From positions 1 through 64,000 of the forward strand of contig NZ_JARFYM010000017.1 in the NCBI RefSeq assembly GCF_030272705.1: a stretch of 64,000 nt of DNA, given 5' to 3'. The position numbers and the translations under genes are program-made. Below the pieces are notes generated by a model, which was not told the DNA's origin, did not search any database, and saw only the letters and a list, made by a program, of their open reading frames with translations. The DNA comes from Rhizobium mayense (GTDB lineage: Bacteria > Pseudomonadota > Alphaproteobacteria > Rhizobiales > Rhizobiaceae). Shown here piece by piece: positions 1-64,000 of this stretch. Every line of letters starts with the position of its first letter. Position 1 is the stretch's first letter.

Positions 1-1
1 C

Positions 2-508
2 AAGCTTGCCGAACGCTCTCAATCTGCTGCCGCCGAAATCAGCTCGATGTCGAGCGATACCGTCAAGGCAGCTGCAGAAGCCGGTGAAATGCTCGGCCGA
101 CTGGTTCCGGATATCCGCAAGACCGCCGAACTGGTCTCCGAGATCAGCGCCGCCTGCCGCGAACAGGATGTGGGTGCCGCCCAGATCAACGAGGCGATCC
201 AGCAGCTCGACAAGGTCACACAGCAGAATGCCGGCGCCTCGGAACAGATGTCGGCCACTTCGGAAGAGCTGGCCGCCCAGGCCGAGGAGCTGCAGACCTC
301 GATCGCCTTCTTCAAGGTCGACACATCGGCCAATCGCCAGAACCGTACGGCCAAGGCGACAGGTCGGGCTTCGACTGCGGCCGCTCGTCAACCGAAGGCG
401 GCGAAACCCACGGTTCAGGCGCAGCAGGCACGTCTCAAGGGCTTCGCTCTCGATCTCTCCATGGGCGGCCCGGACGATGGCGACGCCGAATTCAAGGAAA
501 GCGCATGA
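2..508 (+). CDS. Methyl-accepting chemotaxis protein, C-terminal part (partial)
   Basis: The reading frame is open from the window edge and ends at TGA 506-508, so only the last ~168 residues are present. The visible part is the end of the cytoplasmic signalling hairpin of a methyl-accepting chemotaxis protein. It includes the typical helix with INEAIQQLD, the [15 protein letters not shown] stretch and an [10 protein letters not shown] end, followed by a disordered Ala/Lys-rich tail. In the family this region bundles with CheA and CheW and carries the methylation sites used by CheR and CheB, which are encoded just downstream. The sensor and membrane parts lie outside the window. The stop overlaps the next start (ATGA), indicating co-translation with cheW. 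Confidence 0.9.
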
Positions 509-1002
509 TCATGGCCACACCTGCTTTGGAAGCGCAATTCGTCACCTTCAGCCTCGGCGAGGAAGTCTTCGCCGTACCCGTCGAAGTCGTCCGCGAAATC
601 CTCGACTATGCCGAGGCTTTCAAGATCCCGAGCGGGCCGGATTATCTGCTCGGCCTGCGCGATGTGCGCGGGCAGGGCGTGCCCACCATCGATCTCCGGC
701 TGAAGCTCGGTCTCTCCAAGACCGTGCCGACCTCGCACACCCGTGTGCTGGTGCTGGATATTCCGATCGAGGCCAAAGTGCTGACGCTTGGCCTCGTCGC
801 CGACCGCGTTTTCGAGGTCACGCCCTTCCGGCGTGACCAGATCGAAGCGGCGCCCGACATCGGCGTCCGCTGGCGTTCCGACTATATCGCCGGCGTCGTA
901 CGTCGGGAAAATGGCTTCGTCGTCATCGTCGATCTCGCCCGCCTGCTGTCGCGGGAAGACACCGTCGCGCTCGATCCGCATCGCGCCGGTCATGCTGCAT
1001 AG
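505..1002 (+). CDS. cheW: Chemotaxis coupling protein CheW
   Basis: This 165-residue single-domain CheW protein couples chemoreceptors to the CheA kinase in the cytoplasm. The sequence has the CheW fold hallmarks: [15 protein letters not shown] near residue 15, the ILGLRDVRG-like segment ([19 protein letters not shown]) around 50-68, and a C-terminal [19 protein letters not shown]. Its ATG overlaps the MCP stop by four bases. A second in-frame ATG six bases later is an alternative start; an AAGGAA ribosome site lies 5 bases before the first and 11 before the second. It sits in the order mcp-cheW-cheR-cheB, without cheA or cheY in view. Confidence 0.95.
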
Positions 1003-1023
1003 GAATTCGTAAGGAGTGGATGA

Positions 1024-1878
1024 ATGGGAATGGCCGCCGTTCAGGAAAGTCAAAGCATCGGTGACCGCATCAGCAAGCGGAATTTCGAGAAGCTGGCGCG
1101 TTTCATCTATGATTACAGCGGCATCAAGATGCCGTCGACAAAGCTGACGATGCTGGAAGGGCGGCTGCGGCGCCGGCTGCGCGCCACCAGCATCACGTCA
1201 TTCGACGACTATTGTGATTTTCTCTTCAACCACGGCGGCCTTGAACAGGAAACGGTCTACCTCATCGATGCGGTGACGACCAACAAGACCGATTTCTTCC
1301 GCGAGGCCAGACACTTCGAATTCATGCAGGCTGTGGCCTTGCCGGCGCTGACGCGCGCCGGCCATCGCCGCCTGCGCGCCTGGAGTGCCGCCTGTTCGAC
1401 CGGAGCGGAGCCCTATACGATGGCGATGGTGATGGAGGAATTTTCCGAAGACAGTGGCGTCGATTATAAGATCCTGGCGACCGACCTCAGCACCGACGTG
1501 CTGCAATCGGCCAGGAGCGGCATTTATACGGATGAGATGGTGTCGCCGGTTCCAGCCGAACTGAAGCGCAAATATGTGATGACCGCCAAAGTGCCGGGCA
1601 AGCGCGAGGTGCGCATTACGCCGCGGCTGCGCTCGAAGATCGGCTTCGGCCGGTTGAACCTGATGGATGAGAAGTATCAGGTGGGCGATGCCATGCACAT
1701 CATCTTCTGCCGCAACGTCCTCATCTATTTCGACAAGCAGACGCAAGCCGGCGTCCTCTCGCGTCTGTGCGATTGTCTGGTGCCCGGCGGCTATATGTTC
1801 ATCGGCCACTCGGAATCGGTCACCGGCTTCGACCTACCTCTGAAACAGGTTTCCAACACCGTCTTCCAGCGACTCTAA
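1024..1878 (+). CDS. cheR: Chemotaxis protein methyltransferase CheR
   Basis: CheR methylates glutamates of chemoreceptors with S-adenosylmethionine and works against CheB in adaptation. The 284-residue product has the small helical CheR N-domain (about residues 15-75), then the SAM-dependent methyltransferase domain. The SAM site [15 protein letters not shown] lies near residue 120 and the family motif [10 protein letters not shown] near 230, with GHSES near the end. The length is usual for the family. An AAGGAG ribosome site lies 7 bases before the ATG. The gene follows cheW by 21 bases and is followed at 11 bases by cheB. Confidence 0.96.
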
Positions 1879-1889
1879 GGCAGGTAACC

Positions 1890-2981
1890 ATGCCAAAGAA
1901 AATCCGCGTCCTGATCATCGATGACTCCGCCAGCGTGCGTCAGACGCTCGCGGCACTGCTGTCGGAGGACCCTGAGATCGAGGTGATGGGGGTAGCGACC
2001 GATCCCTTCATGGCCGCCCGCAAGATCCAGGAGGAGATCCCCGACGTCATCACGCTGGATGTCGAGATGCCGCGGATGGACGGCATCACGTTCCTGCGCA
2101 AGCTGATGTCGCAGCGGCCCATCCCGGTCGTCATGTGCTCGTCGCTGACGGAGGCGGGTTCGGAGACTTTGCTGCAGGCATTGGAAGCCGGTGCTGTTGA
2201 TATCATCCAGAAGCCCCGGATCGGCGCCGCCGACTATCTGGCCGACGAGGCGATGCGTATTCGCGAGGTGGTCAAGAGTGCGTCGCATGCCAGGCTGCCG
2301 AGTATCCGGCGGGCCGAGGCTCGTTCGGCATCCGCTTCGGGACCAGCCAAGAAGCTGACGGCCGACGCCATGCTGCCGCCGCCGACCGGCCGCGCCATGG
2401 CGAAGACGACCGAGATGGTGGTCTGCGTCGGCGCCTCGACCGGCGGCACCGAGGCGCTGCGCGAGATGCTGGAGGCGCTGCCTGCCAATGCACCGGGTAT
2501 GGTCATCGTCCAGCACATGCCGGAAAAGTTTACTGCCGCCTTCGCTAAGCGGCTGAACAGTCTCTGCGAAGTGGAGGTGAAGGAAGCGGCCGATGGCGAT
2601 CCGGTTCTGCGCGGCCACGTGCTGATCGCCCCAGGCGACAATCATATGCTGCTGGAGCGGCAGGGAGCCCGTTACCATGTAGCTGTCAAGACCGGGCCGC
2701 TGGTGTCGCGCCACCGGCCTTCCGTCGATGTGCTTTTCCGCTCGGCGGCGCGGTCGGCCGGATCGAATGCCATGGGGGTCATCATGACCGGCATGGGCGA
2801 TGACGGGGCGCGCGGCATGTTCGAGATGAAACAGGCCGGCGCCTTCACGGTTGCCCAGGACGAGGCGACCTCCGTCGTTTTCGGCATGCCGAAGGAGGCG
2901 ATCGCCCGCGGTGGCGTCGATCGTGTCGTGCCGCTAGAGCAGATCGCCCGAGAGATCCTGATGGCGCAGCAGAAATTCTAA
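1890..2981 (+). CDS. cheB: Chemotaxis response regulator protein-glutamate methylesterase CheB
   Basis: CheB removes methyl groups (and deamidates) chemoreceptors when phosphorylated by CheA. The frame is open further upstream, but the ATG at 1890 gives the canonical N-terminus [13 protein letters not shown]. The receiver domain (about 5-125) has Asp11, Asp12 and the phospho-acceptor Asp57 in [11 protein letters not shown]. The C-terminal esterase domain (about 175-363) has the catalytic Ser in [10 protein letters not shown], His in QHMP and Asp in [11 protein letters not shown]. At 363 residues it is full length. Its last four bases overlap the end of the convergent SDR gene. Confidence 0.96.
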
Positions 2982-3712
2982 GCCAGATAACCGCCGTCGA
3001 TCGTAAGCGCCGAACCGGTCACGAAGGCGGCCTCGGGGCTGCAGAGATAGGCGACAAGGGCGGCGATTTCCGTGTCCTTGCCAAGCCGACCGACAGGCAA
3101 GAGCGGTTTCAACATCTCGCCAGCATCCACTGTCATGCCGCTCAGCGTCGGGCCGGGTTGGATGGTGTTGACGGTGATGCCGCGCGGGCTCAAGTCGCGG
3201 GCGAGGCCGCGAGTCATGGCGGCAACGGCGCCCTTGGTGGCGCTATAGACCGAAGCTCCCGGAAAACCGGCGCGCTCCGCGGCGACGCTGCCGACGGTGA
3301 TGATGCGGCCGCCCTCGCTCATGTGTTTGATCGCGGCCTGCGCGGCAACGAAGACTGCCCGGACATTGACGGCGAACATGCGGTCGAAATCGGCGAGATC
3401 GTAATTGTCCACCGTCTCTCGGATCAGGATGCCGGCATTGTTGACCAGGATATCGAGGCCGCCGAACCGCTCAACGGTGCGGATGACCGCGGCGCGCACG
3501 GCGTCCGGATCGGCGCTGTCGGCTCTCATGGCGATCGCCGCGCCGCCGGCTGCCTCGATATCACGCACCAGGGCTTCCGCCTTGTCCGGCGAGGACGAGT
3601 AGGTGAAAGCCACCTTGACGCCATCGGCGCTCAACCGGCGGACGATGCCTGCTCCGATGCTCCGAGAGCCGCCGGTGACGAGGGCAACCTTGTTGATGAG
3701 GGGTTGGGACAT
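2978..3712 (-). CDS. SDR family NAD(P)-dependent oxidoreductase (FabG-like)
   Basis: This is a classical 244-residue short-chain dehydrogenase/reductase. The Rossmann cofactor motif GGSRSIGAG is at about residues 14-22, NNAG at about 90, the catalytic Ser in TVGSVAA, and Tyr/Lys in YSATK at about 155-159. The C-terminus has the usual GSALTIDGG. Family members reduce or oxidise carbonyl/hydroxyl groups with NAD(P)H; the substrate cannot be told. The gene is oriented the same way as the TetR gene upstream (3787-4365). Both carry the same operator-like sequence 18 bases before the start codon, so the TetR protein probably controls it. Confidence 0.9.
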
Positions 3713-3730
3713 GATATTTCCTTTCGTTAT

Positions 3731-3750
3731 TTTGGACTGTTTAATCTAGA
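3731..3750. promoter_or_regulatory. Putative TetR operator upstream of the SDR gene
   Basis: Read on the minus strand the site is TCTAGATTAAACAGTCCAAA. It resembles the site before the TetR gene (4383-4402) in its outer parts, TCTAGA-T and AGTCCA. Both sites lie 18 bases upstream of the start codon of the gene they precede. The role is inferred from symmetry and placement. Confidence 0.5.
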
Positions 3751-3786
3751 ATTGCGCATGCCAAAACGAAGCAAGCCGCGAAGGCT

Positions 3787-4365
3787 TCAGGTCAAGCTTT
3801 TGAGGGCCATATGGGCGATGGCGGTGAGCGTTTCGGGGGAGGCGCCGCCACGGGCGCTGACTTTCATCCCTGAGATTGTGGCGCCGAGAAAATGAACGGC
3901 GCTCATGACGTCGAGATCTGCGGCAAAATCACCGCTGGCGATGCCGGCCCTGATGACGCTTTCGAGCGAGGAGGAAAGGATACGTGAAGCTTCGTCGGTC
4001 AGCGTTGCGACCTCGGCATCGGCCCGGCCGAATTCGCAGATGGCGCTGACGCCGAGGCAACAGCGGCTCGCTTCGCTCGCTGGACGTGCTGCAAACGCAA
4101 CGAGCGCGGCCTCAATCCCCGCCAACGCCGAACGGTCTCCCTTAAGGTCCGCGAGGATGCGGGCGAGGCTGTCGGCATTATATCGCTTGAGCGCTTCGAG
4201 ATAGAGGCTCCTCTTGTCGCCAAAGGTGTCATACATGCTCTGCCGGCTGATCTTCATGTCCTTCAGCAGGTCGTCCGTCGACGTGCCTTCGTATCCGTGG
4301 TCGGAGAAGACCCGGATGGCGGCGCTGAGCGCCTCGTCGCGATCGAATTCCTTGTGTCGTGCCAT
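3787..4365 (-). CDS. TetR/AcrR family transcriptional regulator
   Basis: This 192-residue regulator has an N-terminal TetR helix-turn-helix: ALSAAIRVFSDHGYEGTST at about 12-30, then MKISRQSMYDTFGDKRSLY at about 37-55. An all-helical ligand domain follows, of the type with a C-terminal domain seen in YxaF/AcuR-like regulators. Such proteins usually repress neighbouring enzyme or efflux genes until a small ligand binds. The SDR gene lies 75 bases downstream on the same strand. An inverted repeat sits just upstream of this start, consistent with autoregulation. Confidence 0.92.
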   Translation of the reverse strand: MARHKEFDRDEALSAAIRVFSDHGYEGTSTDDLLKDMKISRQSMYDTFGDKRSLYLEALKRYNADSLARILADLKGDRSALAGIEAALVAFAARPASEASRCCLGVSAICEFGRADAEVATLTDEASRILSSSLESVIRAGIASGDFAADLDVMSAVHFLGATISGMKVSARGGASPETLTAIAHMALKSLT

Positions 4366-4382
4366 ATGGGCGTTGTAGCGAT

Positions 4383-4402
4383 TCTAGACTGATTAGTCCA
4401 GA
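4383..4402. promoter_or_regulatory. Putative TetR operator (autoregulatory)
   Basis: The sequence TCTAGACTGATTAGTCCAGA is an imperfect inverted repeat (8 of 10 bases match between the arms). It lies 18 bases before the tetR-type start codon and recurs in similar form before the SDR gene at 3731-3750. Binding by the neighbouring TetR protein is inferred. Confidence 0.5.
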
Positions 4403-4465
4403 AATTTTTTGAGAAAGTGCGGCGAGGGTGGATTTCAGATCCCTGCCTGGATTTCGCCCCCACCC

Positions 4466-4643
4466 GCCCTCGTGGTTCGAGGCATTTCTCCGCCGCGCTC
4501 CGAAATGCACCTCGCCATGAGGGCTGATCTTTTGTACCGTGCCTCGAATTCTCTCAGTCCTAACTCTGTCCCAAGCGGTGATGGCCCCGCCCTCATGGTG
4601 ACGTGCGCAGCCCATAGAGCGAAGCCTCGAACCATGAGGGCGG
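4466..4643. repeat. Intergenic palindromic repeat pair (RIME-like)
   Basis: Two adjacent hairpin units fill the 420-base gap before the phosphatase gene. Unit 1 (4466-4524) pairs GCCCTCGTGGTTCGAGG with a near-complement ending CTCGCCATGAGGGC. Unit 2 has a perfect 13-base inverted repeat, CCGCCCTCATGGT at 4587-4599 and ACCATGAGGGCGG at 4631-4643, around a 31-base loop. Both share the CCTCATGG core. Dispersed palindromes of this kind (for example RIME) are known in Rhizobiaceae intergenic regions; assignment to a named family is not certain. The rest of the gap shows no gene. Confidence 0.65.
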
Positions 4644-4785
4644 CCCTCTACCACGCTTCGGCACTTGAAATTCCCCCGATTTTGTGGTCTTGAGGCCGCC
4701 AATCTTTAATGCGCTGCCGATCCCGCTCCGCCGGGGCCTGTTTTCGGGTCCGGTCAGCGCCTCCTATTTTACCCAAGGAAGCCCG

Positions 4786-5586
4786 ATGGCCCGTTCTGCT
4801 CTTCTCAATGTCATGGTTCAGGCTGCCCTCAAGGCAGGCAAGTCGCTCAGCCGCGATTTCGGCGAGGTGCAGAACCTGCAGGTTTCGGTGAAGGGACCGG
4901 GCGATTTCGTCAGCCAGGCCGATTTCAAGGCGCAGAAGATCATTCATGACGAGCTGCTGAAAGCACGGCCGACCTATGGCTTCCTCGGCGAGGAGAGCGA
5001 AGAGATCAAGGGCACCGACGGCGCACATCGCTGGATCGTCGATCCTCTCGACGGAACGACCAACTTCCTGCACGGCATTCCGATGTTCTCCGTTTCGATC
5101 GCATTGGAGCGCAACGGCGAAATCGTCGGCGCCGTCGTCTTCAATCCGGCAACGGACGAACTCTATACGGCCGAGCGTGGCGGTGGCGCCTTCCTCAACG
5201 ATCGCCGTCTGCGCGTCGCCTCACGGCGCGTGCTGTCGGACTGCGTCATCGGCTGCGGTGTTCCGCATCTTGGCCGCGGTAACCACGGCAAGTTCCTGGT
5301 CGAGCTGCGCCACGTCATGGGCGAAGTCGCCGGGATCCGTCGGATTGGTTCTGCAGCGCTCGATCTCGCCTATGTCGCCGCCGGCCGTTTCGACGGCTTC
5401 TGGGAAGTAGGCCTGTCGCCCTGGGACATGGCGGCCGGTATCCTGCTGGTGCGCGAAGCCGGCGGCTTCGTCTCCGATTTCAACGGCGGCACCGACATGC
5501 TCGGCACCAGCTCGATCATCTGCGGCAATGAGCATATACAAAAGGCGCTGGCCGAGGTCGTCAAGCGACCGATCCCGACGAAATAA
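4786..5586 (+). CDS. suhB: Inositol monophosphatase family protein (SuhB-type)
   Basis: A Mg-dependent phosphatase of the inositol monophosphatase/SuhB family, 266 residues from the ATG at 4786, which has AAGGAA at 4775-4780; the open frame extends further upstream but without such a site. Metal-binding motifs are present: GEESEE at about 68, WIVDPLDGTTNFLHG at about 83-97 and SPWDMAAG near 208. The family hydrolyses inositol-1-phosphate and related sugar phosphates, and SuhB has also been tied to ribosome biogenesis in E. coli. The gene stands alone between the palindromic repeats and the MotA/TolQ-like gene. Confidence 0.92.
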   Translation: MARSALLNVMVQAALKAGKSLSRDFGEVQNLQVSVKGPGDFVSQADFKAQKIIHDELLKARPTYGFLGEESEEIKGTDGAHRWIVDPLDGTTNFLHGIPMFSVSIALERNGEIVGAVVFNPATDELYTAERGGGAFLNDRRLRVASRRVLSDCVIGCGVPHLGRGNHGKFLVELRHVMGEVAGIRRIGSAALDLAYVAAGRFDGFWEVGLSPWDMAAGILLVREAGGFVSDFNGGTDMLGTSSIICGNEHIQKALAEVVKRPIPTK

Positions 5587-5720
5587 GGATCGTCCTTCGC
5601 CAATTGCCCTGCGGCAAAACAGGCTGTTGCCAATGGCTGGTTTTGTGTTTTCCGTCTCTTCAATTCGGCACAATGTTGCTCTAGTCTCCGGCTGCGGAAA
5701 ATCCGGAGGCTAAGCGTGCA

Positions 5721-6767
5721 ATGGAAAATGTAAATCTGGGGGATCTGGGTTCGACCGACAACGTGTCGGCCAACTACACCTACAAACTCTCCAGCCCAAT
5801 GGCCTTCTTTTGGACGATGATCCTTTTCCTGGTCATCGTCGGGTTTATCGTAGCGATCCTGTTTCGGCAGGCCCAAGTCGCCTTCTTGCACAATCCCGGC
5901 CTCAATGGCTTGATCCTTGGTGTGTTGGCCGTCGGCATTCTATTGGTATTCAATCACGTCCTGATGCTCAGGCCGGAGGTCCGGTGGTTCAACCATTTCC
6001 GCGCGGTGGGCAATGTTGCCGACAAGGTCGGGCGCAATCCGCGGCTTCTGGCGCCGATGCGGGCGCTGATCGGCAATCGTCGCGGCATGTTGTCGACGGC
6101 GACTCTACGCTCGATCCTCGATTCCATCGCCACCCGACTGGATGAATCGCGCGACACTTCGCGCTATCTCATCGGCCTGCTCGTCTTCCTTGGCCTGCTC
6201 GGCACCTTCTGGGGTCTGATCGGCACGATCGGCTCGATCAACGACGTCATCCAGAGTCTCGATGTCGGTTCGGGCGACACCGGCGACATTCTCGGCGCCC
6301 TCAAAACTGGCCTGTCAGGCCCGCTGGTCGGCATGGGCACGGCCTTTTCGTCCTCGCTACTCGGCCTTTCCGGCTCCCTGATCCTCGGTTTTCTCGACCT
6401 TCAGGCCGGCCGCGCGCAGAACCGCTTCTACACAGAGCTGGAAAACTGGCTTTCCTCAGTCACCGATGTCGGCTCAGATATCACTCCGGTCATCGAAGGC
6501 ACTAGCGGCGCATCCTCCGAGGATGTGCGGGTGCTTTCGGAATATCTGCGCAAGATCGCGGAAGAGGGCGGTGGTGGCCAGCGTTCGGTGACGGCAATGG
6601 CGAACCTCGCCGAAGGTATCCAGGGCCTGGTCAAGAACATGCGCAATGAACAGCAGATGCTGCGCGACTGGATCGAGGCACAGCAGGAAGAGGCGAAGTC
6701 GATGCGCCGGACGCTCGACCGTCTCGCCGACCGCATCAGCCACACCGAGAAGACCGGGAGCAAGTAA
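5721..6767 (+). CDS. MotA/TolQ/ExbB family proton-channel protein
   Basis: An inner-membrane protein of 348 residues related to MotA/TolQ/ExbB. Two hydrophobic segments lie near the N-terminus (about 28-50 and 62-85) and two more at about 150-172 and 198-225, with the conserved GLLGTFWGLIGTI and SGPLVGMGTAFSSSLLGL signatures. The cytoplasmic C-terminus (about 265-348) is polar and predicted helical or coiled. The next gene, 3 bases later, encodes a partner with a MotB-like transmembrane Asp and an OmpA domain, so the two probably form a proton-driven envelope complex. It is not the TolQ of this genome, which is at 54975. Start chosen with GGAGG 10 bases upstream. Confidence 0.85.
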   Translation: MENVNLGDLGSTDNVSANYTYKLSSPMAFFWTMILFLVIVGFIVAILFRQAQVAFLHNPGLNGLILGVLAVGILLVFNHVLMLRPEVRWFNHFRAVGNVADKVGRNPRLLAPMRALIGNRRGMLSTATLRSILDSIATRLDESRDTSRYLIGLLVFLGLLGTFWGLIGTIGSINDVIQSLDVGSGDTGDILGALKTGLSGPLVGMGTAFSSSLLGLSGSLILGFLDLQAGRAQNRFYTELENWLSSVTDVGSDITPVIEGTSGASSEDVRVLSEYLRKIAEEGGGGQRSVTAMANLAEGIQGLVKNMRNEQQMLRDWIEAQQEEAKSMRRTLDRLADRISHTEKTGSK

Positions 6768-6770
6768 ATC

Positions 6771-7802
6771 ATGGCGCTCGCACGAAACAGTCGCCATAAG
6801 AGAACGGTCGACTATTGGCCGGGATTCGTGGATGCGCTCTCCACGCTGTTGATGGCGATCATGTTCCTGCTGACGGTGTTTGTCGTCGGCCAATTCATCC
6901 TGAGCCGCGAAATTTCCGGCCGCGACGAGGTGCTGAATCGCCTCAACAGCCAGATTAACGAATTGACGCAGGCATTGGCGCTTGAAAAGAGCGGCAAGCA
7001 GGATCTCGAGGATTCCGTCGCCAATCTGCAGGCCTCGCTCTCGGCCGCGGAAGGAGACCGCTCGCGCCTGCAGGCGCTGCTCGATGCCGGTTCCGGCAGT
7101 AATCAGGCCGCGCAACAGCGGGTCGGCACGCTGACGCAGCAGCTCGATGAGCAGAAGCAGGCGAGCGCCCGCGCGCTGAGCCAGGTCGATCTTCTGAACC
7201 AGCAGATTGCCGCGCTCCGTAGCCAGATCGCTGCTGTCGAGGCCGCGTTGCAGGCGTCGGAGCAGAAGGATCAGACATCGCAGGTGAAAATCGCCGATCT
7301 CGGCCGGCGACTGAATGTGGCGCTGGCGCAGCGCGTGCAGGAACTGAACCGTTATCGCTCCGACTTCTTCGGGCGCTTGCGCGAAATCCTCTCCGACCGC
7401 GATAACATTCGCATCGTCGGCGACCGCTTCGTCTTCCAGTCGGAAGTGCTGTTCCCCTCCGGCTCTGCCGATCTCAATCCGGAAGGTCAGGCGGAGATGA
7501 CCAAGCTTGCAGCCGCGCTGATCGATCTTTCCAAGGAAATTCCGCCCGAGATCAACTGGGTGCTGCGCGTCGACGGTCATACGGACAACGTGCCGCTCTC
7601 CGGCAGCGGCCGCTATCCCGACAACTGGGCGCTGTCGTCGGCCCGCGCCATTGCCGTCGTCAAGTTCCTGATTGCCCATGGCGTTCCTGCGGATCGCCTC
7701 GTCGCAGCCGGCTTCGGCGAGTTCCAGCCGATCGCTCCCGGCGATACGCCGGAAGCCCGCGCCACGAACCGCCGCATCGAGTTGAAGCTGACGGAGAAGT
7801 AA
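6771..7802 (+). CDS. OmpA/MotB-domain protein, partner of the MotA/TolQ-like channel
   Basis: A 343-residue protein with one N-terminal transmembrane helix (about 18-42). The helix has Asp21 in the position of the MotB proton-binding Asp (GFVDALSTLLMAIMF). A long coiled coil follows (about 50-190, rich in Gln/Leu/Ala), then a periplasmic OmpA-like peptidoglycan-binding domain (about 215-343) with VDGHTDNVPLSG and ATNRRIELKL. It is encoded directly after the channel gene. The pair is MotAB-like in architecture but not in a flagellar cluster. Function is unknown; anchoring or force transmission across the envelope is inferred. Confidence 0.85.
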   Translation: MALARNSRHKRTVDYWPGFVDALSTLLMAIMFLLTVFVVGQFILSREISGRDEVLNRLNSQINELTQALALEKSGKQDLEDSVANLQASLSAAEGDRSRLQALLDAGSGSNQAAQQRVGTLTQQLDEQKQASARALSQVDLLNQQIAALRSQIAAVEAALQASEQKDQTSQVKIADLGRRLNVALAQRVQELNRYRSDFFGRLREILSDRDNIRIVGDRFVFQSEVLFPSGSADLNPEGQAEMTKLAAALIDLSKEIPPEINWVLRVDGHTDNVPLSGSGRYPDNWALSSARAIAVVKFLIAHGVPADRLVAAGFGEFQPIAPGDTPEARATNRRIELKLTEK

Positions 7803-7805
7803 TCG

Positions 7806-9059
7806 TCAGCTTCGATCGGCCAGAACGGTATCGAGGCGCTCCTGCAGGAATTTGCGGATGGCGGAGCTGTCGCTGAGCCCAATCGCGGTGCGATAGGCCA
7901 TGACGGCGCTCTCTGCTTCTCCGGCTTCCACCAGCAGGTGGGCGCGAACCGCCCAATAGGGCTGATAGCTGACGATATCGCGCTCAGCCATCTGATTCAG
8001 ATGATGCAATCCAGCGGCCGCCCCCTGCGCCCGGCCGATCACGGCGGCTTGGCTGACGCGGGCGCCGACGGTCGGTTTCATCAGCACGAGCGCGTCATAG
8101 AGCGTTGCGAGCGCTGCCCAGTCGGTCATTCCGGAGTGTCGCCGCTCGGTATGGACGGACTGGATCGCCGCCTGGCATTGAAATGGGCCGAAGCGATCGA
8201 AAGCGCCCGCCTGCTGCAGCAGGCCGTCAGCTTCCGCGATCATGATGGCGTTCCAGCGGGTGGTATTCTGTCCGTCGAGCGGCACATAATGGCCATCTGC
8301 GTCCCGGCGGGCGGCACGGCGGGCTTCGCAGTAAAGCATCAGGGACAGCAATCCCATCGCTTCCGGCTCCTGCGGCATGGTCGCAAGCAGGGCGCGACCG
8401 AGCCAGATGGCTTCGTCTGCCAGGGAACTGCGCTTGCCATCTCCACCATCCAGCCCGTCCCAGCCGAGGCCATAGGCAGCATAGATTGCCGAGAGCACGC
8501 TGGTCAGGCGCTCCGGCAGCACGGAACGGTCGGGAACGATAAAGGGGATGTGCGCTTCGCGGATCTTGGTCTTTGCCCGAACCAGCCGCTGGCTCATGGT
8601 TTCCGGCGAGACGATAAAGGCCTGCGATATGGTCCTGGCGTCGATGCCGAGAACCGTCTGCAGCATCAGCGGCGTATGCACGGACTGGTCGATGGCCGGA
8701 TGGGTGCAGGTGAACAGCAGCTTCAGCCGTTCGTCGGGGAAAGTCGGCCCACCCGCATTCATGCGCTCCTCCGCCTCCTCGAAAGCGAGGGCGATCGTAT
8801 CGCGGGCGGCGGCCTTGACGCTTGCATGCCTCGCGGCGCCGTAAAGATTTCGCCGCGCCGCGACCAATAGCCAGGCCTCGGGATTGTCGGGAATACCGCG
8901 CTCTGGCCAAACGTTCAGCGCGGTTGCAAGCGCCTCCGACAGCGCATCCTCGGCTGCCGGGACGTCGCCCGAGCGGGCTGCGAGAAAGGCGATCAACTTG
9001 CCGTAGGATTGGCGCGCCACCCGCTCGGTGGCGCGTCCAACGTCGTGATTCATGGCCAT
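7806..9059 (-). CDS. ECF42-type RNA polymerase sigma factor with C-terminal extension
   Basis: A sigma-70 family protein of about 417 residues. An N-terminal region 2 contains the AAEDALSEALATALNVWPERGIP type segment, and region 4 contains LMLQTVLGIDARTISQAF and SPETMSQRLVRAKTKIRE. A long helical extension (about 200-415, DUF6596/TPR-like) follows, containing HYVPLDGQNTTRWN-type residues. This architecture together with an upstream YCII/DGPF gene defines the ECF42 group, which has no classical anti-sigma factor. Start could be 9059 or 9053; the first leaves a one-base gap after the YCII stop. Confidence 0.88.
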   Translation of the reverse strand: MAMNHDVGRATERVARQSYGKLIAFLAARSGDVPAAEDALSEALATALNVWPERGIPDNPEAWLLVAARRNLYGAARHASVKAAARDTIALAFEEAEERMNAGGPTFPDERLKLLFTCTHPAIDQSVHTPLMLQTVLGIDARTISQAFIVSPETMSQRLVRAKTKIREAHIPFIVPDRSVLPERLTSVLSAIYAAYGLGWDGLDGGDGKRSSLADEAIWLGRALLATMPQEPEAMGLLSLMLYCEARRAARRDADGHYVPLDGQNTTRWNAIMIAEADGLLQQAGAFDRFGPFQCQAAIQSVHTERRHSGMTDWAALATLYDALVLMKPTVGARVSQAAVIGRAQGAAAGLHHLNQMAERDIVSYQPYWAVRAHLLVEAGEAESAVMAYRTAIGLSDSSAIRKFLQERLDTVLADRS

Positions 9060-9060
9060 C

Positions 9061-9399
9061 TCACATCTGCAGGCGTGGCCGCACTTCGACGGAGCCATGC
9101 TGGGAAACCGGCACGCGCACGGCCCATTCCAGCGCTGCGTCCAGATTCGGTACGTCGATCAGATAGAAACCGCCGAGCTGCTCTTTACCTTCCGGAAAAG
9201 GGCCGTCCTGCACATCGTGGTCATCGCCGCGACGGCGGACGACCGTTGCGGTTTCCGGGGCTGTCAGCCCGGCGCCGCCGGTCATGATGCCGGCCTGAAC
9301 GAGCGCCTGCGTATAGGCGATCCAGCCGTTCTTATAGGTGGGCTCCTCGCGCCGCTTAAAATCCTCGGCCGATTCACGGATGATCAAGGCATACTGCAT
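9061..9399 (-). CDS. YCII-related (DGPF-domain) protein
   Basis: A small 112-residue YciI-like protein starting MQYALIIRESAEDF. It contains the typical GPFPEGKEQLGGFYLIDV segment (about 70-87) and a C-terminal PVSQHGSVEVRP. DGPF/YCII proteins are the constant partners of ECF42 sigma factors and are thought to be part of the controlled response; some family members are small enzymes. The sigma gene begins one base after its stop, so the two are co-transcribed. The open frame extends upstream to 9450, but 9399 gives the family N-terminus and has an AGGAG-like site. Confidence 0.87.
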   Translation of the reverse strand: MQYALIIRESAEDFKRREEPTYKNGWIAYTQALVQAGIMTGGAGLTAPETATVVRRRGDDHDVQDGPFPEGKEQLGGFYLIDVPNLDAALEWAVRVPVSQHGSVEVRPRLQM

Positions 9400-9649
9400 G
9401 GGAAAACTCCTGCTGGCTTTGTTGGCGACAATCCGGACGGGACATTGCATCTAAGGAGCAAATGCTAAAATGTGCAACGCCGTCGGCGAAACGGCTTCAT
9501 GCCGTCCCGATACAATGAGCCGCGAGCGGGGCCGATTTCGACAGGCCGGCACAGATTTTTTCAAATTTCTAGGGTCAAATTAAAACAGCCGGCACGCCAG
9601 AAGGCGGCCGGCCGTAGAAGGCTGCATAGCAGACGCTCGACGCGAAGTC

Positions 9650-9838
9650 TTAGGCGGTAGCGGTGGTCTGGTCGTCGATGGCAGCGCCGCCGACGTGGGC
9701 CTTGATCGATTCAATGGCATGGAGGGCCGAAGCCTTCGCCTTATAGCCTTCGGAGGCAAACATGGTTTCGCCGTTCGAGGCCTTGAACCGGAAGCGGAAT
9801 TCGCCAGCCTTGTCCTTGTAGACTTCAAATTTATACAT
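9650..9838 (-). CDS. YegP/DUF1508 family small protein
   Basis: A 62-residue protein with the DUF1508 core MYKFEVYKDKAGEFRFRFKA, then NGETMFASEGYKAKASALHAIESIKAH. The family is a small beta-alpha fold of unknown function, often duplicated within one chain; here there is a single copy and a short Thr/Ala tail. It is monocistronic between the YCII gene and the ABC exporter, with no clear functional link to either. Confidence 0.85.
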   Translation of the reverse strand: MYKFEVYKDKAGEFRFRFKASNGETMFASEGYKAKASALHAIESIKAHVGGAAIDDQTTATA

Positions 9839-9946
9839 GGTTCCCGTCTCCTAGAATCGCATCAGCGCGAGATGACGGGAAAAATCTAGCGCAACTTTAA
9901 AGCTATTTCCACCTGTTGTATTCGGCTTACGTTCGCCAATCCGTCT

Positions 9947-11818
9947 CTATTTGACGGCAAGCATGCGGCCTTCGATGCCGGCGTCGAATTGCAACCGCGC
10001 CAGCTTGGCGTAGATGCCGCCGTGCTGGATCAGGCTCTGATGCGTGCCTTCTTCGACGATGCGGCCTTGATCGAGGACCAGGATACGGTCGGCCTTCAGC
10101 ACGGTCGCCAGGCGGTGGGCGATGACGAGGGTGGTGCGCGTTTCCATCAGACCATCCAGTGCCTTCTGAACCAGCGTCTCGCTCTCGGCGTCGAGTGCCG
10201 ATGTCGCTTCGTCGAGCAGCAGGATCGGCGCATTCTTCAGGATGGCGCGGGCGATGGCGATACGCTGACGCTGGCCGCCGGAAAGGGTTATGCCGCGCTC
10301 GCCCACTTGCGTGTCGTAACCCTGGTCCAGGCGTGAGATGAAGTCATCCGCCTGAGCAGCCATCGCGGCAGCGCGAACCTCGTCGCGCATGGCTCCGGGG
10401 CGACCGAACGCGATGTTGTCATGGATCGAGGCAGCAAAAATCGTTGTGTCCTGCGGCACGATGGCGATGCGGCCACGCAAGGCATCGGGAGAGACGCGGC
10501 TGACATCGACGCCGTCGACCGCGACGCTACCCTGCTGCGGATCGTAGAAACGCAGGAGCAGCGAAAAGACCGTGCTCTTACCGGCACCGGAAGGGCCGAC
10601 AATCGCCACCGTTTCGCCCGGCTTGACGGAAAGCGACAGGCCATGCAGCGCGGACTTTTCAGGCCGCGACGGATAGGAGAAATGCACATCGGAGAATTCC
10701 ACCCGACCCTGCGGCGGATGGGGGAGGGGCCGCGGATCGGAGGGGGTAGCGATCGGCGAGACTTCAGCCAGAAGTTCGCCCAACCGGTCGGCTGCGCCGG
10801 CAGCTTGCGATAGCTCGCCCCAGACTTCCGACAGTGAACCGAGCGACGAGCCGGCGATAACGGAGTAAAGGAGGAACTGACCGAGCGTTCCTGCCGACAT
10901 CGTACCGGCGAGCACATTCTGTGCCCCGACCCAGAGCACGGCGACGATGCTGCCGAAGACCATGGTGATGGCAAAGCCGGTCAGCAGCGAGCGGGATTTG
11001 ATCGCGGCACGCGCAGCTTGATAGGCATCCTCGACCGCCGCGCCATAACGCTGCGCGGCGGCGGCTTCGCCGTTAAAGGCTTGTATGGTGCGGCTGGCGG
11101 CGATGGTTTCGTTGGCATAGGCCGACGCATTGGCCAGCGTATCCTGTGCGGCGCGCGAGCGCTTGCGCACCGAGCGACCGAAGCTGACGAGCGGCAGCAC
11201 GATGATCGGAATGGCGATCAGCACGATGCTCGACAGCTTGGGGCTGGTGACGATCATCATGACCACGGCGCCGAGACAGAGGATGAGATTGCGCAGCGCC
11301 ACCGAAGCCGTTGAGCCGACGGCGGACTTGATCTGCGTCGTGTCGGCCGTCAGCCGCGAAACGATTTCACCGGATTGATTGACATCGAAGAAGGAGGCCG
11401 ACAGTCGCGTCACATGGTCGAAGACCTCGCGGCGCATATCCGAGACGATGCGCTCGCCAATGGTAATGACAAAATAATAGCGCAGCGCACTCGCGAGCGC
11501 GAGGATGACGGCCATGACCATGATCGCGGCGAAATAGCTGTCGATGAGACCGCGATCGGACTGATCGAAGCCGTGGTCGATCATGCGCCGGACGGCAAGC
11601 GGCAGGGCGAGAGAGGTGACGGCGGCAGCGACCAAGGCGATAAGCGCGCCCAACACCATGCTGCGATAACGCCTGAGATAGGGTGTCAGGCGCAGAAGCG
11701 GCCGAATGGATCTGCGTTTTTTGTCGTCTGCCTGGCCCGTCTCTGACAAGTCGTCTCCAATCCCCATATCAGCAAGGGACTTCGCGCTTTCGCCCCTTGT
11801 TATCCTTGCTGCCTTCAT
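9947..11818 (-). CDS. ABC transporter, fused transmembrane and ATP-binding domains (MsbA/exporter type)
   Basis: A half-size ABC exporter of about 623 residues. The N-terminal six-helix membrane domain (about 50-345) is followed by a nucleotide-binding domain with Walker [11 protein letters not shown]-loop [13 protein letters not shown], signature LSGGQRQR, Walker [13 protein letters not shown] and switch His in IAHRLAT. It should act as a homodimer exporting a lipid or hydrophobic compound; the substrate cannot be inferred. Start is uncertain: in-frame ATGs at 11857, 11833, 11818 and 11767 exist without a clear ribosome site, and the first conserved residues begin after 11767. Confidence 0.9.
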
Positions 11819-11942
11819 GTATAGGCACGCCATCTTAATTGGAAGCCGTGGCCTCAATCGGACTGCGGCTTCATTTATTCAATCGGTTCGGTTGCCGCAA
11901 TGGCTTGCGACAAATGGACCCTGGCATGACAGGAAGATTGTT

Positions 11943-12164
11943 ATGAAGGCCAACATCCATCCCGACTACCACACCATCAAGGTGGTCATGACCGACGGCA
12001 CCGAATACGAAACCCGCTCGACCTGGGGTTCGGAAGGCGCTGTCATGAACCTCGAAATCGACAGCAAGTCTCATCCGGCTTGGACGGGCGGCAATCAGCA
12101 GCTCATGGACCGCGGCGGTCGCGTTTCCAAGTTCAACAAGCGCTTCGGCGGTCTCGGCATCTAA
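11943..12164 (+). CDS. rpmE: 50S ribosomal protein L31
   Basis: Ribosomal protein L31, 73 residues, starting [10 protein letters not shown]. It contains the expected internal STWGSEG, HPAWTGG and VSKFNKRFG segments. It lacks the CxxC zinc ribbon of the zinc-binding L31 type: the positions are occupied by Thr/Ser, as is usual for Rhizobiales L31. The open frame runs upstream to 11706, but only the ATG at 11943 gives the family start. A strong intrinsic terminator follows 28 bases after the stop. Confidence 0.95.
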
Positions 12165-12191
12165 TCGCTTCGCGATCTGGTGTTTTGAAAA

Positions 12192-12217
12192 GAGCCCGGT
12201 TTTGCCGGGCTTTTTTG
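12192..12217 (+). terminator. Intrinsic terminator of rpmE
   Basis: GAGCCCGG and CCGGGCTT arms around a TTTTG loop, followed by a run of T. Confidence 0.85.
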
Positions 12218-12271
12218 TTGTCTTCGTGCGATGCCTTCTCTCGAGCGCGTCTCGTCGAGCATCTCAGACTG

Positions 12272-12316
12272 AACAAATAAAACCGGCCGTGCGAAACACG
12301 GCCGGTTTTATTTGTT
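12272..12316. terminator. Bidirectional terminator between rpmE and rcdA
   Basis: A perfect 20-base inverted repeat (arm AACAAATAAAACCGGCCGTG) around a CGAAA loop. It has A-rich sequence on one side and T-rich on the other, so it can end transcription from either direction. It lies 20 bases beyond the rcdA stop. Confidence 0.85.
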
Positions 12317-12335
12317 AGCGGTAAGCTGTCGAAAC

Positions 12336-12851
12336 TTAGTTATTTCCAAAAGCCGTCTGCAGCAGGGTGAGCTGCGCTTTGACGCTGTTCTGGTTGTCCG
12401 GGACAATCGGGGCTTCGGCCGGGCGATAGATTTCCCGGTCTAGCAAAGCGACGCGATTCTGAAGACGCAGGGACCGTTCGACGAGGTCACGGAAGGCTTC
12501 CGGCAGGTCGCTCCAGCCAGGTGCATTGCGGTCGACGTTGAAGCCGTCGAGGCGGACCTTGTTCTTTTCGGCCAATACCTGATCGCGCGACATTTCGCCG
12601 TTGTTGACGGCGCGCTGCAGCAGCAGCCACGAGGCCATCTGCATGAGGCGGGTGGTCAGGCGCATGGATTCGGCGGCATAAAGCACGGAGGCCATCCGCG
12701 GTAGAACCTTGGAAGCTGCGCGACCCTGGCCATCGAGATAAGCAGCGGTTTCCTCCACCAGCGACATGCCTTCGGAGTACAGCGTCCTGAACTGCGCTGA
12801 TGAAGCTGCATGGCCAGCAAAGCTGATCGTGTTCAACCCAAGTTCCGACAT
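12336..12851 (-). CDS. rcdA: DUF1465 family protein, RcdA-type protease adaptor
   Basis: A 171-residue helical protein of the DUF1465 family. Recognisable parts are SEGMSLVEETAAYLDG at about 28-43, MRLTTRLMQMASWLLLQRAV at about 63-82, and a C-terminal LRLQNRVALLDREIYRP. Caulobacter RcdA belongs to this family. It helps the ClpXP protease, together with CpdR and PopA, to degrade the cell-cycle regulator CtrA; an RcdA-like role in rhizobial cell-cycle control is therefore likely but inferred. A TTAA-N7-TTAA CtrA-type box lies 126 bases upstream of the start. Confidence 0.85.
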   Translation of the reverse strand: MSELGLNTISFAGHAASSAQFRTLYSEGMSLVEETAAYLDGQGRAASKVLPRMASVLYAAESMRLTTRLMQMASWLLLQRAVNNGEMSRDQVLAEKNKVRLDGFNVDRNAPGWSDLPEAFRDLVERSLRLQNRVALLDREIYRPAEAPIVPDNQNSVKAQLTLLQTAFGNN

Positions 12852-12976
12852 CGAAGAAATCCCTGCCTAACGCAACACTTTTGTTCAGGAAAAGCCGGTC
12901 AAGTCCAGAAGAACTCTCGGCGCCCGTTCTTATGACTTCAAGATGGTGGTTTTAACTGAAATTCGCAAGGCGATTC

Positions 12977-12991
12977 TTAAGAAAGGGTTAA
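12977..12991. promoter_or_regulatory. CtrA-type box upstream of rcdA
   Basis: The sequence TTAAGAAAGGGTTAA matches the full TTAA-N7-TTAA consensus of the alphaproteobacterial master regulator CtrA; on the minus strand it begins TTAACC. It is in the 368-base gap upstream of rcdA. Regulation is inferred from the motif and the function of the downstream gene. Confidence 0.55.
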
Positions 12992-13031
12992 TCTCCACAG
13001 TTTCCTCGGAAGCGCCGCATCGAGGCGAAAA

Positions 13032-13055
13032 AGAAGAGCCGCAGAAGCGGCTCTC
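13032..13055 (-). terminator. Putative terminator downstream of the DUF1192 gene
   Basis: AGAGCCGC and GCGGCTCT arms around TTCT on the minus strand, followed by CTTTTT. It lies about 165 bases beyond the DUF1192 stop and would also insulate rcdA. The remainder of the 12852-13219 gap holds only the CtrA-type box and no gene. Confidence 0.6.
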
Positions 13056-13219
13056 AAGGTAAAACAGGGAGAAAAATCAGACCAATTCGCCAAGTGGAGG
13101 AACTGTCTGAGTCCAGAGCGAATCTGGATGGTCATAGTAATATGTCGTAAAGCTTAATATTCCGTTGAGCATGTCCCGATCTGTACTTCGATCGCACAAA
13201 TTTAGCGCTGATGGCAGGC

Positions 13220-13411
13220 TCAGGAGCGGAACAGGCTTTCGGCGGCCTTGCGGCCGGATGCCTTGGTGGCGATCTCGGCTTCCAGCCGCGCGATCTCTGC
13301 CTGCATCAAGGCGATACGCGCCTTGAGTTCGTCGACGGAAAGCAGTGACAGGTCGCTGCCGATCTCATGGGCAGACGGCTTCTTGGGTCGGTCGTCGTCG
13401 AAAATGCTCAT
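13220..13411 (-). CDS. DUF1192 family small protein
   Basis: A 63-residue protein with the DUF1192 pattern: FDDDRPKKP at the N-terminus, then LLSVDELKARIALMQAEI and RLEAEIATKASGRKAAESLF. It is predicted as one short helix or coiled coil. Function is unknown; the family is conserved in Alphaproteobacteria. It lies between rcdA and the MFS gene, all on the minus strand but separated by more than 50 bases on each side. An AGGAGACG-type ribosome site precedes the ATG. Confidence 0.85.
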   Translation of the reverse strand: MSIFDDDRPKKPSAHEIGSDLSLLSVDELKARIALMQAEIARLEAEIATKASGRKAAESLFRS

Positions 13412-13463
13412 TTCGTCTCCTCCTGGTCACTTCTGGCTTGTCGCTCCCTGGCGCCCAAGTGCG

Positions 13464-14744
13464 CTAATTTACCGTCGTATCTTCCTTTTTAGAAGCGTCG
13501 CTGCGTGCCAGCGACAGGCTTTCCGGCGTGATCATCTGCGCATTCGCCGACGGCATCGTCGTATAGGCTTCGCGGTCGCCCGCGGGCTTGGCGGCGCGCT
13601 GACGGCTGCGGAAGATCGCATAGCTCGTGATCAGCACATGGGCCACCGCGGTGACGAAGAACAACGCATAGGGGCCGATGGACGTCATGACCGGACCGCC
13701 GAGCGTCGGACCTATGATCGTGCCGATGCCATAGAGCAGCAACAGGCCGCCCGAGACCTTGACGAAATCCTGAGGTGCCGCGAAGTCGTTGGCATGGGCA
13801 ACCGCAATGGGATAGAGCGTGTTGGCGACTGCGCCATAGATCACCACCATGCTGATCAGGAAATAAGGATGGCCAGGCTGCAACAAAAAGATCAGAAGGC
13901 CGTCGATAGCGGCGATGGCGGCCATGCCGGCTAGCACATAGCGGCGGTCGATGCGGTCGGAAAGGCGGCCGGCCGGAAGCTGCATCACGGCGCCGGCGAA
14001 GATGGTCGTACTCATCATCAGCGCGATATTGCTGTCCGAGAGGCCGGCATTGGCGCCGAAGACCGCGCCAAGTGTGCCGTAGGCGCCGTTGGCGATGCCG
14101 ACCAGGAGGATGCCGATGGAAGCGACCGGCGAATTGCGATAGAGCGCCTTTAGATCCAGGCTGACGGCTTTCAGCGGTTGCGGCGAAGCTGCGGTCGAGA
14201 GCGTCGTCGGCAGCATGGCGATGCAATAGCAGATGCCGCACCACATGAAGAGAATGGGGGTGTGGATGTCGGCGAAGGGGACCATCATTTGGCCCGCGAC
14301 GGCGCCGATCAGCGTAATGCCGATATAGAGCGAGAAAATCGCGCCGCGGCTTTCGTTCGTTGCACGCTCGTTGAGCCAGCTTTCGATGATCATCGAGGTG
14401 CCGGCGGTGCAGAATCCGGTGACGGCGCGCAGCAACACCCACCAGACGGGGTTGACGATGATGCCGGTCAGAAGCGCGATGACGGCGATCACGGAGATGA
14501 AACCGGAAAAGGCGCGCACATGGCCGATGCGCCGGACCAGCTTCGGCGCCGTCAGGCAGCCGAGAACGAAGCCTGTCGCCCAGGTTGTGCCGAGCAGGCC
14601 GAGCGTCGTGGTGGCATAGCCCTCGGCTGTACCACGCACCGGTAGAAGCAGACTGTGCAGGCCATTGCCTGTGAAGAGGAAGAGCGTACCGAAAAGCAGG
14701 GCGAGAACGGGCAGGATATTTCTTTTCATGTTCCCCACTTTCAT
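13464..14744 (-). CDS. MFS transporter (YcaD-like)
   Basis: A 426-residue major facilitator protein with about twelve hydrophobic segments, beginning LPVLALLFGTLFLFTGNGL. It has a first-loop motif RRIGHVRAF, and the central loop repeats the A-type motif GRLSDRIDRRYVL (about 245-257). The sequence resembles the YcaD/YfkF group of sugar- or drug-like transporters, whose substrates are mostly unknown. A second ATG 15 bases downstream is an alternative start. The C-terminal 45 residues are polar and cytoplasmic. No regulator gene is adjacent. Confidence 0.87.
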   Translation of the reverse strand: MKVGNMKRNILPVLALLFGTLFLFTGNGLHSLLLPVRGTAEGYATTTLGLLGTTWATGFVLGCLTAPKLVRRIGHVRAFSGFISVIAVIALLTGIIVNPVWWVLLRAVTGFCTAGTSMIIESWLNERATNESRGAIFSLYIGITLIGAVAGQMMVPFADIHTPILFMWCGICYCIAMLPTTLSTAASPQPLKAVSLDLKALYRNSPVASIGILLVGIANGAYGTLGAVFGANAGLSDSNIALMMSTTIFAGAVMQLPAGRLSDRIDRRYVLAGMAAIAAIDGLLIFLLQPGHPYFLISMVVIYGAVANTLYPIAVAHANDFAAPQDFVKVSGGLLLLYGIGTIIGPTLGGPVMTSIGPYALFFVTAVAHVLITSYAIFRSRQRAAKPAGDREAYTTMPSANAQMITPESLSLARSDASKKEDTTVN

Positions 14745-14879
14745 TCGGTTCGGCTTAAGGAACCGATAAGGCAGGAACGAGTCCTGCCAGTTTTCGCTAT
14801 TGATTGTGCCCCGGATTGCCGTTATCGGCCTGTAGAAACAGTCTGTTGGCGCGGAAAAATGTCCGTCCTATGACGATTA

Positions 14880-14928
14880 GAGCATGATCGCGAAAGCTGC
14901 GCAGTGGTTTTTGTATGAGGCCATGCTC
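14880..14928. repeat. Short dispersed-type palindromic element (GAGCATG...CATGCTC)
   Basis: GAGCATG at 14880-14886 and CATGCTC at 14922-14928 bracket a segment beginning ATCGCGAAAGCTGCGCAG. Sequences starting GAGCATGATC-CGAAAA are common intergenic elements in Rhizobiales. It overlaps the first codons of a longer open frame and argues for the downstream GTG start of the small membrane protein. Confidence 0.45.
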
Positions 14929-14955
14929 ACACTTGCGCAAACGGAGAAAAATACC

Positions 14956-15117
14956 GTGACAAAAGTGATCGCGGTGCTGCTGTTGCTTGCCATGGCGGTG
15001 CAAATCATCAAGCCGCTCGGGCTGCCCGGCCTGAAAAGACGTGCCGATTTCTGGAAGATCGCCATCATAGCCTTCGCAGTCTGGACGATCGCGCTGGTCA
15101 TAAACGAGACGATTTAA
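14956..15117 (+). CDS. Small membrane protein, hypothetical
   Basis: A 53-residue protein from a GTG at 14956 (GGAGAA 7 bases upstream). It starts VTKVIAVLLLLAMAVQIIKP and ends with a second hydrophobic stretch IAIIAFAVWTIALVI. Two transmembrane helices are joined by a short basic loop (GLKRRADF). The frame stays open upstream to 14884, but that part is made of the palindromic element. Function is not recognised. It is monocistronic between the divergent MFS gene and the convergent PhzF gene. Confidence 0.6.
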   Translation: MTKVIAVLLLLAMAVQIIKPLGLPGLKRRADFWKIAIIAFAVWTIALVINETI

Positions 15118-15165
15118 GGCGTTGCAGGCCAGGATTGTGGCTGTCCGGCGATCGTGGGCGGCGTC

Positions 15166-16083
15166 TTAAAGCAGGATCTCGCCGCGCATGACATGGATGC
15201 TGCTACCCGACAGCAAGACTTCGTTTACCGTTCCGGAAGATTTCCTGACTTCGACGCCGATGACGCTGCGTCTTCCCATCTCCACGCCCTGCTCGATGGT
15301 GATCTCCAGCTTCGCATCCTGCGCCGGCAACAGGGAGGTCAGATAGGCGCCAAGCGCGGCGGAGGCGCTGCCGGTCGCCGGGTCTTCCGTCACATTGTCC
15401 AGAGGCGCAAACATGCGGGCGCGGATATGCCACGGATTTTCGGCGGAGCGCACGTAGAGAAAGAGCGAAAAGCCGGTCTTGTCTTCCTTGTGCCGCTCGG
15501 CCGCTTCGGCAAAGACCGCAGCATTCGGCCGCGCTTTTGCGAGCGTTTCGAGGCTGTCCAGTTCCGCGAAGGCGAAGGGCAAGCCGACGGACGCGAAGGT
15601 CGGGGCATGCGTTGTCGTGCGGATCGATTGCGGAGCGATCTGCACGCAGCCGGCAATCAGCTCGGGGGCGATCGTTTCGCCGATAGTCAGCTCTCCCGGC
15701 GCACGTATGCTGGCGCCTGTGATGTCACCACCCTTGCGCGACAGCGTCACCTCAACCAGCCCGGCATCCTCTTCGAAGATCAGCCTGTCGCCTCCAGGCT
15801 TTCCAAAGATTTCCTGCTGTTGTCCGAGTACGAACGCGGTGCCGACATTGGGATGGCCGGCAAAGGGGATTTCGGCTGTGGGCGTGAAGATGCGCACGCG
15901 AGCGGTATGATCCGGGTTTTCCGGCGGCAGCACGAAGGTCGTTTCCGAATAGCCGAACTCGGTTGCGATCTTCCGCATGGCTTCACTGTTTAGGCCGCGA
16001 GCATCGGGGATGACGGCCAGCGGATTGCCGACGAAACGTTCCGATGTGAAGACGTCGACGGTGACATAAGCGACGGTGTTCAT
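15166..16083 (-). CDS. PhzF family isomerase-like protein
   Basis: A 305-residue PhzF/YddE family protein starting MNTVAYVTVDVFTSERFVGN; the longer frame upstream to 16191 is unlikely because GGAG precedes this ATG. It has the duplicated hot-dog-like fold signatures: NPLAVI near 20, the conserved Glu in GYSETTFVLPP (about 45), FAGHPNVGTAF (about 73-83), and in the second half [15 protein letters not shown]. PhzF of phenazine synthesis isomerises DHHA; most homologues are isomerases or epimerases of unknown substrate. There are no phenazine genes here, so this is a stand-alone member. Confidence 0.9.
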   Translation of the reverse strand: MNTVAYVTVDVFTSERFVGNPLAVIPDARGLNSEAMRKIATEFGYSETTFVLPPENPDHTARVRIFTPTAEIPFAGHPNVGTAFVLGQQQEIFGKPGGDRLIFEEDAGLVEVTLSRKGGDITGASIRAPGELTIGETIAPELIAGCVQIAPQSIRTTTHAPTFASVGLPFAFAELDSLETLAKARPNAAVFAEAAERHKEDKTGFSLFLYVRSAENPWHIRARMFAPLDNVTEDPATGSASAALGAYLTSLLPAQDAKLEITIEQGVEMGRRSVIGVEVRKSSGTVNEVLLSGSSIHVMRGEILL

Positions 16084-16339
16084 GGCGGCTCCGGAGCTTT
16101 GATAGAACTGCAAGGATTTAGCCGCGGCCGGGCGATGGCTTAAAGAGGGAACTTGTGCCGGTGACAAGTTCACCGCCGGATCATGCCTCATCCATCATTT
16201 AAATTGTTCATGAAGGCATTCGAGCGGCGTGATGGATTCCATCGATATGTGGGATTAGCTTTGTCTGTATAAAATCACATAGCTGGGATGAAGCGGGATC
16301 TAGGTCCGCGAAGTTGCCGGCAATTTGAAAAGACTTTCC

Positions 16340-16972
16340 ATGCCTCTTCTTGACCCTAATGCAATTCATCCAATTACTCTGCCCGATGGCACCCTCTATC
16401 GCGATACCGTCTACTTGAAGAACGTAATCGACCATCCGCGCATGGAAATTGGCGAGTTCAGCTATTATACCCATTCTGGAAGGCCGGAAGATACTGCCCG
16501 GATACTGGCGCCTTATCTCGGTGGTAACGTTCGTGAGCGCCTGGTAATCGGCAAGTTTGTCCAGATTGCTCGGGGAAGCTACTTCATCACCAGTTCGGCT
16601 AACCATCCGATGACCGGCTTCACCACGTATCCATTTCGCATCTTTAAGCCTGAGACCTTCGGCTACACGGACCTGCCGGTGAAGGATACAATCGTCGGTC
16701 ACGATGTCTGGATCGGTCATAACGCGGCCATAATGCCGGGCGTGCAGATTGGGGCGGGTGCGATTGTCGCCGCTGCTTCGGTCGTCTCACATCATGTACC
16801 GCCTTATGCAGTTGTTGGCGGGAATCCGGCGACTATCATTCGGATGCGTTATCCAAGTGATGTCATCAACGAACTTCTTGATATTGCTTGGTGGGATTGG
16901 CCGATAGACAAAATCGAAGCCAACTTAGCGTCTCTTAGTAGTGGTGACCTTGCCGCGCTCAAAATAGCTTGA
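16340..16972 (+). CDS. CatB-related O-acetyltransferase (xenobiotic acetyltransferase family)
   Basis: A 210-residue left-handed beta-helix acetyltransferase of the VAT/XAT group. It has the metal- or substrate-loop part FSYYTHSGRPEDTA, SSANHPMTGFTTYPF and the hexapeptide-repeat stretch GHDVWIGHNAAIMPGVQIG. The C-terminus ends with the family-typical GGNPATIIRMRY and a helix with LLDIAWWDWP. Members acetylate chloramphenicol, streptogramins or sugars; natural substrate unknown. The ATG at 16340 is preferred over a TTG at 16325. Codon use is slightly more AT-rich than its neighbours and it lies alone, compatible with horizontal acquisition. Confidence 0.88.
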   Translation: MPLLDPNAIHPITLPDGTLYRDTVYLKNVIDHPRMEIGEFSYYTHSGRPEDTARILAPYLGGNVRERLVIGKFVQIARGSYFITSSANHPMTGFTTYPFRIFKPETFGYTDLPVKDTIVGHDVWIGHNAAIMPGVQIGAGAIVAAASVVSHHVPPYAVVGGNPATIIRMRYPSDVINELLDIAWWDWPIDKIEANLASLSSGDLAALKIA

Positions 16973-17155
16973 GCGTACCGCATCTCCATATTTTGCGACA
17001 ACGGCAATGAGTCGGAGGTTTTCATAGGTGGCATTTGCCACATGAGAGCCAGCTTATGAGCGTTCTGCCCGTTTTTATTGGGAAAGGATGACAACGCATC
17101 GACAAGATTAGAAAGCCGGATAAAGGCCCTCTAGGTGCACCTACCGCACAAAAGC

Positions 17156-17190
17156 AAAAAGCCCCGATCGCATCGCGATCAGGGCTTTCA
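17156..17190 (-). terminator. Intrinsic terminator of the fbaB (aldolase) gene
   Basis: On the minus strand GAAAGCCCTGATCGC and GCGATCGGGGCTTT form a long stem around GAT, followed by TTTTTG. It lies 24 bases after the aldolase stop. Confidence 0.85.
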
Positions 17191-17213
17191 TCCGTTCGAA
17201 ACATTGCCTTAAA

Positions 17214-18236
17214 TCAAGCGGCCTTTTCGCTGTCCTTGGTCCAGCTACCCTTGGCGGCGAGGTAGTTCATTTCGGCGCGGTGAGCGAGGGCCCGCTGGCC
17301 GGCGGCGACGTTTTCTGCCTTGCCGCCCCACGCCTTCAATGAAGCGTCCTGCAGGGCGCGACCGTAGGAGAAGGTAACATGCCAGGGGAGGTCATAGCCG
17401 TTGATGGCGGAGAGATGCGCGGTTGCTTCTTCCGGCGTCTGGCCGCCGGAGAGGAAGGCGATGCCGGGAACGGCGGAGGGAACGGTTTCCTTCAATACCC
17501 TGACCGTGGCCTCGGCGACCAGTTCGACCGATGCCTTGCGCAGCTTCTTGCCGTCGATGACCATGCTCGGCTTCAGCACCATGCCTTCGAGCTTGATGCG
17601 AGCTTCGGCGAGCTCCTGGAAGACGATCTGAAGGGTCCAGCGGGTAACTTCCTCGCTGCGAGCGAGATCGTGCGTGCCGGGTTCGCCATCCATAAGCACT
17701 TCGGGCTCGACGATCGGTACGATCTTCGCCTGCTGGCAGAGCGCGGCGTAGCGGGCTAGCGCATGAGCATTGGCCTTGATCGAACCATGGGTCGGCAGCT
17801 TGTCGGAAACGGCGATTACGCCACGCCATTTCGCAAAGCGGGCGCCGGCATCGTAATATTTCGCCAGGCGGTCGGCGAGGCCGTCAAGGCCCTCCGTGAC
17901 GGTTTCGGCCGGGAAGCCGGCCATCGGCTTGGCGCCCGTATCGACTTTGATGCCGGGAATAGCGCCGGCGGCGCGAATGATATCGACGAGTGGCGTGCCG
18001 TCGGCAGCCTTCTGGAAAAGGGTTTCCTCATAAAGGATGGTGCCGGAGATATACTTCTTCATCGCGTCCTCCGAACGGAAGAGCATTTCGCGATAGTCGC
18101 GCCGGCTCTCTTCGGTGGAAACAAGACCAATCGTGTCGAAGCGCTTCTTGATCGTCCCGGTGGACTCGTCAGCTGCCAGCAGGCCCTTGCCATCGGCAAC
18201 CATCTTTGCGGCAATGTCTTCAAGTCGTTCGCTCAT
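17214..18236 (-). CDS. fbaB: Class I fructose-bisphosphate aldolase
   Basis: A 340-residue eukaryotic-type class I aldolase that cleaves fructose-1,6-bisphosphate through a Schiff base. Visible signatures are GLLAADESTGTIKKRF at about 18-33, FAKWRGVI at about 140, VPIVEPEVLMDG at about 180, the Schiff-base Lys in LEGMVLKPSM (about 223), and FLSGGQTPEEA (about 267). It is the last gene of the tkt/gap/pgk/aldolase group on the minus strand and has its own terminator. 204 bases separate it from pgk. The symbol fbaB follows rhizobial usage; the protein is not the E. coli FbaB type. Confidence 0.94.
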   Translation of the reverse strand: MSERLEDIAAKMVADGKGLLAADESTGTIKKRFDTIGLVSTEESRRDYREMLFRSEDAMKKYISGTILYEETLFQKAADGTPLVDIIRAAGAIPGIKVDTGAKPMAGFPAETVTEGLDGLADRLAKYYDAGARFAKWRGVIAVSDKLPTHGSIKANAHALARYAALCQQAKIVPIVEPEVLMDGEPGTHDLARSEEVTRWTLQIVFQELAEARIKLEGMVLKPSMVIDGKKLRKASVELVAEATVRVLKETVPSAVPGIAFLSGGQTPEEATAHLSAINGYDLPWHVTFSYGRALQDASLKAWGGKAENVAAGQRALAHRAEMNYLAAKGSWTKDSEKAA

Positions 18237-18440
18237 TTTTGTTCTCCAAGGCGATTTAGGTCTGCGATAGGAAAATATGGGTCGGCGATAACAGAAGTGT
18301 ACAAAGAGGGAAATGGCCAGCTAATTTATTGAAACAATTGAATTTATTTCAACCTTTTGAAAATTCCGACTGGTATTTTAGCATCCTGTGGAAAGCTGCG
18401 AAAGTCCGGCTGTCGCAGCTCTCCTCATTGTGTCGAATGC

Positions 18441-19643
18441 CTACTTTTCGGCTTCGAGAACGGCGACGCCCGGCAGGACCTTGCCTTCCATCCATTCGAG
18501 GAAGGCGCCGCCTGCCGTCGAGACATAGCTGAATTCGTCGGCCACGCCGGCATGGTTCAACGCGGAAACGGTGTCGCCGCCGCCGGCAACAGACGTAAGC
18601 TTGCCGGCCTTGGTGCATTCGGCGGCATATTTGGCGGCTGCGACGGTGGCGGCATCGAAGGGCGTGATTTCAAAGGCGCCGAGCGGGCCATTCCAGACCA
18701 GCGTCGTGGCGCGGCCGATCCATGCCTTGACGGCCTCGACTGATTTCGGGCCGACGTCCAGAACCATGGCATCGGCCGGAATCGAGTCGATCGAAACGAC
18801 TTCATTGTCTGCACCCGCCTTGAATTCGCGGGCGATAACGCCGTCTTCCGGCAGTACGATGGCGCAGCCTGACGTGGCGGCTTCGATCATGATCTGCTTG
18901 GCCGTATCGGCGAGGTCATGTTCACACAGCGACTTGCCGACATTGGTACCACGGGCGGCGAGGAAGGTGTTGGCCATGCCGCCGCCGATCACCAGCGCGT
19001 CGACCTTCTTTACCAGGTTCATCAAAAGGTCGATCTTGGTCGAGACCTTGGCGCCGCCCACGATGGCGACAACCGGGCGAGCCGGGCTGCCGAGGCCCTT
19101 TTCCAGCGCCTCAAGCTCGGCCTGCATGGTGCGGCCGGCATAAGCGGGGAGGTGCTTTGCAAGGCCTTCGGTCGACGCGTGTGCGCGGTGGGCGGCGGAG
19201 AAGGCGTCGTTGACATAGATATCGCCGAGATCGGCCATCGCCTTGGTGAAGGCTGCATCGTTCTTCTCCTCTTCCTTATGGAAGCGGGTGTTTTCGAGCA
19301 GCAGGATATCGCCGTTGTTCATCTTGGCGATAGCGTCGGCGGCGGGCGCATGGATGCAGTCTGACGCGAAGAGGACGGCGTGATCGAGCACTTCTTCGAT
19401 CGCCGGAACGATGAGGGAGAGCGACAGATCCGGCGACGGGCCATCCTTCGGGCGGCCGAAATGGGCGAGCAGGATGACCTTGGCGCCTTTGCCGGACAAT
19501 TCGAGTATCGTCGGCGCCACGCGCTCGATACGGGTCGTGTCGGTAACCTTGCCGTCCTTGACCGGCACATTAAGGTCGACGCGCACGAGCACGCGCTTGC
19601 CGGTGATGTCGGTGAGATCGTCGAGAGTCTTGAAGGTTGCCAT
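18441..19643 (-). CDS. pgk: Phosphoglycerate kinase
   Basis: A full-length 400-residue phosphoglycerate kinase, cytoplasmic, transferring phosphate from 1,3-bisphosphoglycerate to ADP. Signatures are [12 protein letters not shown] (about 15-26), [10 protein letters not shown] (about 55-64), [12 protein letters not shown], the hinge [16 protein letters not shown] (about 190), and the C-terminal nucleotide loop [11 protein letters not shown] with [18 protein letters not shown]. It lies 72 bases downstream of the antiporter gene and upstream of the aldolase. Confidence 0.97.
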
Positions 19644-19715
19644 GGGGAGGATCCAATATGGTTGGTGCCGCGAAGTGCGCCGACCATACTACGGATGATG
19701 CGAGACGCAAGGCGG

Positions 19716-21566
19716 TCAGGCGTCGTTTTTGCCGGTATTTGAATCGGTTGAAACGGCCTCTTCGGCGTGCTCGCGGCGCTTGCGCAAGAAGCCGCGGATG
19801 CCGTTCAGAATGTCGTGGAGATTGATGAAAATCGGTAGGACGGTTGCCGGTTCCAGCGCTTCCAGCGACATGCCGACCGATTGAATATGGTCGTTTTCAT
19901 CGAGATCGCGTACGATCAGGATGATCTCGCCGAGACGCACACGGTCGGCATAATCGGCCTTGCCTCCAAGGCGGTGACGCATCAACTCGGCAATTGTCAT
20001 ACCTTTCTCGGCTTCGCTCAGAAGTCCTGGCCCATAGGCCGCATCGAGGTCGGCGGCGGGGCGCAGTGGCGAGATCGAGAAGGCGCCAAAGAAATCGGCG
20101 TCATCCGGATCGACCGGCGCGCGGCTGGCGAACAGTCGGTCGAGCAGCCGTGAATAGCTGGGAACGATGAAGAGATAGACGAGATCGTTTTCGCGCAGGC
20201 GGCCGGCATATTGGTAGCGCATCGACTTGCCATCACGCACGACGAGCGACGGCATCGCCCAGCGGGGAATGCGCTCGCCGCGCAGGACCGGGCTATCCTT
20301 GGCGACGCGATAGGAAAGTAGTTCATGGTTGACCGCGCCCGGCAGGTCGACCTCGACCTTATCGACCGCGCCCATGCGCGGCGGGACGATGAGACCGAGC
20401 CGACGCGCCATCGGCTTGATCGTCCAGCCTTGGACGAGAAGCGACACCAGCACGACGATGAAGGCGACATTGAAATAGGTTTTGCTGCTCTCGAGATTGC
20501 CGAGGATCGGCATGATGGAGAGCAGGATGGAGACCGCACCACGCAGGCCGACCCAGGCGACGAAACCGGTTTCCCGCTGTGTGTAATCGAAAGGCAGAAG
20601 GCAGAGCCAGACGGCGATCGGCCGGGCGATAAAGATCAAGAACAGCGCCAGCGCCACGGCGGGAATGGCGATCGCCGGAAATTGCGACGGGGTGGCGAGC
20701 AGGCCGAGGACGAGGAACATGATTATCTGCGCCAGCCACGTCATGCCGTCCTGAAAGCGCTTGATGCTCGCCGCGGCCGGCATTTTGCGATTGCCAGCGT
20801 AAATGCCGGCAACATAAACGGCAAGAAAGCCGCTGCCGCCAACGGCGCCGGTGAAGGAGAACACGAGGAGGGCGAGCGCCAGAACGAAGATCGGCGTCAG
20901 GCCGCGTTCGGTCTCCAGATGGCTGACGATCAGCACGATCATCATGCCGCCAAGCAGGCCGAAGATGACGCCAAGGCCCATTTGTTGGAGGAAGGCGGCG
21001 AGCATGACGAGATTGAGGCCATGATAGCCTTCGCCGCTTGCCAGCAATTCGACCAGCGCCAGCGTCAGGAAGATCGCCATCGGATCATTGGTGCCGGATT
21101 CGACTTCCAGCGTCGAACGCACCTTGTCGCGGATGTTGATGCCGCCAATGCGCAGCAGGAAGAAGACGGCGGCCGCGTCTGTCGACGCGACGATCGAGCC
21201 GAGGAGCAGACCCTGCAGCCAGGTAAAGCCAAGGAGCCAGGCGGCGGCGACGCCAAAGAGCGCTGCCGTGACAAGAACGCCGGTGGACGCGAGCGCCAAA
21301 GCCGGTGCGGCGGCCAGTTTGAAGGCCTGAATTGGCGTCCCGTATCCGGAATCGAAAAGGATGATGGCGAGGGCGAGCGAGCCGAGAATATAGGCAACAT
21401 AATTGTTGCTGAATTGGATGCCGAGCCCGTCCGTACCGGCCATCAACCCGATCATCAGAAAGAGCAGCAGGAGTGGTGCGCCGAAGCGGAAAGCCAGCAG
21501 GCTCGAGAAAGCCGCCATCAAAATCAGGAGCGTGCAAACCAGCACAACGACGTAAAATGCCTCCAC
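19716..21566 (-). CDS. cvrA: K+/H+ antiporter, CPA1 type (CvrA/NhaP2-like)
   Basis: A 616-residue monovalent cation/proton antiporter. About twelve transmembrane segments occupy residues 5-385, including LLFLMIGLMAGTDGLG, IASTDAAAVFFLL and SGTNDPMAIFLTLALVELL. A cytoplasmic TrkA-C-like domain (about 405-490) follows, then a C-terminal extension near 500-600. The family exports K+ in exchange for protons and is regulated through its cytoplasmic part. It lies between gap and pgk on the same strand, 72 bases before pgk, an unusual place for an ion transporter; co-transcription with pgk is possible. Confidence 0.9.
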   Translation of the reverse strand: MEAFYVVVLVCTLLILMAAFSSLLAFRFGAPLLLLFLMIGLMAGTDGLGIQFSNNYVAYILGSLALAIILFDSGYGTPIQAFKLAAAPALALASTGVLVTAALFGVAAAWLLGFTWLQGLLLGSIVASTDAAAVFFLLRIGGINIRDKVRSTLEVESGTNDPMAIFLTLALVELLASGEGYHGLNLVMLAAFLQQMGLGVIFGLLGGMMIVLIVSHLETERGLTPIFVLALALLVFSFTGAVGGSGFLAVYVAGIYAGNRKMPAAASIKRFQDGMTWLAQIIMFLVLGLLATPSQFPAIAIPAVALALFLIFIARPIAVWLCLLPFDYTQRETGFVAWVGLRGAVSILLSIMPILGNLESSKTYFNVAFIVVLVSLLVQGWTIKPMARRLGLIVPPRMGAVDKVEVDLPGAVNHELLSYRVAKDSPVLRGERIPRWAMPSLVVRDGKSMRYQYAGRLRENDLVYLFIVPSYSRLLDRLFASRAPVDPDDADFFGAFSISPLRPAADLDAAYGPGLLSEAEKGMTIAELMRHRLGGKADYADRVRLGEIILIVRDLDENDHIQSVGMSLEALEPATVLPIFINLHDILNGIRGFLRKRREHAEEAVSTDSNTGKNDA

Positions 21567-22171
21567 TCCTTCTTCCCCTTTCTCGCGTATCTTTGCCCGG
21601 ATCGAAAGCCTGGTTCCTTCGCAATTCCCCTGTCATTCACCATGCTGCCGCGCGCATTAAATTAGTAAATACAAATATTGTTCGGAGAGGGCGTTGCAAT
21701 TGATGCCCGCTCCGATGAATGCGACTTCATAGTGTGATGCGTTCGCCAGAACGGCGAAACGGCCCCCGAATGCCCTGGGAGAATTCCTATAAGAAATTTA
21801 TTTGTGAATCTGGACGATAGCAGGGCAGGAAGAGGAAAGATTCTGGCGGAGCGGCGGAATAATTCGGGCTGTGCGCCGTCCGTTGGTTCAAGCCGGCGGA
21901 ACGCCAAATGTGCCTTGCCGTCAGAAAGCGACGCAAGGCGCGGCCATCGGTGGTTTCGATCGAGAAGGAGAGAACCGGACCCGGTCGGCCGCGCAGTCGA
22001 TGCGGTAGAAGGCGCCCTAGGGCGAGCCGCCGCGGTCAGCGATGGCGATGCCACTGGCGCGAATGGCCGCGCCTGTGGCAATTTCGATGGAGCGATCGTC
22101 AAAAGCTCCAGCCCGTCTCCTTCCATGGACGCCAGCGAACCGTGGTCGGAAGGAGCGGGCGGAAGCCGTGA
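21567..22171. other. 605-base region without a convincing gene, between gap and the antiporter gene
   Basis: No ORF here has family similarity I recognise or a good ribosome site. The minus strand shows short protein-like pieces in different frames: one with IEIATGAAIRASGIAIADRGG ending at a stop, another with YRIDCAADRVRFS, and a third with IETTDGRALRRFL. This pattern would fit a decayed gene, but chance cannot be excluded. A 154-codon minus-strand ORF (21662-22126) is rich in Ser/Pro/Arg and looks non-coding. The part next to the antiporter start (21567-21720) is AT-richer and probably holds its promoter. Confidence 0.4.
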
Positions 22172-23182
22172 TCAGATCAGCTTCGCGAAAGCGACGGCCG
22201 TGTCGGCCATACGGCTGGAGAAGCCCCATTCGTTGTCGTACCAGGACAGCACGCGCACGAAGTTGCCTTCCATGACCTTGGTCTGGTCGGTTGCGAAGAT
22301 CGACGAGTGGCTGTCATGGTTGAAGTCGCGGGAAACCAGCGGCTCGTCGGTGTAGCCGAGGATACCCTTCAGCTTACCGTTCGATGCAGCCTTGATGGCT
22401 TCGTTGATTTCGCCGACCGTCGTTGCCTTCTTGGACACGAACTTGAAGTCGACAACCGAGACGTTCGGGGTCGGAACGCGGATCGACGTGCCGTCGAGCT
22501 TGCCCTTCAGGTGCGGCAGAACGAGACCAACGGCCTTTGCTGCGCCCGTCGAGGTCGGGATCATGGACAGGGCTGCGGCGCGGGCGCGGTACAGGTCCTT
22601 GTGCATGGTGTCGAGCGTCGGCTGGTCGCCGGTGTAGGAGTGGATGGTCGTCATGAAGCCGTGGTCGATGCCGACGGCGTCGTCGAGAACCTTGACGACC
22701 GGCACCAGGCAGTTCGTGGTGCAGGAAGCGTTGGAGATGACCATGTGCTCCCTGGTGAGCTGGTCGTGGTTGACGCCGAAAACGACGGTCAGGTCGGCAC
22801 CGTCAGCAGGAGCCGAAACGATGACGCGCTTGGCACCGGCCGTCAGGTGAGCGGCGGCCTTGTCGCGGGCCGTGAAGATGCCTGTGCATTCCATGGCGAT
22901 GTCGACACCGAGTTCCCGGTGCGGCAGCGTTGCCGGATCCTTGATCGCCGTGACCTTGATCGGCTTGCCGCCGCCGACGATGATCGTGTCGCCTTCGACC
23001 TTCACTTCCGCCGGGAACTTGCCGTGGATCGAATCGTAACGCAGCAGGTGGGCATTGGTCTCGACCGGGCCGAGGTCATTGATGGCGACGACTTCGATGT
23101 CGGTGCGGCCGGATTCGACGATCGCGCGCAGAACGTTGCGGCCGATGCGGCCAAAACCGTTGATGGCTACTTTTACAGTCAT
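22172..23182 (-). CDS. gap: Glyceraldehyde-3-phosphate dehydrogenase, type I
   Basis: A GAPDH of 336 residues from the ATG at 23182 ([20 protein letters not shown]); a second ATG nine bases upstream is possible. It has the NAD-binding GFGRIGR, the catalytic Cys in [13 protein letters not shown] at about 150, the substrate site [11 protein letters not shown], and the C-terminal [13 protein letters not shown]. It catalyses oxidation and phosphorylation of glyceraldehyde-3-phosphate. It follows tkt by 63 bases on the same strand, so the two are likely co-transcribed. Confidence 0.97.
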
Positions 23183-23245
23183 GGTGTTCACTCCCTTTCA
23201 CTCAGGGTCTTTATCTATTGGATTTGAGAGCGCTTGTCAGCGCCC

Positions 23246-25228
23246 TCAGGAAAGCTTTGCCTCAGCGGCGGCAACAACGGCGTCAGCCGTAATGCCGAAG
23301 TGCTTGTAGACGTCCTTGTACGGAGCGGAAGCGCCGAAGCCCTTCATGCCGATGAAGGCGCCCTCTGGTCCGATGAAGGCATCCCAGCCTTCGCGAACGG
23401 CAGCTTCGACGGCGATCTTGACCGGGGAGTTGCCAATGACTTCCTTGCGATAGGCTTCCGGCTGCTCGAAGAAGAGTTCGGTGCAGGGAACGGAGACAAC
23501 GCGGGTGGAAATGCCCTTGCCTTCCAGCGCCGCGCGGGCGGCGACGGCGATTTCAACTTCGGAACCCGAAGCGAAGATCGTCACCTTGGCGTCGGCGTTG
23601 CCGGCGAGCGTGTAGGCGCCCTGTTCGCACAGGTTCTTCTCGCTGTATTCGGTGCGCGCGGCAGTCAGGTTCTGGCGGGTCAGCGCGAGGCCGGACGGAC
23701 GATTGTGCGTTTTGACCGCGATCTGCCAGCATTCCGCGGTTTCCGTGGCGTCAGCCGGACGGAACAACTGGAAGTTCGGAATGGCGCGCAGGCCCGCGAT
23801 CTGCTCGACGGGCTGGTGCGTCGGGCCGTCTTCGCCGACGCCGATAGAATCGTGCGTCAGAACATGGATGGCGCGGATGCCCATCAATGCAGCGAGACGG
23901 AGCGGCGGACGGCAATAATCCGTGAAGATCAGGAAGCCGCCGGAATAGGGGATTAGACCGCCGTGCAGCGCGATGCCGTTCATGGCCGAGGCCATGCCAT
24001 GCTCGCGAATGCCCCAATGGACGTAACGGCCGGAGAAATCGGTCGGGGTGATCGACTTCATCTGGCTAGTCTTGGTGTTGTTCGACGGCGTCAGGTCGGC
24101 CGAGCCGCCGACGATTTCCGGCACGAAGCCGTTGATGACCTCGAGCGCGTCTTCCGAAGCCTTGCGGGTTGCGACCGTCGGCTTGGTTTCGGCGAGCTTC
24201 TTCTTGTATTCGCTGATCGCGGCGTCGAAGCCGGCCGGCAGTTCGCCGGAGAAGCGCCGATTGAACTCGGCCTTCTTGACGGGCTCGGCAGCAGCGAGGC
24301 GGCCTTCCCAATCGGTTCGGATAGAGACCGAGCGCTCACCGGCGGCACGCCATTCGCCGAGGATATCGTTCGGGACGACGAAGGGCTCGTAGGGCCAGTT
24401 CAGGGCGACACGGGTTGCGGCGATTTCCTCGGCGCCGAGCGGCGAGCCGTGAACCTTGTGGGTGCCCTGCTTGTTCGGAGCGCCGAAGCCGATGATGGTC
24501 TTGCAGGCGATCAGGGTCGGGCGGTCGGACTTTTGCGCGGCCTCGATGGCGTCGGCGATGGCGGCCTGGTCGTGACCGTCGACTTCGATCGTGTTCCAGT
24601 GAACGGCCTTGAAGCGGGCGACCTGGTCGGTTGAATCCGAGAGCGAGATGGCACCGTCGATGGTGATCGAGTTGTTGTCCCAGAAGAGGATCAGCTTGTT
24701 GAGCTTGAGATGGCCGGCGAGGGCGATCGCTTCGTGGCTGATGCCTTCCATCAGGCAGCCGTCGCCGCACATGACGTAAGTATAGTGATCCATCAAATCA
24801 GCGCCGAATTCTTCACGCAGCTTGCGCTCGGCGATCGCCATGCCGACCGAGTTGGCAATGCCCTGGCCCAGCGGGCCGGTGGTGGTTTCGATGCCGGTAG
24901 CATGACCATATTCCGGGTGCCCGGCAGTCTTGGAGCCGAGCTGACGGAAATGCGCGAGGTCATCGGCCGTCATGTCGGGATAGCCGGTCAAATACAGCAC
25001 CGAATAGAGCAGCATGGAGCCATGGCCGGCCGACAGCACGAAGCGGTCGCGGTTCGGCCAATGGGGGTTCTTCGGGTCGAAGCGCAGATATTTGCTAAAG
25101 AGAACAGTGGCGACATCCGCCATCCCCATCGGCAGACCGGGGTGACCGGAATTGGCCTTCTCGACAGCATCCATGGCAAGGAAACGGATCGCATTCGCCA
25201 TCCGGTCGTGTTGTTCGCGAGAGATCAT
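23246..25228 (-). CDS. tkt: Transketolase
   Basis: A 660-residue thiamine-diphosphate-dependent transketolase, from the ATG at 25228 ([17 protein letters not shown]); the open frame extends 50 codons upstream without family similarity. It shows [15 protein letters not shown] (about 24-38), the TPP/Mg motif [13 protein letters not shown] (about 155-167), the pyrimidine-domain stretch [11 protein letters not shown] with its catalytic Glu, and [16 protein letters not shown]. It links the pentose phosphate pathway to glycolysis and heads the tkt-gap pair. Confidence 0.96.
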
Positions 25229-25628
25229 GGGTTTTTCCGCAATGTTCCGGGTTCGGGGGATGGCCGCACGCTTGGGAGGCAGGACCACCGGTTGAAAGGC
25301 GACCGAAACGGAGAAGTCCTTATAACTCCGTTTTAGCGCTGCCTCAGGCGGCTGAGACATAGCAGTTGGGGCGAGCAAGTCAATAAATCCGCAGGCCGAT
25401 CAGGGGGTGGTGCGGCAATTTTTTAACATTTGCCTGCTGACTTGTACAAAAGACGACAATGGCAAGACAAAGCTTGGATAAACCGCAAAGGCGACCTTCA
25501 TCCACAGATTAGGCCCCCTGTCGCATGACAGCCTTTATTGACGTGCAGTTGCTGAGTTGAATATTGTTGCGAAATCAGACAAGTGGCCGGATGTTTTGAT
25601 TCGGGCCTTGCGCGGGGAATCGAAAGGC
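25229..25628. other. 400-base intergenic region between tkt and the DUF4164 gene (divergent promoters)
   Basis: No gene is visible. On the minus strand TTGACT (25378-25383) followed at 15-16 bases by TATGTC/CTATGT (25356-25362) is a possible tkt promoter, with slightly short spacing. Toward the plus-strand gene there is an AT-rich stretch (25415-25435, with a T6AACATTTG sequence) but no clear -35/-10 pair. The frame of the DUF4164 gene is open back to 25557; the ribosome site supports the later start. Confidence 0.4.
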
Positions 25629-25904
25629 ATGACACCTTCAGGCAAAACGGTGGATGTGGCGCTCTCTCAGTTGCGCCAGGCGCTTTCGACTTTGGAGAGT
25701 GCTGTCGACGGGCGGTTCGAACGTGAACGGGCGCAAAGCGATGTCGAAGGCGAGGTTCGCCGGGTGCATGCCGATCGCTCGCGGCTCGCTCAGGAGCTCG
25801 ATCAGGCCGAGTTTCGTGCGAACCGGCTCGAAGAAGTCAATCGCGAAGTGTCGCGTCGGCTTGTGACGGCGATGGAAACCATAAGAGCCGTGCTCGACCG
25901 CTGA
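25629..25904 (+). CDS. DUF4164 family small coiled-coil protein
   Basis: A 91-residue protein starting MTPSGKTVDVALSQLRQAL, with GGGGAA 9 bases upstream. It is almost entirely heptad-like: LSTLESAVDGRFERERA, DRSRLAQELDQAEFRANRLE, and the end VSRRLVTAMETIRAVL. DUF4164 proteins are short coiled coils encoded next to zapA in Rhizobiales. A role beside ZapA in cell division is plausible but unproven. It precedes zapA by 49 bases on the same strand. Confidence 0.85.
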   Translation: MTPSGKTVDVALSQLRQALSTLESAVDGRFERERAQSDVEGEVRRVHADRSRLAQELDQAEFRANRLEEVNREVSRRLVTAMETIRAVLDR

Positions 25905-25953
25905 CCCTTTGGGACGCAGCCGTCGCGATTAGCGGCAATGATCGGAAAGTCTG

Positions 25954-26331
25954 ATGGCACAGGTAACGGTAACGATCGACGGCAAAGCCTATCGCATGGC
26001 CTGCGAAGAGGGGCAGGAGGCCCATCTGACGGATCTCGCCACCCGCTTTGATCGCTATGTCGCGCATCTAAAGGGTCAGTTCGGCGAAATCGGTGATCTG
26101 CGCGTCACCGTTATGGCCGGCATCATGATCATGGACGAGGTGGCGGAGCTGACGCGTCGTGTCTCGGGGCTGGAAGCCGAACTCGAAAACTTGCGCAGCA
26201 ACCATGACACCGTGGCCGCTGCCAACGCCCGCAGCGAAGAAACGCTGGCCACCGTCATCGACGAAGTGACGATGCGCATACGCGGCATTACCGAGAAGCT
26301 GACCATTCGTCCGAGCGGCGAGCCGAACTGA
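25954..26331 (+). CDS. zapA: Cell division protein ZapA
   Basis: A 125-residue ZapA homologue with the N-terminal beta-hairpin AQVTVTIDGKAYRMACEEGQEAHLTDLA, the RFDRYVAHLK helix, and a long helical C-terminus (about 60-125). It contains VMAGIMIMDEVAEL and LEAELENLR, ending IRGITEKLTI. ZapA tetramers crosslink FtsZ protofilaments at the division ring. It is followed directly by a structured region that is probably 6S RNA, the usual arrangement (zapA-ssrS) in proteobacteria. Confidence 0.92.
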   Translation: MAQVTVTIDGKAYRMACEEGQEAHLTDLATRFDRYVAHLKGQFGEIGDLRVTVMAGIMIMDEVAELTRRVSGLEAELENLRSNHDTVAAANARSEETLATVIDEVTMRIRGITEKLTIRPSGEPN

Positions 26332-26402
26332 GGCGTTCTTTTATTTCTCGGAGTGGACTTGGCACCCTCTGGTGCTGGCTGAAAATCCCCTTTATATAGA
26401 AG

Positions 26403-26570
26403 GCGCGGTCTGCGCTTCCCGACAGGAACCACAATCCCTGGGGCCATACTCGATCCAAAGGGAGCTGTCCCTGACCAGGCTCGTGGGCCTGGACACACGG
26501 TGCCCACCTACGTTTGTAGGCGCCCAGGATCGTAAACATCCATCGGTCGTCGTGGATCGCTCTTCCTTTC
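26403..26570 (+). ncRNA. ssrS: Probable 6S RNA downstream of zapA
   Basis: The 306 bases after zapA contain no ORF but several stems: AGGGA-GCTG-TCCCT near 26460, CCAGGC-TCGTGG-GCCTGG near 26475, and CCTAC-GTTT-GTAGG near 26508. A TATATA box at 26393-26398 would start transcription near 26403. 6S RNA binds sigma-70 RNA polymerase, and its gene lies just after zapA (ygfE) in most proteobacteria including Alphaproteobacteria. Ends are approximate: I did not derive a complete closing stem, so the call rests mainly on location, structure and absence of coding. Confidence 0.55.
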
Positions 26571-26637
26571 TCGATCTTGGAAAGAAAGGCAGCGTCGCGG
26601 GATTCTGATTGCCCCGCTAACGCCGTTCCGCCTCCTC

Positions 26638-28437
26638 TTAACGCTTTGCTCCCAGATACGCGCCACGCTCGAATTCGGAGCGATTGGCGGCGCTGCGCAG
26701 GCGCAGGAGATCCTTACGGGCGATGAGGCCGACGAGAACGCTGGTCCGCTCATCGACGACGGGGATGCGTCCGGTATCGGCCTGGATCATGATATCGGCG
26801 ACGCGGCCGACCGTATCTTCCGGATGGGCGAGCGGGATCGAGGTGTCCGAGGCCAAATCATAGAGCGTCTGGCCGGCGAGATCGGGGTCCTTCTGCCAAC
26901 GCAGCGCATCCGCGCGTGAGATCATGCCGACCAAACGGCCATCAGTCTCGATAACGGGATAGTAGCGATGGGCATCCGGCCGCTCGGTCAATTGCGCCAA
27001 TGCCTCTGTGACCGGCATGGCGGCGGGCAGCGTGTCCACCTTCGCGATCATGATATCGGCGGCGCGGGTCAATTCGAACGGATCGATGCCGTATTCGCGG
27101 GTGATGTGCTGACCGCGGCGGGCGATCTTTTCCGTCAGGATCGAGCGCTTCAACAGCAACACGGTAACCGCGTAGGCTGCCACGGTGGCGGCAAGCAGCG
27201 GCACGAGCGCATGCATGTCGCCTGTCAATTCGATGGCGAAGAAGGTGCCGGTCAGCGGCGCGCGCATCGTGCCGCCCATCATCGCGGCCATGCCGAGCAG
27301 CGCCCAGAAGCCGGGATCTCCGGGCAGAACGAGGCCGATAAGCCAGCCGAGCGTGCCGCCGAGGATGAGAAGCGGTGCAAGTACGCCGCCCGACGTTCCC
27401 GATGACAGTGCAACCAGCCAGATGCCGGCCTTGACCAGGAGTATTGCGAGTACGGCACCTGCGACGATATGGTTGTTCAGCAGGTCGGCGATGATGTCAT
27501 AGCCGACGCCGAGCGCGCGTGGCTCGATCAATCCGCCGAGACCGACGACGAGGCCGCCGAGGGCGGGCCACCACATCCAATGAACAGGCAGTTTCTCGAA
27601 GGCGTCTTCGATGCGGTAAAGCAGCGTCGTCAAGAGGCCGGATTGCAGGCCGGACACGATGCCGAGGCCGGCTGCCAGCAGGATGCTCCACCAGCTCAGC
27701 TGCATGTCGAAATGCGCCGGGAAGAGCGGCCCGCTGCCGATCAGGAACGGTCGCCAAGTAATCGAGACGCAAGAAGCGATCACGACCGGAATGAAGCTGC
27801 GCGGCTTCCATTCGAACAGCAGCAGTTCGACCGCCAGCATGACGGCGGCGATGGGCGAGCCGAAGATCGCGGTCATGCCGGCGGCAGCGCCCGCGACCAG
27901 CAGGGTTTTGCGCTCGGCGGCACTGAGATGGAAGAATTGGGCGAACAGCGAGCCGATGGCGCCGCCGGTCATGATGATCGGTCCTTCCGCACCGAACGGG
28001 CCGCCGGTCCCGATCGAGATGGCGGAGGAGAGCGGCTTCAGGACTGCCACTTTCGGCGACATGCGGCTGCCGCCGATCAGGATCGCTTCGATCGCCTCCG
28101 GAATGCCGTGGCCGCGGATCTTTTCCGAACCGTAGCGTGCCATGAGGCCGATCACGATGCCGCCGATGATGGGAGCGGCGACCATCCACGGCGAGCGCGC
28201 AACGGTGCCCAGCGACAGCGGCTCGACGCTGATCTTGAACAACCAGACGGCGTTGGTGACCAGTGCGATGAGGTTGATCAGCATCCACGCGGACAGGGCG
28301 CCACCGGTGCCGACGACCAGGGCCATGGCCGCAAGCACCAGAACGCGCTTGTCGGTGGTAAAATCTCCGTTGTCTTTCCGTGAAGCGCCGCCTGAGAAAT
28401 CATGGGCGTGCCGATGATGTGCATTCATATCCTGCAT
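26638..28437 (-). CDS. ClC family chloride channel/transporter with C-terminal CBS pair
   Basis: A 599-residue ClC protein. A polar His-rich N-terminus (about 1-30) precedes the 18-helix core (about 30-440). The core has the selectivity motifs GHGIPEA (GSGIP-type), GPFGAEGP with the gating Glu, and GTSGGVLAPLLILGG. Two CBS domains follow (about 455-590). At the helix where proton-coupled ClC exchangers have paired Glu (E. coli E202/E203) the sequence is AVELLLFEW, so the second Glu is Leu; this may mean channel-like or altered coupling. A MarR gene is divergent, with an inverted repeat between them. Confidence 0.9.
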   Translation of the reverse strand: MQDMNAHHRHAHDFSGGASRKDNGDFTTDKRVLVLAAMALVVGTGGALSAWMLINLIALVTNAVWLFKISVEPLSLGTVARSPWMVAAPIIGGIVIGLMARYGSEKIRGHGIPEAIEAILIGGSRMSPKVAVLKPLSSAISIGTGGPFGAEGPIIMTGGAIGSLFAQFFHLSAAERKTLLVAGAAAGMTAIFGSPIAAVMLAVELLLFEWKPRSFIPVVIASCVSITWRPFLIGSGPLFPAHFDMQLSWWSILLAAGLGIVSGLQSGLLTTLLYRIEDAFEKLPVHWMWWPALGGLVVGLGGLIEPRALGVGYDIIADLLNNHIVAGAVLAILLVKAGIWLVALSSGTSGGVLAPLLILGGTLGWLIGLVLPGDPGFWALLGMAAMMGGTMRAPLTGTFFAIELTGDMHALVPLLAATVAAYAVTVLLLKRSILTEKIARRGQHITREYGIDPFELTRAADIMIAKVDTLPAAMPVTEALAQLTERPDAHRYYPVIETDGRLVGMISRADALRWQKDPDLAGQTLYDLASDTSIPLAHPEDTVGRVADIMIQADTGRIPVVDERTSVLVGLIARKDLLRLRSAANRSEFERGAYLGAKR

Positions 28438-28495
28438 GGAGTGCTTTCTGTGCTAAAGCGCGGGGCAAGTGGCCGGGATCGCGTTGCACTGGCAA

Positions 28496-28516
28496 TTATA
28501 TCGTAATGCGATATAA
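28496..28516. promoter_or_regulatory. Putative MarR operator between the ClC and marR-type genes
   Basis: A perfect inverted repeat, TTATATCG (28496-28503) and CGATATAA (28509-28516), with 5 bases between. It lies in the 109-base divergent promoter region. Binding of the adjacent MarR protein is inferred. Confidence 0.5.
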
Positions 28517-28552
28517 ATCAACGGCCAAAAACAACGAAAACAAAATGTGTTT

Positions 28553-29005
28553 ATGAGGACGATGAGAGTGGCGCGAGATTTGGATAAAACGCTATCGCAG
28601 GCGGACTACGAGGCTTTGGCGACACTGCGCTACACGCTCCGGAAATTCATGGATTTCAGCACCTCCGCTGCCCATAACGAGGGATTGCCGCCGCAGCAGC
28701 ATCAGGCGCTGCTGGCGATCAAGGGTAATCCGCAAGGCGAGGCGATAACCATCGGCATGCTGGCGGAACGCCTGCTGATCGCGCCGCATACGGCAACCGA
28801 ACTGGTCGGCCGCTTGATCGACGCCGACTATGTCACCCGTCATCCCGATCCGGCCGACAAGCGCCGCCAAACGCTGCGTCTGACGGAAAAATCCGAGGAT
28901 ATTCTGCGCCGGCTCAGTGCGATCCATCTCCGGGAGATCCGGGATATGGCGCCGGAGTTGATCGATATCCTGACGCATCTGCAGGCTGACGTTGGCGGCA
29001 AGTGA
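28553..29005 (+). CDS. MarR family transcriptional regulator
   Basis: A 150-residue winged-helix MarR protein. The conserved DNA-binding part is ITIGMLAERLLIAPHTATELVGRLIDADYVTRH (about 64-97, described here in pieces), with the wing DPADKRRQTLRLTEKSEDIL. MarR dimers repress nearby transport or stress genes and release DNA on ligand or oxidant binding. The gene is divergent from the ClC gene and is its likely regulator. Starts at 28547 (GTG), 28553 or 28562 are all possible; none has a strong ribosome site. Confidence 0.9.
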   Translation: MRTMRVARDLDKTLSQADYEALATLRYTLRKFMDFSTSAAHNEGLPPQQHQALLAIKGNPQGEAITIGMLAERLLIAPHTATELVGRLIDADYVTRHPDPADKRRQTLRLTEKSEDILRRLSAIHLREIRDMAPELIDILTHLQADVGGK

Positions 29006-29045
29006 AGGCCATTACCGGGGCTGACCGGCAATGGCGCGTTGCGGG

Positions 29046-29762
29046 TTATAGGCCGAGCCGAATGCCGCCGTCACAGATCAGCGTATGGCCGCTGGTGAAG
29101 CTGTTGCCAATCAGGAAGCCGATCGCATCGGCAATCTCTTCCGGGCGGCCGATCCGTCCGATCGGGGTGCGGGCGGCGAGGCTGGCAAAGGCCGGCGCCT
29201 TCTGTTCTTCGCCGAGGAAATCCCACCACGGCGTGTCGACGACGCCGGGCGAAACGCAGTTCACGCGGACGGGCTTGAGTTCCACGGCAAGGATAGGCGC
29301 AAGCGCTGCTATTGCGGCGTTGACGGCTCCAAGTCCCGCTGTTCCCGGCAAGGCGGCCTGTGCCGAAACGGCGGAGACGAAAGTGATGCTGCCCTCCTTC
29401 GAGAGATAGGGAAGACTGGCCTGGGCGCAGCCAAAATGGGCCATCGTCTTCTGCTCGAAGCCTTTCTTGACATCGGTGAGATCGACGGAAGCGAAGGGGC
29501 CGCCGCCATTGCCGCCGCCCAGTGCCAGAACGAGATGATCGAATGGGCCGATCGTCTCGAAAGCTTTGGCAAGGCCGGTGAGGTTGGCGGCGTCCATGGC
29601 GATCGTGGCGACTTCGCCGGTAAGGCTTTGTGCCGCCGCCTTCAGCTTTGCCTCATCGCGACCTGTGATCGTTACCCGATATCCTTTTTCGAGAAGATGA
29701 GCAGCACTCGCAAGGCCAATGCCTGACGAGCCGCCAATGATGACGACGTGTTGGGACGACAT
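29046..29762 (-). CDS. Atypical SDR family protein lacking the Tyr-x3-Lys active site
   Basis: A 238-residue SDR fold with an intact cofactor site (GGSSGIGLA at about 10-18). The C-terminal half is normal: VRVNCVSPGVVDTPWWDFL at about 165-183, SGHTLICDGG near the end. Where classical SDRs have YxxxK after the catalytic Ser, this protein reads ALPGTAGLGAVNAAI, so both Tyr and Lys are missing. It may be a non-catalytic or altered enzyme. It is related to the SDR at 39740-40453, which shares the change. The neighbour on the same strand, 51 bases upstream, is a normal SDR. Confidence 0.85.
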   Translation of the reverse strand: MSSQHVVIIGGSSGIGLASAAHLLEKGYRVTITGRDEAKLKAAAQSLTGEVATIAMDAANLTGLAKAFETIGPFDHLVLALGGGNGGGPFASVDLTDVKKGFEQKTMAHFGCAQASLPYLSKEGSITFVSAVSAQAALPGTAGLGAVNAAIAALAPILAVELKPVRVNCVSPGVVDTPWWDFLGEEQKAPAFASLAARTPIGRIGRPEEIADAIGFLIGNSFTSGHTLICDGGIRLGL

Positions 29763-29813
29763 GATTTGTCTCCATTTTTGTTGGATGGTTGATGAGGGGA
29801 TACCAGTCCGCGT

Positions 29814-30632
29814 TCAGGCGAGGCCGGCGAGGTCATGGCTGAGGACGCGCAGCCGCTTGCGCGCGGCCGTGTCATAGGCCTGGGTATTGGCGCGGGAAGG
29901 GCGCTGCCCGTCGTAATAGAGGCCGGTCTGTCCTTCGAGCTTGGCGCTTACAGCCAGGTTGAGGATGGCGTCTGCGCCCTCGTCGACGGTGCTCATGGGT
30001 GCCACGCCTGCCTGGCGCACCATAGTGGTGTCCATGTAGGTTGCAGGGTGCAGGCAGTTGACGGTAACGCCGGTATCAGCCAGTTCCTCGGCGAGATCGA
30101 ACGTGAACATGATCTGTGCCAGCTTGCTCTGGCAATAGGCGCCTACGCCGCTATAGCCGTGGGTCAACATGACATCGGAGAAGTCGATCGGTTGCTGACC
30201 GACAGAGGAAACGTTGATGATACGGGCGGGACTGCTCGCTTTCAACAGCGGCAGCAGGCGGCGGGTGAGCAGGAAGCCGGCAAGATAGTTCACCGCAAAG
30301 CGCAGTTCATGCCCGTCGCGGCTGACCTGGCGCCCGGCGTCACGACCGCCGGTGCCGATGCCGGCATTGTTGATCAGAATGTCGAGGCGATCATGATCTC
30401 GCTCGATCGTATCGGCGAGCGCACCGACCTCGTCGAGCGATGAAAGATCGGCGGGATAAAAGATCGCCTTCCCGCCCGCGTCATAAATGCCGGACAGCAG
30501 GCTCTCGGCGCGCGCGTGGTCGCGCCCGTGCACCAGCACCGTCGCACCCCATGCGGCGAGCCTTTCGGCAACCCGGCGGCCGACGCCATCGGTCGAGCCG
30601 GTGATCAGGATCGTCTTCTCGCTCATGTCCAT
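29814..30632 (-). CDS. SDR family oxidoreductase (retinol dehydrogenase-like)
   Basis: A 272-residue short-chain dehydrogenase of the extended-loop retinol dehydrogenase-like type. It has TGSTDGVGRR at about 11-20, NNAG at about 88, the catalytic Ser in NVSSVGQ and Tyr/Lys in YCQSK (about 162-166), and VNCLHPATYMDTTM. The ATG at 30632 has a perfect GGAGGT 7 bases upstream, so the longer frame to 30689 is not used. It may be co-transcribed with the atypical SDR downstream. It is divergent from an XRE-family regulator that probably controls it. Confidence 0.9.
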   Translation of the reverse strand: MDMSEKTILITGSTDGVGRRVAERLAAWGATVLVHGRDHARAESLLSGIYDAGGKAIFYPADLSSLDEVGALADTIERDHDRLDILINNAGIGTGGRDAGRQVSRDGHELRFAVNYLAGFLLTRRLLPLLKASSPARIINVSSVGQQPIDFSDVMLTHGYSGVGAYCQSKLAQIMFTFDLAEELADTGVTVNCLHPATYMDTTMVRQAGVAPMSTVDEGADAILNLAVSAKLEGQTGLYYDGQRPSRANTQAYDTAARKRLRVLSHDLAGLA

Positions 30633-30702
30633 GGCAATCACCTCCATTTGGTCCATGGAAGGATATTTGGCAGTTTCAGAAAACGACAAACAGTTCCGGC
30701 TT

Positions 30703-30729
30703 TATCCTAGTATTGATCCTGCTATGATA
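30703..30729. promoter_or_regulatory. Putative operator just upstream of the XRE-type regulator
   Basis: TATCCTAG (30703-30710) and CTATGATA (30722-30729) form an imperfect inverted repeat (7 of 8). It ends 4 bases before the regulator start codon and within the divergent promoter region. Role inferred. Confidence 0.35.
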
Positions 30730-30733
30730 AGCG

Positions 30734-31597
30734 ATGACCATCAATCAGAATCAAACCATTCTCGAAGCCAGGCGCCGAGAGTTCGGCGCTTTCCTGCGGT
30801 CTCGCCGCGAGAAGCTGACGCCGGCAAGCGTGGGACTGCCGGAAGGATTTCGGCGGCGGACGCCCGGCTTGCGGCGCGAGGAAGTGGCACTTCTCGCTGG
30901 TGTCGGGGCTACCTGGTACACCTGGCTCGAGCAGGGGCGGGATGTGCGTGCTTCGGCGGAGGTGCTGTCGGCGCTGGCGGACGCGTTGCGGCTCGATCCC
31001 GCCGAACGACGGCATCTCTTCACCCTGAGCGATCGGCCATCGACGGAAATCCCGTCGCGCGGGCCGGAAGAGGTGCCGGAATCGCTCAGACGGATGCTTG
31101 CGAGCCTCACCGGCCAACCCGCCTATGTGCTCGGCCGGCGCTGGGATGTGCTTGCCTGGAATTCGGCGGCGGTGGCTCTTTTCGGCGATTACGGCTTGCT
31201 CCAGGGCGATGCGCGCAACACCGTCCATCGGGTCTTCACCGATCCCGCTCATCGCGAGTTATTGGTCGATTGGGAGATCGTGGCGGCGAATTCGCTCGCC
31301 ATGTTCCGTGCCGATAGCGCCCGCTATGCCGGCGATCCCGATTTCGAGCGGCTGATCGCGACGTTGACGCAGGCAAGTCCGGAATTTCGGGCCTGGTGGC
31401 CGAGACAGGAAGTGCTGCGGCCGCTCGCCGGCTACAAGCGCTTGCGCCATCCCCAAGGCGGTCTGATGACGTTCGAATATACCGCGCTTGCGGTCATCGA
31501 CCGGCCGGATATGAAGCTGGTCGTCTATACGCCCCTGGAGGAGGACGGAACCGGCGAGAAACTGAAAGCACTGTTGAGCCAGAGCGCGAAAAGCTAG
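30734..31597 (+). CDS. XRE family regulator with MmyB-like ligand-binding domain
   Basis: A 287-residue protein with an N-terminal XRE helix-turn-helix. It shows GAFLRSRREKLTPASVGLP at about 18-36, RRTPGLRREEVALLAGVGATWYTWLEQGRD at about 41-70 (in pieces), and EVLSALADALRLDPAERRHL. A C-terminal MmyB-like PAS-type pocket follows (about 110-280, YVLGRRWDVLAWN and a GYKRLRHPQGGLM segment). This is a common actinobacterial/proteobacterial architecture thought to bind fatty-acid-like ligands. It is divergent from the retinol dehydrogenase-like SDR gene, a frequent pairing in this regulator group. Confidence 0.92.
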   Translation: MTINQNQTILEARRREFGAFLRSRREKLTPASVGLPEGFRRRTPGLRREEVALLAGVGATWYTWLEQGRDVRASAEVLSALADALRLDPAERRHLFTLSDRPSTEIPSRGPEEVPESLRRMLASLTGQPAYVLGRRWDVLAWNSAAVALFGDYGLLQGDARNTVHRVFTDPAHRELLVDWEIVAANSLAMFRADSARYAGDPDFERLIATLTQASPEFRAWWPRQEVLRPLAGYKRLRHPQGGLMTFEYTALAVIDRPDMKLVVYTPLEEDGTGEKLKALLSQSAKS

Positions 31598-31627
31598 TCG
31601 CGCGGTCATCGGACTGCTCCTGCAACT

Positions 31628-31951
31628 TCAGCCTTCGAGATCGCTCTTCAGTCGGTCAAGGATCGACAATGCATGGCCGGCGTATGCGCTGATCCAGCGG
31701 TCGTGAATCTGCTTGATCGGCAGGCTGTTGAGATGGTTCCAGCGCTCCCGGCCTTCTTTCTTGGCGATCACCAGGTCGGCCTCCTCCAGCACCTTCAGAT
31801 GCTGCATCACCGTGCAACGGTCCATATCCGCAAAGGTCTCGCAGAGCATGCCGGTCGTTCTCGGGGCTTCCTTGAGCATGTCGAGGATTTCGCGCCGGCG
31901 GCGATGCGCCAGGGCTTTGAAAATGAGGTCGCTATCCGATTCGCTTGACAT
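31628..31951 (-). CDS. ArsR family transcriptional regulator
   Basis: A 107-residue winged-helix repressor: IFKALAHRRRREILDMLKEA at about 10-29, TTGMLCETFADMDRCTVMQH, and LKVLEEADLVIAKKEGRERW. There is no cysteine metal site (CxC) of the ArsR/SmtB sensors. This non-metal subgroup is typically paired with an SRPBCC/AHSA1 gene, and here the divergent neighbour is such a gene. The start codon is the first base triplet of a palindrome that spans the short intergenic region, consistent with autoregulation. Confidence 0.92.
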   Translation of the reverse strand: MSSESDSDLIFKALAHRRRREILDMLKEAPRTTGMLCETFADMDRCTVMQHLKVLEEADLVIAKKEGRERWNHLNSLPIKQIHDRWISAYAGHALSILDRLKSDLEG

Positions 31952-31969
31952 GTTATGTTTTTATAACAT
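31950..31969. promoter_or_regulatory. Putative ArsR operator
   Basis: ATGTTAT and ATAACAT form a perfect inverted repeat with a GTTTTT spacer. It overlaps the start codon of the ArsR gene and lies 55 bases upstream of the SRPBCC gene. Role inferred from placement. Confidence 0.5.
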
Positions 31970-32024
31970 AATTCTTTCGGTCGCAATGGAAATGCAACCG
32001 CAATCGGAAAGCGGAGGAGTAGTC

Positions 32025-32507
32025 ATGACGTTGAATGTTCGCATTTCGGGACGCATCGGCCGCAAGGTGGCTGAGGTCTTCGACGCCGTCGTCAATCCGA
32101 AGAAGCTATCGAGCTATTTCACCACCGTCGGCGGCGCCAGCGCGCCGCTGGTGGCGGGGACGACCGTGACCTGGTGGAAGAATGCGCCAGTCGAGGTCAA
32201 TGAGGTGGAAACCGACCGGCGCATCGTCTTTCATTGGGACGGAGGCACCGGCGAAGACGGTACGCGCTACAGGACGAAGGTGGAGATGACGTTTGAAGCG
32301 CTGGACGACGGCGGCACCATGGTGACGATCGAGGAAACCGGCTGGCGCGAGGACGCGGCCGGCCGCCGCGGCACCTATCTCAATTGCGAGGGCTGGATGC
32401 AGATGCTCTGCTGCATGAAGGCATTCGTCGAATACGGCATCAATTTGCGCGAGGGATTCTACCTTAGCGAAATGCGCGGCGTGCCCGCGGAAGCACCGGA
32501 CCAGTGA
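32025..32507 (+). CDS. SRPBCC domain protein (AHSA1-like)
   Basis: A 160-residue START/SRPBCC-fold protein of the activator of Hsp90 ATPase (AHSA1) C-terminal type. It begins MTLNVRISGRIGRKVAEVFD and has KLSSYFTTVGG, TVTWWKNAPVEVNEVE, RIVFHWDGG and a C-terminal GWMQMLCCMKAFVEYGI. The fold forms a hydrophobic pocket; ligand unknown. GGAGGAG lies 6 bases before this ATG, so the longer open frame is disregarded. The gene is divergent from the ArsR gene, the classic arrangement of ArsR-controlled SRPBCC proteins. Confidence 0.88.
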   Translation: MTLNVRISGRIGRKVAEVFDAVVNPKKLSSYFTTVGGASAPLVAGTTVTWWKNAPVEVNEVETDRRIVFHWDGGTGEDGTRYRTKVEMTFEALDDGGTMVTIEETGWREDAAGRRGTYLNCEGWMQMLCCMKAFVEYGINLREGFYLSEMRGVPAEAPDQ

Positions 32508-32522
32508 CAGGACAGGCTGTGC

Positions 32523-33797
32523 TCATGCGCCGCCGGTCACGACGGTCGGACATTCTTCTCGGCGGCGCGTTGCCGCCCAGAAGATCAATGCCAGCGCGCT
32601 GACGCCGGCGCCGAGCATGCAGACGCCGGGCCATCCTGCATAACCATAGACGGTCGTCGAGGCGATTGCGCCTGTCGCACTTCCGGCCGAATAGAACACC
32701 ATGTAGCCCGCGACGAGCCGGCTGCGCGCTTCCGGGCGCTGCGCAAAAATCATGCTCTGATTGGTGACGTGAACCGCCTGGATTGCCAGATCCAAAGCCA
32801 CGATGCCGATGATCGCCGGCCAGATCGACCACTGCATTAGGGCGATCGGCAGCCACGCGACCAGCATCAAAGCAAGGGCCAGGCCGCTGATGCGCTCGCC
32901 AAGCCCGCGGTCGGCGAGCCGCCCCGCGCCGCTTGCCGCGATAGCCCCGGCCATGCCTGCAAGGCCGAAAAGCCCGATTTCCGTGTGACTGAGAGAAAGA
33001 GGCGCGGCGCTCAACGGCAGAACCATGGCGGTCCAGAAGATGCTGAAAGTCATGAAGATCAAGAGCGCCAGAACAGCGCGTACGCGAAGAAGCGGCTCGC
33101 GGACAAACAGCAGCGGTATCGACCATAACAGCTTTGCATAGGAATGCGGCGCCTCCTCGCGGGAATGTCGCGGCAGCGACCAGGCAAGCAATGCCGTCAT
33201 CGATAGCGTCAAAGCTGCCAAGGTCAAATAGACCAGCCGCCAGCCGCCGATATCGGCAAGCACACCAGAAACGAAGCGCGCGAGCAAGATGCCGATCACT
33301 ACGCCGCTCGTCACGGTGCCCACGGTCCTTCCGCGGTGGGCGGGATCAGCCAGCGTCGCGGTCAGGGCGACCAGACTTTGCACGACGACGGCCAGCAGGC
33401 CGACAGCCGCCATCCCCATGAGCAGGACTACAAAGTCTGACGCAGATGCAACGATTGCCAAGGCTATTGCAGAGAGCGCTGACTGACCAAGGATCAGACG
33501 GCGGCGATCGATGCTGTCGCCCAGCGGAACAAGGAAAATGAGGCCGAGTGCATAGCCGATCTGCGTCACCGTCACGACGATACCGATCGATCCGGCATCG
33601 ACACCGAAATCGCTGGCCATGGCATCCAGCAATGGCTGAGCGACGTAGACGCTCGCGACGCTGAGACCGCAGGCGATGGAAAAAAGCAGTGTGATGGCCG
33701 GTGTCAGCCCCTTTTCGGTGCTTGTGTTGATCTCCGTCTCCGGGACCATCCTGTCCTTGTTAGTGCTGCCATTTTCGCCCATGCGGCGCCCCATCAC
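32523..33797 (-). CDS. MFS transporter (YgaY-like drug/metabolite efflux type)
   Basis: A 424-residue major facilitator protein with about twelve transmembrane helices. The first has GLSVASVYVAQPLLDAMA, and motif A is FLVPLGDSIDRRRLILG (about 92-108). A second half repeats the pattern with GAGRLADRGLGERI. It resembles the E. coli YgaY/Bcr-like group, generally efflux proteins of unknown substrate. In-frame ATGs at 33797, 33779 and 33749 make the start uncertain; the conserved part begins near residue 30. It is divergent from an HxlR regulator. Confidence 0.87.
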   Translation of the reverse strand: MMGRRMGENGSTNKDRMVPETEINTSTEKGLTPAITLLFSIACGLSVASVYVAQPLLDAMASDFGVDAGSIGIVVTVTQIGYALGLIFLVPLGDSIDRRRLILGQSALSAIALAIVASASDFVVLLMGMAAVGLLAVVVQSLVALTATLADPAHRGRTVGTVTSGVVIGILLARFVSGVLADIGGWRLVYLTLAALTLSMTALLAWSLPRHSREEAPHSYAKLLWSIPLLFVREPLLRVRAVLALLIFMTFSIFWTAMVLPLSAAPLSLSHTEIGLFGLAGMAGAIAASGAGRLADRGLGERISGLALALMLVAWLPIALMQWSIWPAIIGIVALDLAIQAVHVTNQSMIFAQRPEARSRLVAGYMVFYSAGSATGAIASTTVYGYAGWPGVCMLGAGVSALALIFWAATRRREECPTVVTGGA

Positions 33798-33804
33798 CTA
33801 TTCT

Positions 33805-33860
33805 GGTTCTACAATAGGACCAGTTGCGGAGGCGCTTGTCTAGTCCTATGTTCGAACTAG
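33805..33860. promoter_or_regulatory. Inverted pair of putative HxlR operators
   Basis: GGTTCTACAATAGGACCAG (33805-33823) and the opposite-strand copy of similar sequence (33840-33860, CTAGTCCTATGTTCGAACTA) lie in the 81-base gap between the MFS and HxlR genes. The shared core is ACATAGGAC/ACAATAGGAC-AG. Role inferred. Confidence 0.45.
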
Positions 33861-33878
33861 AAGTGGATCGGAAGCGAG

Positions 33879-34355
33879 ATGGAGGAACCCTTGGTCAAAC
33901 GGACCAGTTTGAAGGCGGCGGATTGTCCGGTTGCGCGGGCGTTGGATGCGATCGGCGACTGGTGGTCGCTTCTGATTGTCCGTGACGCCCTCGACGGCAT
34001 GCGGCGTTTCGGGGAGTTTCAGAAGAGCCTGGGCGTGGCCAAGGGCATCTTGTCGGCCCGCCTGCATAGTTTGGTGGATGTCGGCGTGCTGGAACTCGTT
34101 CCGGCGTCGGACGGAAGTGCCTATCAGGAATACCGGTTGACCGAGAAAGGGCGCGGCCTTTTTCATGTCGTGGTGGGGCTACGGCAATGGGGGGAGGCAC
34201 ACCTGTTTTCGCTCGAAGAAGCCCACTCGGAACTGGTGGACATCGACAATCGGGAACCTGTCGAAAAACTCGAACTGCGTTCGGGAAAGGGACGTTTACT
34301 CGCTTGGGAAGATACGATCGTTCAAAAGGTACATCCTGACGGAGAACTGCGTTGA
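33879..34355 (+). CDS. HxlR family transcriptional regulator
   Basis: A 158-residue winged-helix regulator of the HxlR/MarR-like type. It has the signature CPVARALDAIGDWWSLLIVRDAL (about 16-38, in parts CPVARALDAIGDWW), RRFGEFQKSLGVAKGILSAR and the wing YRLTEKGRGLF. HxlR proteins sense small electrophiles, disulfide stress or metabolites and control an adjacent gene, here most likely the divergent MFS gene. A Cys at about 16, next to the recognition core, is the position used as redox sensor in some relatives. Confidence 0.92.
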   Translation: MEEPLVKRTSLKAADCPVARALDAIGDWWSLLIVRDALDGMRRFGEFQKSLGVAKGILSARLHSLVDVGVLELVPASDGSAYQEYRLTEKGRGLFHVVVGLRQWGEAHLFSLEEAHSELVDIDNREPVEKLELRSGKGRLLAWEDTIVQKVHPDGELR

Positions 34356-34612
34356 TGGCAGGCCACACTGTTCACTTTTCTGTGTGGATAAGCTCAAATT
34401 CGGGATGAATGACAAATTCCTTTAAATAATAACAGATTCATTGCTGGCGGAACGAGTCCTGCGCCAAAATTGCCCAAATTCAGAATGATGGGAGCGCTCG
34501 AGAAAAGAGCCCGTCGAAAGAAGTGCTGGCGGTAACACAGAGATGCAAGATTCGCGTTACTGCACATCCGACTTAACGGGACCGGCGAAAGCCAATTCAA
34601 AACAGGTAGAGC

Positions 34613-37222
34613 ATGTCGACTCCAATCGATCTGAAAAAAGCCGATGAGGACCTGGAGGCGCGCGGCGGTATAAGCGGTTTCCTGAACCGCAATCGCACGC
34701 TGATCGTCGCTATCCTCACCGTCGCGGTCTTCTGTATCGCCGCCTATGCGATCTTCGATCTGACGAACGAAGTGCGCTATGACGATGTCGTGCACGCGCT
34801 GGCGACGACGAAAATCTCGTCAATCCTGCTCGCCCTGTTTTTCACGGGTCTCAGCTTCTTCTCACTGATCTTCTACGATCAGAACGCGCTGGAATATATC
34901 GGCAAGCGCGTACCGTTTCCGCATGTGGCGTTGACCTCCTTCAGCGCCTATGCGGTCGGCAATACGGCCGGCTTTGGCGCGCTCAGTGCCGGCGCCATCC
35001 GCTATCGCGCCTATACCCGACTCGGCTTGTCGCCGGACGACATTACCCGCGTCATCGCCTTCGTAACGCTTGCTTTCGGTCTTGGCCTTGCCGCCGTCGG
35101 CTCCATTGCGCTGATGATCATTGCCGATGAGATCGGCCCGCTGATCGAGGTCGACGGCCTGTGGCTGCGTCTGGTAGCGGGCGCCATTCTCGCGGCCCTG
35201 GCCATCGTAATTGTCATCGGCCGCAACGGCCGCGAGGTCCGGATCGGGCCGATCGCCATTCGCCTGCCGGATTCGCGCACATGGTCGCGGCAATTCCTGG
35301 TAACCGCGCTCGACATCGCCGCCTCGGCATCGGTACTCTATGTGCTGCTGCCGGATTCGGCCATCGGCTGGCCGGGCTTCTTCGCCATCTACGCCATCGC
35401 TGTCGGTCTCGGCGTGCTCAGCCACGTGCCGGCCGGTTTCGGCGTCTTCGAGACGATCATCATCGCGTGGCTCGGTAGCTCGGTGAATGCCGACGCGGTT
35501 CTCGGTTCGCTGGTTCTTTACCGTGTCATCTATAACGTCATCCCGCTGGCGATCGCGATCCTCGCGATCTCGGTGGCGGAGCTGCGTCGTTTCGTCGACC
35601 ATCCGGCCGCCTCCAGCATGCGGCGTATCGGCGGTCGTCTGATGCCACAGTTGCTGTCGACCTTCGCGCTGCTGCTTGGCATGATGCTGGTGTTCTCGAG
35701 TGTGACGCCGACGCCGGACAGGAACCTCGAATTCCTGTCCGACTATCTGCCTCTGCCCCTCATCGAAGGGGCGCATTTTCTCTCCAGTCTTCTCGGCCTG
35801 GCGATGATCGTTGCTGCCCGTGGACTCGGCCAACGTCTGGATGGCGCCTGGTGGGTTTCGATTGCCTCGGCGATTTTCGCGTTGCTGTTCTCGCTGCTGA
35901 AGGCCATCGCCATTGTCGAGGCCGCGCTGCTCGGCTTCCACGTTTTCGGCCTCGTCGTTAGCCGCCGACTGTTCACTCGCCCGGCATCGCTGCTCAATCA
36001 AACCCTGACGGGGGGGTGGTTGACGGCAATCGCGGTCATCTGCATCGGCGCCGTCGTCATCCTGTTTTTCGTCTATCGTGACGTCGAATACAGTAACCAA
36101 CTCTGGTGGCAGTTCGAATTTACCGAGGAAGCGCCACGCGGGCTTCGCGCCGTGCTCGGCATTTCCATTGTCTCGTCGGCGATCGCGATCTTCAGCCTGC
36201 TGCGGCCGGCAACGGCGCGGCTTGAGCCGGTTTCCGACCATGCGGTGGAGCGGGCCGTCGAAATCGTACGCAAGCAAGGGGTTGCCGACGCCAATCTCGT
36301 GCGAATGGGCGATAAAAGCATCATGTTTTCCGAAAAGGGCGATGCCTTCATCATGTATGGCAAGCAGGGTCGTTCCTGGATTGCGCTCTTCGATCCGATC
36401 GGACCGCGACAGGCGCTGCCGGACCTTGTCTGGCGATTTGTCGAAGCTGCCCGCTCGGCCGGCTGCCGTTCTGTCTTCTACCAGATATCGCCGGCGCTTC
36501 TGTCCTATTGCGCCGACGCTGGTCTGCGTGCCTTCAAACTCGGCGAGCTGGCGGTCGTCAATCTCGCCAATTTCGAGCTGAAGGGCGGGAAATGGGCCAA
36601 TCTTCGCCAGACCGCGAGCCGTGCCGTACGCGACGGACTAGAATTTGCCGTTATCGAACCCCATCTTGTGCCCGAAGTAATCGATCAGCTCGCTCAGGTT
36701 TCAGACTCATGGCTTGCCGATCACAACGCCAAGGAAAAGGGTTTTTCGCTGGGCGCCTTCGATCCCGATTATGTGGTTTCGCAGCCCGTGGGCGTGTTGA
36801 AAAAGGATGGCAAGATCGTTGCTTTCGCTAACATCCTGATGACGGAGACCAAGGAAGAGGGTTCCGTCGATCTGATGCGCTTTTCGCCTGACGCGCCGAA
36901 GGGATCGATGGATTTTCTATTCGTGCAGATTCTGGTGCATCTGAAAGAGCAGGGTTTCCAGCGCTTCAATCTTGGCATGGCGCCGCTGTCGGGCATGTCG
37001 AGACGGGAATCGGCGCCGGTTTGGGACAGGGTCGGCGGAACTGTCTTCGAACACGGCGAGCGCTACTACAACTTCAAAGGGCTTCGTGCCTTCAAATCCA
37101 AGTTTCATCCCGAATGGCAGCCGCGATACCTGGCTGTCTCGGGAGGTGTCAGTCCAATGATCGCGTTGATGGATGCCACATTCCTCATCGGGGGCGGACT
37201 TAAAGGGGTCGTGAGGAAATGA
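34613..37222 (+). CDS. lpiA: Lysyl-phosphatidylglycerol synthase LpiA (MprF family, bifunctional)
   Basis: An 869-residue MprF-type protein. The first ~500 residues form a multi-helix flippase-like membrane domain (starting LIVAILTVAVFCIAAYAIFDL, with GNTAGFGALSAGAIRYRAYT and HVPAGFGVFETI). The C-terminal cytoplasmic domain (about 540-860) is the GNAT-like DUF2156 aminoacyl transferase (ALFDPIGPRQALPDLVW, SVDLMRFSPDAPKGSMDFLF, GERYYNFKGLRAFKSKF). It moves lysine from Lys-tRNA to phosphatidylglycerol, reducing surface charge. LpiA of R. tropici and S. medicae is low-pH inducible. The next gene overlaps by four bases. Confidence 0.93.
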   Translation: MSTPIDLKKADEDLEARGGISGFLNRNRTLIVAILTVAVFCIAAYAIFDLTNEVRYDDVVHALATTKISSILLALFFTGLSFFSLIFYDQNALEYIGKRVPFPHVALTSFSAYAVGNTAGFGALSAGAIRYRAYTRLGLSPDDITRVIAFVTLAFGLGLAAVGSIALMIIADEIGPLIEVDGLWLRLVAGAILAALAIVIVIGRNGREVRIGPIAIRLPDSRTWSRQFLVTALDIAASASVLYVLLPDSAIGWPGFFAIYAIAVGLGVLSHVPAGFGVFETIIIAWLGSSVNADAVLGSLVLYRVIYNVIPLAIAILAISVAELRRFVDHPAASSMRRIGGRLMPQLLSTFALLLGMMLVFSSVTPTPDRNLEFLSDYLPLPLIEGAHFLSSLLGLAMIVAARGLGQRLDGAWWVSIASAIFALLFSLLKAIAIVEAALLGFHVFGLVVSRRLFTRPASLLNQTLTGGWLTAIAVICIGAVVILFFVYRDVEYSNQLWWQFEFTEEAPRGLRAVLGISIVSSAIAIFSLLRPATARLEPVSDHAVERAVEIVRKQGVADANLVRMGDKSIMFSEKGDAFIMYGKQGRSWIALFDPIGPRQALPDLVWRFVEAARSAGCRSVFYQISPALLSYCADAGLRAFKLGELAVVNLANFELKGGKWANLRQTASRAVRDGLEFAVIEPHLVPEVIDQLAQVSDSWLADHNAKEKGFSLGAFDPDYVVSQPVGVLKKDGKIVAFANILMTETKEEGSVDLMRFSPDAPKGSMDFLFVQILVHLKEQGFQRFNLGMAPLSGMSRRESAPVWDRVGGTVFEHGERYYNFKGLRAFKSKFHPEWQPRYLAVSGGVSPMIALMDATFLIGGGLKGVVRK

Positions 37223-38616
37223 TCTTGAAATACGCAGTGTCATGGGCGTCCGCATTCATATTGGCTACGGGTCTGTTGGTATCCGGCGCGGCGAGAGCGG
37301 ACGAGGACGGTACCAAATACGATCTCGGCATGATCTCGCCGCCGCACATCATGCGTCCACAGGGCAAGGTGACGAGCGAGGTCGTTCTGATCTCCGACGC
37401 GGCCGGCTGGAGCGACAAGGAAAAAGGCGTTGCCGACAAGCTCGTCGCCAAGGGCACTCTGGTCATCGGCATCGATTACCCGTCCTTTCTGGCGTCGCTC
37501 AACAAGTATGACGTCAGCCAGAATGATGGTTGCATCTACATGGTCTCGGACCTGGAGTCGCTGAGCCAGCAGGTGCAGCGCTCCTTCGCCGACAGTACCT
37601 ATCAACTGCCCATCATTGCCGGCGTCGGTGCCGGCGGCGCAATGGCGCTGACCATCGCCGCGCAGACCCCTGACGCCACCGTTGCCGGCACGCTCGCAAT
37701 CGATCCGACTTTCGGCATCGCGCTGAAGCAGGAGCTTTGCACGCCCGCCGAAAAGAAGACCGATGGCGATATGGTGTCCTTCGGTCTCCAGGACGGCGCG
37801 CTGCCGAACCCGATCGTCGCGACCTTCACTTCCAAGGCCCCCAAGGATGGACGCGATCACGTCGTGGAGATCCAGAAGGAACATCCCGATGTTCAGGTTA
37901 CCGATGCCGACGGCGATGACACCTATGTCGCACTAAGCGATGGGCTCGTGGGTCTGATGAAGACGATCGATAGCGAAAAGTCGCCGCTGGGCCTGCCGCT
38001 CGACGTCATGAGCACGAAACCGACGCAAGACACGCTGGCGATCGTCTATTCCGGTGATGGCGGTTGGCGCGATATCGACAAGGAAGTCGGCAGCTTTCTG
38101 CAGGACCAGGGTATTCCCGTCGTCGGTGTCGACTCCCTGCATTACTTCTGGTCGGAGCGCGATCCGCAGCAGACCGCCGACGATCTCGCTCGTATCATCC
38201 AGTACTATACCAAGCGCTTCAAGGTGAAGCACGTGGTGCTGATCGGCTATTCCTTCGGCGCCGATGTGCTGCCGGCAAGCTACAACCGGCTGAAGCAGCC
38301 GGACAAGGACAAGATCGTGCAGATGTCGCTGCTGTCGCTGTCGCGCAAGGTCGACTATGTGATCTCCGTCATGGGTTGGCTCGGCGCCAAAAGCGAAGGC
38401 AAAGGCGGCGATCCCATCAATGACCTCAAGTCGATCAACCCGAAGATGGTGCAATGCATCTACGGCAAGGATGACGATGAGGATGTCGCCTGCCCGGCGC
38501 TGAAAGACACCGGTGCCGAAGTCATTGCCATGGATGGCGGTCACCATTTCGACGACGATTATGAAGCGCTGGCCAATCATGTCATCAACGGGTTGAAGGG
38601 CCGGCTCGGCGAGTAA
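37219..38616 (+). CDS. atvA: AtvA/AcvB (VirJ family) periplasmic lysyl-phosphatidylglycerol hydrolase
   Basis: A 465-residue exported protein: a signal peptide (ILKYAVSWASAFILATGLL, cut near residue 28) and two VirJ-like alpha/beta-hydrolase domains. The C-terminal domain has the nucleophile elbow GYSFG with Ser345 and an end GHHF-type His (MDGGHHFDDDYEAL). In the N-terminal domain the same place reads GVGAGGA (Ala138), so it lacks a nucleophile. AcvB of Agrobacterium hydrolyses lysyl-phosphatidylglycerol and is needed for virulence; AtvA of R. tropici is needed for acid tolerance. ATGA overlap with lpiA pairs synthesis and removal of the same lipid. Confidence 0.92.
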   Translation: MILKYAVSWASAFILATGLLVSGAARADEDGTKYDLGMISPPHIMRPQGKVTSEVVLISDAAGWSDKEKGVADKLVAKGTLVIGIDYPSFLASLNKYDVSQNDGCIYMVSDLESLSQQVQRSFADSTYQLPIIAGVGAGGAMALTIAAQTPDATVAGTLAIDPTFGIALKQELCTPAEKKTDGDMVSFGLQDGALPNPIVATFTSKAPKDGRDHVVEIQKEHPDVQVTDADGDDTYVALSDGLVGLMKTIDSEKSPLGLPLDVMSTKPTQDTLAIVYSGDGGWRDIDKEVGSFLQDQGIPVVGVDSLHYFWSERDPQQTADDLARIIQYYTKRFKVKHVVLIGYSFGADVLPASYNRLKQPDKDKIVQMSLLSLSRKVDYVISVMGWLGAKSEGKGGDPINDLKSINPKMVQCIYGKDDDEDVACPALKDTGAEVIAMDGGHHFDDDYEALANHVINGLKGRLGE

Positions 38617-38627
38617 TGGGCCGGCAC

Positions 38628-38651
38628 CCGCGGCGGTTTGCTCTGCCGCGG
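38628..38651. terminator. GC-rich hairpin between convergent atvA and LysR genes
   Basis: CCGCGGC and GCCGCGG arms around GGTTTGCTCT, without a T run; it may act as a weak bidirectional terminator. Confidence 0.35.
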
Positions 38652-38663
38652 CTATTCCGGCAG

Positions 38664-39566
38664 TCAGATGGCCGGCAACATGGACGCTGATTGGCGTTTC
38701 AGCCTGTCCGCCAGGAAATCGACGCAGAGGCGCACCTTTGCAGCAGTGTGACGATTGTGCGGATAGACCGCGTGGATCGGCGCGGCCGGCAGCCGCTGCT
38801 TCGCGAGCACGACCTCCAGCCGTCCGGAATCGATATCGTCTCGGACGTCCCATATCGATTTCATGATGAGGCCGACGCCGCCGAGAGCCCAGGCATGCGC
38901 CAGTTCGCCGTCATTGGTCGCGAGCGACCCGCGGACATGCACGGTCGTGCCGTCGGCAAAGACCCAGTCGTCCAGCGGCGGATGGCCGAACACGATGCAA
39001 TCATGGCCCAGTAGGTCTTCTGGTTTCTCGGGCCGCCCATGCCGGTCGAGATAGGCCGGTGCGCCGCAGATGACGCGAATATTGGGCGCGAGTTGTCGAG
39101 CAATCAGGCTGGAATCTGCCAGAGCGCCGAAGCGCACCGCGAGATCGTAGCCGCCTTCGACGATGTTGGCGATGGAATCAGACGTATCGAGCTGGATATG
39201 CAATCCCGGATGATGGGACCGGAATTCGCTGAGCAGCGGCGCGAGCCGCCGGCGGCCGAAAGCATAGGTCGACGTGACCCTCAAAACGCCAGTTGCGACG
39301 TCGCGACCACGCGTCACCTCCAACTCGGCTTCATCGATTTCAGAGAGAATGCGGACGCAGCGCGCGTGGAAGGTCGTGCCTTCCTCGGTCAACGCCAAGG
39401 TCCGCGTTGTGCGGTTGACCAGGCGGACGCCGAGGCGTTCTTCCAGCCGCGCCAATTTGCGGCTGACGACGGCAAGCGATAGGCGTAAATCGCGTGCTGC
39501 GCCGGAGAGGCTGCCTGCCTCGACAACGCGTACGAACACCAGCATGTCAAAGAGGTTATCGGCCAT
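38664..39566 (-). CDS. LysR family transcriptional regulator
   Basis: A 300-residue LysR regulator. The winged-helix N-terminus is LFDMLVFVRVVEAGSLSGAA at about 5-24, LSLAVVSRKLARLEERLGVR at about 31-50 and LVNRTTRTLALTEEGTTFH. A periplasmic-binding-like effector domain follows (about 90-295). It belongs to the group resembling DmlR/AaeR-type single-gene regulators. The ATG at 39566 gives the normal family length; the frame stays open to 39602. It is divergent from the atypical SDR/VOC genes, 173 bases away, which it probably controls. Confidence 0.92.
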   Translation of the reverse strand: MADNLFDMLVFVRVVEAGSLSGAARDLRLSLAVVSRKLARLEERLGVRLVNRTTRTLALTEEGTTFHARCVRILSEIDEAELEVTRGRDVATGVLRVTSTYAFGRRRLAPLLSEFRSHHPGLHIQLDTSDSIANIVEGGYDLAVRFGALADSSLIARQLAPNIRVICGAPAYLDRHGRPEKPEDLLGHDCIVFGHPPLDDWVFADGTTVHVRGSLATNDGELAHAWALGGVGLIMKSIWDVRDDIDSGRLEVVLAKQRLPAAPIHAVYPHNRHTAAKVRLCVDFLADRLKRQSASMLPAI

Positions 39567-39739
39567 ATTCTTGCTGATATAGCAAGGAACCATCTCCGGC
39601 AAAGTCTATTCTTGCAAACGTCAAGAAGGTCTACACCTTTTTACAACAGTCGCGCTGCAGTCTGGAACAGAGCATTGATGGCGGCGTGACGCCGACCCTT
39701 GCTCGATGTCAAGCGGTTTTCACAAGAGGAGTATGCCCC

Positions 39740-40453
39740 ATGACATCTTTGATAGATCAACGCGTTCTAGTGCTCGGCGGCAGCTCGGGTATCGGGCTTG
39801 CAACGGCGAAGGCGGCAGCGGAGGCCGGCGCCAGGGTCACGATCGCGTCCCGTTCGCAGGCAAAACTCGATGAAGCGCTGAAGGGCCTCGCCGCCACGGC
39901 GCGGACCGTGGTGCTCGACACTGGCGATGAAGCGGCGATCGATCGGTTCTTTGCCGGGGAAGCGCCTTGGGATCATATCGTCATCTCCGCCGCGCAGACG
40001 GCGAGCGGGCCGGTCCGCTCCCTGCCGTTGCCTGACGCCAAGCAGGCGATGGAAAGCAAGTTCTGGGGCGCCTACCGTATCGCGCGTGCCGCCAAATTCA
40101 ACGAGCGGGCGACGTTGACTTTTATCACCGGTTATCTCGCGGTGCGGCCTTCCGCAACATCGGTGCTGCAAGGAGCCATCAATGCGGCCTTGGAGGCTTT
40201 GTCGCGCGGCCTTGCGCTGGAATTGGCGCCGGTACGTGTCAACGCAGTCTCGCCCGGCCTGATCGATACACCGCTTTGGTCGAAGATGGCTGAAGAGACC
40301 CGCCAGGGGATGTTTACCCGCGCTGCGGCAAACCTGCCGGCCCGTATGGTCGGGACGCCGGAAGATATCGCCAATGCGGCGCTGTTCTTGATGACGACAC
40401 CTTTTGCCACCGGATCGACCGTGCGCGTCGATGGCGGCGGCGCGATCGCGTGA
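39740..40453 (+). CDS. Atypical SDR family protein lacking the Tyr-x3-Lys active site
   Basis: A 237-residue SDR-fold protein starting MTSLIDQRVLVLGGSSGIG, with an AGGAG site upstream of this ATG. The cofactor loop GGSSGIGLA is intact and the structure-defining VRVNAVSPGLIDTPLW and GSTVRVDGGG are present. The active-site segment reads ITGYLAVRPSATSVLQGAINAALEA (given in part): the usual Tyr and Lys positions are Val/Leu and Asn. It matches the SDR at 29046-29762 in fold and in the missing residues. It is followed by an overlapping VOC gene and is divergent from LysR. Confidence 0.85.
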   Translation: MTSLIDQRVLVLGGSSGIGLATAKAAAEAGARVTIASRSQAKLDEALKGLAATARTVVLDTGDEAAIDRFFAGEAPWDHIVISAAQTASGPVRSLPLPDAKQAMESKFWGAYRIARAAKFNERATLTFITGYLAVRPSATSVLQGAINAALEALSRGLALELAPVRVNAVSPGLIDTPLWSKMAEETRQGMFTRAAANLPARMVGTPEDIANAALFLMTTPFATGSTVRVDGGGAIA

Positions 40454-40461
40454 GGCCGGCT

Positions 40462-40839
40462 ATGTTGGACCATGTGACACTGAGAACAGCCGATCTGGAG
40501 GGGACGCGCGCCTTTTTCGAGACCGTTCTCGATCTTAAGCCGGGTTACAGACCCGCGTTCGGTTTTCCCGGATATTGGCTCTATGCCGGCAAGGAGCCGA
40601 TCGTGCATCTCATTCCCGGCCATGCCGGCCCCGTCGACCGTCATGGTGAAACCATTGACCATGCCGGTTTCCGGCTGGCCGACTATCAGGGACATCGGCG
40701 TAAGCTCGATGCGCTGGGCATTCCCTATACGACGATGGATCTGCCGGAACTCGGCGAGCGGCGGCTCTTTCTGCATACGCCGACCGGCATTTTGCTGGAG
40801 CTGGTGTTCCGGGAAGGGGAGAACTTCGGCGGGGCATAA
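40462..40839 (+). CDS. VOC family (glyoxalase/bleomycin resistance fold) protein
   Basis: A 125-residue single-domain vicinal oxygen chelate protein starting MLDHVTLRTADLEGTRAFFE, with a typical two-module beta-alpha fold. His in LDHVTL (about 3), HGETIDHAGF (about 56-65) and Glu in GILLELVF (about 115) could be metal ligands. It resembles the dioxygenase/glyoxalase branch. A GTG start at 40450, overlapping the SDR stop (GTGA), is possible and would add four residues. It is probably co-transcribed with the atypical SDR. Confidence 0.87.
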   Translation: MLDHVTLRTADLEGTRAFFETVLDLKPGYRPAFGFPGYWLYAGKEPIVHLIPGHAGPVDRHGETIDHAGFRLADYQGHRRKLDALGIPYTTMDLPELGERRLFLHTPTGILLELVFREGENFGGA

Positions 40840-40969
40840 CGGCGTTCTTCCTTGCCTGCCGTCCAGCATTCATTTGCTTCTTGCCGTCTCAATCGGTAGT
40901 GGGGGGAAGATATTGCGAGTCAGCCTCGGCTCGCGCCGACTGATCCCGTCAACCGAAAGGGACTGTACC

Positions 40970-41647
40970 TTGTCCGTCGCATCGTCTTCCGCCTTCGATA
41001 AAAACTATTCCGGATTCCTGTTCGACATGGATGGCACGATCATCAACTCGATCGCTGCCGCCGAGCGCGTCTGGGGTGATTGGGCGCGCAGCAAGGGACT
41101 GGATGTCGCGGCTTTCATGCCGACCATGCACGGTTCGCGCGGCGTCGATACGATCGGCCGGCTGAACCTGCCGGGTGTCGATCCGGTAGCGGAATCGCTG
41201 ATGATCACGGAAGCGGAAATCGCCGATGTGGAAGGCGTGGTGCCGCTCCCGGGCGCCATCGAATTCCTGGCCTCTCTGCCGCCGGAGCGTTGGGCGATCG
41301 TAACCTCCTCGCCGTACCGGCTTGCCCAGGCGCGCCTAGCGGCCGCCGGCATTCCGGTCCCTCGCTTTATCGTCACCGCCGAGGACGTCAAGATCGGAAA
41401 GCCCGATCCGCAATGCTACATCCTCGGCGCCGAGCGTCTCGGCATGCGGCCATCCGATTGTCTGGTTTTCGAAGACGTGATGGCCGGCATCAAGGCCGGC
41501 GAAGCCGCCGGCGCCGACGTCATGGTGATTACGGCGACGCATTCCCATCCGATCGAGACGGGTCATTCCACGCTCGGGAACTATAAGAATGTTCGGGCGC
41601 ACATCGATGGGGACGGGCTGATTTCGGTGGTACGCAAGGCTGGCTGA
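40970..41647 (+). CDS. HAD family hydrolase (sugar phosphatase-like)
   Basis: A 225-residue HAD subfamily IA phosphatase. It has motif I FLFDMDGTIINS (nucleophile and acid/base Asp), motif II in IVTSSPYRLA and motif III with KIGKPDPQCY, plus VFEDVMAGIKAGEAAGADV. The helical cap lies between motifs I and II, as in beta-phosphoglucomutase/sugar phosphatases such as YfbT. No ATG lies before the first motif; a TTG at 40970 with AAGGGA 7 bases upstream is the best start. Substrate unknown. Confidence 0.88.
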   Translation: MSVASSSAFDKNYSGFLFDMDGTIINSIAAAERVWGDWARSKGLDVAAFMPTMHGSRGVDTIGRLNLPGVDPVAESLMITEAEIADVEGVVPLPGAIEFLASLPPERWAIVTSSPYRLAQARLAAAGIPVPRFIVTAEDVKIGKPDPQCYILGAERLGMRPSDCLVFEDVMAGIKAGEAAGADVMVITATHSHPIETGHSTLGNYKNVRAHIDGDGLISVVRKAG

Positions 41648-41752
41648 CGGCTGTCGGCCAACATACAATCACCGCATGTCGCTTTCACGCATTGCAATAG
41701 GCCGCCGGCTCATTATCTTTTCGTGATATTTGTCGAAATCCACGAAAGCCTG

Positions 41753-42340
41753 ATGACCCCCAAAAAGCTGAAAGCCCAATATCGCAACGAACGCCTGGCG
41801 GCGCGCGACGCCATTCGCCCCGATGAGCGTATCGAAAAGGCACTGGCGATGCTTGCACATGCCGGCGATGCGATCGATCTTCAGCCGGGGGAGATCGTGT
41901 CCGGCTTCCTGCCGATCCGCTCCGAAGTGGATATAAGGCCGCTGATGGCGCGGCTGCGCGAGCGGGGCGCGCGGCTCTGCGTGCCCGTCATTCTCGACAA
42001 AAGTACCATCGTCTTTCGCGAACTCGTTCCCGGCGCGGCGCTGGTTTCCAGCGGTTTCGGGACGGCGGGGCCGGGGCCCGAGGCCACCGTGTTGGACCCG
42101 CAGATTATGCTGGTCCCGCTTTCGGCTTTCGATAGCACCGGCCATCGTATCGGCTACGGCGCCGGCTATTATGACCGCGCCATCGAGCGGTTGCAGCAAA
42201 AAGGGCTGAATCCGCGGCTGATCGGCATTGCATTCGATTGCCAAGAAGTGCCATCAGTACCGGCAGAGCCGCATGATGTCCGTCTTGACGCGATTTTGAC
42301 CGAGAGCGGACTCAATTTCGTTTCGGAAGTGATTGGATAG
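41753..42340 (+). CDS. 5-formyltetrahydrofolate cyclo-ligase
   Basis: A 195-residue 5-FCL/MTHFS enzyme that converts 5-formyl-THF to 5,10-methenyl-THF with ATP. The N-terminus TPKKLKAQYRNERLAARDAI is typical; the C-terminal signature DSTGHRIGYGAGYYDRAIE (about 140-158) binds ATP/phosphate. The ATG at 41753 is preferred over an upstream GTG. In many bacteria this gene (ygfA) lies next to zapA and 6S RNA; here it is about 15 kb away. It is followed after 3 bases by the YmdB-like gene. Confidence 0.92.
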   Translation: MTPKKLKAQYRNERLAARDAIRPDERIEKALAMLAHAGDAIDLQPGEIVSGFLPIRSEVDIRPLMARLRERGARLCVPVILDKSTIVFRELVPGAALVSSGFGTAGPGPEATVLDPQIMLVPLSAFDSTGHRIGYGAGYYDRAIERLQQKGLNPRLIGIAFDCQEVPSVPAEPHDVRLDAILTESGLNFVSEVIG

Positions 42341-42343
42341 GGA

Positions 42344-43168
42344 ATGCGGCTGCTTTTCTTGGGTGACATGGTCGGTAAGACCGGGCGGGTTGCGGTATGG
42401 GATCGCCTGCCGGGCCTCATTTCCGATCTGAAGCTCGATTTCGTCATCGTCAACGGTGAAAACGCCGCCGGCGGCTTCGGCATTACCGAGGATATTTTTC
42501 TGGAAACGATCAATGCCGGCGCCGATGTGGTGACGACGGGCAATCACGTCTGGGACCAGAAGGAAGCGGTGGTGTTTTGCGAGCGCCACGATCAGTTCCT
42601 GCGCCCGGCCAATTATCCTGCCGGCACCCCCGGTCGCGGTTCCAGCATCTACTATGCCCGTAACGGCGCCCGCGTGCTTGTCGCCAACATTATGGGCCGG
42701 GTCTTCATGCATCCGGAGCTGGACGATCCGTTTAAAGCAGCGGAAGCCATCCTCGATGCCTGCCCGCTGAAGGAGCAGGCGGACGCCATCGTCTTCGATT
42801 TCCACGCGGAGGCGACCAGCGAAAAGCAGTGTTTCGGCCATTTCGTCGACGGCCGCGCCAGCTTCGTCGTCGGCACGCACACGCATGTGCCGACCGCCGA
42901 CGCGCAGATCCTGAACGGCGGCACCGCCTACATGTCCGATGCCGGCATGTGCGGCGACTACGATTCGTCGCTCGGGATGGACAAGGAAGAGCCGCTCAAC
43001 CGTTTCATCTCGAAGATGCCGAAGGGCCGTTTCGAGGCTGCCTCCGGTCCGGCCACCATCTGCGGCGTCGGCGTCGAGATATCGGATGCCACGGGGCTTG
43101 CCGAAAAGATCGCCCCGCTCCGCATCGGACCGCGGCTCGCCGAAACCATTCCGGAATTCTGGCGCTAG
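42344..43168 (+). CDS. YmdB-like metallophosphoesterase (TIGR00282 family)
   Basis: A 274-residue metallophosphoesterase of the YmdB family. It has the metal ligands in FLGDMVGKTGR (about 4-14), NGENAAGGFG (about 38), GNHVWDQKE (about 66-74), DFHAEATSEK (about 150) and GTHTHVPTAD (about 180-189). B. subtilis YmdB is a cyclic-nucleotide phosphodiesterase affecting biofilm and sporulation decisions; the alphaproteobacterial role is not known. It is directly downstream of the 5-FCL gene (3-base gap), a common arrangement. Confidence 0.92.
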   Translation: MRLLFLGDMVGKTGRVAVWDRLPGLISDLKLDFVIVNGENAAGGFGITEDIFLETINAGADVVTTGNHVWDQKEAVVFCERHDQFLRPANYPAGTPGRGSSIYYARNGARVLVANIMGRVFMHPELDDPFKAAEAILDACPLKEQADAIVFDFHAEATSEKQCFGHFVDGRASFVVGTHTHVPTADAQILNGGTAYMSDAGMCGDYDSSLGMDKEEPLNRFISKMPKGRFEAASGPATICGVGVEISDATGLAEKIAPLRIGPRLAETIPEFWR

Positions 43169-43293
43169 ATTTTGCCCAGCTGTTAATCACTCGTCTGCGA
43201 TGACGTGATTGTGAGCAATCCGATCGGATTGTCGCTGGACGTACCTCAGGCCATGCCGCATCTTTTAGCCCTCTGTGGAGCTGAAGGGATGGC

Positions 43294-44136
43294 ATGATGC
43301 TGCGATTTCCCGTCTTCGCTGTGATCTTCCTGCTGGCCTTGGCAGGGTGGGATGTCGCAGATGCTCAGGAGATGCCTTCCCGACCGCAGGTGAGCCAATG
43401 TCAGGCCATCGCCCAATCACTTCCGAAGGCGACGTTCGCCAGCTTTTCCGGTTCCGGCCCGACACTTGCCAACGATCCCGTCGGCGGTGACGTGAAAATC
43501 ACCTTCCTCGGTCATGCTACCTTGTTCATCGAGACGCCCGCCGGCGTGTCGATCGCGACTGATTTCAGCGGCGCCTTTCCACCGCCTTATACGCCGACCG
43601 TCGTTACGATGAATAAGGCGCACCCGAGCCACTATACGCTGACGCCGGACCCGGCGATCAAATATGTGTTGCATGGCTGGAGCGATACGCCCGGCGAGCC
43701 GGCGAAAATTCATTTGACTGTCGGCGATACGTTGATCCGCAATGTCGTAACCGATATTCGCGCCTGGGGTGGCGGCATCGAGGCCAACGGCAATTCGATC
43801 TTCATCTTCGAGGTGGCGGGCCTCTGCATCGGCCATCTTGGTCACCTGCATTTCGAGCTCAACGACAAGCAATATGCCGAGATCGGCCGGCTGGATGTCG
43901 TCATGGTACCGGTCGATGGCGGCCTGACCATGGGCGCGGACAGCATGAGCCGGGTGGTGAAGCGGCTGCGTTCATCGCTCATTCTGCCCATGCACCGCTG
44001 GGGACCGCCGATACAGCAATTCCTGGCGATGTTCGGCCCGGATTTCGACGTCGCCTATGCGCCGACCGCGAGCACTACGGTTTCGCTGAAAACCCTGCCG
44101 CGGAAGCCGCTGATATACGTGCTGAAGGGGCTTTGA
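43294..44136 (+). CDS. Exported MBL-fold metallo-hydrolase-like protein with altered metal motif
   Basis: A 280-residue protein with a signal peptide (MLRFPVFAVIFLLALAG, cut after DVADAQ) and a metallo-beta-lactamase fold of the UlaG-like type. FLGHATLFIETPAG lies at about 71-84. The normal THxHxDH metal site appears as NKAHPSHYTL (HxxH without the Asp), with later His in GHLGHLHFEL and LPMHRWGP. This suggests fewer or different metal ligands. It is monocistronic between the YmdB-like gene and yebC. Start at 43294 or 43297. Function not recognised. Confidence 0.8.
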   Translation: MMLRFPVFAVIFLLALAGWDVADAQEMPSRPQVSQCQAIAQSLPKATFASFSGSGPTLANDPVGGDVKITFLGHATLFIETPAGVSIATDFSGAFPPPYTPTVVTMNKAHPSHYTLTPDPAIKYVLHGWSDTPGEPAKIHLTVGDTLIRNVVTDIRAWGGGIEANGNSIFIFEVAGLCIGHLGHLHFELNDKQYAEIGRLDVVMVPVDGGLTMGADSMSRVVKRLRSSLILPMHRWGPPIQQFLAMFGPDFDVAYAPTASTTVSLKTLPRKPLIYVLKGL

Positions 44137-44308
44137 GCCGTTCAGTACGATGCCCGGGCGGCCCTCTCCCTCCGCCCGGGCACCCCCTTGAGGGAATTGC
44201 CGCCGGGCGTCTCGCCGCAGGCCTCTTTACGGGCTTTTTGCTTGAATGAAAGCCACTTCGCTCTTATAAGGCGGCCCATTCCCAACAAAAGACGTGAACA
44301 GGGGTGCC

Positions 44309-45055
44309 ATGGCTGGCCATTCACAGTTTAAAAACATCATGCACCGCAAGGGTCGTCAGGACTCGGTGCGTTCGAAAATGTTCTCCAAGTTGGCGCGCGA
44401 AATCACCGTTGCCGCCAAGGTGGGTCTGCCCGACCCAAGCATGAACGCGAGCCTGCGTCTGGCGATTCAGAACGCCAAGGCGCAGTCGATGCCGAAGGAC
44501 AATATCGATCGCGCCATCAAGAAGGCTTCCGGCGCTGATACCGAGAATTACGATGCGGTCCGCTACGAAGGCTACGGTCCTGGCGGCACGGCGATCATCG
44601 TCGAGGCGCTGACCGATAACCGCAACCGCACCGCATCGAACGTGCGTTCGATCTTCACGAAGGCCGGCGGCGCGCTTGGCGAAACCGGCTCCGTCTCCTT
44701 CTCCTTCGACCATGTCGGCGAAATCACCTACAAGCCTGAGGTTGGCGATGCCGACAAGGTGATGGAAGCTGCGATCGAAGCCGGCGCCGACGATGTCGAG
44801 AGCGACGAAGAGGGCCATATCATCATCTGCGGTTTCGAAGCGATGAACGAAGTCGCCAAGGCGCTGGAAGCAACCCTTGGCGAAGCCGAGACCGTCAAGG
44901 CGATCTGGCGAGCCCAGAACAATGTGCCGGTCGATGAAGAAAAGGCCCAGTCGCTGATGAAGCTCATCGACAGCCTGGAAGATGACGACGACGTGCAGAA
45001 CGTCTACTCGAACTTCGAGGTTTCGGAAGAGATCCTGGCCAAGCTTTCGGCCTGA
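44309..45055 (+). CDS. yebC: YebC/PmpR family transcriptional regulator / ribosome-associated protein
   Basis: A 248-residue YebC protein starting [18 protein letters not shown], with [21 protein letters not shown] at about 57-77, [23 protein letters not shown] (about 93-115), and the C-terminal [22 protein letters not shown]. YebC family proteins have been described both as DNA-binding regulators and as factors helping ribosomes through proline-rich stretches. It is commonly encoded just upstream of ruvC, as here, although the LLM gene intervenes. The ATG at 44309 is the family start, not 44294. Confidence 0.95.
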
Positions 45056-45072
45056 TTCTTTCCTCTAAAAAT

Positions 45073-45115
45073 AAACCCCATTTTCCCAAGGCTTGCCGAA
45101 GGGAGGATGGGGTTT
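45073..45115. terminator. Bidirectional terminator between yebC and the LLM oxidoreductase gene
   Basis: AAACCCCAT and ATGGGGTTT arms, extended by CCC/GGG inside, with A and T runs at the outer ends. It lies between two convergent genes. Confidence 0.75.
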
Positions 45116-45122
45116 TCTGTTA

Positions 45123-46121
45123 TCAGGCCGCTTTCTTGAACGACGGCAATTGGGCAAATAGCTCCACGGATCTCAGCCGCGCCACGATGTCGTGGATTGG
45201 CATCGAAATGATCACTTCGTCGGCGTCCGTGTCCTTGATGAACTGCGAAAGCTTGGCCTCTGCGGTCGCGGGCGAGCCGACGACCGCGTAACGCAGCGTG
45301 TGTTCGACGTTCAGCTTTTCCATCGGCGTCCAGAAATCGTCCATGTCCTTTAAGGGGCGCGGGAAGGGACCGCGGACATTGCGGCGCAGATTGACGAATT
45401 GCTGCTGTGCCGAGGTGAAGTGATATTGCGCTTCTTCGTCCGTATCCGCCATCGAGCCCATGACGCCGACCATGACATAGGGCTTGTCGAGCGTTGCCGA
45501 CGCCGTGAACCGATCACGATAGATGGCGATCGCATCGAGCAGAGCTTCCGGAGCGAAGTGCGAGGCGAAAGCATAGGGCAGGCCGAGCATGGCGGCGAGA
45601 TGGGCGCTGTAGAGGCTTGAACCGAGCAGCCAGATCGGCACCTTGGCGCCGTTGCCGGGCACGGCAAGGATCGATTGGTTCGCATCGGCCGGGCTAAACA
45701 GGTGTTGCAGCTCGACGATATCATTGGGAAAGCTCTGGGCGCCGGCATCAAGGTTACGGCGCAGTGCCTGGGCGGTGCGCATATCTGTGCCGGGCGCACG
45801 GCCGAGGCCGAGGTCGACGCGGCCGGGAAACAGGGCCTCGAGCGTGCCGAACTGCTCGGCGATCACCAGAGGCGAATGGTTCGGCAGCATGACGCCGCCC
45901 GAGCCGATGCGGATGCGCGAGGTCGCCGCTCCGACATGGCCGATCACGACCGCAGTCGCAGCGCTGGCGACGCCAGGCATGCCGTGATGCTCCGCCAGCC
46001 AGAATCTCGTATAGCCGAGCTCCTCCGCCTTCTGCGCCATGCGCTTGGAACCTTCAAAGGATTGGCTGACGGTGCTGCCCTCGGCAACGGGCGAAAGATC
46101 GAGGATGGAAAAAGGGACCAT
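45123..46121 (-). CDS. LLM class flavin-dependent oxidoreductase
   Basis: A 332-residue luciferase-like monooxygenase of the group with MsnO8/YhbW similarity. It begins [20 protein letters not shown], with [17 protein letters not shown] (about 45-61), [25 protein letters not shown] (about 75-99) and [14 protein letters not shown]. These TIM-barrel enzymes oxidise diverse compounds with FMNH2; the substrate is unknown. The ATG at 46121 matches the family start; an open frame runs to 46184. It is convergent to yebC and divergent from ruvC. Confidence 0.9.
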
Positions 46122-46304
46122 GGCAAGAGACCTGCGTGGTGAAGAGGGAGGAGCAATCCTCCCCATGTAGGAGCGCGGATGCACTATTCCAAACCCGTTC
46201 CGGTAAATTCCTCATCGCGATTTCGCGACGGCACAAAGGGCGACCTGTTTTTGTTTTGTTCACATTTTGCTGGCACATCTGCGGCGCGAAAGATAGGTTG
46301 ACCC

Positions 46305-46817
46305 ATGCAAAACACGATTCGCATCATCGGCATCGATCCGGGCCTGCGCCGCACCGGCTGGGGCATCATCGAAACGTCAGGCAACTCCCTGCGTTTCGTC
46401 GCCTCGGGAACGGTGACATCGGACGGTGAGATGGATCTCGCATCGCGTCTCTGCCAGCTCCATGATGGGCTTGCCGATATCGTCCACAGCTACCAGCCGG
46501 ACGAAGCGGCGGTCGAACAGACTTTCGTCAACAAGGATGCGGTCGCGACACTGAAACTCGGCCAGGCGCGCGGCATTGCCATGCTGGTTCCGGCGCGCGC
46601 CGGGCTGCAGGTTGCCGAATATGCGCCAAACGCTGTCAAGAAGGCTGTGATTGGGGTGGGTCACGGCGAAAAGCAGCAGATCCACATGATGCTGAAGATC
46701 CTGATGCCGAAGGTGGAGTTCAAAGGCAACGACGCCGCCGACGCGCTCGCTATCGCCATTTGCCATGCCCATAACCGAGGCGCCAGCCGTATGCGTCAGG
46801 CGGCGCTGGCGGGATAG
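46305..46817 (+). CDS. ruvC: Crossover junction endodeoxyribonuclease RuvC
   Basis: A 170-residue Holliday junction resolvase. Acidic active-site residues are in [14 protein letters not shown] (Asp8 region), [23 protein letters not shown] (Glu about 66) and [17 protein letters not shown] (two Asp about 143-146). RuvC cleaves junctions bound by RuvAB, encoded downstream. The usual ruvC-ruvA spacing is broken by a VapBC toxin-antitoxin pair. The gene is full length. Confidence 0.96.
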
Positions 46818-46872
46818 TTTGTTCTTGACTTGTTCTGGTTCCGTCGCTAAGTATTACTGAAGAGGTATTACC

Positions 46873-47136
46873 ATGCGTGTGACGGAAAAAGGTCAGGTGA
46901 CCATCCCGAAGGAAATTCGCGACAGGCTGGGCATCGGCCCCGGTTCGGAGGTCGATTTCATCGCCTCCGGCAGGGGTGCGATGCTGGTCAAGATCGCCGA
47001 GGCGTCGGATCCGGCCATTCGCGATTTCGATGACTGGCTGGAGCGCGTCAGGGGCACGATGGACCTCGGCGGCATGACAACCGACGAATTTATGGAGTTT
47101 TTGAGAGGTCCACGTGACGACGTCGACCCTCATTGA
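46873..47136 (+). CDS. AbrB/MazE-type antitoxin of a VapBC pair
   Basis: An 87-residue protein with an N-terminal SpoVT/AbrB swapped-hairpin domain: MRVTEKGQVTIPKEIRDRLG, then IGPGSEVDFI. A C-terminal tail (DWLERVRGTMDLGGM, TTDEFMEFLRG) normally wraps around the toxin. Antitoxins of this kind neutralise the toxin and repress their own operon. The toxin gene starts inside its end (23-base overlap). It lies 55 bases after ruvC, with ATTACTGAAGAGGTATTACC just before the start codon, a short repeat (TATTAC) that could be an operator. Confidence 0.9.
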   Translation: MRVTEKGQVTIPKEIRDRLGIGPGSEVDFIASGRGAMLVKIAEASDPAIRDFDDWLERVRGTMDLGGMTTDEFMEFLRGPRDDVDPH

Positions 47137-47533
47137 CACCAACATCTTCATCGATATCCTCGGTCCGGCTTCGGCCCATCGGCAATGGTCCGCAAAATCT
47201 CTGAAGCAATGTATCGGCGAAGGCGATCTCGTCATAAGCCCGGTGGTCTGGTCGGAACTCGCTGCTTCGCCCTTAGGCGAAGAAGAATTGACGGTCGCTC
47301 TTTCCTGGCTCGACATGAAGCGCGAAGCCATACCGTTTGAGGCTGCGTTTCGAGCCGGCAAAGCCCACCGCCTGTATCGGCTTGCCGGTGGTCAGCGGGA
47401 AAGGACGCTTCCGGATTTTCTGATCGGTGCCCATGCCGAATGGAGGAGGCACAGATTGCTGACACGGGATGCATCTCGCTATCGCTCCTACTTTCCTTCA
47501 CTTGACCTCATCTCCCCCGAAACCCATCCCTGA
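47114..47533 (+). CDS. PIN-domain toxin (VapC family ribonuclease)
   Basis: A 139-residue PIN-domain ribonuclease from a GTG at 47114. Catalytic acids are Asp8 in LIDTNIFIDIL, Glu in VVWSELAASP (about 49), Asp in RTLPDFLIGAHAE (about 99) and Asp in LLTRDASRYRSYFP (about 118). VapC toxins cut specific tRNAs or rRNA to stop growth when the antitoxin is lost. It overlaps the AbrB-type antitoxin gene by 23 bases and ends 12 bases before ruvA. So the pair sits wholly inside the ruvC-ruvA-ruvB operon and all key residues are intact. Confidence 0.9.
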   Translation: MTTSTLIDTNIFIDILGPASAHRQWSAKSLKQCIGEGDLVISPVVWSELAASPLGEEELTVALSWLDMKREAIPFEAAFRAGKAHRLYRLAGGQRERTLPDFLIGAHAEWRRHRLLTRDASRYRSYFPSLDLISPETHP

Positions 47534-47545
47534 CGGACATCAGCT

Positions 47546-48160
47546 ATGATCGGCAAGTTAAAAGGCACTATCGAAGAGATCGGCGAGGACTATGCGCTCG
47601 TGGATGTGCATGGTGTCTGTTATGTCGCCTATTGCTCGGCGCGCACGCTGTCGAAGCTCGGCTCCGTCGGCGAAGCCTGTATTCTCTTCATCGAAACCTA
47701 TGTCCGTGAGGACCAGATCCGCCTTTTCGGCTTTACGACGGTGCTTGAGCGGGAATGGTTCAATCTTCTGCAGACCGTGCAGGGTGTCGGCGCGAAGGTG
47801 GCGCTGGCGCTGTTGTCGACATTAACGCCGGCCGAGCTTGCCAACGCGATCGCGCTACAGGATCGCAGCGCGGTGTCGCGAGCGCCGGGCGTCGGGCCGA
47901 AGGTGGCGATGCGCATTGTCACCGAGTTGAAGAACAAGGCGCCGGCTTTTGCGGGCGAGGCGATCAATATCGGCCTAAAGCAGGAATTGGGCGAGGGCGT
48001 CGCCTCCGCTCCGGTCGCGGATGCCGTTTCCGCGCTCACAAATCTCGGCTATTCCCGCGACCAGGCTGCAAACGCGGTTGCAGCTGCGATGAAATCGGCC
48101 GGAGATGGGGCTGATAGCGCCAAGCTGATCCGACTGGGCTTGAAGGAGCTAGCGCGGTGA
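47546..48160 (+). CDS. ruvA: Holliday junction branch migration protein RuvA
   Basis: A 204-residue RuvA: the N-terminal OB fold ([26 protein letters not shown] in part), the helix-hairpin-helix region ([38 protein letters not shown]) and the C-terminal domain ([20 protein letters not shown]) that contacts RuvB. RuvA tetramers hold the junction while RuvB hexamers pump DNA. The gene contains near its end an AAGGAG ribosome site 8 bases before a GTG that overlaps its TGA, which may start a small ORF. Confidence 0.96.
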
Positions 48161-48333
48161 TCCCTGTCTTTCTTCCTTGCTTTGATGAGCTAATAGCGGA
48201 AGATGCGCCGTTGAATTTCGACCTGTCGGATCATGTTGTGGCCCATGTTGCAGCTCGTAATGGCGGCGTCGATACCGTAACCCTCAATGAAAAAACCGCG
48301 AAACGCATACCGAGAATGGAACTTCTGACATGA
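48157..48333 (+). CDS. Unrecognised 58-residue ORF bridging ruvA and ruvB
   Basis: A GTG at 48157 overlaps the ruvA stop (GTGA). The frame then runs 58 codons, reading [20 protein letters not shown], then [20 protein letters not shown], and ending [17 protein letters not shown]. It stops at TGA 48331-48333, overlapping the ruvB start (ATGA). AAGGAG at 48143-48148 is 8 bases before the GTG, a textbook ribosome site. I recognise no family; no transmembrane segment or signal peptide is evident. The exact four-base overlaps on both sides suggest translational coupling within the ruv operon. Chance cannot be excluded. Confidence 0.5.
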
Positions 48334-49373
48334 GCGAGGCTGCACGCCTGATATCGCCGGAAAAGCGGGGCGAAGACCTGGATGTGACGCTTCGGCCGCA
48401 GTCACTGGACGAGTTCACTGGCCAGGCGGAGGCACGCGCCAATCTCAAAGTGTTTATCGAAGCCGCGAAGGGGCGAGGGGAGGCGCTCGACCACGTGCTG
48501 TTCGTCGGTCCGCCTGGTCTTGGCAAGACGACGCTGGCACAGATCATGGCGAAGGAGCTCGGCGTCAACTTCCGCTCGACGTCTGGCCCGGTCATTGCCA
48601 AGGCCGGCGATCTCGCCGCGCTGCTCACCAATCTTGAAGAGCGCGATGTGCTCTTCATCGACGAAATCCATCGCCTCAATCCGGCCGTGGAAGAAATCCT
48701 CTATCCGGCCATGGAGGATTTTCAGCTCGATCTGATCATCGGCGAAGGCCCGGCGGCGCGTTCGGTGAAGATCGACCTCGCCAAATTTACGCTTGTTGCC
48801 GCCACCACCCGTCTCGGCCTGTTGACGACGCCGCTGCGCGACCGTTTCGGTATTCCGGTTCGCCTGAGCTTCTATACGGTCGAGGAATTGGAGCTGATCG
48901 TCCGGCGCGGCGCGCGGCTGATGGGGCTTGGTATAACCGAAGAGGGCGCACGCGAGATTGCCAGGCGCGCCCGCGGCACGCCGCGCATCGCCGGCCGCCT
49001 GCTGCGCCGAGTGCGCGATTTTGCAGAGGTCGCAAAGGCCGAAGCGGTAACCCGCGAGATCGCCGACGAGGCATTGACGCGGCTGCTGGTGGACAATGTC
49101 GGTTTCGATCAACTCGACAAGCGCTATCTCAACATGATTGCCGTCAATTTTGGCGGCGGCCCGGTTGGTATCGAAACCATCGCTGCAGGTCTCTCCGAAC
49201 CGCGCGACGCGATCGAGGATATTATCGAGCCCTATATGATCCAGCAGGGTTTCATCCAGCGCACGCCGCGCGGCCGCGTGCTGACGGCCACGGCCTGGAG
49301 GCATCTTGGAATGCAGCCGCCGAAGGACCTGGAGGCAGCACAGTTCAGGCTGTTCCAGGAGGAAGATGAGTGA
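48330..49373 (+). CDS. ruvB: Holliday junction branch migration helicase RuvB
   Basis: A 347-residue AAA+ motor. Typical N-terminus ([20 protein letters not shown]), Walker [10 protein letters not shown] at residues 60-68, Walker [10 protein letters not shown] (about 109), sensor and arginine-finger parts ([17 protein letters not shown]), and a C-terminal winged helix ([21 protein letters not shown]). RuvB hexamers drive branch migration with RuvA. The start overlaps the end of the small ORF at 48157-48333 and the stop overlaps the next GTG (GTGA). Confidence 0.97.
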
Positions 49374-50272
49374 TCGGCCGTCGCGGTTTGCTGAAGCTTT
49401 TCGGCAGTAGCATCGTCGGGTTGATGGCACTCGGCGGCTATGCCTTTGGGTACGAGCCGGTCATGCGATTGAGGATAGCCCGTTACCGGTTGACACCCCC
49501 GGGCTGGACGCCGGGGTTGAAGCTGAGGATCGTCGCGCTTGCCGATTTTCATGCGTGCAGGCCGTGGATGACGGCCGATCGGATCGCATCCATCTGCACC
49601 CGTGCCAACGATCTTGGTGGCGATATCATCGTTCTGCTCGGCGACTACACGTCGGGAACGGATTACGTGACCGGTCTTGTCGACCATCGAGTGTGGGCGG
49701 CGGAACTTGCAGCCCTGAAGGCGCCGCTCGGTGTCCACGCGATCATCGGTAATCATGACTGGTGGCACGATGCGGCTGCACAAAAGAGCGGCCGCGGTCC
49801 GACATTCAGTCATAAGGCATTGGCCGATGTCGGAATTCCGGTTTATTCGAACCGATCGTCTCGCCTGGAAAAGGATGGACACGGCTTTTGGCTGGCGGGC
49901 GTCGAGGATCAGCTCGCTTTGCGCAGCAGCATCCGTTGGAAGCGTCAGTTCGCGGAGGGCCTCGATGATCTCGAGGGTACACTGGCGCAGGTGAATGACG
50001 ATGCGCCAATCATCCTGCTTGCCCATGAGCCCGATATCTTTCCTACCGTGCCGTCGCGTGTGTCGCTAACATTGTCCGGTCATACGCATGGCGGGCAGAT
50101 CAGAGTCCTCGGCTGGTCGCCCTATCTGCCCTCGCGCTATGGCGACCGGTATGTGTATGGCCATATCATTGAAGAGGATCGTCATATCATAGTCTCCGGT
50201 GGCCTCGGCTGTTCGGTCGCTCCCGTTCGTGTCGGTGTACCGCCGGAAATCGTGGTAATCGATCTGGGGTAA
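49370..50272 (+). CDS. Metallophosphoesterase with N-terminal signal (YkuE-like)
   Basis: A 300-residue calcineurin-like phosphoesterase. The N-terminus [21 protein letters not shown] has a twin-arginine and a hydrophobic stretch, so export or membrane anchoring is likely. Metal motifs are [11 protein letters not shown] (about 56, with Asp/His), LLGDYTSG (about 92), [10 protein letters not shown] (about 125), LLAHEPD (about 215) and SGHTHGGQI (about 240). Relatives act on phosphodiesters or lipid A-like headgroups, for example YkuE and LpxG-type. The GTG start overlaps the ruvB stop, so it is translationally coupled to the ruv operon. Confidence 0.88.
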
Positions 50273-50366
50273 GGCGATGCCGAAGGTCGAAAGCCTGCGG
50301 CTACAGCGCGCCATCTGGTTTGGCGGGACGGCGATTTCGATAAAGCCTAGAGGAGGGGAATGCGAC

Positions 50367-50930
50367 ATGTCCGCTTTTGATCCAATCCGCGTGTTTCGCA
50401 AGCTCGCTTACAATAACGCCTTGGCGAATACCCGATTGCATCGGGCCTGTGCGGCATTAGAGCCCGGCGAGTTCGAGGCTAGGCGCGTGTGTTTCTTTCC
50501 GTCGATCAAATCGACGCTCAATCATATCCTGACCGTCGACTGGTTCTACGTCGACGCGCTGGAAGGCGGTGCGCTCGGTCTCAAGGCTTTCGACATCGAG
50601 GAGCCGTTCGACGCGCTGGATGCATTGTCGGTGGAGCAAAACAAAGTCGATCGACGGCTCGTAACCCTATGTGAAAACTTGAATCCTGAGGCCCTGGTGC
50701 GGGTGATCGATCTTCACCGCGGCAATCGCATCCAGAGGGAACGGGCGGAGGATGTGTTAAGCCATCTTTTCCAGCACCAGACCCATCATCGGGGGCAGGT
50801 GCATGCCATGCTCTCCGGCAGCAGCGTTGCGCCGCCGCAGCTGGACGAATTCATCGTTGCCGACGATGCCCGGTTCCGAGGCGAGGAATTGGCGGCGCTC
50901 AGTTGGGACGAGACGATGCTGATGCGCTGA
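50367..50930 (+). CDS. DinB family protein (DinB/YfiT-like putative metalloenzyme)
   Basis: A 187-residue DinB-fold four-helix bundle. His ligands are in IKSTLNHILTVDWFY (about 50) and HLFQHQTHHRGQVHAML (about 130-146). DinB-like proteins include bacillithiol- and mycothiol-dependent transferases and other metal-dependent enzymes. The ATG at 50367 follows an AGGAGGGGAA site at 50351; the frame upstream is open to 50277. It is convergent with sqdC and the coding ends overlap by 32 bases. Confidence 0.87.
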   Translation: MSAFDPIRVFRKLAYNNALANTRLHRACAALEPGEFEARRVCFFPSIKSTLNHILTVDWFYVDALEGGALGLKAFDIEEPFDALDALSVEQNKVDRRLVTLCENLNPEALVRVIDLHRGNRIQRERAEDVLSHLFQHQTHHRGQVHAMLSGSSVAPPQLDEFIVADDARFRGEELAALSWDETMLMR

Positions 50931-51831
50931 AGGCTGCAGGCGGCTTCGGCATCGTTTTCGCCAATCTCACGATAGTCTCTTCCAACAACACCGCGCCGCC
51001 GCCGTGCCAACCGAGAGCACGAATTTTCGACGTATCCATCGCGCTGACCATGCCTTGCGGGACGGGTGAGGGCAGGGGATGTGGGCAGCCGGTTACCCGC
51101 TGCAGGTGCTCAAGGATATCATGGGTGTCGGTGAGCACATCGGAGAGATTGAACGCCTCGCCGCTGATGCGGCTTGTCTCGGTCTCCAGAATCAGCCGGA
51201 CGGCGCGGCCGACGTCGCGGCCATGGACCTCGGTTCCGGCGCGCGCGAGAACCGGCTTGCCGGCAAGGTAATCCGCGAAAACTTCTTCCCATTTGTTCGG
51301 ACAGAGATCGCCGTAGACGCCAGTAGCTCGTAGGCTCGCCGTTGCGAAACCGGGCGCGGAAAGGGAGAAGAGGGCGTGTTCGGCATCGCGCTTCACCTCG
51401 CCATAGAGCGTATTCGGCGTCGGCGTCGTCTTTTCCGTCAGCGTCTCGCCGGCCAGCCGGTCGCCATAGACGGCGCGCGACGAGAGAAAGATGCAGCGGC
51501 GGATGCCGGCACGTTTCGCAGTCTCGAACAGCTTTACGGTGCCATCCACATTGAGCCGGCGAAAGCTCTGAGGATCATCGCCTTCGCCGCCGCGATATTT
51601 TCCGGGGATATGCGCGAAAGCCGCGTGCACGAAGAAATAGGCGTCGTCGAAGGCGTCGCTCTGGTCTTCGGAGGGGTCGAGGCGACATGGCACGAAAGTG
51701 ATAGGTTGCGAGAAGAGGCCGGGCAGCGGTGCGTTGCGACCGCCGACGGCAACTTGATATCCGGCAGACAGCAGTTCCTCGACGATATAGCGGCCGACGA
51801 GACCCGTACCGCCCGATACCAGGACTTTCAT
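50899..51831 (-). CDS. sqdC: NAD-dependent epimerase/dehydratase family protein, SqdC-type
   Basis: A 310-residue extended SDR: GGTGLVGRY cofactor loop at about 7-15, FLSSRAVYGDRL (about 115) and TLYGEVKRDAEH (about 141) with Tyr and Lys of the active site. It is the last gene of sqdB-sqdD-sqdC; its start overlaps the sqdD stop by four bases. In Rhodobacter and Sinorhizobium the sqdC product takes part in making sulfoquinovosyl diacylglycerol, though its exact reaction is less certain than that of SqdB. Its end overlaps the convergent DinB gene. Confidence 0.85.
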   Translation of the reverse strand: MKVLVSGGTGLVGRYIVEELLSAGYQVAVGGRNAPLPGLFSQPITFVPCRLDPSEDQSDAFDDAYFFVHAAFAHIPGKYRGGEGDDPQSFRRLNVDGTVKLFETAKRAGIRRCIFLSSRAVYGDRLAGETLTEKTTPTPNTLYGEVKRDAEHALFSLSAPGFATASLRATGVYGDLCPNKWEEVFADYLAGKPVLARAGTEVHGRDVGRAVRLILETETSRISGEAFNLSDVLTDTHDILEHLQRVTGCPHPLPSPVPQGMVSAMDTSKIRALGWHGGGAVLLEETIVRLAKTMPKPPAAFSASASSRPN

Positions 51832-52694
51832 GCTGCCACTTTCGGATTGGCGAACGCGGCAATCTCAGGCACGTCACGCCCATCGTGGAAACGGTGCCAC
51901 AGATCGATCAGCGGTTTCAGTTCGCTGGCCTTGGGATGATTCTTCTCCCAAGGCTTTTCGTATTGGTAATGCAGGATCGAAATGCTGTTCCAGTCCCAAA
52001 GCTCGGGCATCGTGAACCATACATATTGCAGCATATTCATATAGACGGGCAGGCCGTGCCAATCCGGGAAGAATGTCTCGAGAAAGGTCTGGTCGGTGCG
52101 CCGCCAGAAAACGCCCGGACGATCTAGCCGCTTCAACATGTCCTTGAAGGTCGCAAGTGACGGGTGGGCAACGAAGACACCCGAATTCATTCGATGAAAA
52201 TCCGCCAGACTTTCGTAGACGTTGGGTGCGGCGGAAAATTCCGGATAGTCGAATAGCTTGTCGACATTCCTCAGCACCAGGGCATCGGCATCGATGAACA
52301 CGCAGGTTTCGTAGTCGATGAGCTGCCAGAGCCTGAGCTTGCAGAAATTGTCGAGCGGCGAGTGAAAGGACGGCTTGCGGCCTTTGGTGAAGGGAGCGTT
52401 GGCGTGGAGATTGCCGCGCGCATGCCGCTCGTTGAATTCATCGGAAAGGGTCAGATGCTCCACGGCCACCAGCCGGCAACCGAGCGCTTCCAGCGGTACA
52501 AGATCGCTTTCGTCAACGCCTGCGGTATGCAGCACGACCGTATCCGCCTTGGTGCCGCTGCGCGAAATCGAACGCGCCAACGCCACCGCGCCCATGGCGT
52601 AGTCGGCGTTGGTGACCAGCGTGACAAAGGCTTGCCGCGCCCGCGGGCTGGAGCGCGGTCGCACCCCCTGCAGAATTTCGCTTCCGAACATCAT
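51828..52694 (-). CDS. sqdD: Glycosyltransferase, glycogenin-like (SqdD-type)
   Basis: A 288-residue GT8 family enzyme with ARQAFVTLVTNADYAMGAVA at about 19-38, the metal-binding DxD in CVFIDADALVL (Asp135 and Asp137), FHRMNSGVFVAHPS (about 166) and the end HYQYEKPWEKNHPK. It is presumed to transfer sulfoquinovose to diacylglycerol in sulfolipid synthesis. The SqdD role comes from its placement between sqdB and sqdC, with four-base overlaps at both ends. This is the operon order known in R. sphaeroides and S. meliloti. Confidence 0.88.
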   Translation of the reverse strand: MMFGSEILQGVRPRSSPRARQAFVTLVTNADYAMGAVALARSISRSGTKADTVVLHTAGVDESDLVPLEALGCRLVAVEHLTLSDEFNERHARGNLHANAPFTKGRKPSFHSPLDNFCKLRLWQLIDYETCVFIDADALVLRNVDKLFDYPEFSAAPNVYESLADFHRMNSGVFVAHPSLATFKDMLKRLDRPGVFWRRTDQTFLETFFPDWHGLPVYMNMLQYVWFTMPELWDWNSISILHYQYEKPWEKNHPKASELKPLIDLWHRFHDGRDVPEIAAFANPKVAA

Positions 52695-53911
52695 GAGACC
52701 GACTTCAATCGCTTGCCTTCCGGATCATGATTCACCGTCGCTGCGAGATCCTTGGTCCAAGCGGAAATGGCCGGGACGCGCGAGCGGTCGACGCGGTAGG
52801 CATATTTCTTGGCGACATCGACGATTTCGCTCAGGAGACCCGCTTGGAGCGTGATCGGCTCCAGGCCGAGATTGAGGAACTTGTCGTTCTTGACGATCAG
52901 GTCGTTTTCCGGCGCTTCCTTGCGCGGGTTGGGCAGCCGAACGATTTCCGCACCACTCAACTTGGCGATCATCTCGGCAAGATCGCGGATACGATGCGTC
53001 TCGGTCATCTGGTTGAAGATCTCGACACGAGCATTGCGCGGCGGAGGGTTCTTCAAGGCCAACTCGATGCAGCGCACCGAATCCTGGATGTGAATGAAGG
53101 CGCGGGTCTGGCCGCCGGTGCCGTGCACGGTCAGGGGATAGCCGATCGCCGCCTGGATGAGGAAGCGGTTGAGCACGGTGCCGTAATCGCCGTCATAGTC
53201 GAAACGGTTGATCAATTGTTCGTGACGGCGGGTCTGTTCGGTATGCGTGCCCCAGACGATGCCCTGGTGCAGGTCGGTGATCCTGAGGCCGTCGTTCTTG
53301 GCGTAGAACTGGAAGAGAAGCTGATCCAGGCACTTGGTCATATGGTAGATCGAGCCCGGATTGGCCGGATAGAGGATATCCTGGCTGACGGTTTGCCCGT
53401 CGGCGGTCTCGATGCCGACAGCCAGATAGCCTTCCGGAATGGCCGCGCCGACGGTCGAATAGCCATAGACACCCATGGTGCCGAGATGCACGAGATGAGC
53501 ATCGAGATTGAGCTCAACCAGCGCGTTCAGGAGATTATGCGTGGCGCTGACGTTGTTGTTGACCGTGTAGTTCTTGTGACGGTCGCTCTTCATCGAATAG
53601 GGGGCGGCGCGCTGTTCGGCGAAGTGTACGATGGCGTCCGGGCGATGCTCGGCGAGCCACTTCTTCAGAAGCTCATAGTCTTTTGCGAGATCGATGAGGT
53701 TGAAATGGATGCGGCGACCGGTTTCGGCGTGCCAGATGCGCGTGCGTTCCTGGATCGAATCCATCGGTGTCAGCGATTGCACGCCGAGTTCGGTGTCGAT
53801 CCATCGGCGTGAGAGATTGTCGAGGATATGGACCTCATGACCGGCATCGGAGAGATGCAGCGAGGTTGGCCAACCAATGAAACCGTCGCCGCCCATAACC
53901 GCTATTTTCAT
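52691..53911 (-). CDS. sqdB: UDP-sulfoquinovose synthase SqdB
   Basis: A 406-residue extended SDR that makes UDP-sulfoquinovose from UDP-glucose and sulfite. The characteristic N-terminus is KIAVMGGDGFIGWPTSLHLS, with the NAD loop GGDGFIG at residues 7-13. VHFAEQRAAPYSMKSD, the Tyr/Lys of the active site in PGSIYHMTKCLDQ (about 185), and QGIVWGTHTEQTRRHEQLINRFDYD-like parts match SqdB/SQD1. It is the first gene of the operon, with sqdD overlapping its end. Sulfolipid replaces phospholipid under phosphate limitation in rhizobia. No clear Pho box was found upstream. Confidence 0.93.
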   Translation of the reverse strand: MKIAVMGGDGFIGWPTSLHLSDAGHEVHILDNLSRRWIDTELGVQSLTPMDSIQERTRIWHAETGRRIHFNLIDLAKDYELLKKWLAEHRPDAIVHFAEQRAAPYSMKSDRHKNYTVNNNVSATHNLLNALVELNLDAHLVHLGTMGVYGYSTVGAAIPEGYLAVGIETADGQTVSQDILYPANPGSIYHMTKCLDQLLFQFYAKNDGLRITDLHQGIVWGTHTEQTRRHEQLINRFDYDGDYGTVLNRFLIQAAIGYPLTVHGTGGQTRAFIHIQDSVRCIELALKNPPPRNARVEIFNQMTETHRIRDLAEMIAKLSGAEIVRLPNPRKEAPENDLIVKNDKFLNLGLEPITLQAGLLSEIVDVAKKYAYRVDRSRVPAISAWTKDLAATVNHDPEGKRLKSVS

Positions 53912-54048
53912 GAAATCAAATCCTTCTGCGTCGATCGCTATCCGGCACCATTCCGGATAGTCAGTATTTATGACAATTGTTCAAAAGCTTGCTTGATGGC
54001 GGAACTTCGGCCAAAGAGGTCCCCAGATTTTTTGGAGATGCGGCGAAG

Positions 54049-54501
54049 ATGAACAGTCCCTTTCTGATTGCCGGGGAACTGGAAGCCGGTGGCCACCGGC
54101 TGGTGCAGCGAGTCTATTACGAGGATACGGATTTTTCCGGCCTCGTCTATCATGCGCGCTACCTCCACTTCCTCGAACGCGGTCGTACGGACTATCTGCG
54201 TTGCCTCGGTGTGGAACAGCGCGAACTGCTGAATGCCGACGAGGAAGGGCTGGTCTTTGTCGTTCACCGCATGGAGATCGATTTCAAGGGACCGGCGCGG
54301 ATGGACGACGTGCTGACGATTCGTACGACGACCGAGAAGGCCGGCGGCGCCAAGATGGTGCTTTCCCAGGAAATCAGGCGCGACGACACGCTGCTGATCG
54401 CGGCCAAGGTCATCATTGCCGTGATCAATGCCAAGGGAAAACCGCGGCGGTTGCCGGAGAAATTGGCAGCCCAGATGTTGGTGGCGTCGACAGCGCCCTA
54501 G
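54049..54501 (+). CDS. ybgC: Tol-Pal associated acyl-CoA thioesterase YbgC
   Basis: A 150-residue hot-dog-fold thioesterase starting MNSPFLIAGELEAGGHRLVQ. The catalytic Asp and neighbours are in VYYEDTDFSGLVYHARYLHFLERGRT (Asp about 27), with FVVHRMEIDFKGPARMDD. YbgC is the first gene of many tol-pal operons and acts on acyl-CoA or acyl-ACP, linking lipid metabolism to the envelope. The ATG has GGAG about 10 bases upstream; the frame open to 53977 is not used. 473 bases separate it from tolQ. Confidence 0.92.
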   Translation: MNSPFLIAGELEAGGHRLVQRVYYEDTDFSGLVYHARYLHFLERGRTDYLRCLGVEQRELLNADEEGLVFVVHRMEIDFKGPARMDDVLTIRTTTEKAGGAKMVLSQEIRRDDTLLIAAKVIIAVINAKGKPRRLPEKLAAQMLVASTAP

Positions 54502-54974
54502 TTCTGCGAATTTGCGGCGTCTTATCCGCTGCTGTGGCTCGGCCTGAAGGTAAGATATCCCATCTCGCGTTCGTGATTGCTTGCGGTCCTGGGAGACGAT
54601 GTTTCGCCCGCACAAAAGCCTGCTTGCTAAAACTTGAGTTTTGTGAGAAGGAATTTACGCGCAAGATTCGTTTTGTGCCCGCCGCCGGTTTTGTCCGGCC
54701 AATTCTTCCCGGGAGACAGAATAGGTTTCCTCACTGTCAAATCTCTTATGCTCTGGCACTAACATTCTTTTAACCATAATAGTGTCTTACTGCCGTCGTC
54801 GGAGTTTGTGCGGTGCACGCCTTCCTTTGACCAAATTTGACGGCAAGAAGGCAGTTGTAGAGCTTGGAAAAGCTTGACCAGGGCGTTCAGCGGCGGCTGC
54901 CAAACAAATCTTGTGAGATCACTTTGTGCCGCCCGGTCTAGCGCCGGGCGTTTGGATTCGGGGATTTTGGATCA
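54502..54974. other. 473-base gap between ybgC and tolQ (regulatory)
   Basis: No gene is visible. The second half is AT-rich and likely contains the tolQ promoter. It includes a TTAACCAT sequence at 54770-54777 (CtrA half-site form) and, 25 bases before the tolQ ATG, a hairpin CGCCCGG (54930-54936) / CCGGGCG (54944-54950) followed by TTTGG in the likely leader. Confidence 0.45.
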
Positions 54975-55703
54975 ATGGATACGACAACAACAGCACTGGC
55001 AGCGGTCGCCACACCGGACATCACACTCTGGTCGCTCTTCATGCAGGCAGGCCTCGTGGTTAAGGTCGTCATGCTCGGTCTGCTCGCAGCATCCGTCTGG
55101 ACCTGGGCGATCGTCATCGACAAGTATCTGAGCTATGCCCGCGCTCGCCGGCAGTTCGATCACTTCGAGCAGGTCTTCTGGTCTGGCCAGTCGCTCGAGG
55201 AACTTTATCGCACGCTCTCGGAACGGACCAATACGGGTCTCAGCGCCATCTTCGTCGCCGCGATGCGCGAATGGAAGAAATCGTTTGAGCGCGGCGCACG
55301 CTCGCCGATCGGCCTGCAGATGCGTATCGACCGCGCCATGGACGTCACGCTCGCGCGTGAGTCGGAACATCTGGTCGCTCGTCTCGGCTCGCTCGCGACC
55401 ATCGGTTCGGCCGGCCCGTTCATCGGTCTGTTCGGCACCGTCGTCGGTATCATGACCTCGTTCCAGGCCATCGCCGGCTCGAAGTCGACCAATCTGGCAG
55501 TCGTAGCGCCTGGTATCGCGGAGGCACTGCTCGCAACCGCGATCGGCCTCGTCGCCGCTATCCCGGCGGTTATCGCCTACAACAAGTTCTCGGCCGATGC
55601 CGGCAAGCTGTCGGCGCGCATGGAAGGATTTGCGGACGAATTCTCCGCCATCCTGTCGCGTCAGATCGACGAAAAGCTGCAGCCGCGTCAGGCTGCCCAG
55701 TAA
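54975..55703 (+). CDS. tolQ: Tol-Pal system protein TolQ
   Basis: A 242-residue inner-membrane proton-channel subunit of the MotA/TolQ/ExbB family. The first transmembrane helix is at about 20-42 (LVVKVVMLGLLAASVWTWAI), and the second and third at about 140-160 and 175-198 (LGSLATIGSAGPFIGLFGTV, IAEALLATAIGLVAAIPAVI). With TolR it energises TolA to keep the outer membrane attached during division. 27 bases precede tolR. Confidence 0.95.
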   Translation: MDTTTTALAAVATPDITLWSLFMQAGLVVKVVMLGLLAASVWTWAIVIDKYLSYARARRQFDHFEQVFWSGQSLEELYRTLSERTNTGLSAIFVAAMREWKKSFERGARSPIGLQMRIDRAMDVTLARESEHLVARLGSLATIGSAGPFIGLFGTVVGIMTSFQAIAGSKSTNLAVVAPGIAEALLATAIGLVAAIPAVIAYNKFSADAGKLSARMEGFADEFSAILSRQIDEKLQPRQAAQ

Positions 55704-55730
55704 AGCGCAGACGGAACCGGAGTAACGCAC

Positions 55731-56189
55731 ATGGCAATGTCTGTTGGAGGCAATAGTGGTGGCGGTGCCCGCCGGGGCGGCCGCCGCGGTGGCCGCCGGG
55801 GCGGCCCGATCGCCGACATCAACGTAACGCCGCTGGTTGACGTCATGCTCGTGCTGCTGATCATCTTCATGGTGGCGGCACCGATGATGACCTCGGGAGT
55901 ACCGATCGACCTGCCGCAGACCCAGGCAGGTGCGCTGAACGCCCAGACGCAGCCGATCACCATTTCCATCAAGCAGGACGGCCAGGTTTTCCTGCAGGAA
56001 ACGCAGATCGAAGCGGCCGATATTGCCGCCAAGCTGCAGGCGATCGCCACGACCGGTTACAGCGAACGCATTTTCGTGCGTGGCGACGGCAAGGCGCCCT
56101 ATGGCGTGATCGCCGACGTCATGTCGCGCATTCAGGAGGCCGGCTACAAGAACATCGGCCTGGTTACCCAGCAGATAACGGATCACTGA
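55731..56189 (+). CDS. tolR: Tol-Pal system protein TolR, with N-terminal RGG repeats
   Basis: A 152-residue TolR/ExbD protein. The transmembrane helix (about 34-54) carries the essential Asp in INVTPLVDVMLVLLIIFMV, and the periplasmic domain follows. The cytoplasmic N-terminus (about 5-27) is unusual, with Gly-rich and Arg-Gly-Gly repeats (GGGARRGGRRGGRRGG). With TolQ it forms the proton-conducting motor. The gene lies between tolQ and tolA with short gaps. Confidence 0.95.
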   Translation: MAMSVGGNSGGGARRGGRRGGRRGGPIADINVTPLVDVMLVLLIIFMVAAPMMTSGVPIDLPQTQAGALNAQTQPITISIKQDGQVFLQETQIEAADIAAKLQAIATTGYSERIFVRGDGKAPYGVIADVMSRIQEAGYKNIGLVTQQITDH

Positions 56190-56199
56190 CGGTTCGATT

Positions 56200-57537
56200 A
56201 TGAAGCGGAGCATCGCGACATCTGCGGTCATTCACATCCTGGTGCTGATCGGTGCCATGTTGACACTGAGTGCGCCTGCGCCGCTGGAGACGCCTGAAAG
56301 CACGGCCATGGATGTGGATATCGTCCCTGCTGAGCAGCTTCAGCAGGGCGAAAAGAGTGCGCCCGTGACCGATCATGCCGCGCACAAGCAGACGACGAAG
56401 CAGACGCAAGTCGCAAATGCCCAGAATGTCGGCGACAACAATGTCGATCTGAAGAACCCCGCCGTGCCGACGCAGCGTCCGCAAGATGAGAACGCTACGG
56501 CTGCGCCTAAGAAATCCGCCGTGCCGGTGCCGCAGAACGATCCGCGGCCGAACGACGTCAAGACGATCGAGCAGCAGGATACGGAGGCCGCTCCGAAGGA
56601 GGTGGCTGCCATTCCGCAGCAAAAGCCGGATGTGACGCCCACCCCGACGCCTACACCCCCCACCCCGCAAAAGACGGAGCCGACCCCGCAGAAGAGCGAG
56701 GTCACGCCTACGCCGACCCCAACACCGCCGACGCCGACTGCGCAAAAAGCTGATCCGAAGCCGGTGACGGAAAACCCGACCGAGCAGGCTGCACAGCCAC
56801 CAGCGGACAAAGTTCCCGTTCCCGACGTGAAGCCGCAACCTCAGCAGCCGCCGAAGGTTGTTGAGGCGAAGCCCGACCCGAAACCGGAGCAGAAGCCCAC
56901 GACGAAGCCTCAACAGGTGGCGGACGCAAAGCCGCCGGTTAAGCCTACGGACAAGACGACCACCCAGAGCACGAGCAAGACCACATCGTCCGATAACGGG
57001 CAGGGCGACAGCGACAAGAGTCGCAAGACCGCGAAAGGTTCCAACAACGACGGTGATTTCAACGAGGGTGAAATCGCTGCGATGTTGAACAAAACCTCTT
57101 CGGCCGGCGGCGCCAAGCGGTCCAGCCAGTCGGCATCCGCCGGCGCGCAGACGCAGGTCGCGTCGCTTGGGGGCAGCAGGTCGCTCGGCGGCGGCAAGCT
57201 TAGTCAGAGCCAAAAGGACGGTCTGCGGGACCTGATTGCCAAGAACTGGAATGTCCTTCCTGGCCTGGAGGGGGCGAGCGATGTGAAGATCAAAGTTCGT
57301 ATTCGCCTCGACAAGTCGGGCCAGATTATCGGTGAACCGGAAGCGGTCGCCATCGGCGGGCCGGCTCCCACACAGGAAGCTTTGAGAGGGGCTGCAGAGC
57401 GTGCCGTGCGACGAAGCCAGGCCGATTTTCAGAAAGAAGTAGACGCCGGGAAACTGTTGCCGCCCGATAAATATGGCGGCGCCGATGGTTGGAACGAACT
57501 GGTGTTGAACTTCGATGCAAGCGACTTGGGGCTGTGA
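56200..57537 (+). CDS. tolA: Tol-Pal system protein TolA, proline-rich linker
   Basis: A 445-residue TolA: N-terminal membrane anchor (about 5-28, IHILVLIGAMLTLSA), a long low-complexity linker (about 60-330) and the C-terminal TonB/TolA domain (about 334-445). The linker is rich in Pro, Thr, Lys and Gln. It contains two PTPTPTPPTP blocks (about residues 147-185) rather than the long Ala/Lys helix of E. coli TolA. The C-terminal domain includes KNWNVLPGLEGASDVKIKVR and SGQIIGEPEA. The stop overlaps the next ATG (TGATG). A shorter relative of its C-terminal domain is encoded immediately after. Confidence 0.93.
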   Translation: MKRSIATSAVIHILVLIGAMLTLSAPAPLETPESTAMDVDIVPAEQLQQGEKSAPVTDHAAHKQTTKQTQVANAQNVGDNNVDLKNPAVPTQRPQDENATAAPKKSAVPVPQNDPRPNDVKTIEQQDTEAAPKEVAAIPQQKPDVTPTPTPTPPTPQKTEPTPQKSEVTPTPTPTPPTPTAQKADPKPVTENPTEQAAQPPADKVPVPDVKPQPQQPPKVVEAKPDPKPEQKPTTKPQQVADAKPPVKPTDKTTTQSTSKTTSSDNGQGDSDKSRKTAKGSNNDGDFNEGEIAAMLNKTSSAGGAKRSSQSASAGAQTQVASLGGSRSLGGGKLSQSQKDGLRDLIAKNWNVLPGLEGASDVKIKVRIRLDKSGQIIGEPEAVAIGGPAPTQEALRGAAERAVRRSQADFQKEVDAGKLLPPDKYGGADGWNELVLNFDASDLGL

Positions 57538-57977
57538 TGCGGGCAGTGCAGCTTTCAACGAACCACTGTCTCCGTTTCGGCCTGCCCGTGCTTGCGGCCC
57601 TGCGGACGATGCTGGCAGGTTCCGTGTCTGCCCAGCCCACGAAGGCCGCTGACGTACATCAGCTTGAACGTGCGGCCGAGGAAAGCATTCGCGAGAAGGT
57701 CGCGGAGAACTGGAACCCGATGCCGGGTCTGTCTGGCATGAAGAACGTCCATGTTCAAATCCGCCTCAGGCTCGACCGTGGCGGGCAGATCGTGGGAGAG
57801 CCAGAAGTCACGACAAGGGGCGGCCCTAAAGAGACACAGATTGCTGTTGCGACAAGCGCTACGCGCGCCGTCGTGAAGGCGGCACCTTTCAAGACCCTGC
57901 CGCAGACTCAATTCGACAATGAAACTAGCTCGGTCGAAGTCATCCTAAACTTCACACCGGGCGACATGGCGCTTTAA
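57537..57977 (+). CDS. Free-standing TolA C-terminal domain paralogue in the Tol-Pal operon
   Basis: A 146-residue protein whose ATG overlaps the tolA stop. It has an N-terminal signal-like stretch [18 protein letters not shown], probably ending at SVSAQ, and then only a TolA C-terminal (domain III/TonB-like) module. The module includes [30 protein letters not shown], and [13 protein letters not shown], matching KNWNVLPGLEG, GQIIGEPEA and ELVLNFDASDLGL of the TolA just upstream. No membrane anchor beyond the signal and no linker are present. It could be a periplasmic competitor or modulator of TolA contacts. Its stop overlaps the tolB ATG (TAATG). Confidence 0.85.
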
Positions 57978-59302
57978 TGCTGAAAGGCTTGGCACATATG
58001 ATCAGAAAATCCCTCGTTCGTCTCCTGCTAGTGCTGGCAGGCCTGACGGCAGCCCTCGCCACTCCGGCCTATGCTGTGGTTGAACTCAATATCAACAAGG
58101 GCAATGTCCAGCCCATGCCGATCGCCATCACCGACCTTCTGTCGAATGATGGCCTGGGTGCCCAGGTTTCGGGCGTCATAGCTGCCGATCTGCAGCGGTC
58201 CGGCCTGTTCGCGCCGGTCAACAAGCAGGCATTTATCGAGAAAATCAGCAATCCCGATTCGACGCCGCGCTTCCAGGACTGGACGGCGATCAACGCACAG
58301 GCGCTGGTGACCGGTCGGGTGACGCAGGAGGGCGGCCGCCTTCGCGCCGAGTTCCGGCTGTGGGACACCTATGGGAACCAGCAGATGGTCGGCCAGCAGT
58401 TCTATGCGCAGCCGGACAACTGGCGCCGCGTCGCCCACATCATCGCCGACGCGATCTATGAGAAGATCACCGGTGAAAAGGGCTATTTCGATACGCGCGT
58501 CGTCTTCGTCGCCGAAAGCGGGCCGAAGACGGCCCGCAAGACGCAGCTTGGCATCATGGACCAGGATGGCTTCAACGCGCGCATGCTGACGGATGGCAGC
58601 GATCTCGTGCTGACGCCGCGCTTCTCGCCGAACCGGCAGGAGGTCACCTACATGTCCTTTGCCAACCAGCAGCCGCGCGTCTACCTGCTGCAGCTTCAGA
58701 CGGGCCAGCGTGAGCTCGTCGGCAACTTCCCCGGCATGACCTTCTCGCCGCGTTTCTCGCCGGATGGCCAGCGGGTGATCATGAGCTTGCAGCAGGAAGG
58801 CAACGCCAACATCTATACGATGGACCTGCGCTCGCGCACGACGACCCGCCTGACGTCGACGGCGGCAATCGACACCTCGCCGTCCTATTCGCCCGACGGC
58901 ACGCAGATTGCCTTCGAAAGCGACCGCGGCGGCAAGCAGCAGATCTACGTGATGAATGCTGATGGCTCCAACCAGCACCGCATCTCCTTCGGCGACGGCT
59001 CCTATTCGACGCCGGTCTGGTCGCCCCGCGGCGATCTGATTGCCTTCACCAAACAGTCCGGTCAGACCTTCTCGATCGGCGTGATGAAGACGGATGGCTC
59101 GGGCGAGCGCCTTCTGACCTCGGGTTTCCACAATGAAGGCCCGACCTGGGCGCCGAACGGCCGCGTCATCATGTTCTTCCGCGAACCGCAGGGGTCCAGT
59201 GGTCCGCAGCTCTATTCGATCGATCTGACGGGCTACAACGAGCAGAAGATCCCGACCCCGGGCTTCGCCTCGGATCCGGCCTGGTCGCCGCTTCTCGAGT
59301 AG
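57977..59302 (+). CDS. tolB: Tol-Pal system beta-propeller protein TolB
   Basis: A 441-residue periplasmic TolB: signal peptide ([20 protein letters not shown], cut at AYA), an N-terminal alpha/beta domain ([17 protein letters not shown]) and a C-terminal six-bladed propeller. The propeller has repeated SPDG motifs ([52 protein letters not shown]). TolB binds Pal and, through its N-terminus, TolA. The ATG at 57977 overlaps the previous stop; a second ATG at 57998 with AAGG upstream gives a more usual signal peptide. Confidence 0.95.
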
Positions 59303-59454
59303 AGTGGGGCGCGTCACTTTATCGCCGCAAAGTCCTGTGAGTGGACCACTTCGGGACAACTTTAGGACACTATTAACCATATTTGTTGGAATCGGATTAA
59401 CCGAACCCGGTTACAGTCTGGCAACCCTGATAAAGACTTAAGGAGAGACCGGCA

Positions 59455-59988
59455 ATGAGCCGCATCGCAACCCCGGCCGTTGGCCATATGCAAAACCTCG
59501 CTCGCAACCCGATCATGATCGCGCTTTTCGTCGGCCTTTCGCTGGCCGGCTGCGCCTCCAAGAAGGGCTTGCCGAACGATGCCAACGGCCTTGGCCTCAA
59601 CGGTGCCGGTAATGCCGCTCCTGGCTCGCCGCAGGACTTTACGGTCAACGTCGGCGACCGCATTTTCTTCGATACCGATAGCTCGTCGATCCGTGCCGAC
59701 GCCGCCCAGACGCTCCAGCGTCAGGCCCAGTGGCTCGCCCGCTACCCGAACTACTCGATCACAGTCGAAGGCCATGCCGACGAACGTGGTACGCGCGAAT
59801 ACAACCTGGCTCTCGGTGCCCGTCGTGCTGCCGCCACCAAGGATTATCTCGCTTCGCGCGGCGTTCCGGCTCAGCGCATGAAGACGATCTCCTACGGCAA
59901 GGAACGTCCGGTCGCGACTTGCGACGATATTTCCTGCTGGTCGCAGAACCGTCGCGCCGTTACGGTGCTCAACGGCGCCGGTTCCTGA
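59455..59988 (+). CDS. pal: Peptidoglycan-associated lipoprotein Pal
   Basis: A 177-residue lipoprotein: signal with lipobox Leu30-Ala-Gly-Cys33 (LAGCASKKG), then an OmpA-like peptidoglycan-binding domain (about 65-175) with GDRIFFDTDSSSIR and VEGHADERGTREYNLALGAR. A Cys pair occurs near the C-terminus (TCDDISCWSQNRRAV). It anchors the outer membrane to peptidoglycan and binds TolB and TolA. Its own promoter is likely in the 152-base gap, where TTAACCAT (59373-59380) and TTAACC (59397) occur. A terminator follows. Confidence 0.96.
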   Translation: MSRIATPAVGHMQNLARNPIMIALFVGLSLAGCASKKGLPNDANGLGLNGAGNAAPGSPQDFTVNVGDRIFFDTDSSSIRADAAQTLQRQAQWLARYPNYSITVEGHADERGTREYNLALGARRAAATKDYLASRGVPAQRMKTISYGKERPVATCDDISCWSQNRRAVTVLNGAGS

Positions 59989-60011
59989 TAGGGCAAATCG
60001 GGTCAAAATGT

Positions 60012-60046
60012 ACAAAGGCGGTCCTCGTGGCCGCCTTTACTTTTTT
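60012..60046 (+). terminator. Intrinsic terminator of pal
   Basis: AAAGGCGG and CCGCCTTT arms around GTCCTCGTGG, followed by ACTTTTTT; 26 bases after the stop. Confidence 0.8.
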
Positions 60047-60137
60047 GACCACACTTTGGCCGAACTCAATTGCTTTTTGAGATCAATTGTAAAAATCTCC
60101 TGTTCGTGCCCAGGGCGCGAAGAATCAATGGGACAGG

Positions 60138-61190
60138 ATGATCCAAATGAGAAGACTTGTCGTGGCGAGCTTGCTTTGTCTCGCCGCTGTCGCTGGTAGT
60201 GAGCGTGACGCCTCTGCCTTATCGCTTTTCGGAGTTCACCTCGGTGGGCGCGGCACGTCGGAACAGCCTGTTCCGAACAACGCGGTTCTCCAGGGGCAGG
60301 GACAGTCCGGGCAAGCACCTGTCATCAACGTCCAAAACAGCGATGCCGAAGTCCGTTTGCAGCAGCTTGAAGACCAGATGCGCCAGTTGAACGGCCGCGT
60401 CGAAGAAATGAGCTATCAATTGCTGCAGATGCAGGAGCAGATCCGCAAGACCCAAGAGGACAATGAATTCCGCTTCCAGCAGCTTGAAAAGCGCGGTGGA
60501 GGCGGCAGCAGCGGTGCGGCGGGCGCCGGCGCCGCTCCAATGAAGAAGAGCGAAGCGGATGTCCCGGCCCAGAGTGCGGGTGGCGGTCAGCAACAGGACG
60601 ACATCGCCGGCGTCATCAGCGATTCGCAAGGCGGCGACGCACCGGGTCCCGCGCCGCAGAGCGGTGGTCCCGGTAAGCCGCCGACCCAGCTTGGCTCGAT
60701 CCAGTTCGATCCGAGCGGCAAACAGGTCGGCTCGACGGCGACACGTGCCAATAATGGTGCGGGCGCTCCGCCCGCCGCAGGGGCCGGAACACAGACGGCC
60801 TCGCTCGGCAACGAAGGCGATCAGTATAAGGCGGCCTATGGCCATGTCCTGTCCGGCGACTATGGTGTCGCCGAGCAGGAGTTCCGCCAGTACATCGACA
60901 GCTATCCGAACAGCGCCCGGGCGGCTGACGCCAATTTCTGGCTTGGTGAAGCGCTTTATTCGCAAGGCAAATACAATGATGCGGCCAAGACTTTCCTGAA
61001 CGCGCATCAGAAATACGGCACCTCCGAAAAGGCGCCCGAAATGCTCTTGAAGCTTGGCATGTCGCTCGCCGCGCTCGACAACAAGGACACGGCCTGCGCG
61101 ACGCTGCGCGAAGTGAACAAGCGCTATCCGAAGGCTTCCAAGGCCGTTACCAACAAGGTCGCCAGTGAACAGAAGCGCCTTGCCTGCTGA
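60138..61190 (+). CDS. cpoB: Cell division coordinator CpoB / Tol-Pal protein YbgF
   Basis: A 350-residue periplasmic protein. It has a signal peptide (RRLVVASLLCLAAVAGSE), a coiled-coil trimerisation part (about 58-125, LQQLEDQMRQLNGRVEEMSY), a Gly/Pro/Gln-rich linker (about 125-225), and C-terminal tetratricopeptide repeats (about 230-350, YKAAYGHVLSGDYGVAEQEF, ANFWLGEALYSQGKY). CpoB/YbgF modulates PBP1B and Tol during septation. Starts at 60138 or 60147 are both possible. The gene closes the tol-pal cluster. Confidence 0.93.
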   Translation: MIQMRRLVVASLLCLAAVAGSERDASALSLFGVHLGGRGTSEQPVPNNAVLQGQGQSGQAPVINVQNSDAEVRLQQLEDQMRQLNGRVEEMSYQLLQMQEQIRKTQEDNEFRFQQLEKRGGGGSSGAAGAGAAPMKKSEADVPAQSAGGGQQQDDIAGVISDSQGGDAPGPAPQSGGPGKPPTQLGSIQFDPSGKQVGSTATRANNGAGAPPAAGAGTQTASLGNEGDQYKAAYGHVLSGDYGVAEQEFRQYIDSYPNSARAADANFWLGEALYSQGKYNDAAKTFLNAHQKYGTSEKAPEMLLKLGMSLAALDNKDTACATLREVNKRYPKASKAVTNKVASEQKRLAC

Positions 61191-61195
61191 TTCCT

Positions 61196-62524
61196 ATGTC
61201 CGGTGATGCTGTGACCGGTGCTGCCACAGCCCAAATGCCAGATACTGCTGCGGCCGATTTCATTCATTCCCTTTTCAAGCCTGCCCATATTCTGGTCGCC
61301 ATTTCGGGCGGCAGCGATTCCACCGGTCTCCTGGCCGCTCTTGCCGAACAGCTGAAATCCTTCCCGAATTCCGAGATTGCCCTTTCTGCGGCGACCATAG
61401 ATCACGGCTTGCGGACAGAGTCCGCCGAGGAAGCGCGCGACGTCGCCGCTCTCTGTGCAAGGCTTGGCGTGCCCCATATCGTTCGTCGCTGGGAGGGTGA
61501 GAAGCCGAAGAGCGGTATCATGGCTGCTGCCCGTGAGGCGCGTTATGGGCTGCTCGCCGATATAGCGGTCGAAATCTCTGCCAATGTCGTCGTCACCGCG
61601 CACACGCTCGATGACCAGCATGAGACGCTGGCGATGCGCGCTGCGCGTCTCAGCGAAGGTGAGGGCGGAGCCGGCACCGGCATTGCCGACGCGATGCTTT
61701 TCGATCGGCGCCTGTGGATCGTCCGGCCGTTTCTCGCCTGCCGACGGGCAGATATTCGCGCCTATCTTACGCAGCGCGGCATGTCCTGGTTGGACGATCC
61801 GAGCAATGAGGATATCCGCTACGAGCGTGTGCGCACACGAAAGCGCCTGGCGCAGGAGGATGGCGCGTCGTTCTCCGTGGCCAATAGTGGCGGTGTGGCT
61901 CGCGCGGCGCTCTCGGCGAAAGCTGCTGCTTGGCTGGACAGACATGTGGTTGTCCATGCGGACGTCCTCTGCGTCATCAGCCGGGATGCGCTGACCGTCG
62001 ATGAGGCCGTGCTCTCCTACGCGCTGTCCAACCTTGCCGCCGTATTTGGCGGTGAACCCTACGGGCCGGGCCGCGAGCGGATGCGCCATATCCTGGATTT
62101 CATCGGCGAGGACAAGCCGGGGCGGCGCACGGCGGGGGGAGTGGTCTTCGACCTGCGCTGGGATGGGCTCTATCTCATGCGCGAAAGCCGCGACATCCAG
62201 CCGCTTGTGCTTGCGTCGGGAGCTGATGGTGTTTGGGATGGCCGCTTCCGCATCGTCAATCACGGCCCGACCGCCGTCCGTATCGAAGCGGCAGGCGCAA
62301 GCGGTACAGCGAAGTTTCCGGAAGGGTTGCCGAAAGGTGCCGTACAGCGGGCACGGGCGGTTTTGCCGCGGGTCTTCGTCTGCGGTGACGGGAACAGCGC
62401 GTCAGTCGCGATTGCGCCTTATGTCGCGCCTTTCGACCGCTTTTTGACACGATTCGACCTCACATTCGCCGATCGCTTGGCGGCTTGCTTTGGCCGTGAA
62501 CCCTATACGCCGCCGCCGCTTTGA
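61196..62524 (+). CDS. tilS: tRNA(Ile)-lysidine synthase TilS
   Basis: A 442-residue N-type ATP pyrophosphatase that converts the wobble C of tRNA-Ile(CAU) to lysidine. The P-loop SGGSDS is at residues 37-42, TIDHGLRTESAEEARDVA at about 67-84, and HTLDDQHETLAMR at about 140. A C-terminal substrate-recognition part follows (VLPRVFVCGDGNSASVAI). It is encoded directly after cpoB (5-base gap, no clear ribosome site; a later ATG at 61235 is possible) and before ftsH, a neighbour pair seen in many bacteria. Confidence 0.93.
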   Translation: MSGDAVTGAATAQMPDTAAADFIHSLFKPAHILVAISGGSDSTGLLAALAEQLKSFPNSEIALSAATIDHGLRTESAEEARDVAALCARLGVPHIVRRWEGEKPKSGIMAAAREARYGLLADIAVEISANVVVTAHTLDDQHETLAMRAARLSEGEGGAGTGIADAMLFDRRLWIVRPFLACRRADIRAYLTQRGMSWLDDPSNEDIRYERVRTRKRLAQEDGASFSVANSGGVARAALSAKAAAWLDRHVVVHADVLCVISRDALTVDEAVLSYALSNLAAVFGGEPYGPGRERMRHILDFIGEDKPGRRTAGGVVFDLRWDGLYLMRESRDIQPLVLASGADGVWDGRFRIVNHGPTAVRIEAAGASGTAKFPEGLPKGAVQRARAVLPRVFVCGDGNSASVAIAPYVAPFDRFLTRFDLTFADRLAACFGREPYTPPPL

Positions 62525-62563
62525 GACTTATTGACGGAAAAAGCGCGTGGCGATGCGGTTTGC

Positions 62564-62592
62564 CTTGGCAAGGGCTTGGCGCAACCCTATGT
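62564..62592 (+). promoter_or_regulatory. Putative heat-shock (sigma-32 type) promoter of ftsH
   Basis: CTTGGC (62564-62569) and CCCTATGT (62585-62592) are separated by 15 bases, resembling the CTTGAA/CCCCATNT sigma-32 consensus. It lies 57 bases upstream of the ftsH ATG. In E. coli ftsH is sigma-32 controlled; assignment here is by motif only. Confidence 0.4.
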
Positions 62593-62648
62593 TAGGGATC
62601 AAGTAATGCCGCCGTTCGACGGCGGAAGTTTCAGTGCTGGGGAGTTCG

Positions 62649-64000
<1,352 letters not shown>

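Follow-up and report, generated by a model that had tools for sequence, protein, structure and literature searches.

The tol-pal locus of Rhizobium mayense raises the question of why a bacterium would encode a second, free-standing copy of TolA domain III directly behind tolA, and of what this copy might do. The window (i.e., the whole 64,000-nt stretch of DNA that was analyzed) carries on its forward strand, in this order, tolQ (54975-55703), tolR (55731-56189), tolA (56200-57537; 445 aa), a small gene that we call X (57537-57977; 146 aa, ATG start), tolB (57998-59302 from its probable start), pal (59455-59988) and a cpoB/ybgF-type gene (60138-61190). The genes tolQ, tolR, pal and cpoB were named by order and sequence, TolB presents the Pfam domains TolB_N and PD40, and domain III of TolA lies at about 57151-57534, where a profile matched P. 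aeruginosa TolA III. X apart, these genes follow the core operon as laid out in PMC7391070 (tolQ-tolR-tolA-tolB-pal, with ybgC and cpoB); the window differs by the extra gene between tolA and tolB, which is optional within one genus.

The tolA stop codon (TGA, 57535-57537) shares one base with the start codon of X (TGATG), as originally predicted, and the start of X overlaps or abuts the tolA stop in all 53 intact loci that we identified in the genus. The second predicted overlap, between X and tolB, was borne out in part. The sequence TAATG does exist at the end of X (57975-57979) and it provides the first in-frame ATG of the tolB open reading frame (57977), but tolB probably starts at the ATG at 57998. 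We placed the start there because an AAAGG sequence lies ahead of it (57983-57987, within the 57978-57997 segment that forms the X-tolB junction and the tolB leader) and because the junction ATG varies among relatives: it is replaced by GTG or GCG in 6 of the 53 X-bearing loci. Since this ATG is not strictly kept, we doubt the overlap, and X probably ends just upstream of the tolB leader, without overlapping tolB.

The product of X is essentially the C-terminal domain of TolA behind a signal-like N-terminus, a point of the original prediction on which the open reading frame, the similarity to the neighboring TolA and the modeled fold agree. The two proteins are 38% identical over 113 aa (BLASTP; E = 4e-24). 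Pfam and NCBIfam name neither X nor the TolA of the window because the matches are below cut-off, absent or unrelated: X scores 17.6 bits against TonB_2 (22-bit cut-off) and 23.1 bits against tolA_full (cut-off 59.45), and TolA presents no Pfam match and one weak, unrelated NCBIfam match. A PDB search with the sequence profile of X found no TolA, and the TolA III profile found P. aeruginosa TolA III with an E-value of about 1e-3. X was modeled with AlphaFold, drawing on 49 X sequences, and the TolA III of the window (last 128 aa) was modeled as well. The secondary structure of the X model is H-E-E-H-E-H, and the predicted domain spans residues 45-146 (57669-57974). Block means of the model are 90-96 for residues 51-120, 78 for 121-130, 92 for 131-140 and 77 at the end, and pLDDT is below 50 for residues 5-39. 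The best PDB match of the model found by Foldseek is P. aeruginosa TolA III (1lr0; E = 3.9e-4; TM-score of 0.47 by query length), the only match below E = 0.001. TolA III entries occupy ranks 1-3 and 5-7, and the HasB C-terminal domain comes fourth; the matches that follow the first one, at E-values of 0.003-0.03, include complexes of TolA III with a TolB peptide (6s3w), phage g3p/pIII (2x9a and 4g7x) and colicin A (3qdr). By its predicted structure, X is a carrier of the TolA domain III/TonB-C fold.

The N-terminus of X (residues 1-32; 57537-57632) looks like a signal peptide, possibly cut between SVSA and QP. In a home-made hydrophobicity test, used instead of SignalP, each of the 53 X proteins presented a hydrophobic run together with a positively charged n-region and a site of small residues. 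The run of the window's own X is the weakest of the 53 (mean of 1.82, whereas runs within the mature X domains reach up to 2.02) because an Arg lies inside it. The test set the first possible cut at residue 20, and the cut at residue 32 is the one that we infer. X is not a full TolA, as it consists of this signal-like N-terminus and domain III only, without domain II or the anchor that engages TolQR. When compared with the TolA domain III of E. coli, P. aeruginosa (1lr0 and 6s3w) and V. cholerae (4g7x), X is alike in its fold, its edge strand and its sequence similarity to the neighboring TolA, but it differs in that it lacks domain II, a TolQR link and, as predicted, a lasting membrane anchor, and in its eroded lid.

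We inspected each tolA-tolB junction of 100 Rhizobium genomes. X was intact in 53 of them, always in the tolA-tolB slot, and truncated or frameshifted in eight (one locus, L113, was classed as broken by hand for its frameshift); three genomes presented a gap of 90-95 nt without X, and tolA directly adjoins tolB in the remaining 36. For tolB-based counts, one genome with a tolB fragment of 59 aa (L087) was excluded, such that 99 and 52 replace 100 and 53. A chance open reading frame is ruled out by the intact copy found in the same slot of 53 out of 100 genomes and by dN/dS ratios mostly below 1. By record title, 12 of 13 loci belong to Rhizobium (R. calliandrae, 84%; R. leucaenae, 77%; R. freirei, 73%; R. 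miluonense, 71%; R. tropici; R. lusitanum; R. rhizogenes) and the thirteenth to a "Rhizobiales bacterium". Inspection at the sequence level showed no X at 27 loci from other genera of this family. By coordinates, none of the 115 other-genus genomes among the matches listed (out of 195 sampled) presented at least 400 nt from the TolA III match to tolB; the largest such distance was 308 nt. These genomes have no room for X, and together with the core gene order described in PMC7391070 they agree with the original statement that standard tol-pal operons lack such a gene. The operon of S. meliloti is likewise described as tolQRAB (PMC7327166).

This distribution bears on the proposal, made in the original prediction, that X is a component of the division machine. 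A core component is expected throughout its lineage, and X is intact in only 53 of 100 genomes of its own genus and finds no room in any of the 115 genomes from other genera. Since 47 of the 100 Rhizobium genomes lack X or carry a broken copy, it is dispensable to division in these genomes, and the idea of a standing part of that machine is unsupported as stated. The search for such a gene between tolA and tolB in relatives gave a divided answer: the gene is often missing or broken genus-wide, which by the original refuting condition counts against the proposal, but it is intact in 26 of the 28 rows that make up the window's subclade in the tolB tree.

We further analyzed the origin of X. In a phylogenetic tree of 180 domains, all X sequences form one clade (SH-aLRT of 98). 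This single clade does not support the idea that X arose several times in Rhizobium, each time from the local TolA. The possibility that X serves as a reservoir feeding TolA III is unsupported as well, as no Rhizobium TolA III falls among X in the tree. When four extra genes and the TolA of a second genus (g27) were added, X was no longer one pure clade: these five sequences fall among X, and the starred set (95) comprises all 53 X and the five additions, with long-branch warnings. That set is the smallest one holding both genes found in mobile contexts, which are described below. The intact, broken and absent states of X need 14 changes on the tolB tree (126 rows), and broken copies adjoin intact ones at several places of this tree, so that X was lost repeatedly. 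The leader of X resembles the tolB leader in 15 of the 53 genomes (shuffle fraction ≤0.01), which are related to one another, and it lies at a similar distance from the preceding stop codon; the window's own X leader presents no resemblance to its tolB leader (14 matches against 13.6 expected). This suggests, as a lead only, that X was made by a duplication of the end of tolA together with the tolB leader.

We traced pairwise DNA identity along the locus in 90-base windows for nine pairs of genomes, chosen to show a drop or as a contrast. Across these profiles, the identity of tolB is about 72-100%, mostly above 85%, and that of X is far lower in the pairs with a drop (about 30-65%). Over X, identity is 50-56% in L012/L020, climbing at the end of the gene, 40-63% in L001/L025, and 32-54% over the first two thirds in L093/L097, followed by 68-86%. 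In L006/L033 it is 38-58%, and the tolA side is also reduced, mostly to 62-88%. The drop can start within tolA: about 555 bases before the tolA stop in L017/L019 (lowest value of 37%, with 67-88% over X) and about 350 bases before it in L095/L097, where it extends across the greater part of X. No such drop occurs in L001/L005, the pair chosen as a contrast (86-92% over X). At the protein level, the genomes L093 and L097 have TolB fragments that are 100% identical (rounded; 240 aa) and TolA III domains that are 99% identical, and their X proteins share 38% identity. Overall, X identity goes down to 33% between genomes whose TolB fragments are at least 97% identical.

The same pattern was observed across 413 pairs of X-bearing genomes with a tolB dS below 0.6, although these genomes are clustered on the tree and the pairs are not independent: dS exceeds twice that of tolB in 289 pairs for X, in 269 for TolA III and in only 11 for the TolA N-terminus. 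Conversely, X can be more alike than its flanks. In the pairs L107/L112 and L105/L109, the dS of X is 0.01 vs 0.25-0.30 for tolB, which indicates a recent transfer of X between backgrounds. TolA III presents a dS more than twice that of tolB in 16 of 245 pairs of X-less genomes and in 144 of 166 pairs joining an X-bearing and an X-less genome (again, these pairs are not independent). Among eight hand-picked X-less genomes scattered among X carriers, none of the 11 pairs presents this excess (dS of 0.19 for TolA III vs 0.47 for tolB), a pattern that would fit the spread of a single haplotype lacking X. In the AU test, the tolB tree was rejected not only for X and TolA III but also for the control, the TolA N-terminus. 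When divided by length (438, 384 and 270 bases, respectively), the misfit to the tolB tree amounts to roughly 4.9 log units per base for X, 5.3 for TolA III and 1.3 for the TolA N-terminus, such that X and TolA III fit this tree about four times worse per base than the control. By the identity profiles and dS, TolA III and X are both shown to have been exchanged between lineages as very divergent alleles, whereas the TolA N-terminus and TolB have not.

We compared the types of X with those of the TolB N-terminus and of TolA III. The clusters X0 and X3 each pair with both types of TolB N-terminus and with at least two TolA III clusters. The TolB N-terminal strand type TLD[LI]R was found in 18 of 99 genomes, all 18 of which carry TolA III cluster 1; these genomes form one clade of the tolB tree and represent about one evolutionary event. 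The possibility that X is matched to TolB as its partner was rejected, as X types cross the TolB N-terminus types, though with about one evolutionary event behind this comparison. The pattern argues against any matched TolB or TolA partner for X.

One element of the domain is conserved in X. As described in PMC7391070 and PMC4339652, the edge formed by strand beta3 of TolA is where TolB, phage g3p and colicin N each add a strand, and TolB displaces the C-terminal helix, which acts as a lid. The counterpart of this docking edge in X is predicted at residues 132-139 (57930-57953). Over the six columns shared with TolA III (134-139), the entropy of beta3 is 0.90 in X vs 0.77 in TolA III, and it is the lowest among the strands and helices of X. 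The C-terminal lid or tail presents an entropy of 2.04 in X vs 0.83 in TolA III. The effective depth of the alignment is 35 alleles for X and eight for TolA; when X was thinned to eight rows, the entropy was 0.71 for beta3 and 1.60 for the lid. X seems to keep an open docking edge, with a conserved beta3 and an eroded lid.

Colicins and filamentous phages commonly target TolA, and to our knowledge, how hosts escape these hijackers without breaking Tol-Pal is poorly understood. The explanation that we tentatively favor, while rating it somewhat below an even chance, is that X acts in the periplasm as a decoy that diversifies against phages or bacteriocins hijacking TolA. According to the tree, a single origin of X within Rhizobium, from the 3' end of tolA and perhaps with the tolB leader, is most likely. 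The overlapping or abutting stop and start codons suggest that X would be made from the tol operon right after tolA, and its N-terminus suggests that it would be released into the periplasm, unanchored. Judging from its fold and conservation, its edge strand would accept an incoming beta-strand like that of TolA. X would then intercept the strand peptides by which filamentous phages or bacteriocins would dock on TolA III to exploit the TolQRA motor; it is because X has no link to this motor that it could act as a decoy. The same parasite pressure would lie behind the exchange of both TolA III and X as divergent alleles. We favor a conflict with agents docking on TolA III because X is motorless, optional, often lost and exchanged together with TolA III and because its edge is conserved; to us, such an exchange resembles antagonistic evolution more than regulation. 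On the other hand, the loss or breakage of X in nearly half of the genomes, at no known cost, counts against a decoy. We found no TolA-using parasite of Rhizobium and know of none, and three X proteins (that of the window and two others) presented no match up to E = 0.1 in PADLOC-DB 2.0.0. Filamentous phages have been observed on S. meliloti by electron microscopy (PMC6992544).

The main rival to the decoy explanation is that X regulates the Tol machine: a soluble domain III would compete with TolA for the N-terminal strand of TolB and thereby tune Pal mobilization or constriction. We consider this possible but doubtful. The conserved edge strand fits competition for TolB equally well, the eroded lid and the tight coupling of X to the tolA stop in all intact loci are in line with it, and the binding of TolB to TolA III is weak (Kd of about 40-200 µM in PMC7391070), so that a competitor could matter. 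However, a regulator is difficult to reconcile with the genomes in which X is absent or broken and with X types that are independent of the TolB N-terminus types (about one evolutionary event), and if its partner is conserved, a regulator would not be expected to fall to 33% identity where TolB is at least 97% identical.

Alternatively, X could be a tandem duplicate on its way out, once or never useful, that drifts and is carried along by the exchange of TolA III. We measured dN/dS within allele lineages (80 same-allele pairs with dS of 0.05-0.6) and obtained medians of 0.36 for X (range 0.18-0.85), 0.03 for tolB and 0.10 for TolA III. Residue-level positive selection was not detected in X, with omega below 1 in all 80 pairs counted, which also counts against the decoy explanation; two near-identical pairs (dS of 0.01) yielded ratios of 1.58 and 1.36, but they are outside this count and carry no weight. 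Across 12 loci with up to 10 kb of DNA, dN/dS was 0.18-0.40 for X, 0.03-0.09 for pal, 0.01-0.13 for tolR and 0.00-0.04 for tolQ, with 0.08-0.13 for cpoB (11 loci) and 0.15-0.28 for tilS (10 loci). X presents the highest ratio among the validly measured genes in each of the 12 loci, as would be expected from a decaying duplicate, and the eight broken copies and three gaps without X per 100 genomes, located at several places of the tolB tree, point in the same direction. Nevertheless, decay appears unlikely given the 53 intact copies, all with a signal-like N-terminus, an omega of 0.18-0.85 throughout the 80 pairs, an edge strand almost as conserved as that of TolA and the recent horizontal sharing of X between backgrounds. 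By these ratios, X is a constrained but fast-evolving protein. Finally, we regard it as improbable that X serves another partner in the envelope as an accessory adaptor (e.g., CpoB, Pal, a TonB-dependent receptor or another outer-membrane protein) whose variation drives the exchange: this fold class is common to the C-terminal domains of TonB and HasB, and other free-standing secreted domain III/TonB-C-like proteins occur elsewhere in related genomes, but Pal and CpoB show little variation at this locus and do not mirror that of X, and no variable partner gene was found at the locus.

Free-standing copies of domain III were also detected outside the slot of X. In the second genus (g27; two genomes sampled), a gene encoding a signal and a domain III follows tolA and groups with the TolA of g27 (SH-aLRT of 100, with a long-branch warning), and no tolB match was found within roughly 2 kb beyond it; this gene likely has a separate origin. 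An X-less Rhizobium genome (G029) carries a domain III gene on a prophage-like contig with a serine integrase and head and connector genes. There, domain III follows, as a fusion, part of a phage-like nuclease gene that is up to 86% identical to that of five Rhizobium phages, and a second fragment lies at a contig end. In another genus, a 7.2-kb contig encodes a signal-bearing, 119-aa copy of domain III with an IS110-type transposase within 1.5 kb. The prophage-like gene, the IS110-adjacent copy and the recurrence in g27 were counted as support for a decoy. Searches of a phage collection yielded no clear relative of X (one marginal match at 28% identity and E = 0.01, and another search that matched the nuclease piece only), and none was found among the viral contigs of IMG/VR; a phage-borne X is unsupported by these searches, which also count against a decoy. 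Five matches in a plasmid collection are replicons of 3.5-4.6 Mb, which we take to carry ordinary tolA genes.

With these copies in mind, a broader and still more tentative version of the decoy explanation would be that TolA III and its optional secreted copy form one exchange island, kept polymorphic by TolA-hijacking phages or bacteriocins, in which the copy is a periplasmic decoy that mobile elements may carry as well. Receptor decoys and receptor polymorphism are a class of phage and bacteriocin resistance. X would resemble this class as a putatively soluble copy of a hijacked receptor domain, and the locus resembles it in the exchange of divergent alleles at the receptor itself. If X is a decoy, it would represent a new resistance principle, not known for Tol-Pal, and a handle for finding the TolA-dependent phages or bacteriocins of rhizobia. 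If X competes for TolB instead, it would be a natural tuner of outer-membrane constriction. On either reading, TolA III can no longer be regarded as conserved throughout, and Rhizobium constitutes a natural experiment, since its living species carry numerous divergent alleles of TolA III, some alongside X and others in its absence.

In the open-licence PMC literature that we searched, neither a gene lying between tolA and tolB nor the exchange of TolA III alleles was reported for rhizobia. Free-standing secreted TonB-C-like proteins are already present elsewhere, and it is the exchange island at the tip of TolA that is surprising. The three small proteins of this kind that we examined in related genera (127-135 aa) are like X in presenting a signal-like start and a single C-terminal domain, but they are encoded outside tol operons and possess a CW...CAP[FY] cysteine pair that X does not have. 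Variability inside tolA has been described for E. coli as well, where an intragenic repeat tract varies among strains (PMC3477136); the variation concerns the number of repeats in that case, and the exchange of the 3' domain together with an extra gene in Rhizobium.

Outside Rhizobium, a gene encoding a signal sequence followed by TolA domain III was also found behind tolA in both sampled genomes of a second genus, g27 (L181, 1955-2488; L182, 2117-2665). At both loci, no tolB could be detected in the approximately 2 kb that follow this gene. The free-standing domain III of g27 clusters with the TolA of g27 itself, and the free-standing secreted domain was therefore probably invented twice, once in this genus and once in Rhizobium.

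Domain III was further encountered in several other settings. A signal-bearing copy of 119 residues (L179, 4355-4714; G237:C103) lies on a contig of 7.2 kb that also carries an IS110-type transposase. In the gene at L180 (2696-3259; G029:C64), domain III is fused behind the 64 N-terminal residues of an SNase-like gene of phage type. A serine integrase gene lies next to this fusion, as do phage genes of the head/connector class, and the tol locus of the same strain lacks the gene for X, the 146-residue protein of the window. In MT837095.1, a "Bacteriophage sp." record that derives from human faeces and carries no annotation, positions 10059-10361 match X marginally (28%, E 0.01). Finally, three small signal-bearing domain III/TonB-C-like proteins (L207, 1474-1872; L208, 1489-1896; L210, 1507-1890) possess a cysteine pair and are encoded outside tol operons, two of them next to a gene whose product resembles, by a motif, a hydroxyproline epimerase.

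Among the 99 Rhizobium genomes with a usable tolB fragment, mature TolB starts with TLD[LI]RKGN rather than VE[IL]NI[NS]KGN in 18 (e.g., L088 and L091). These genomes, which all belong to one clade, are exactly those of TolA domain III cluster 1, a sequence pattern consistent with a possible co-change of both partners of a TolA-TolB docking pair.

In the window's copy of X, an Arg (57603-57605) lies within the hydrophobic signal core, at a position that is Gly in L005, the nearest relative; this copy may be secreted more weakly. Translation of tolB probably starts at the ATG at 57998, which follows a ribosome-binding-like sequence (57983-57987), and not at 57977, where the ORF has its earliest in-frame ATG.
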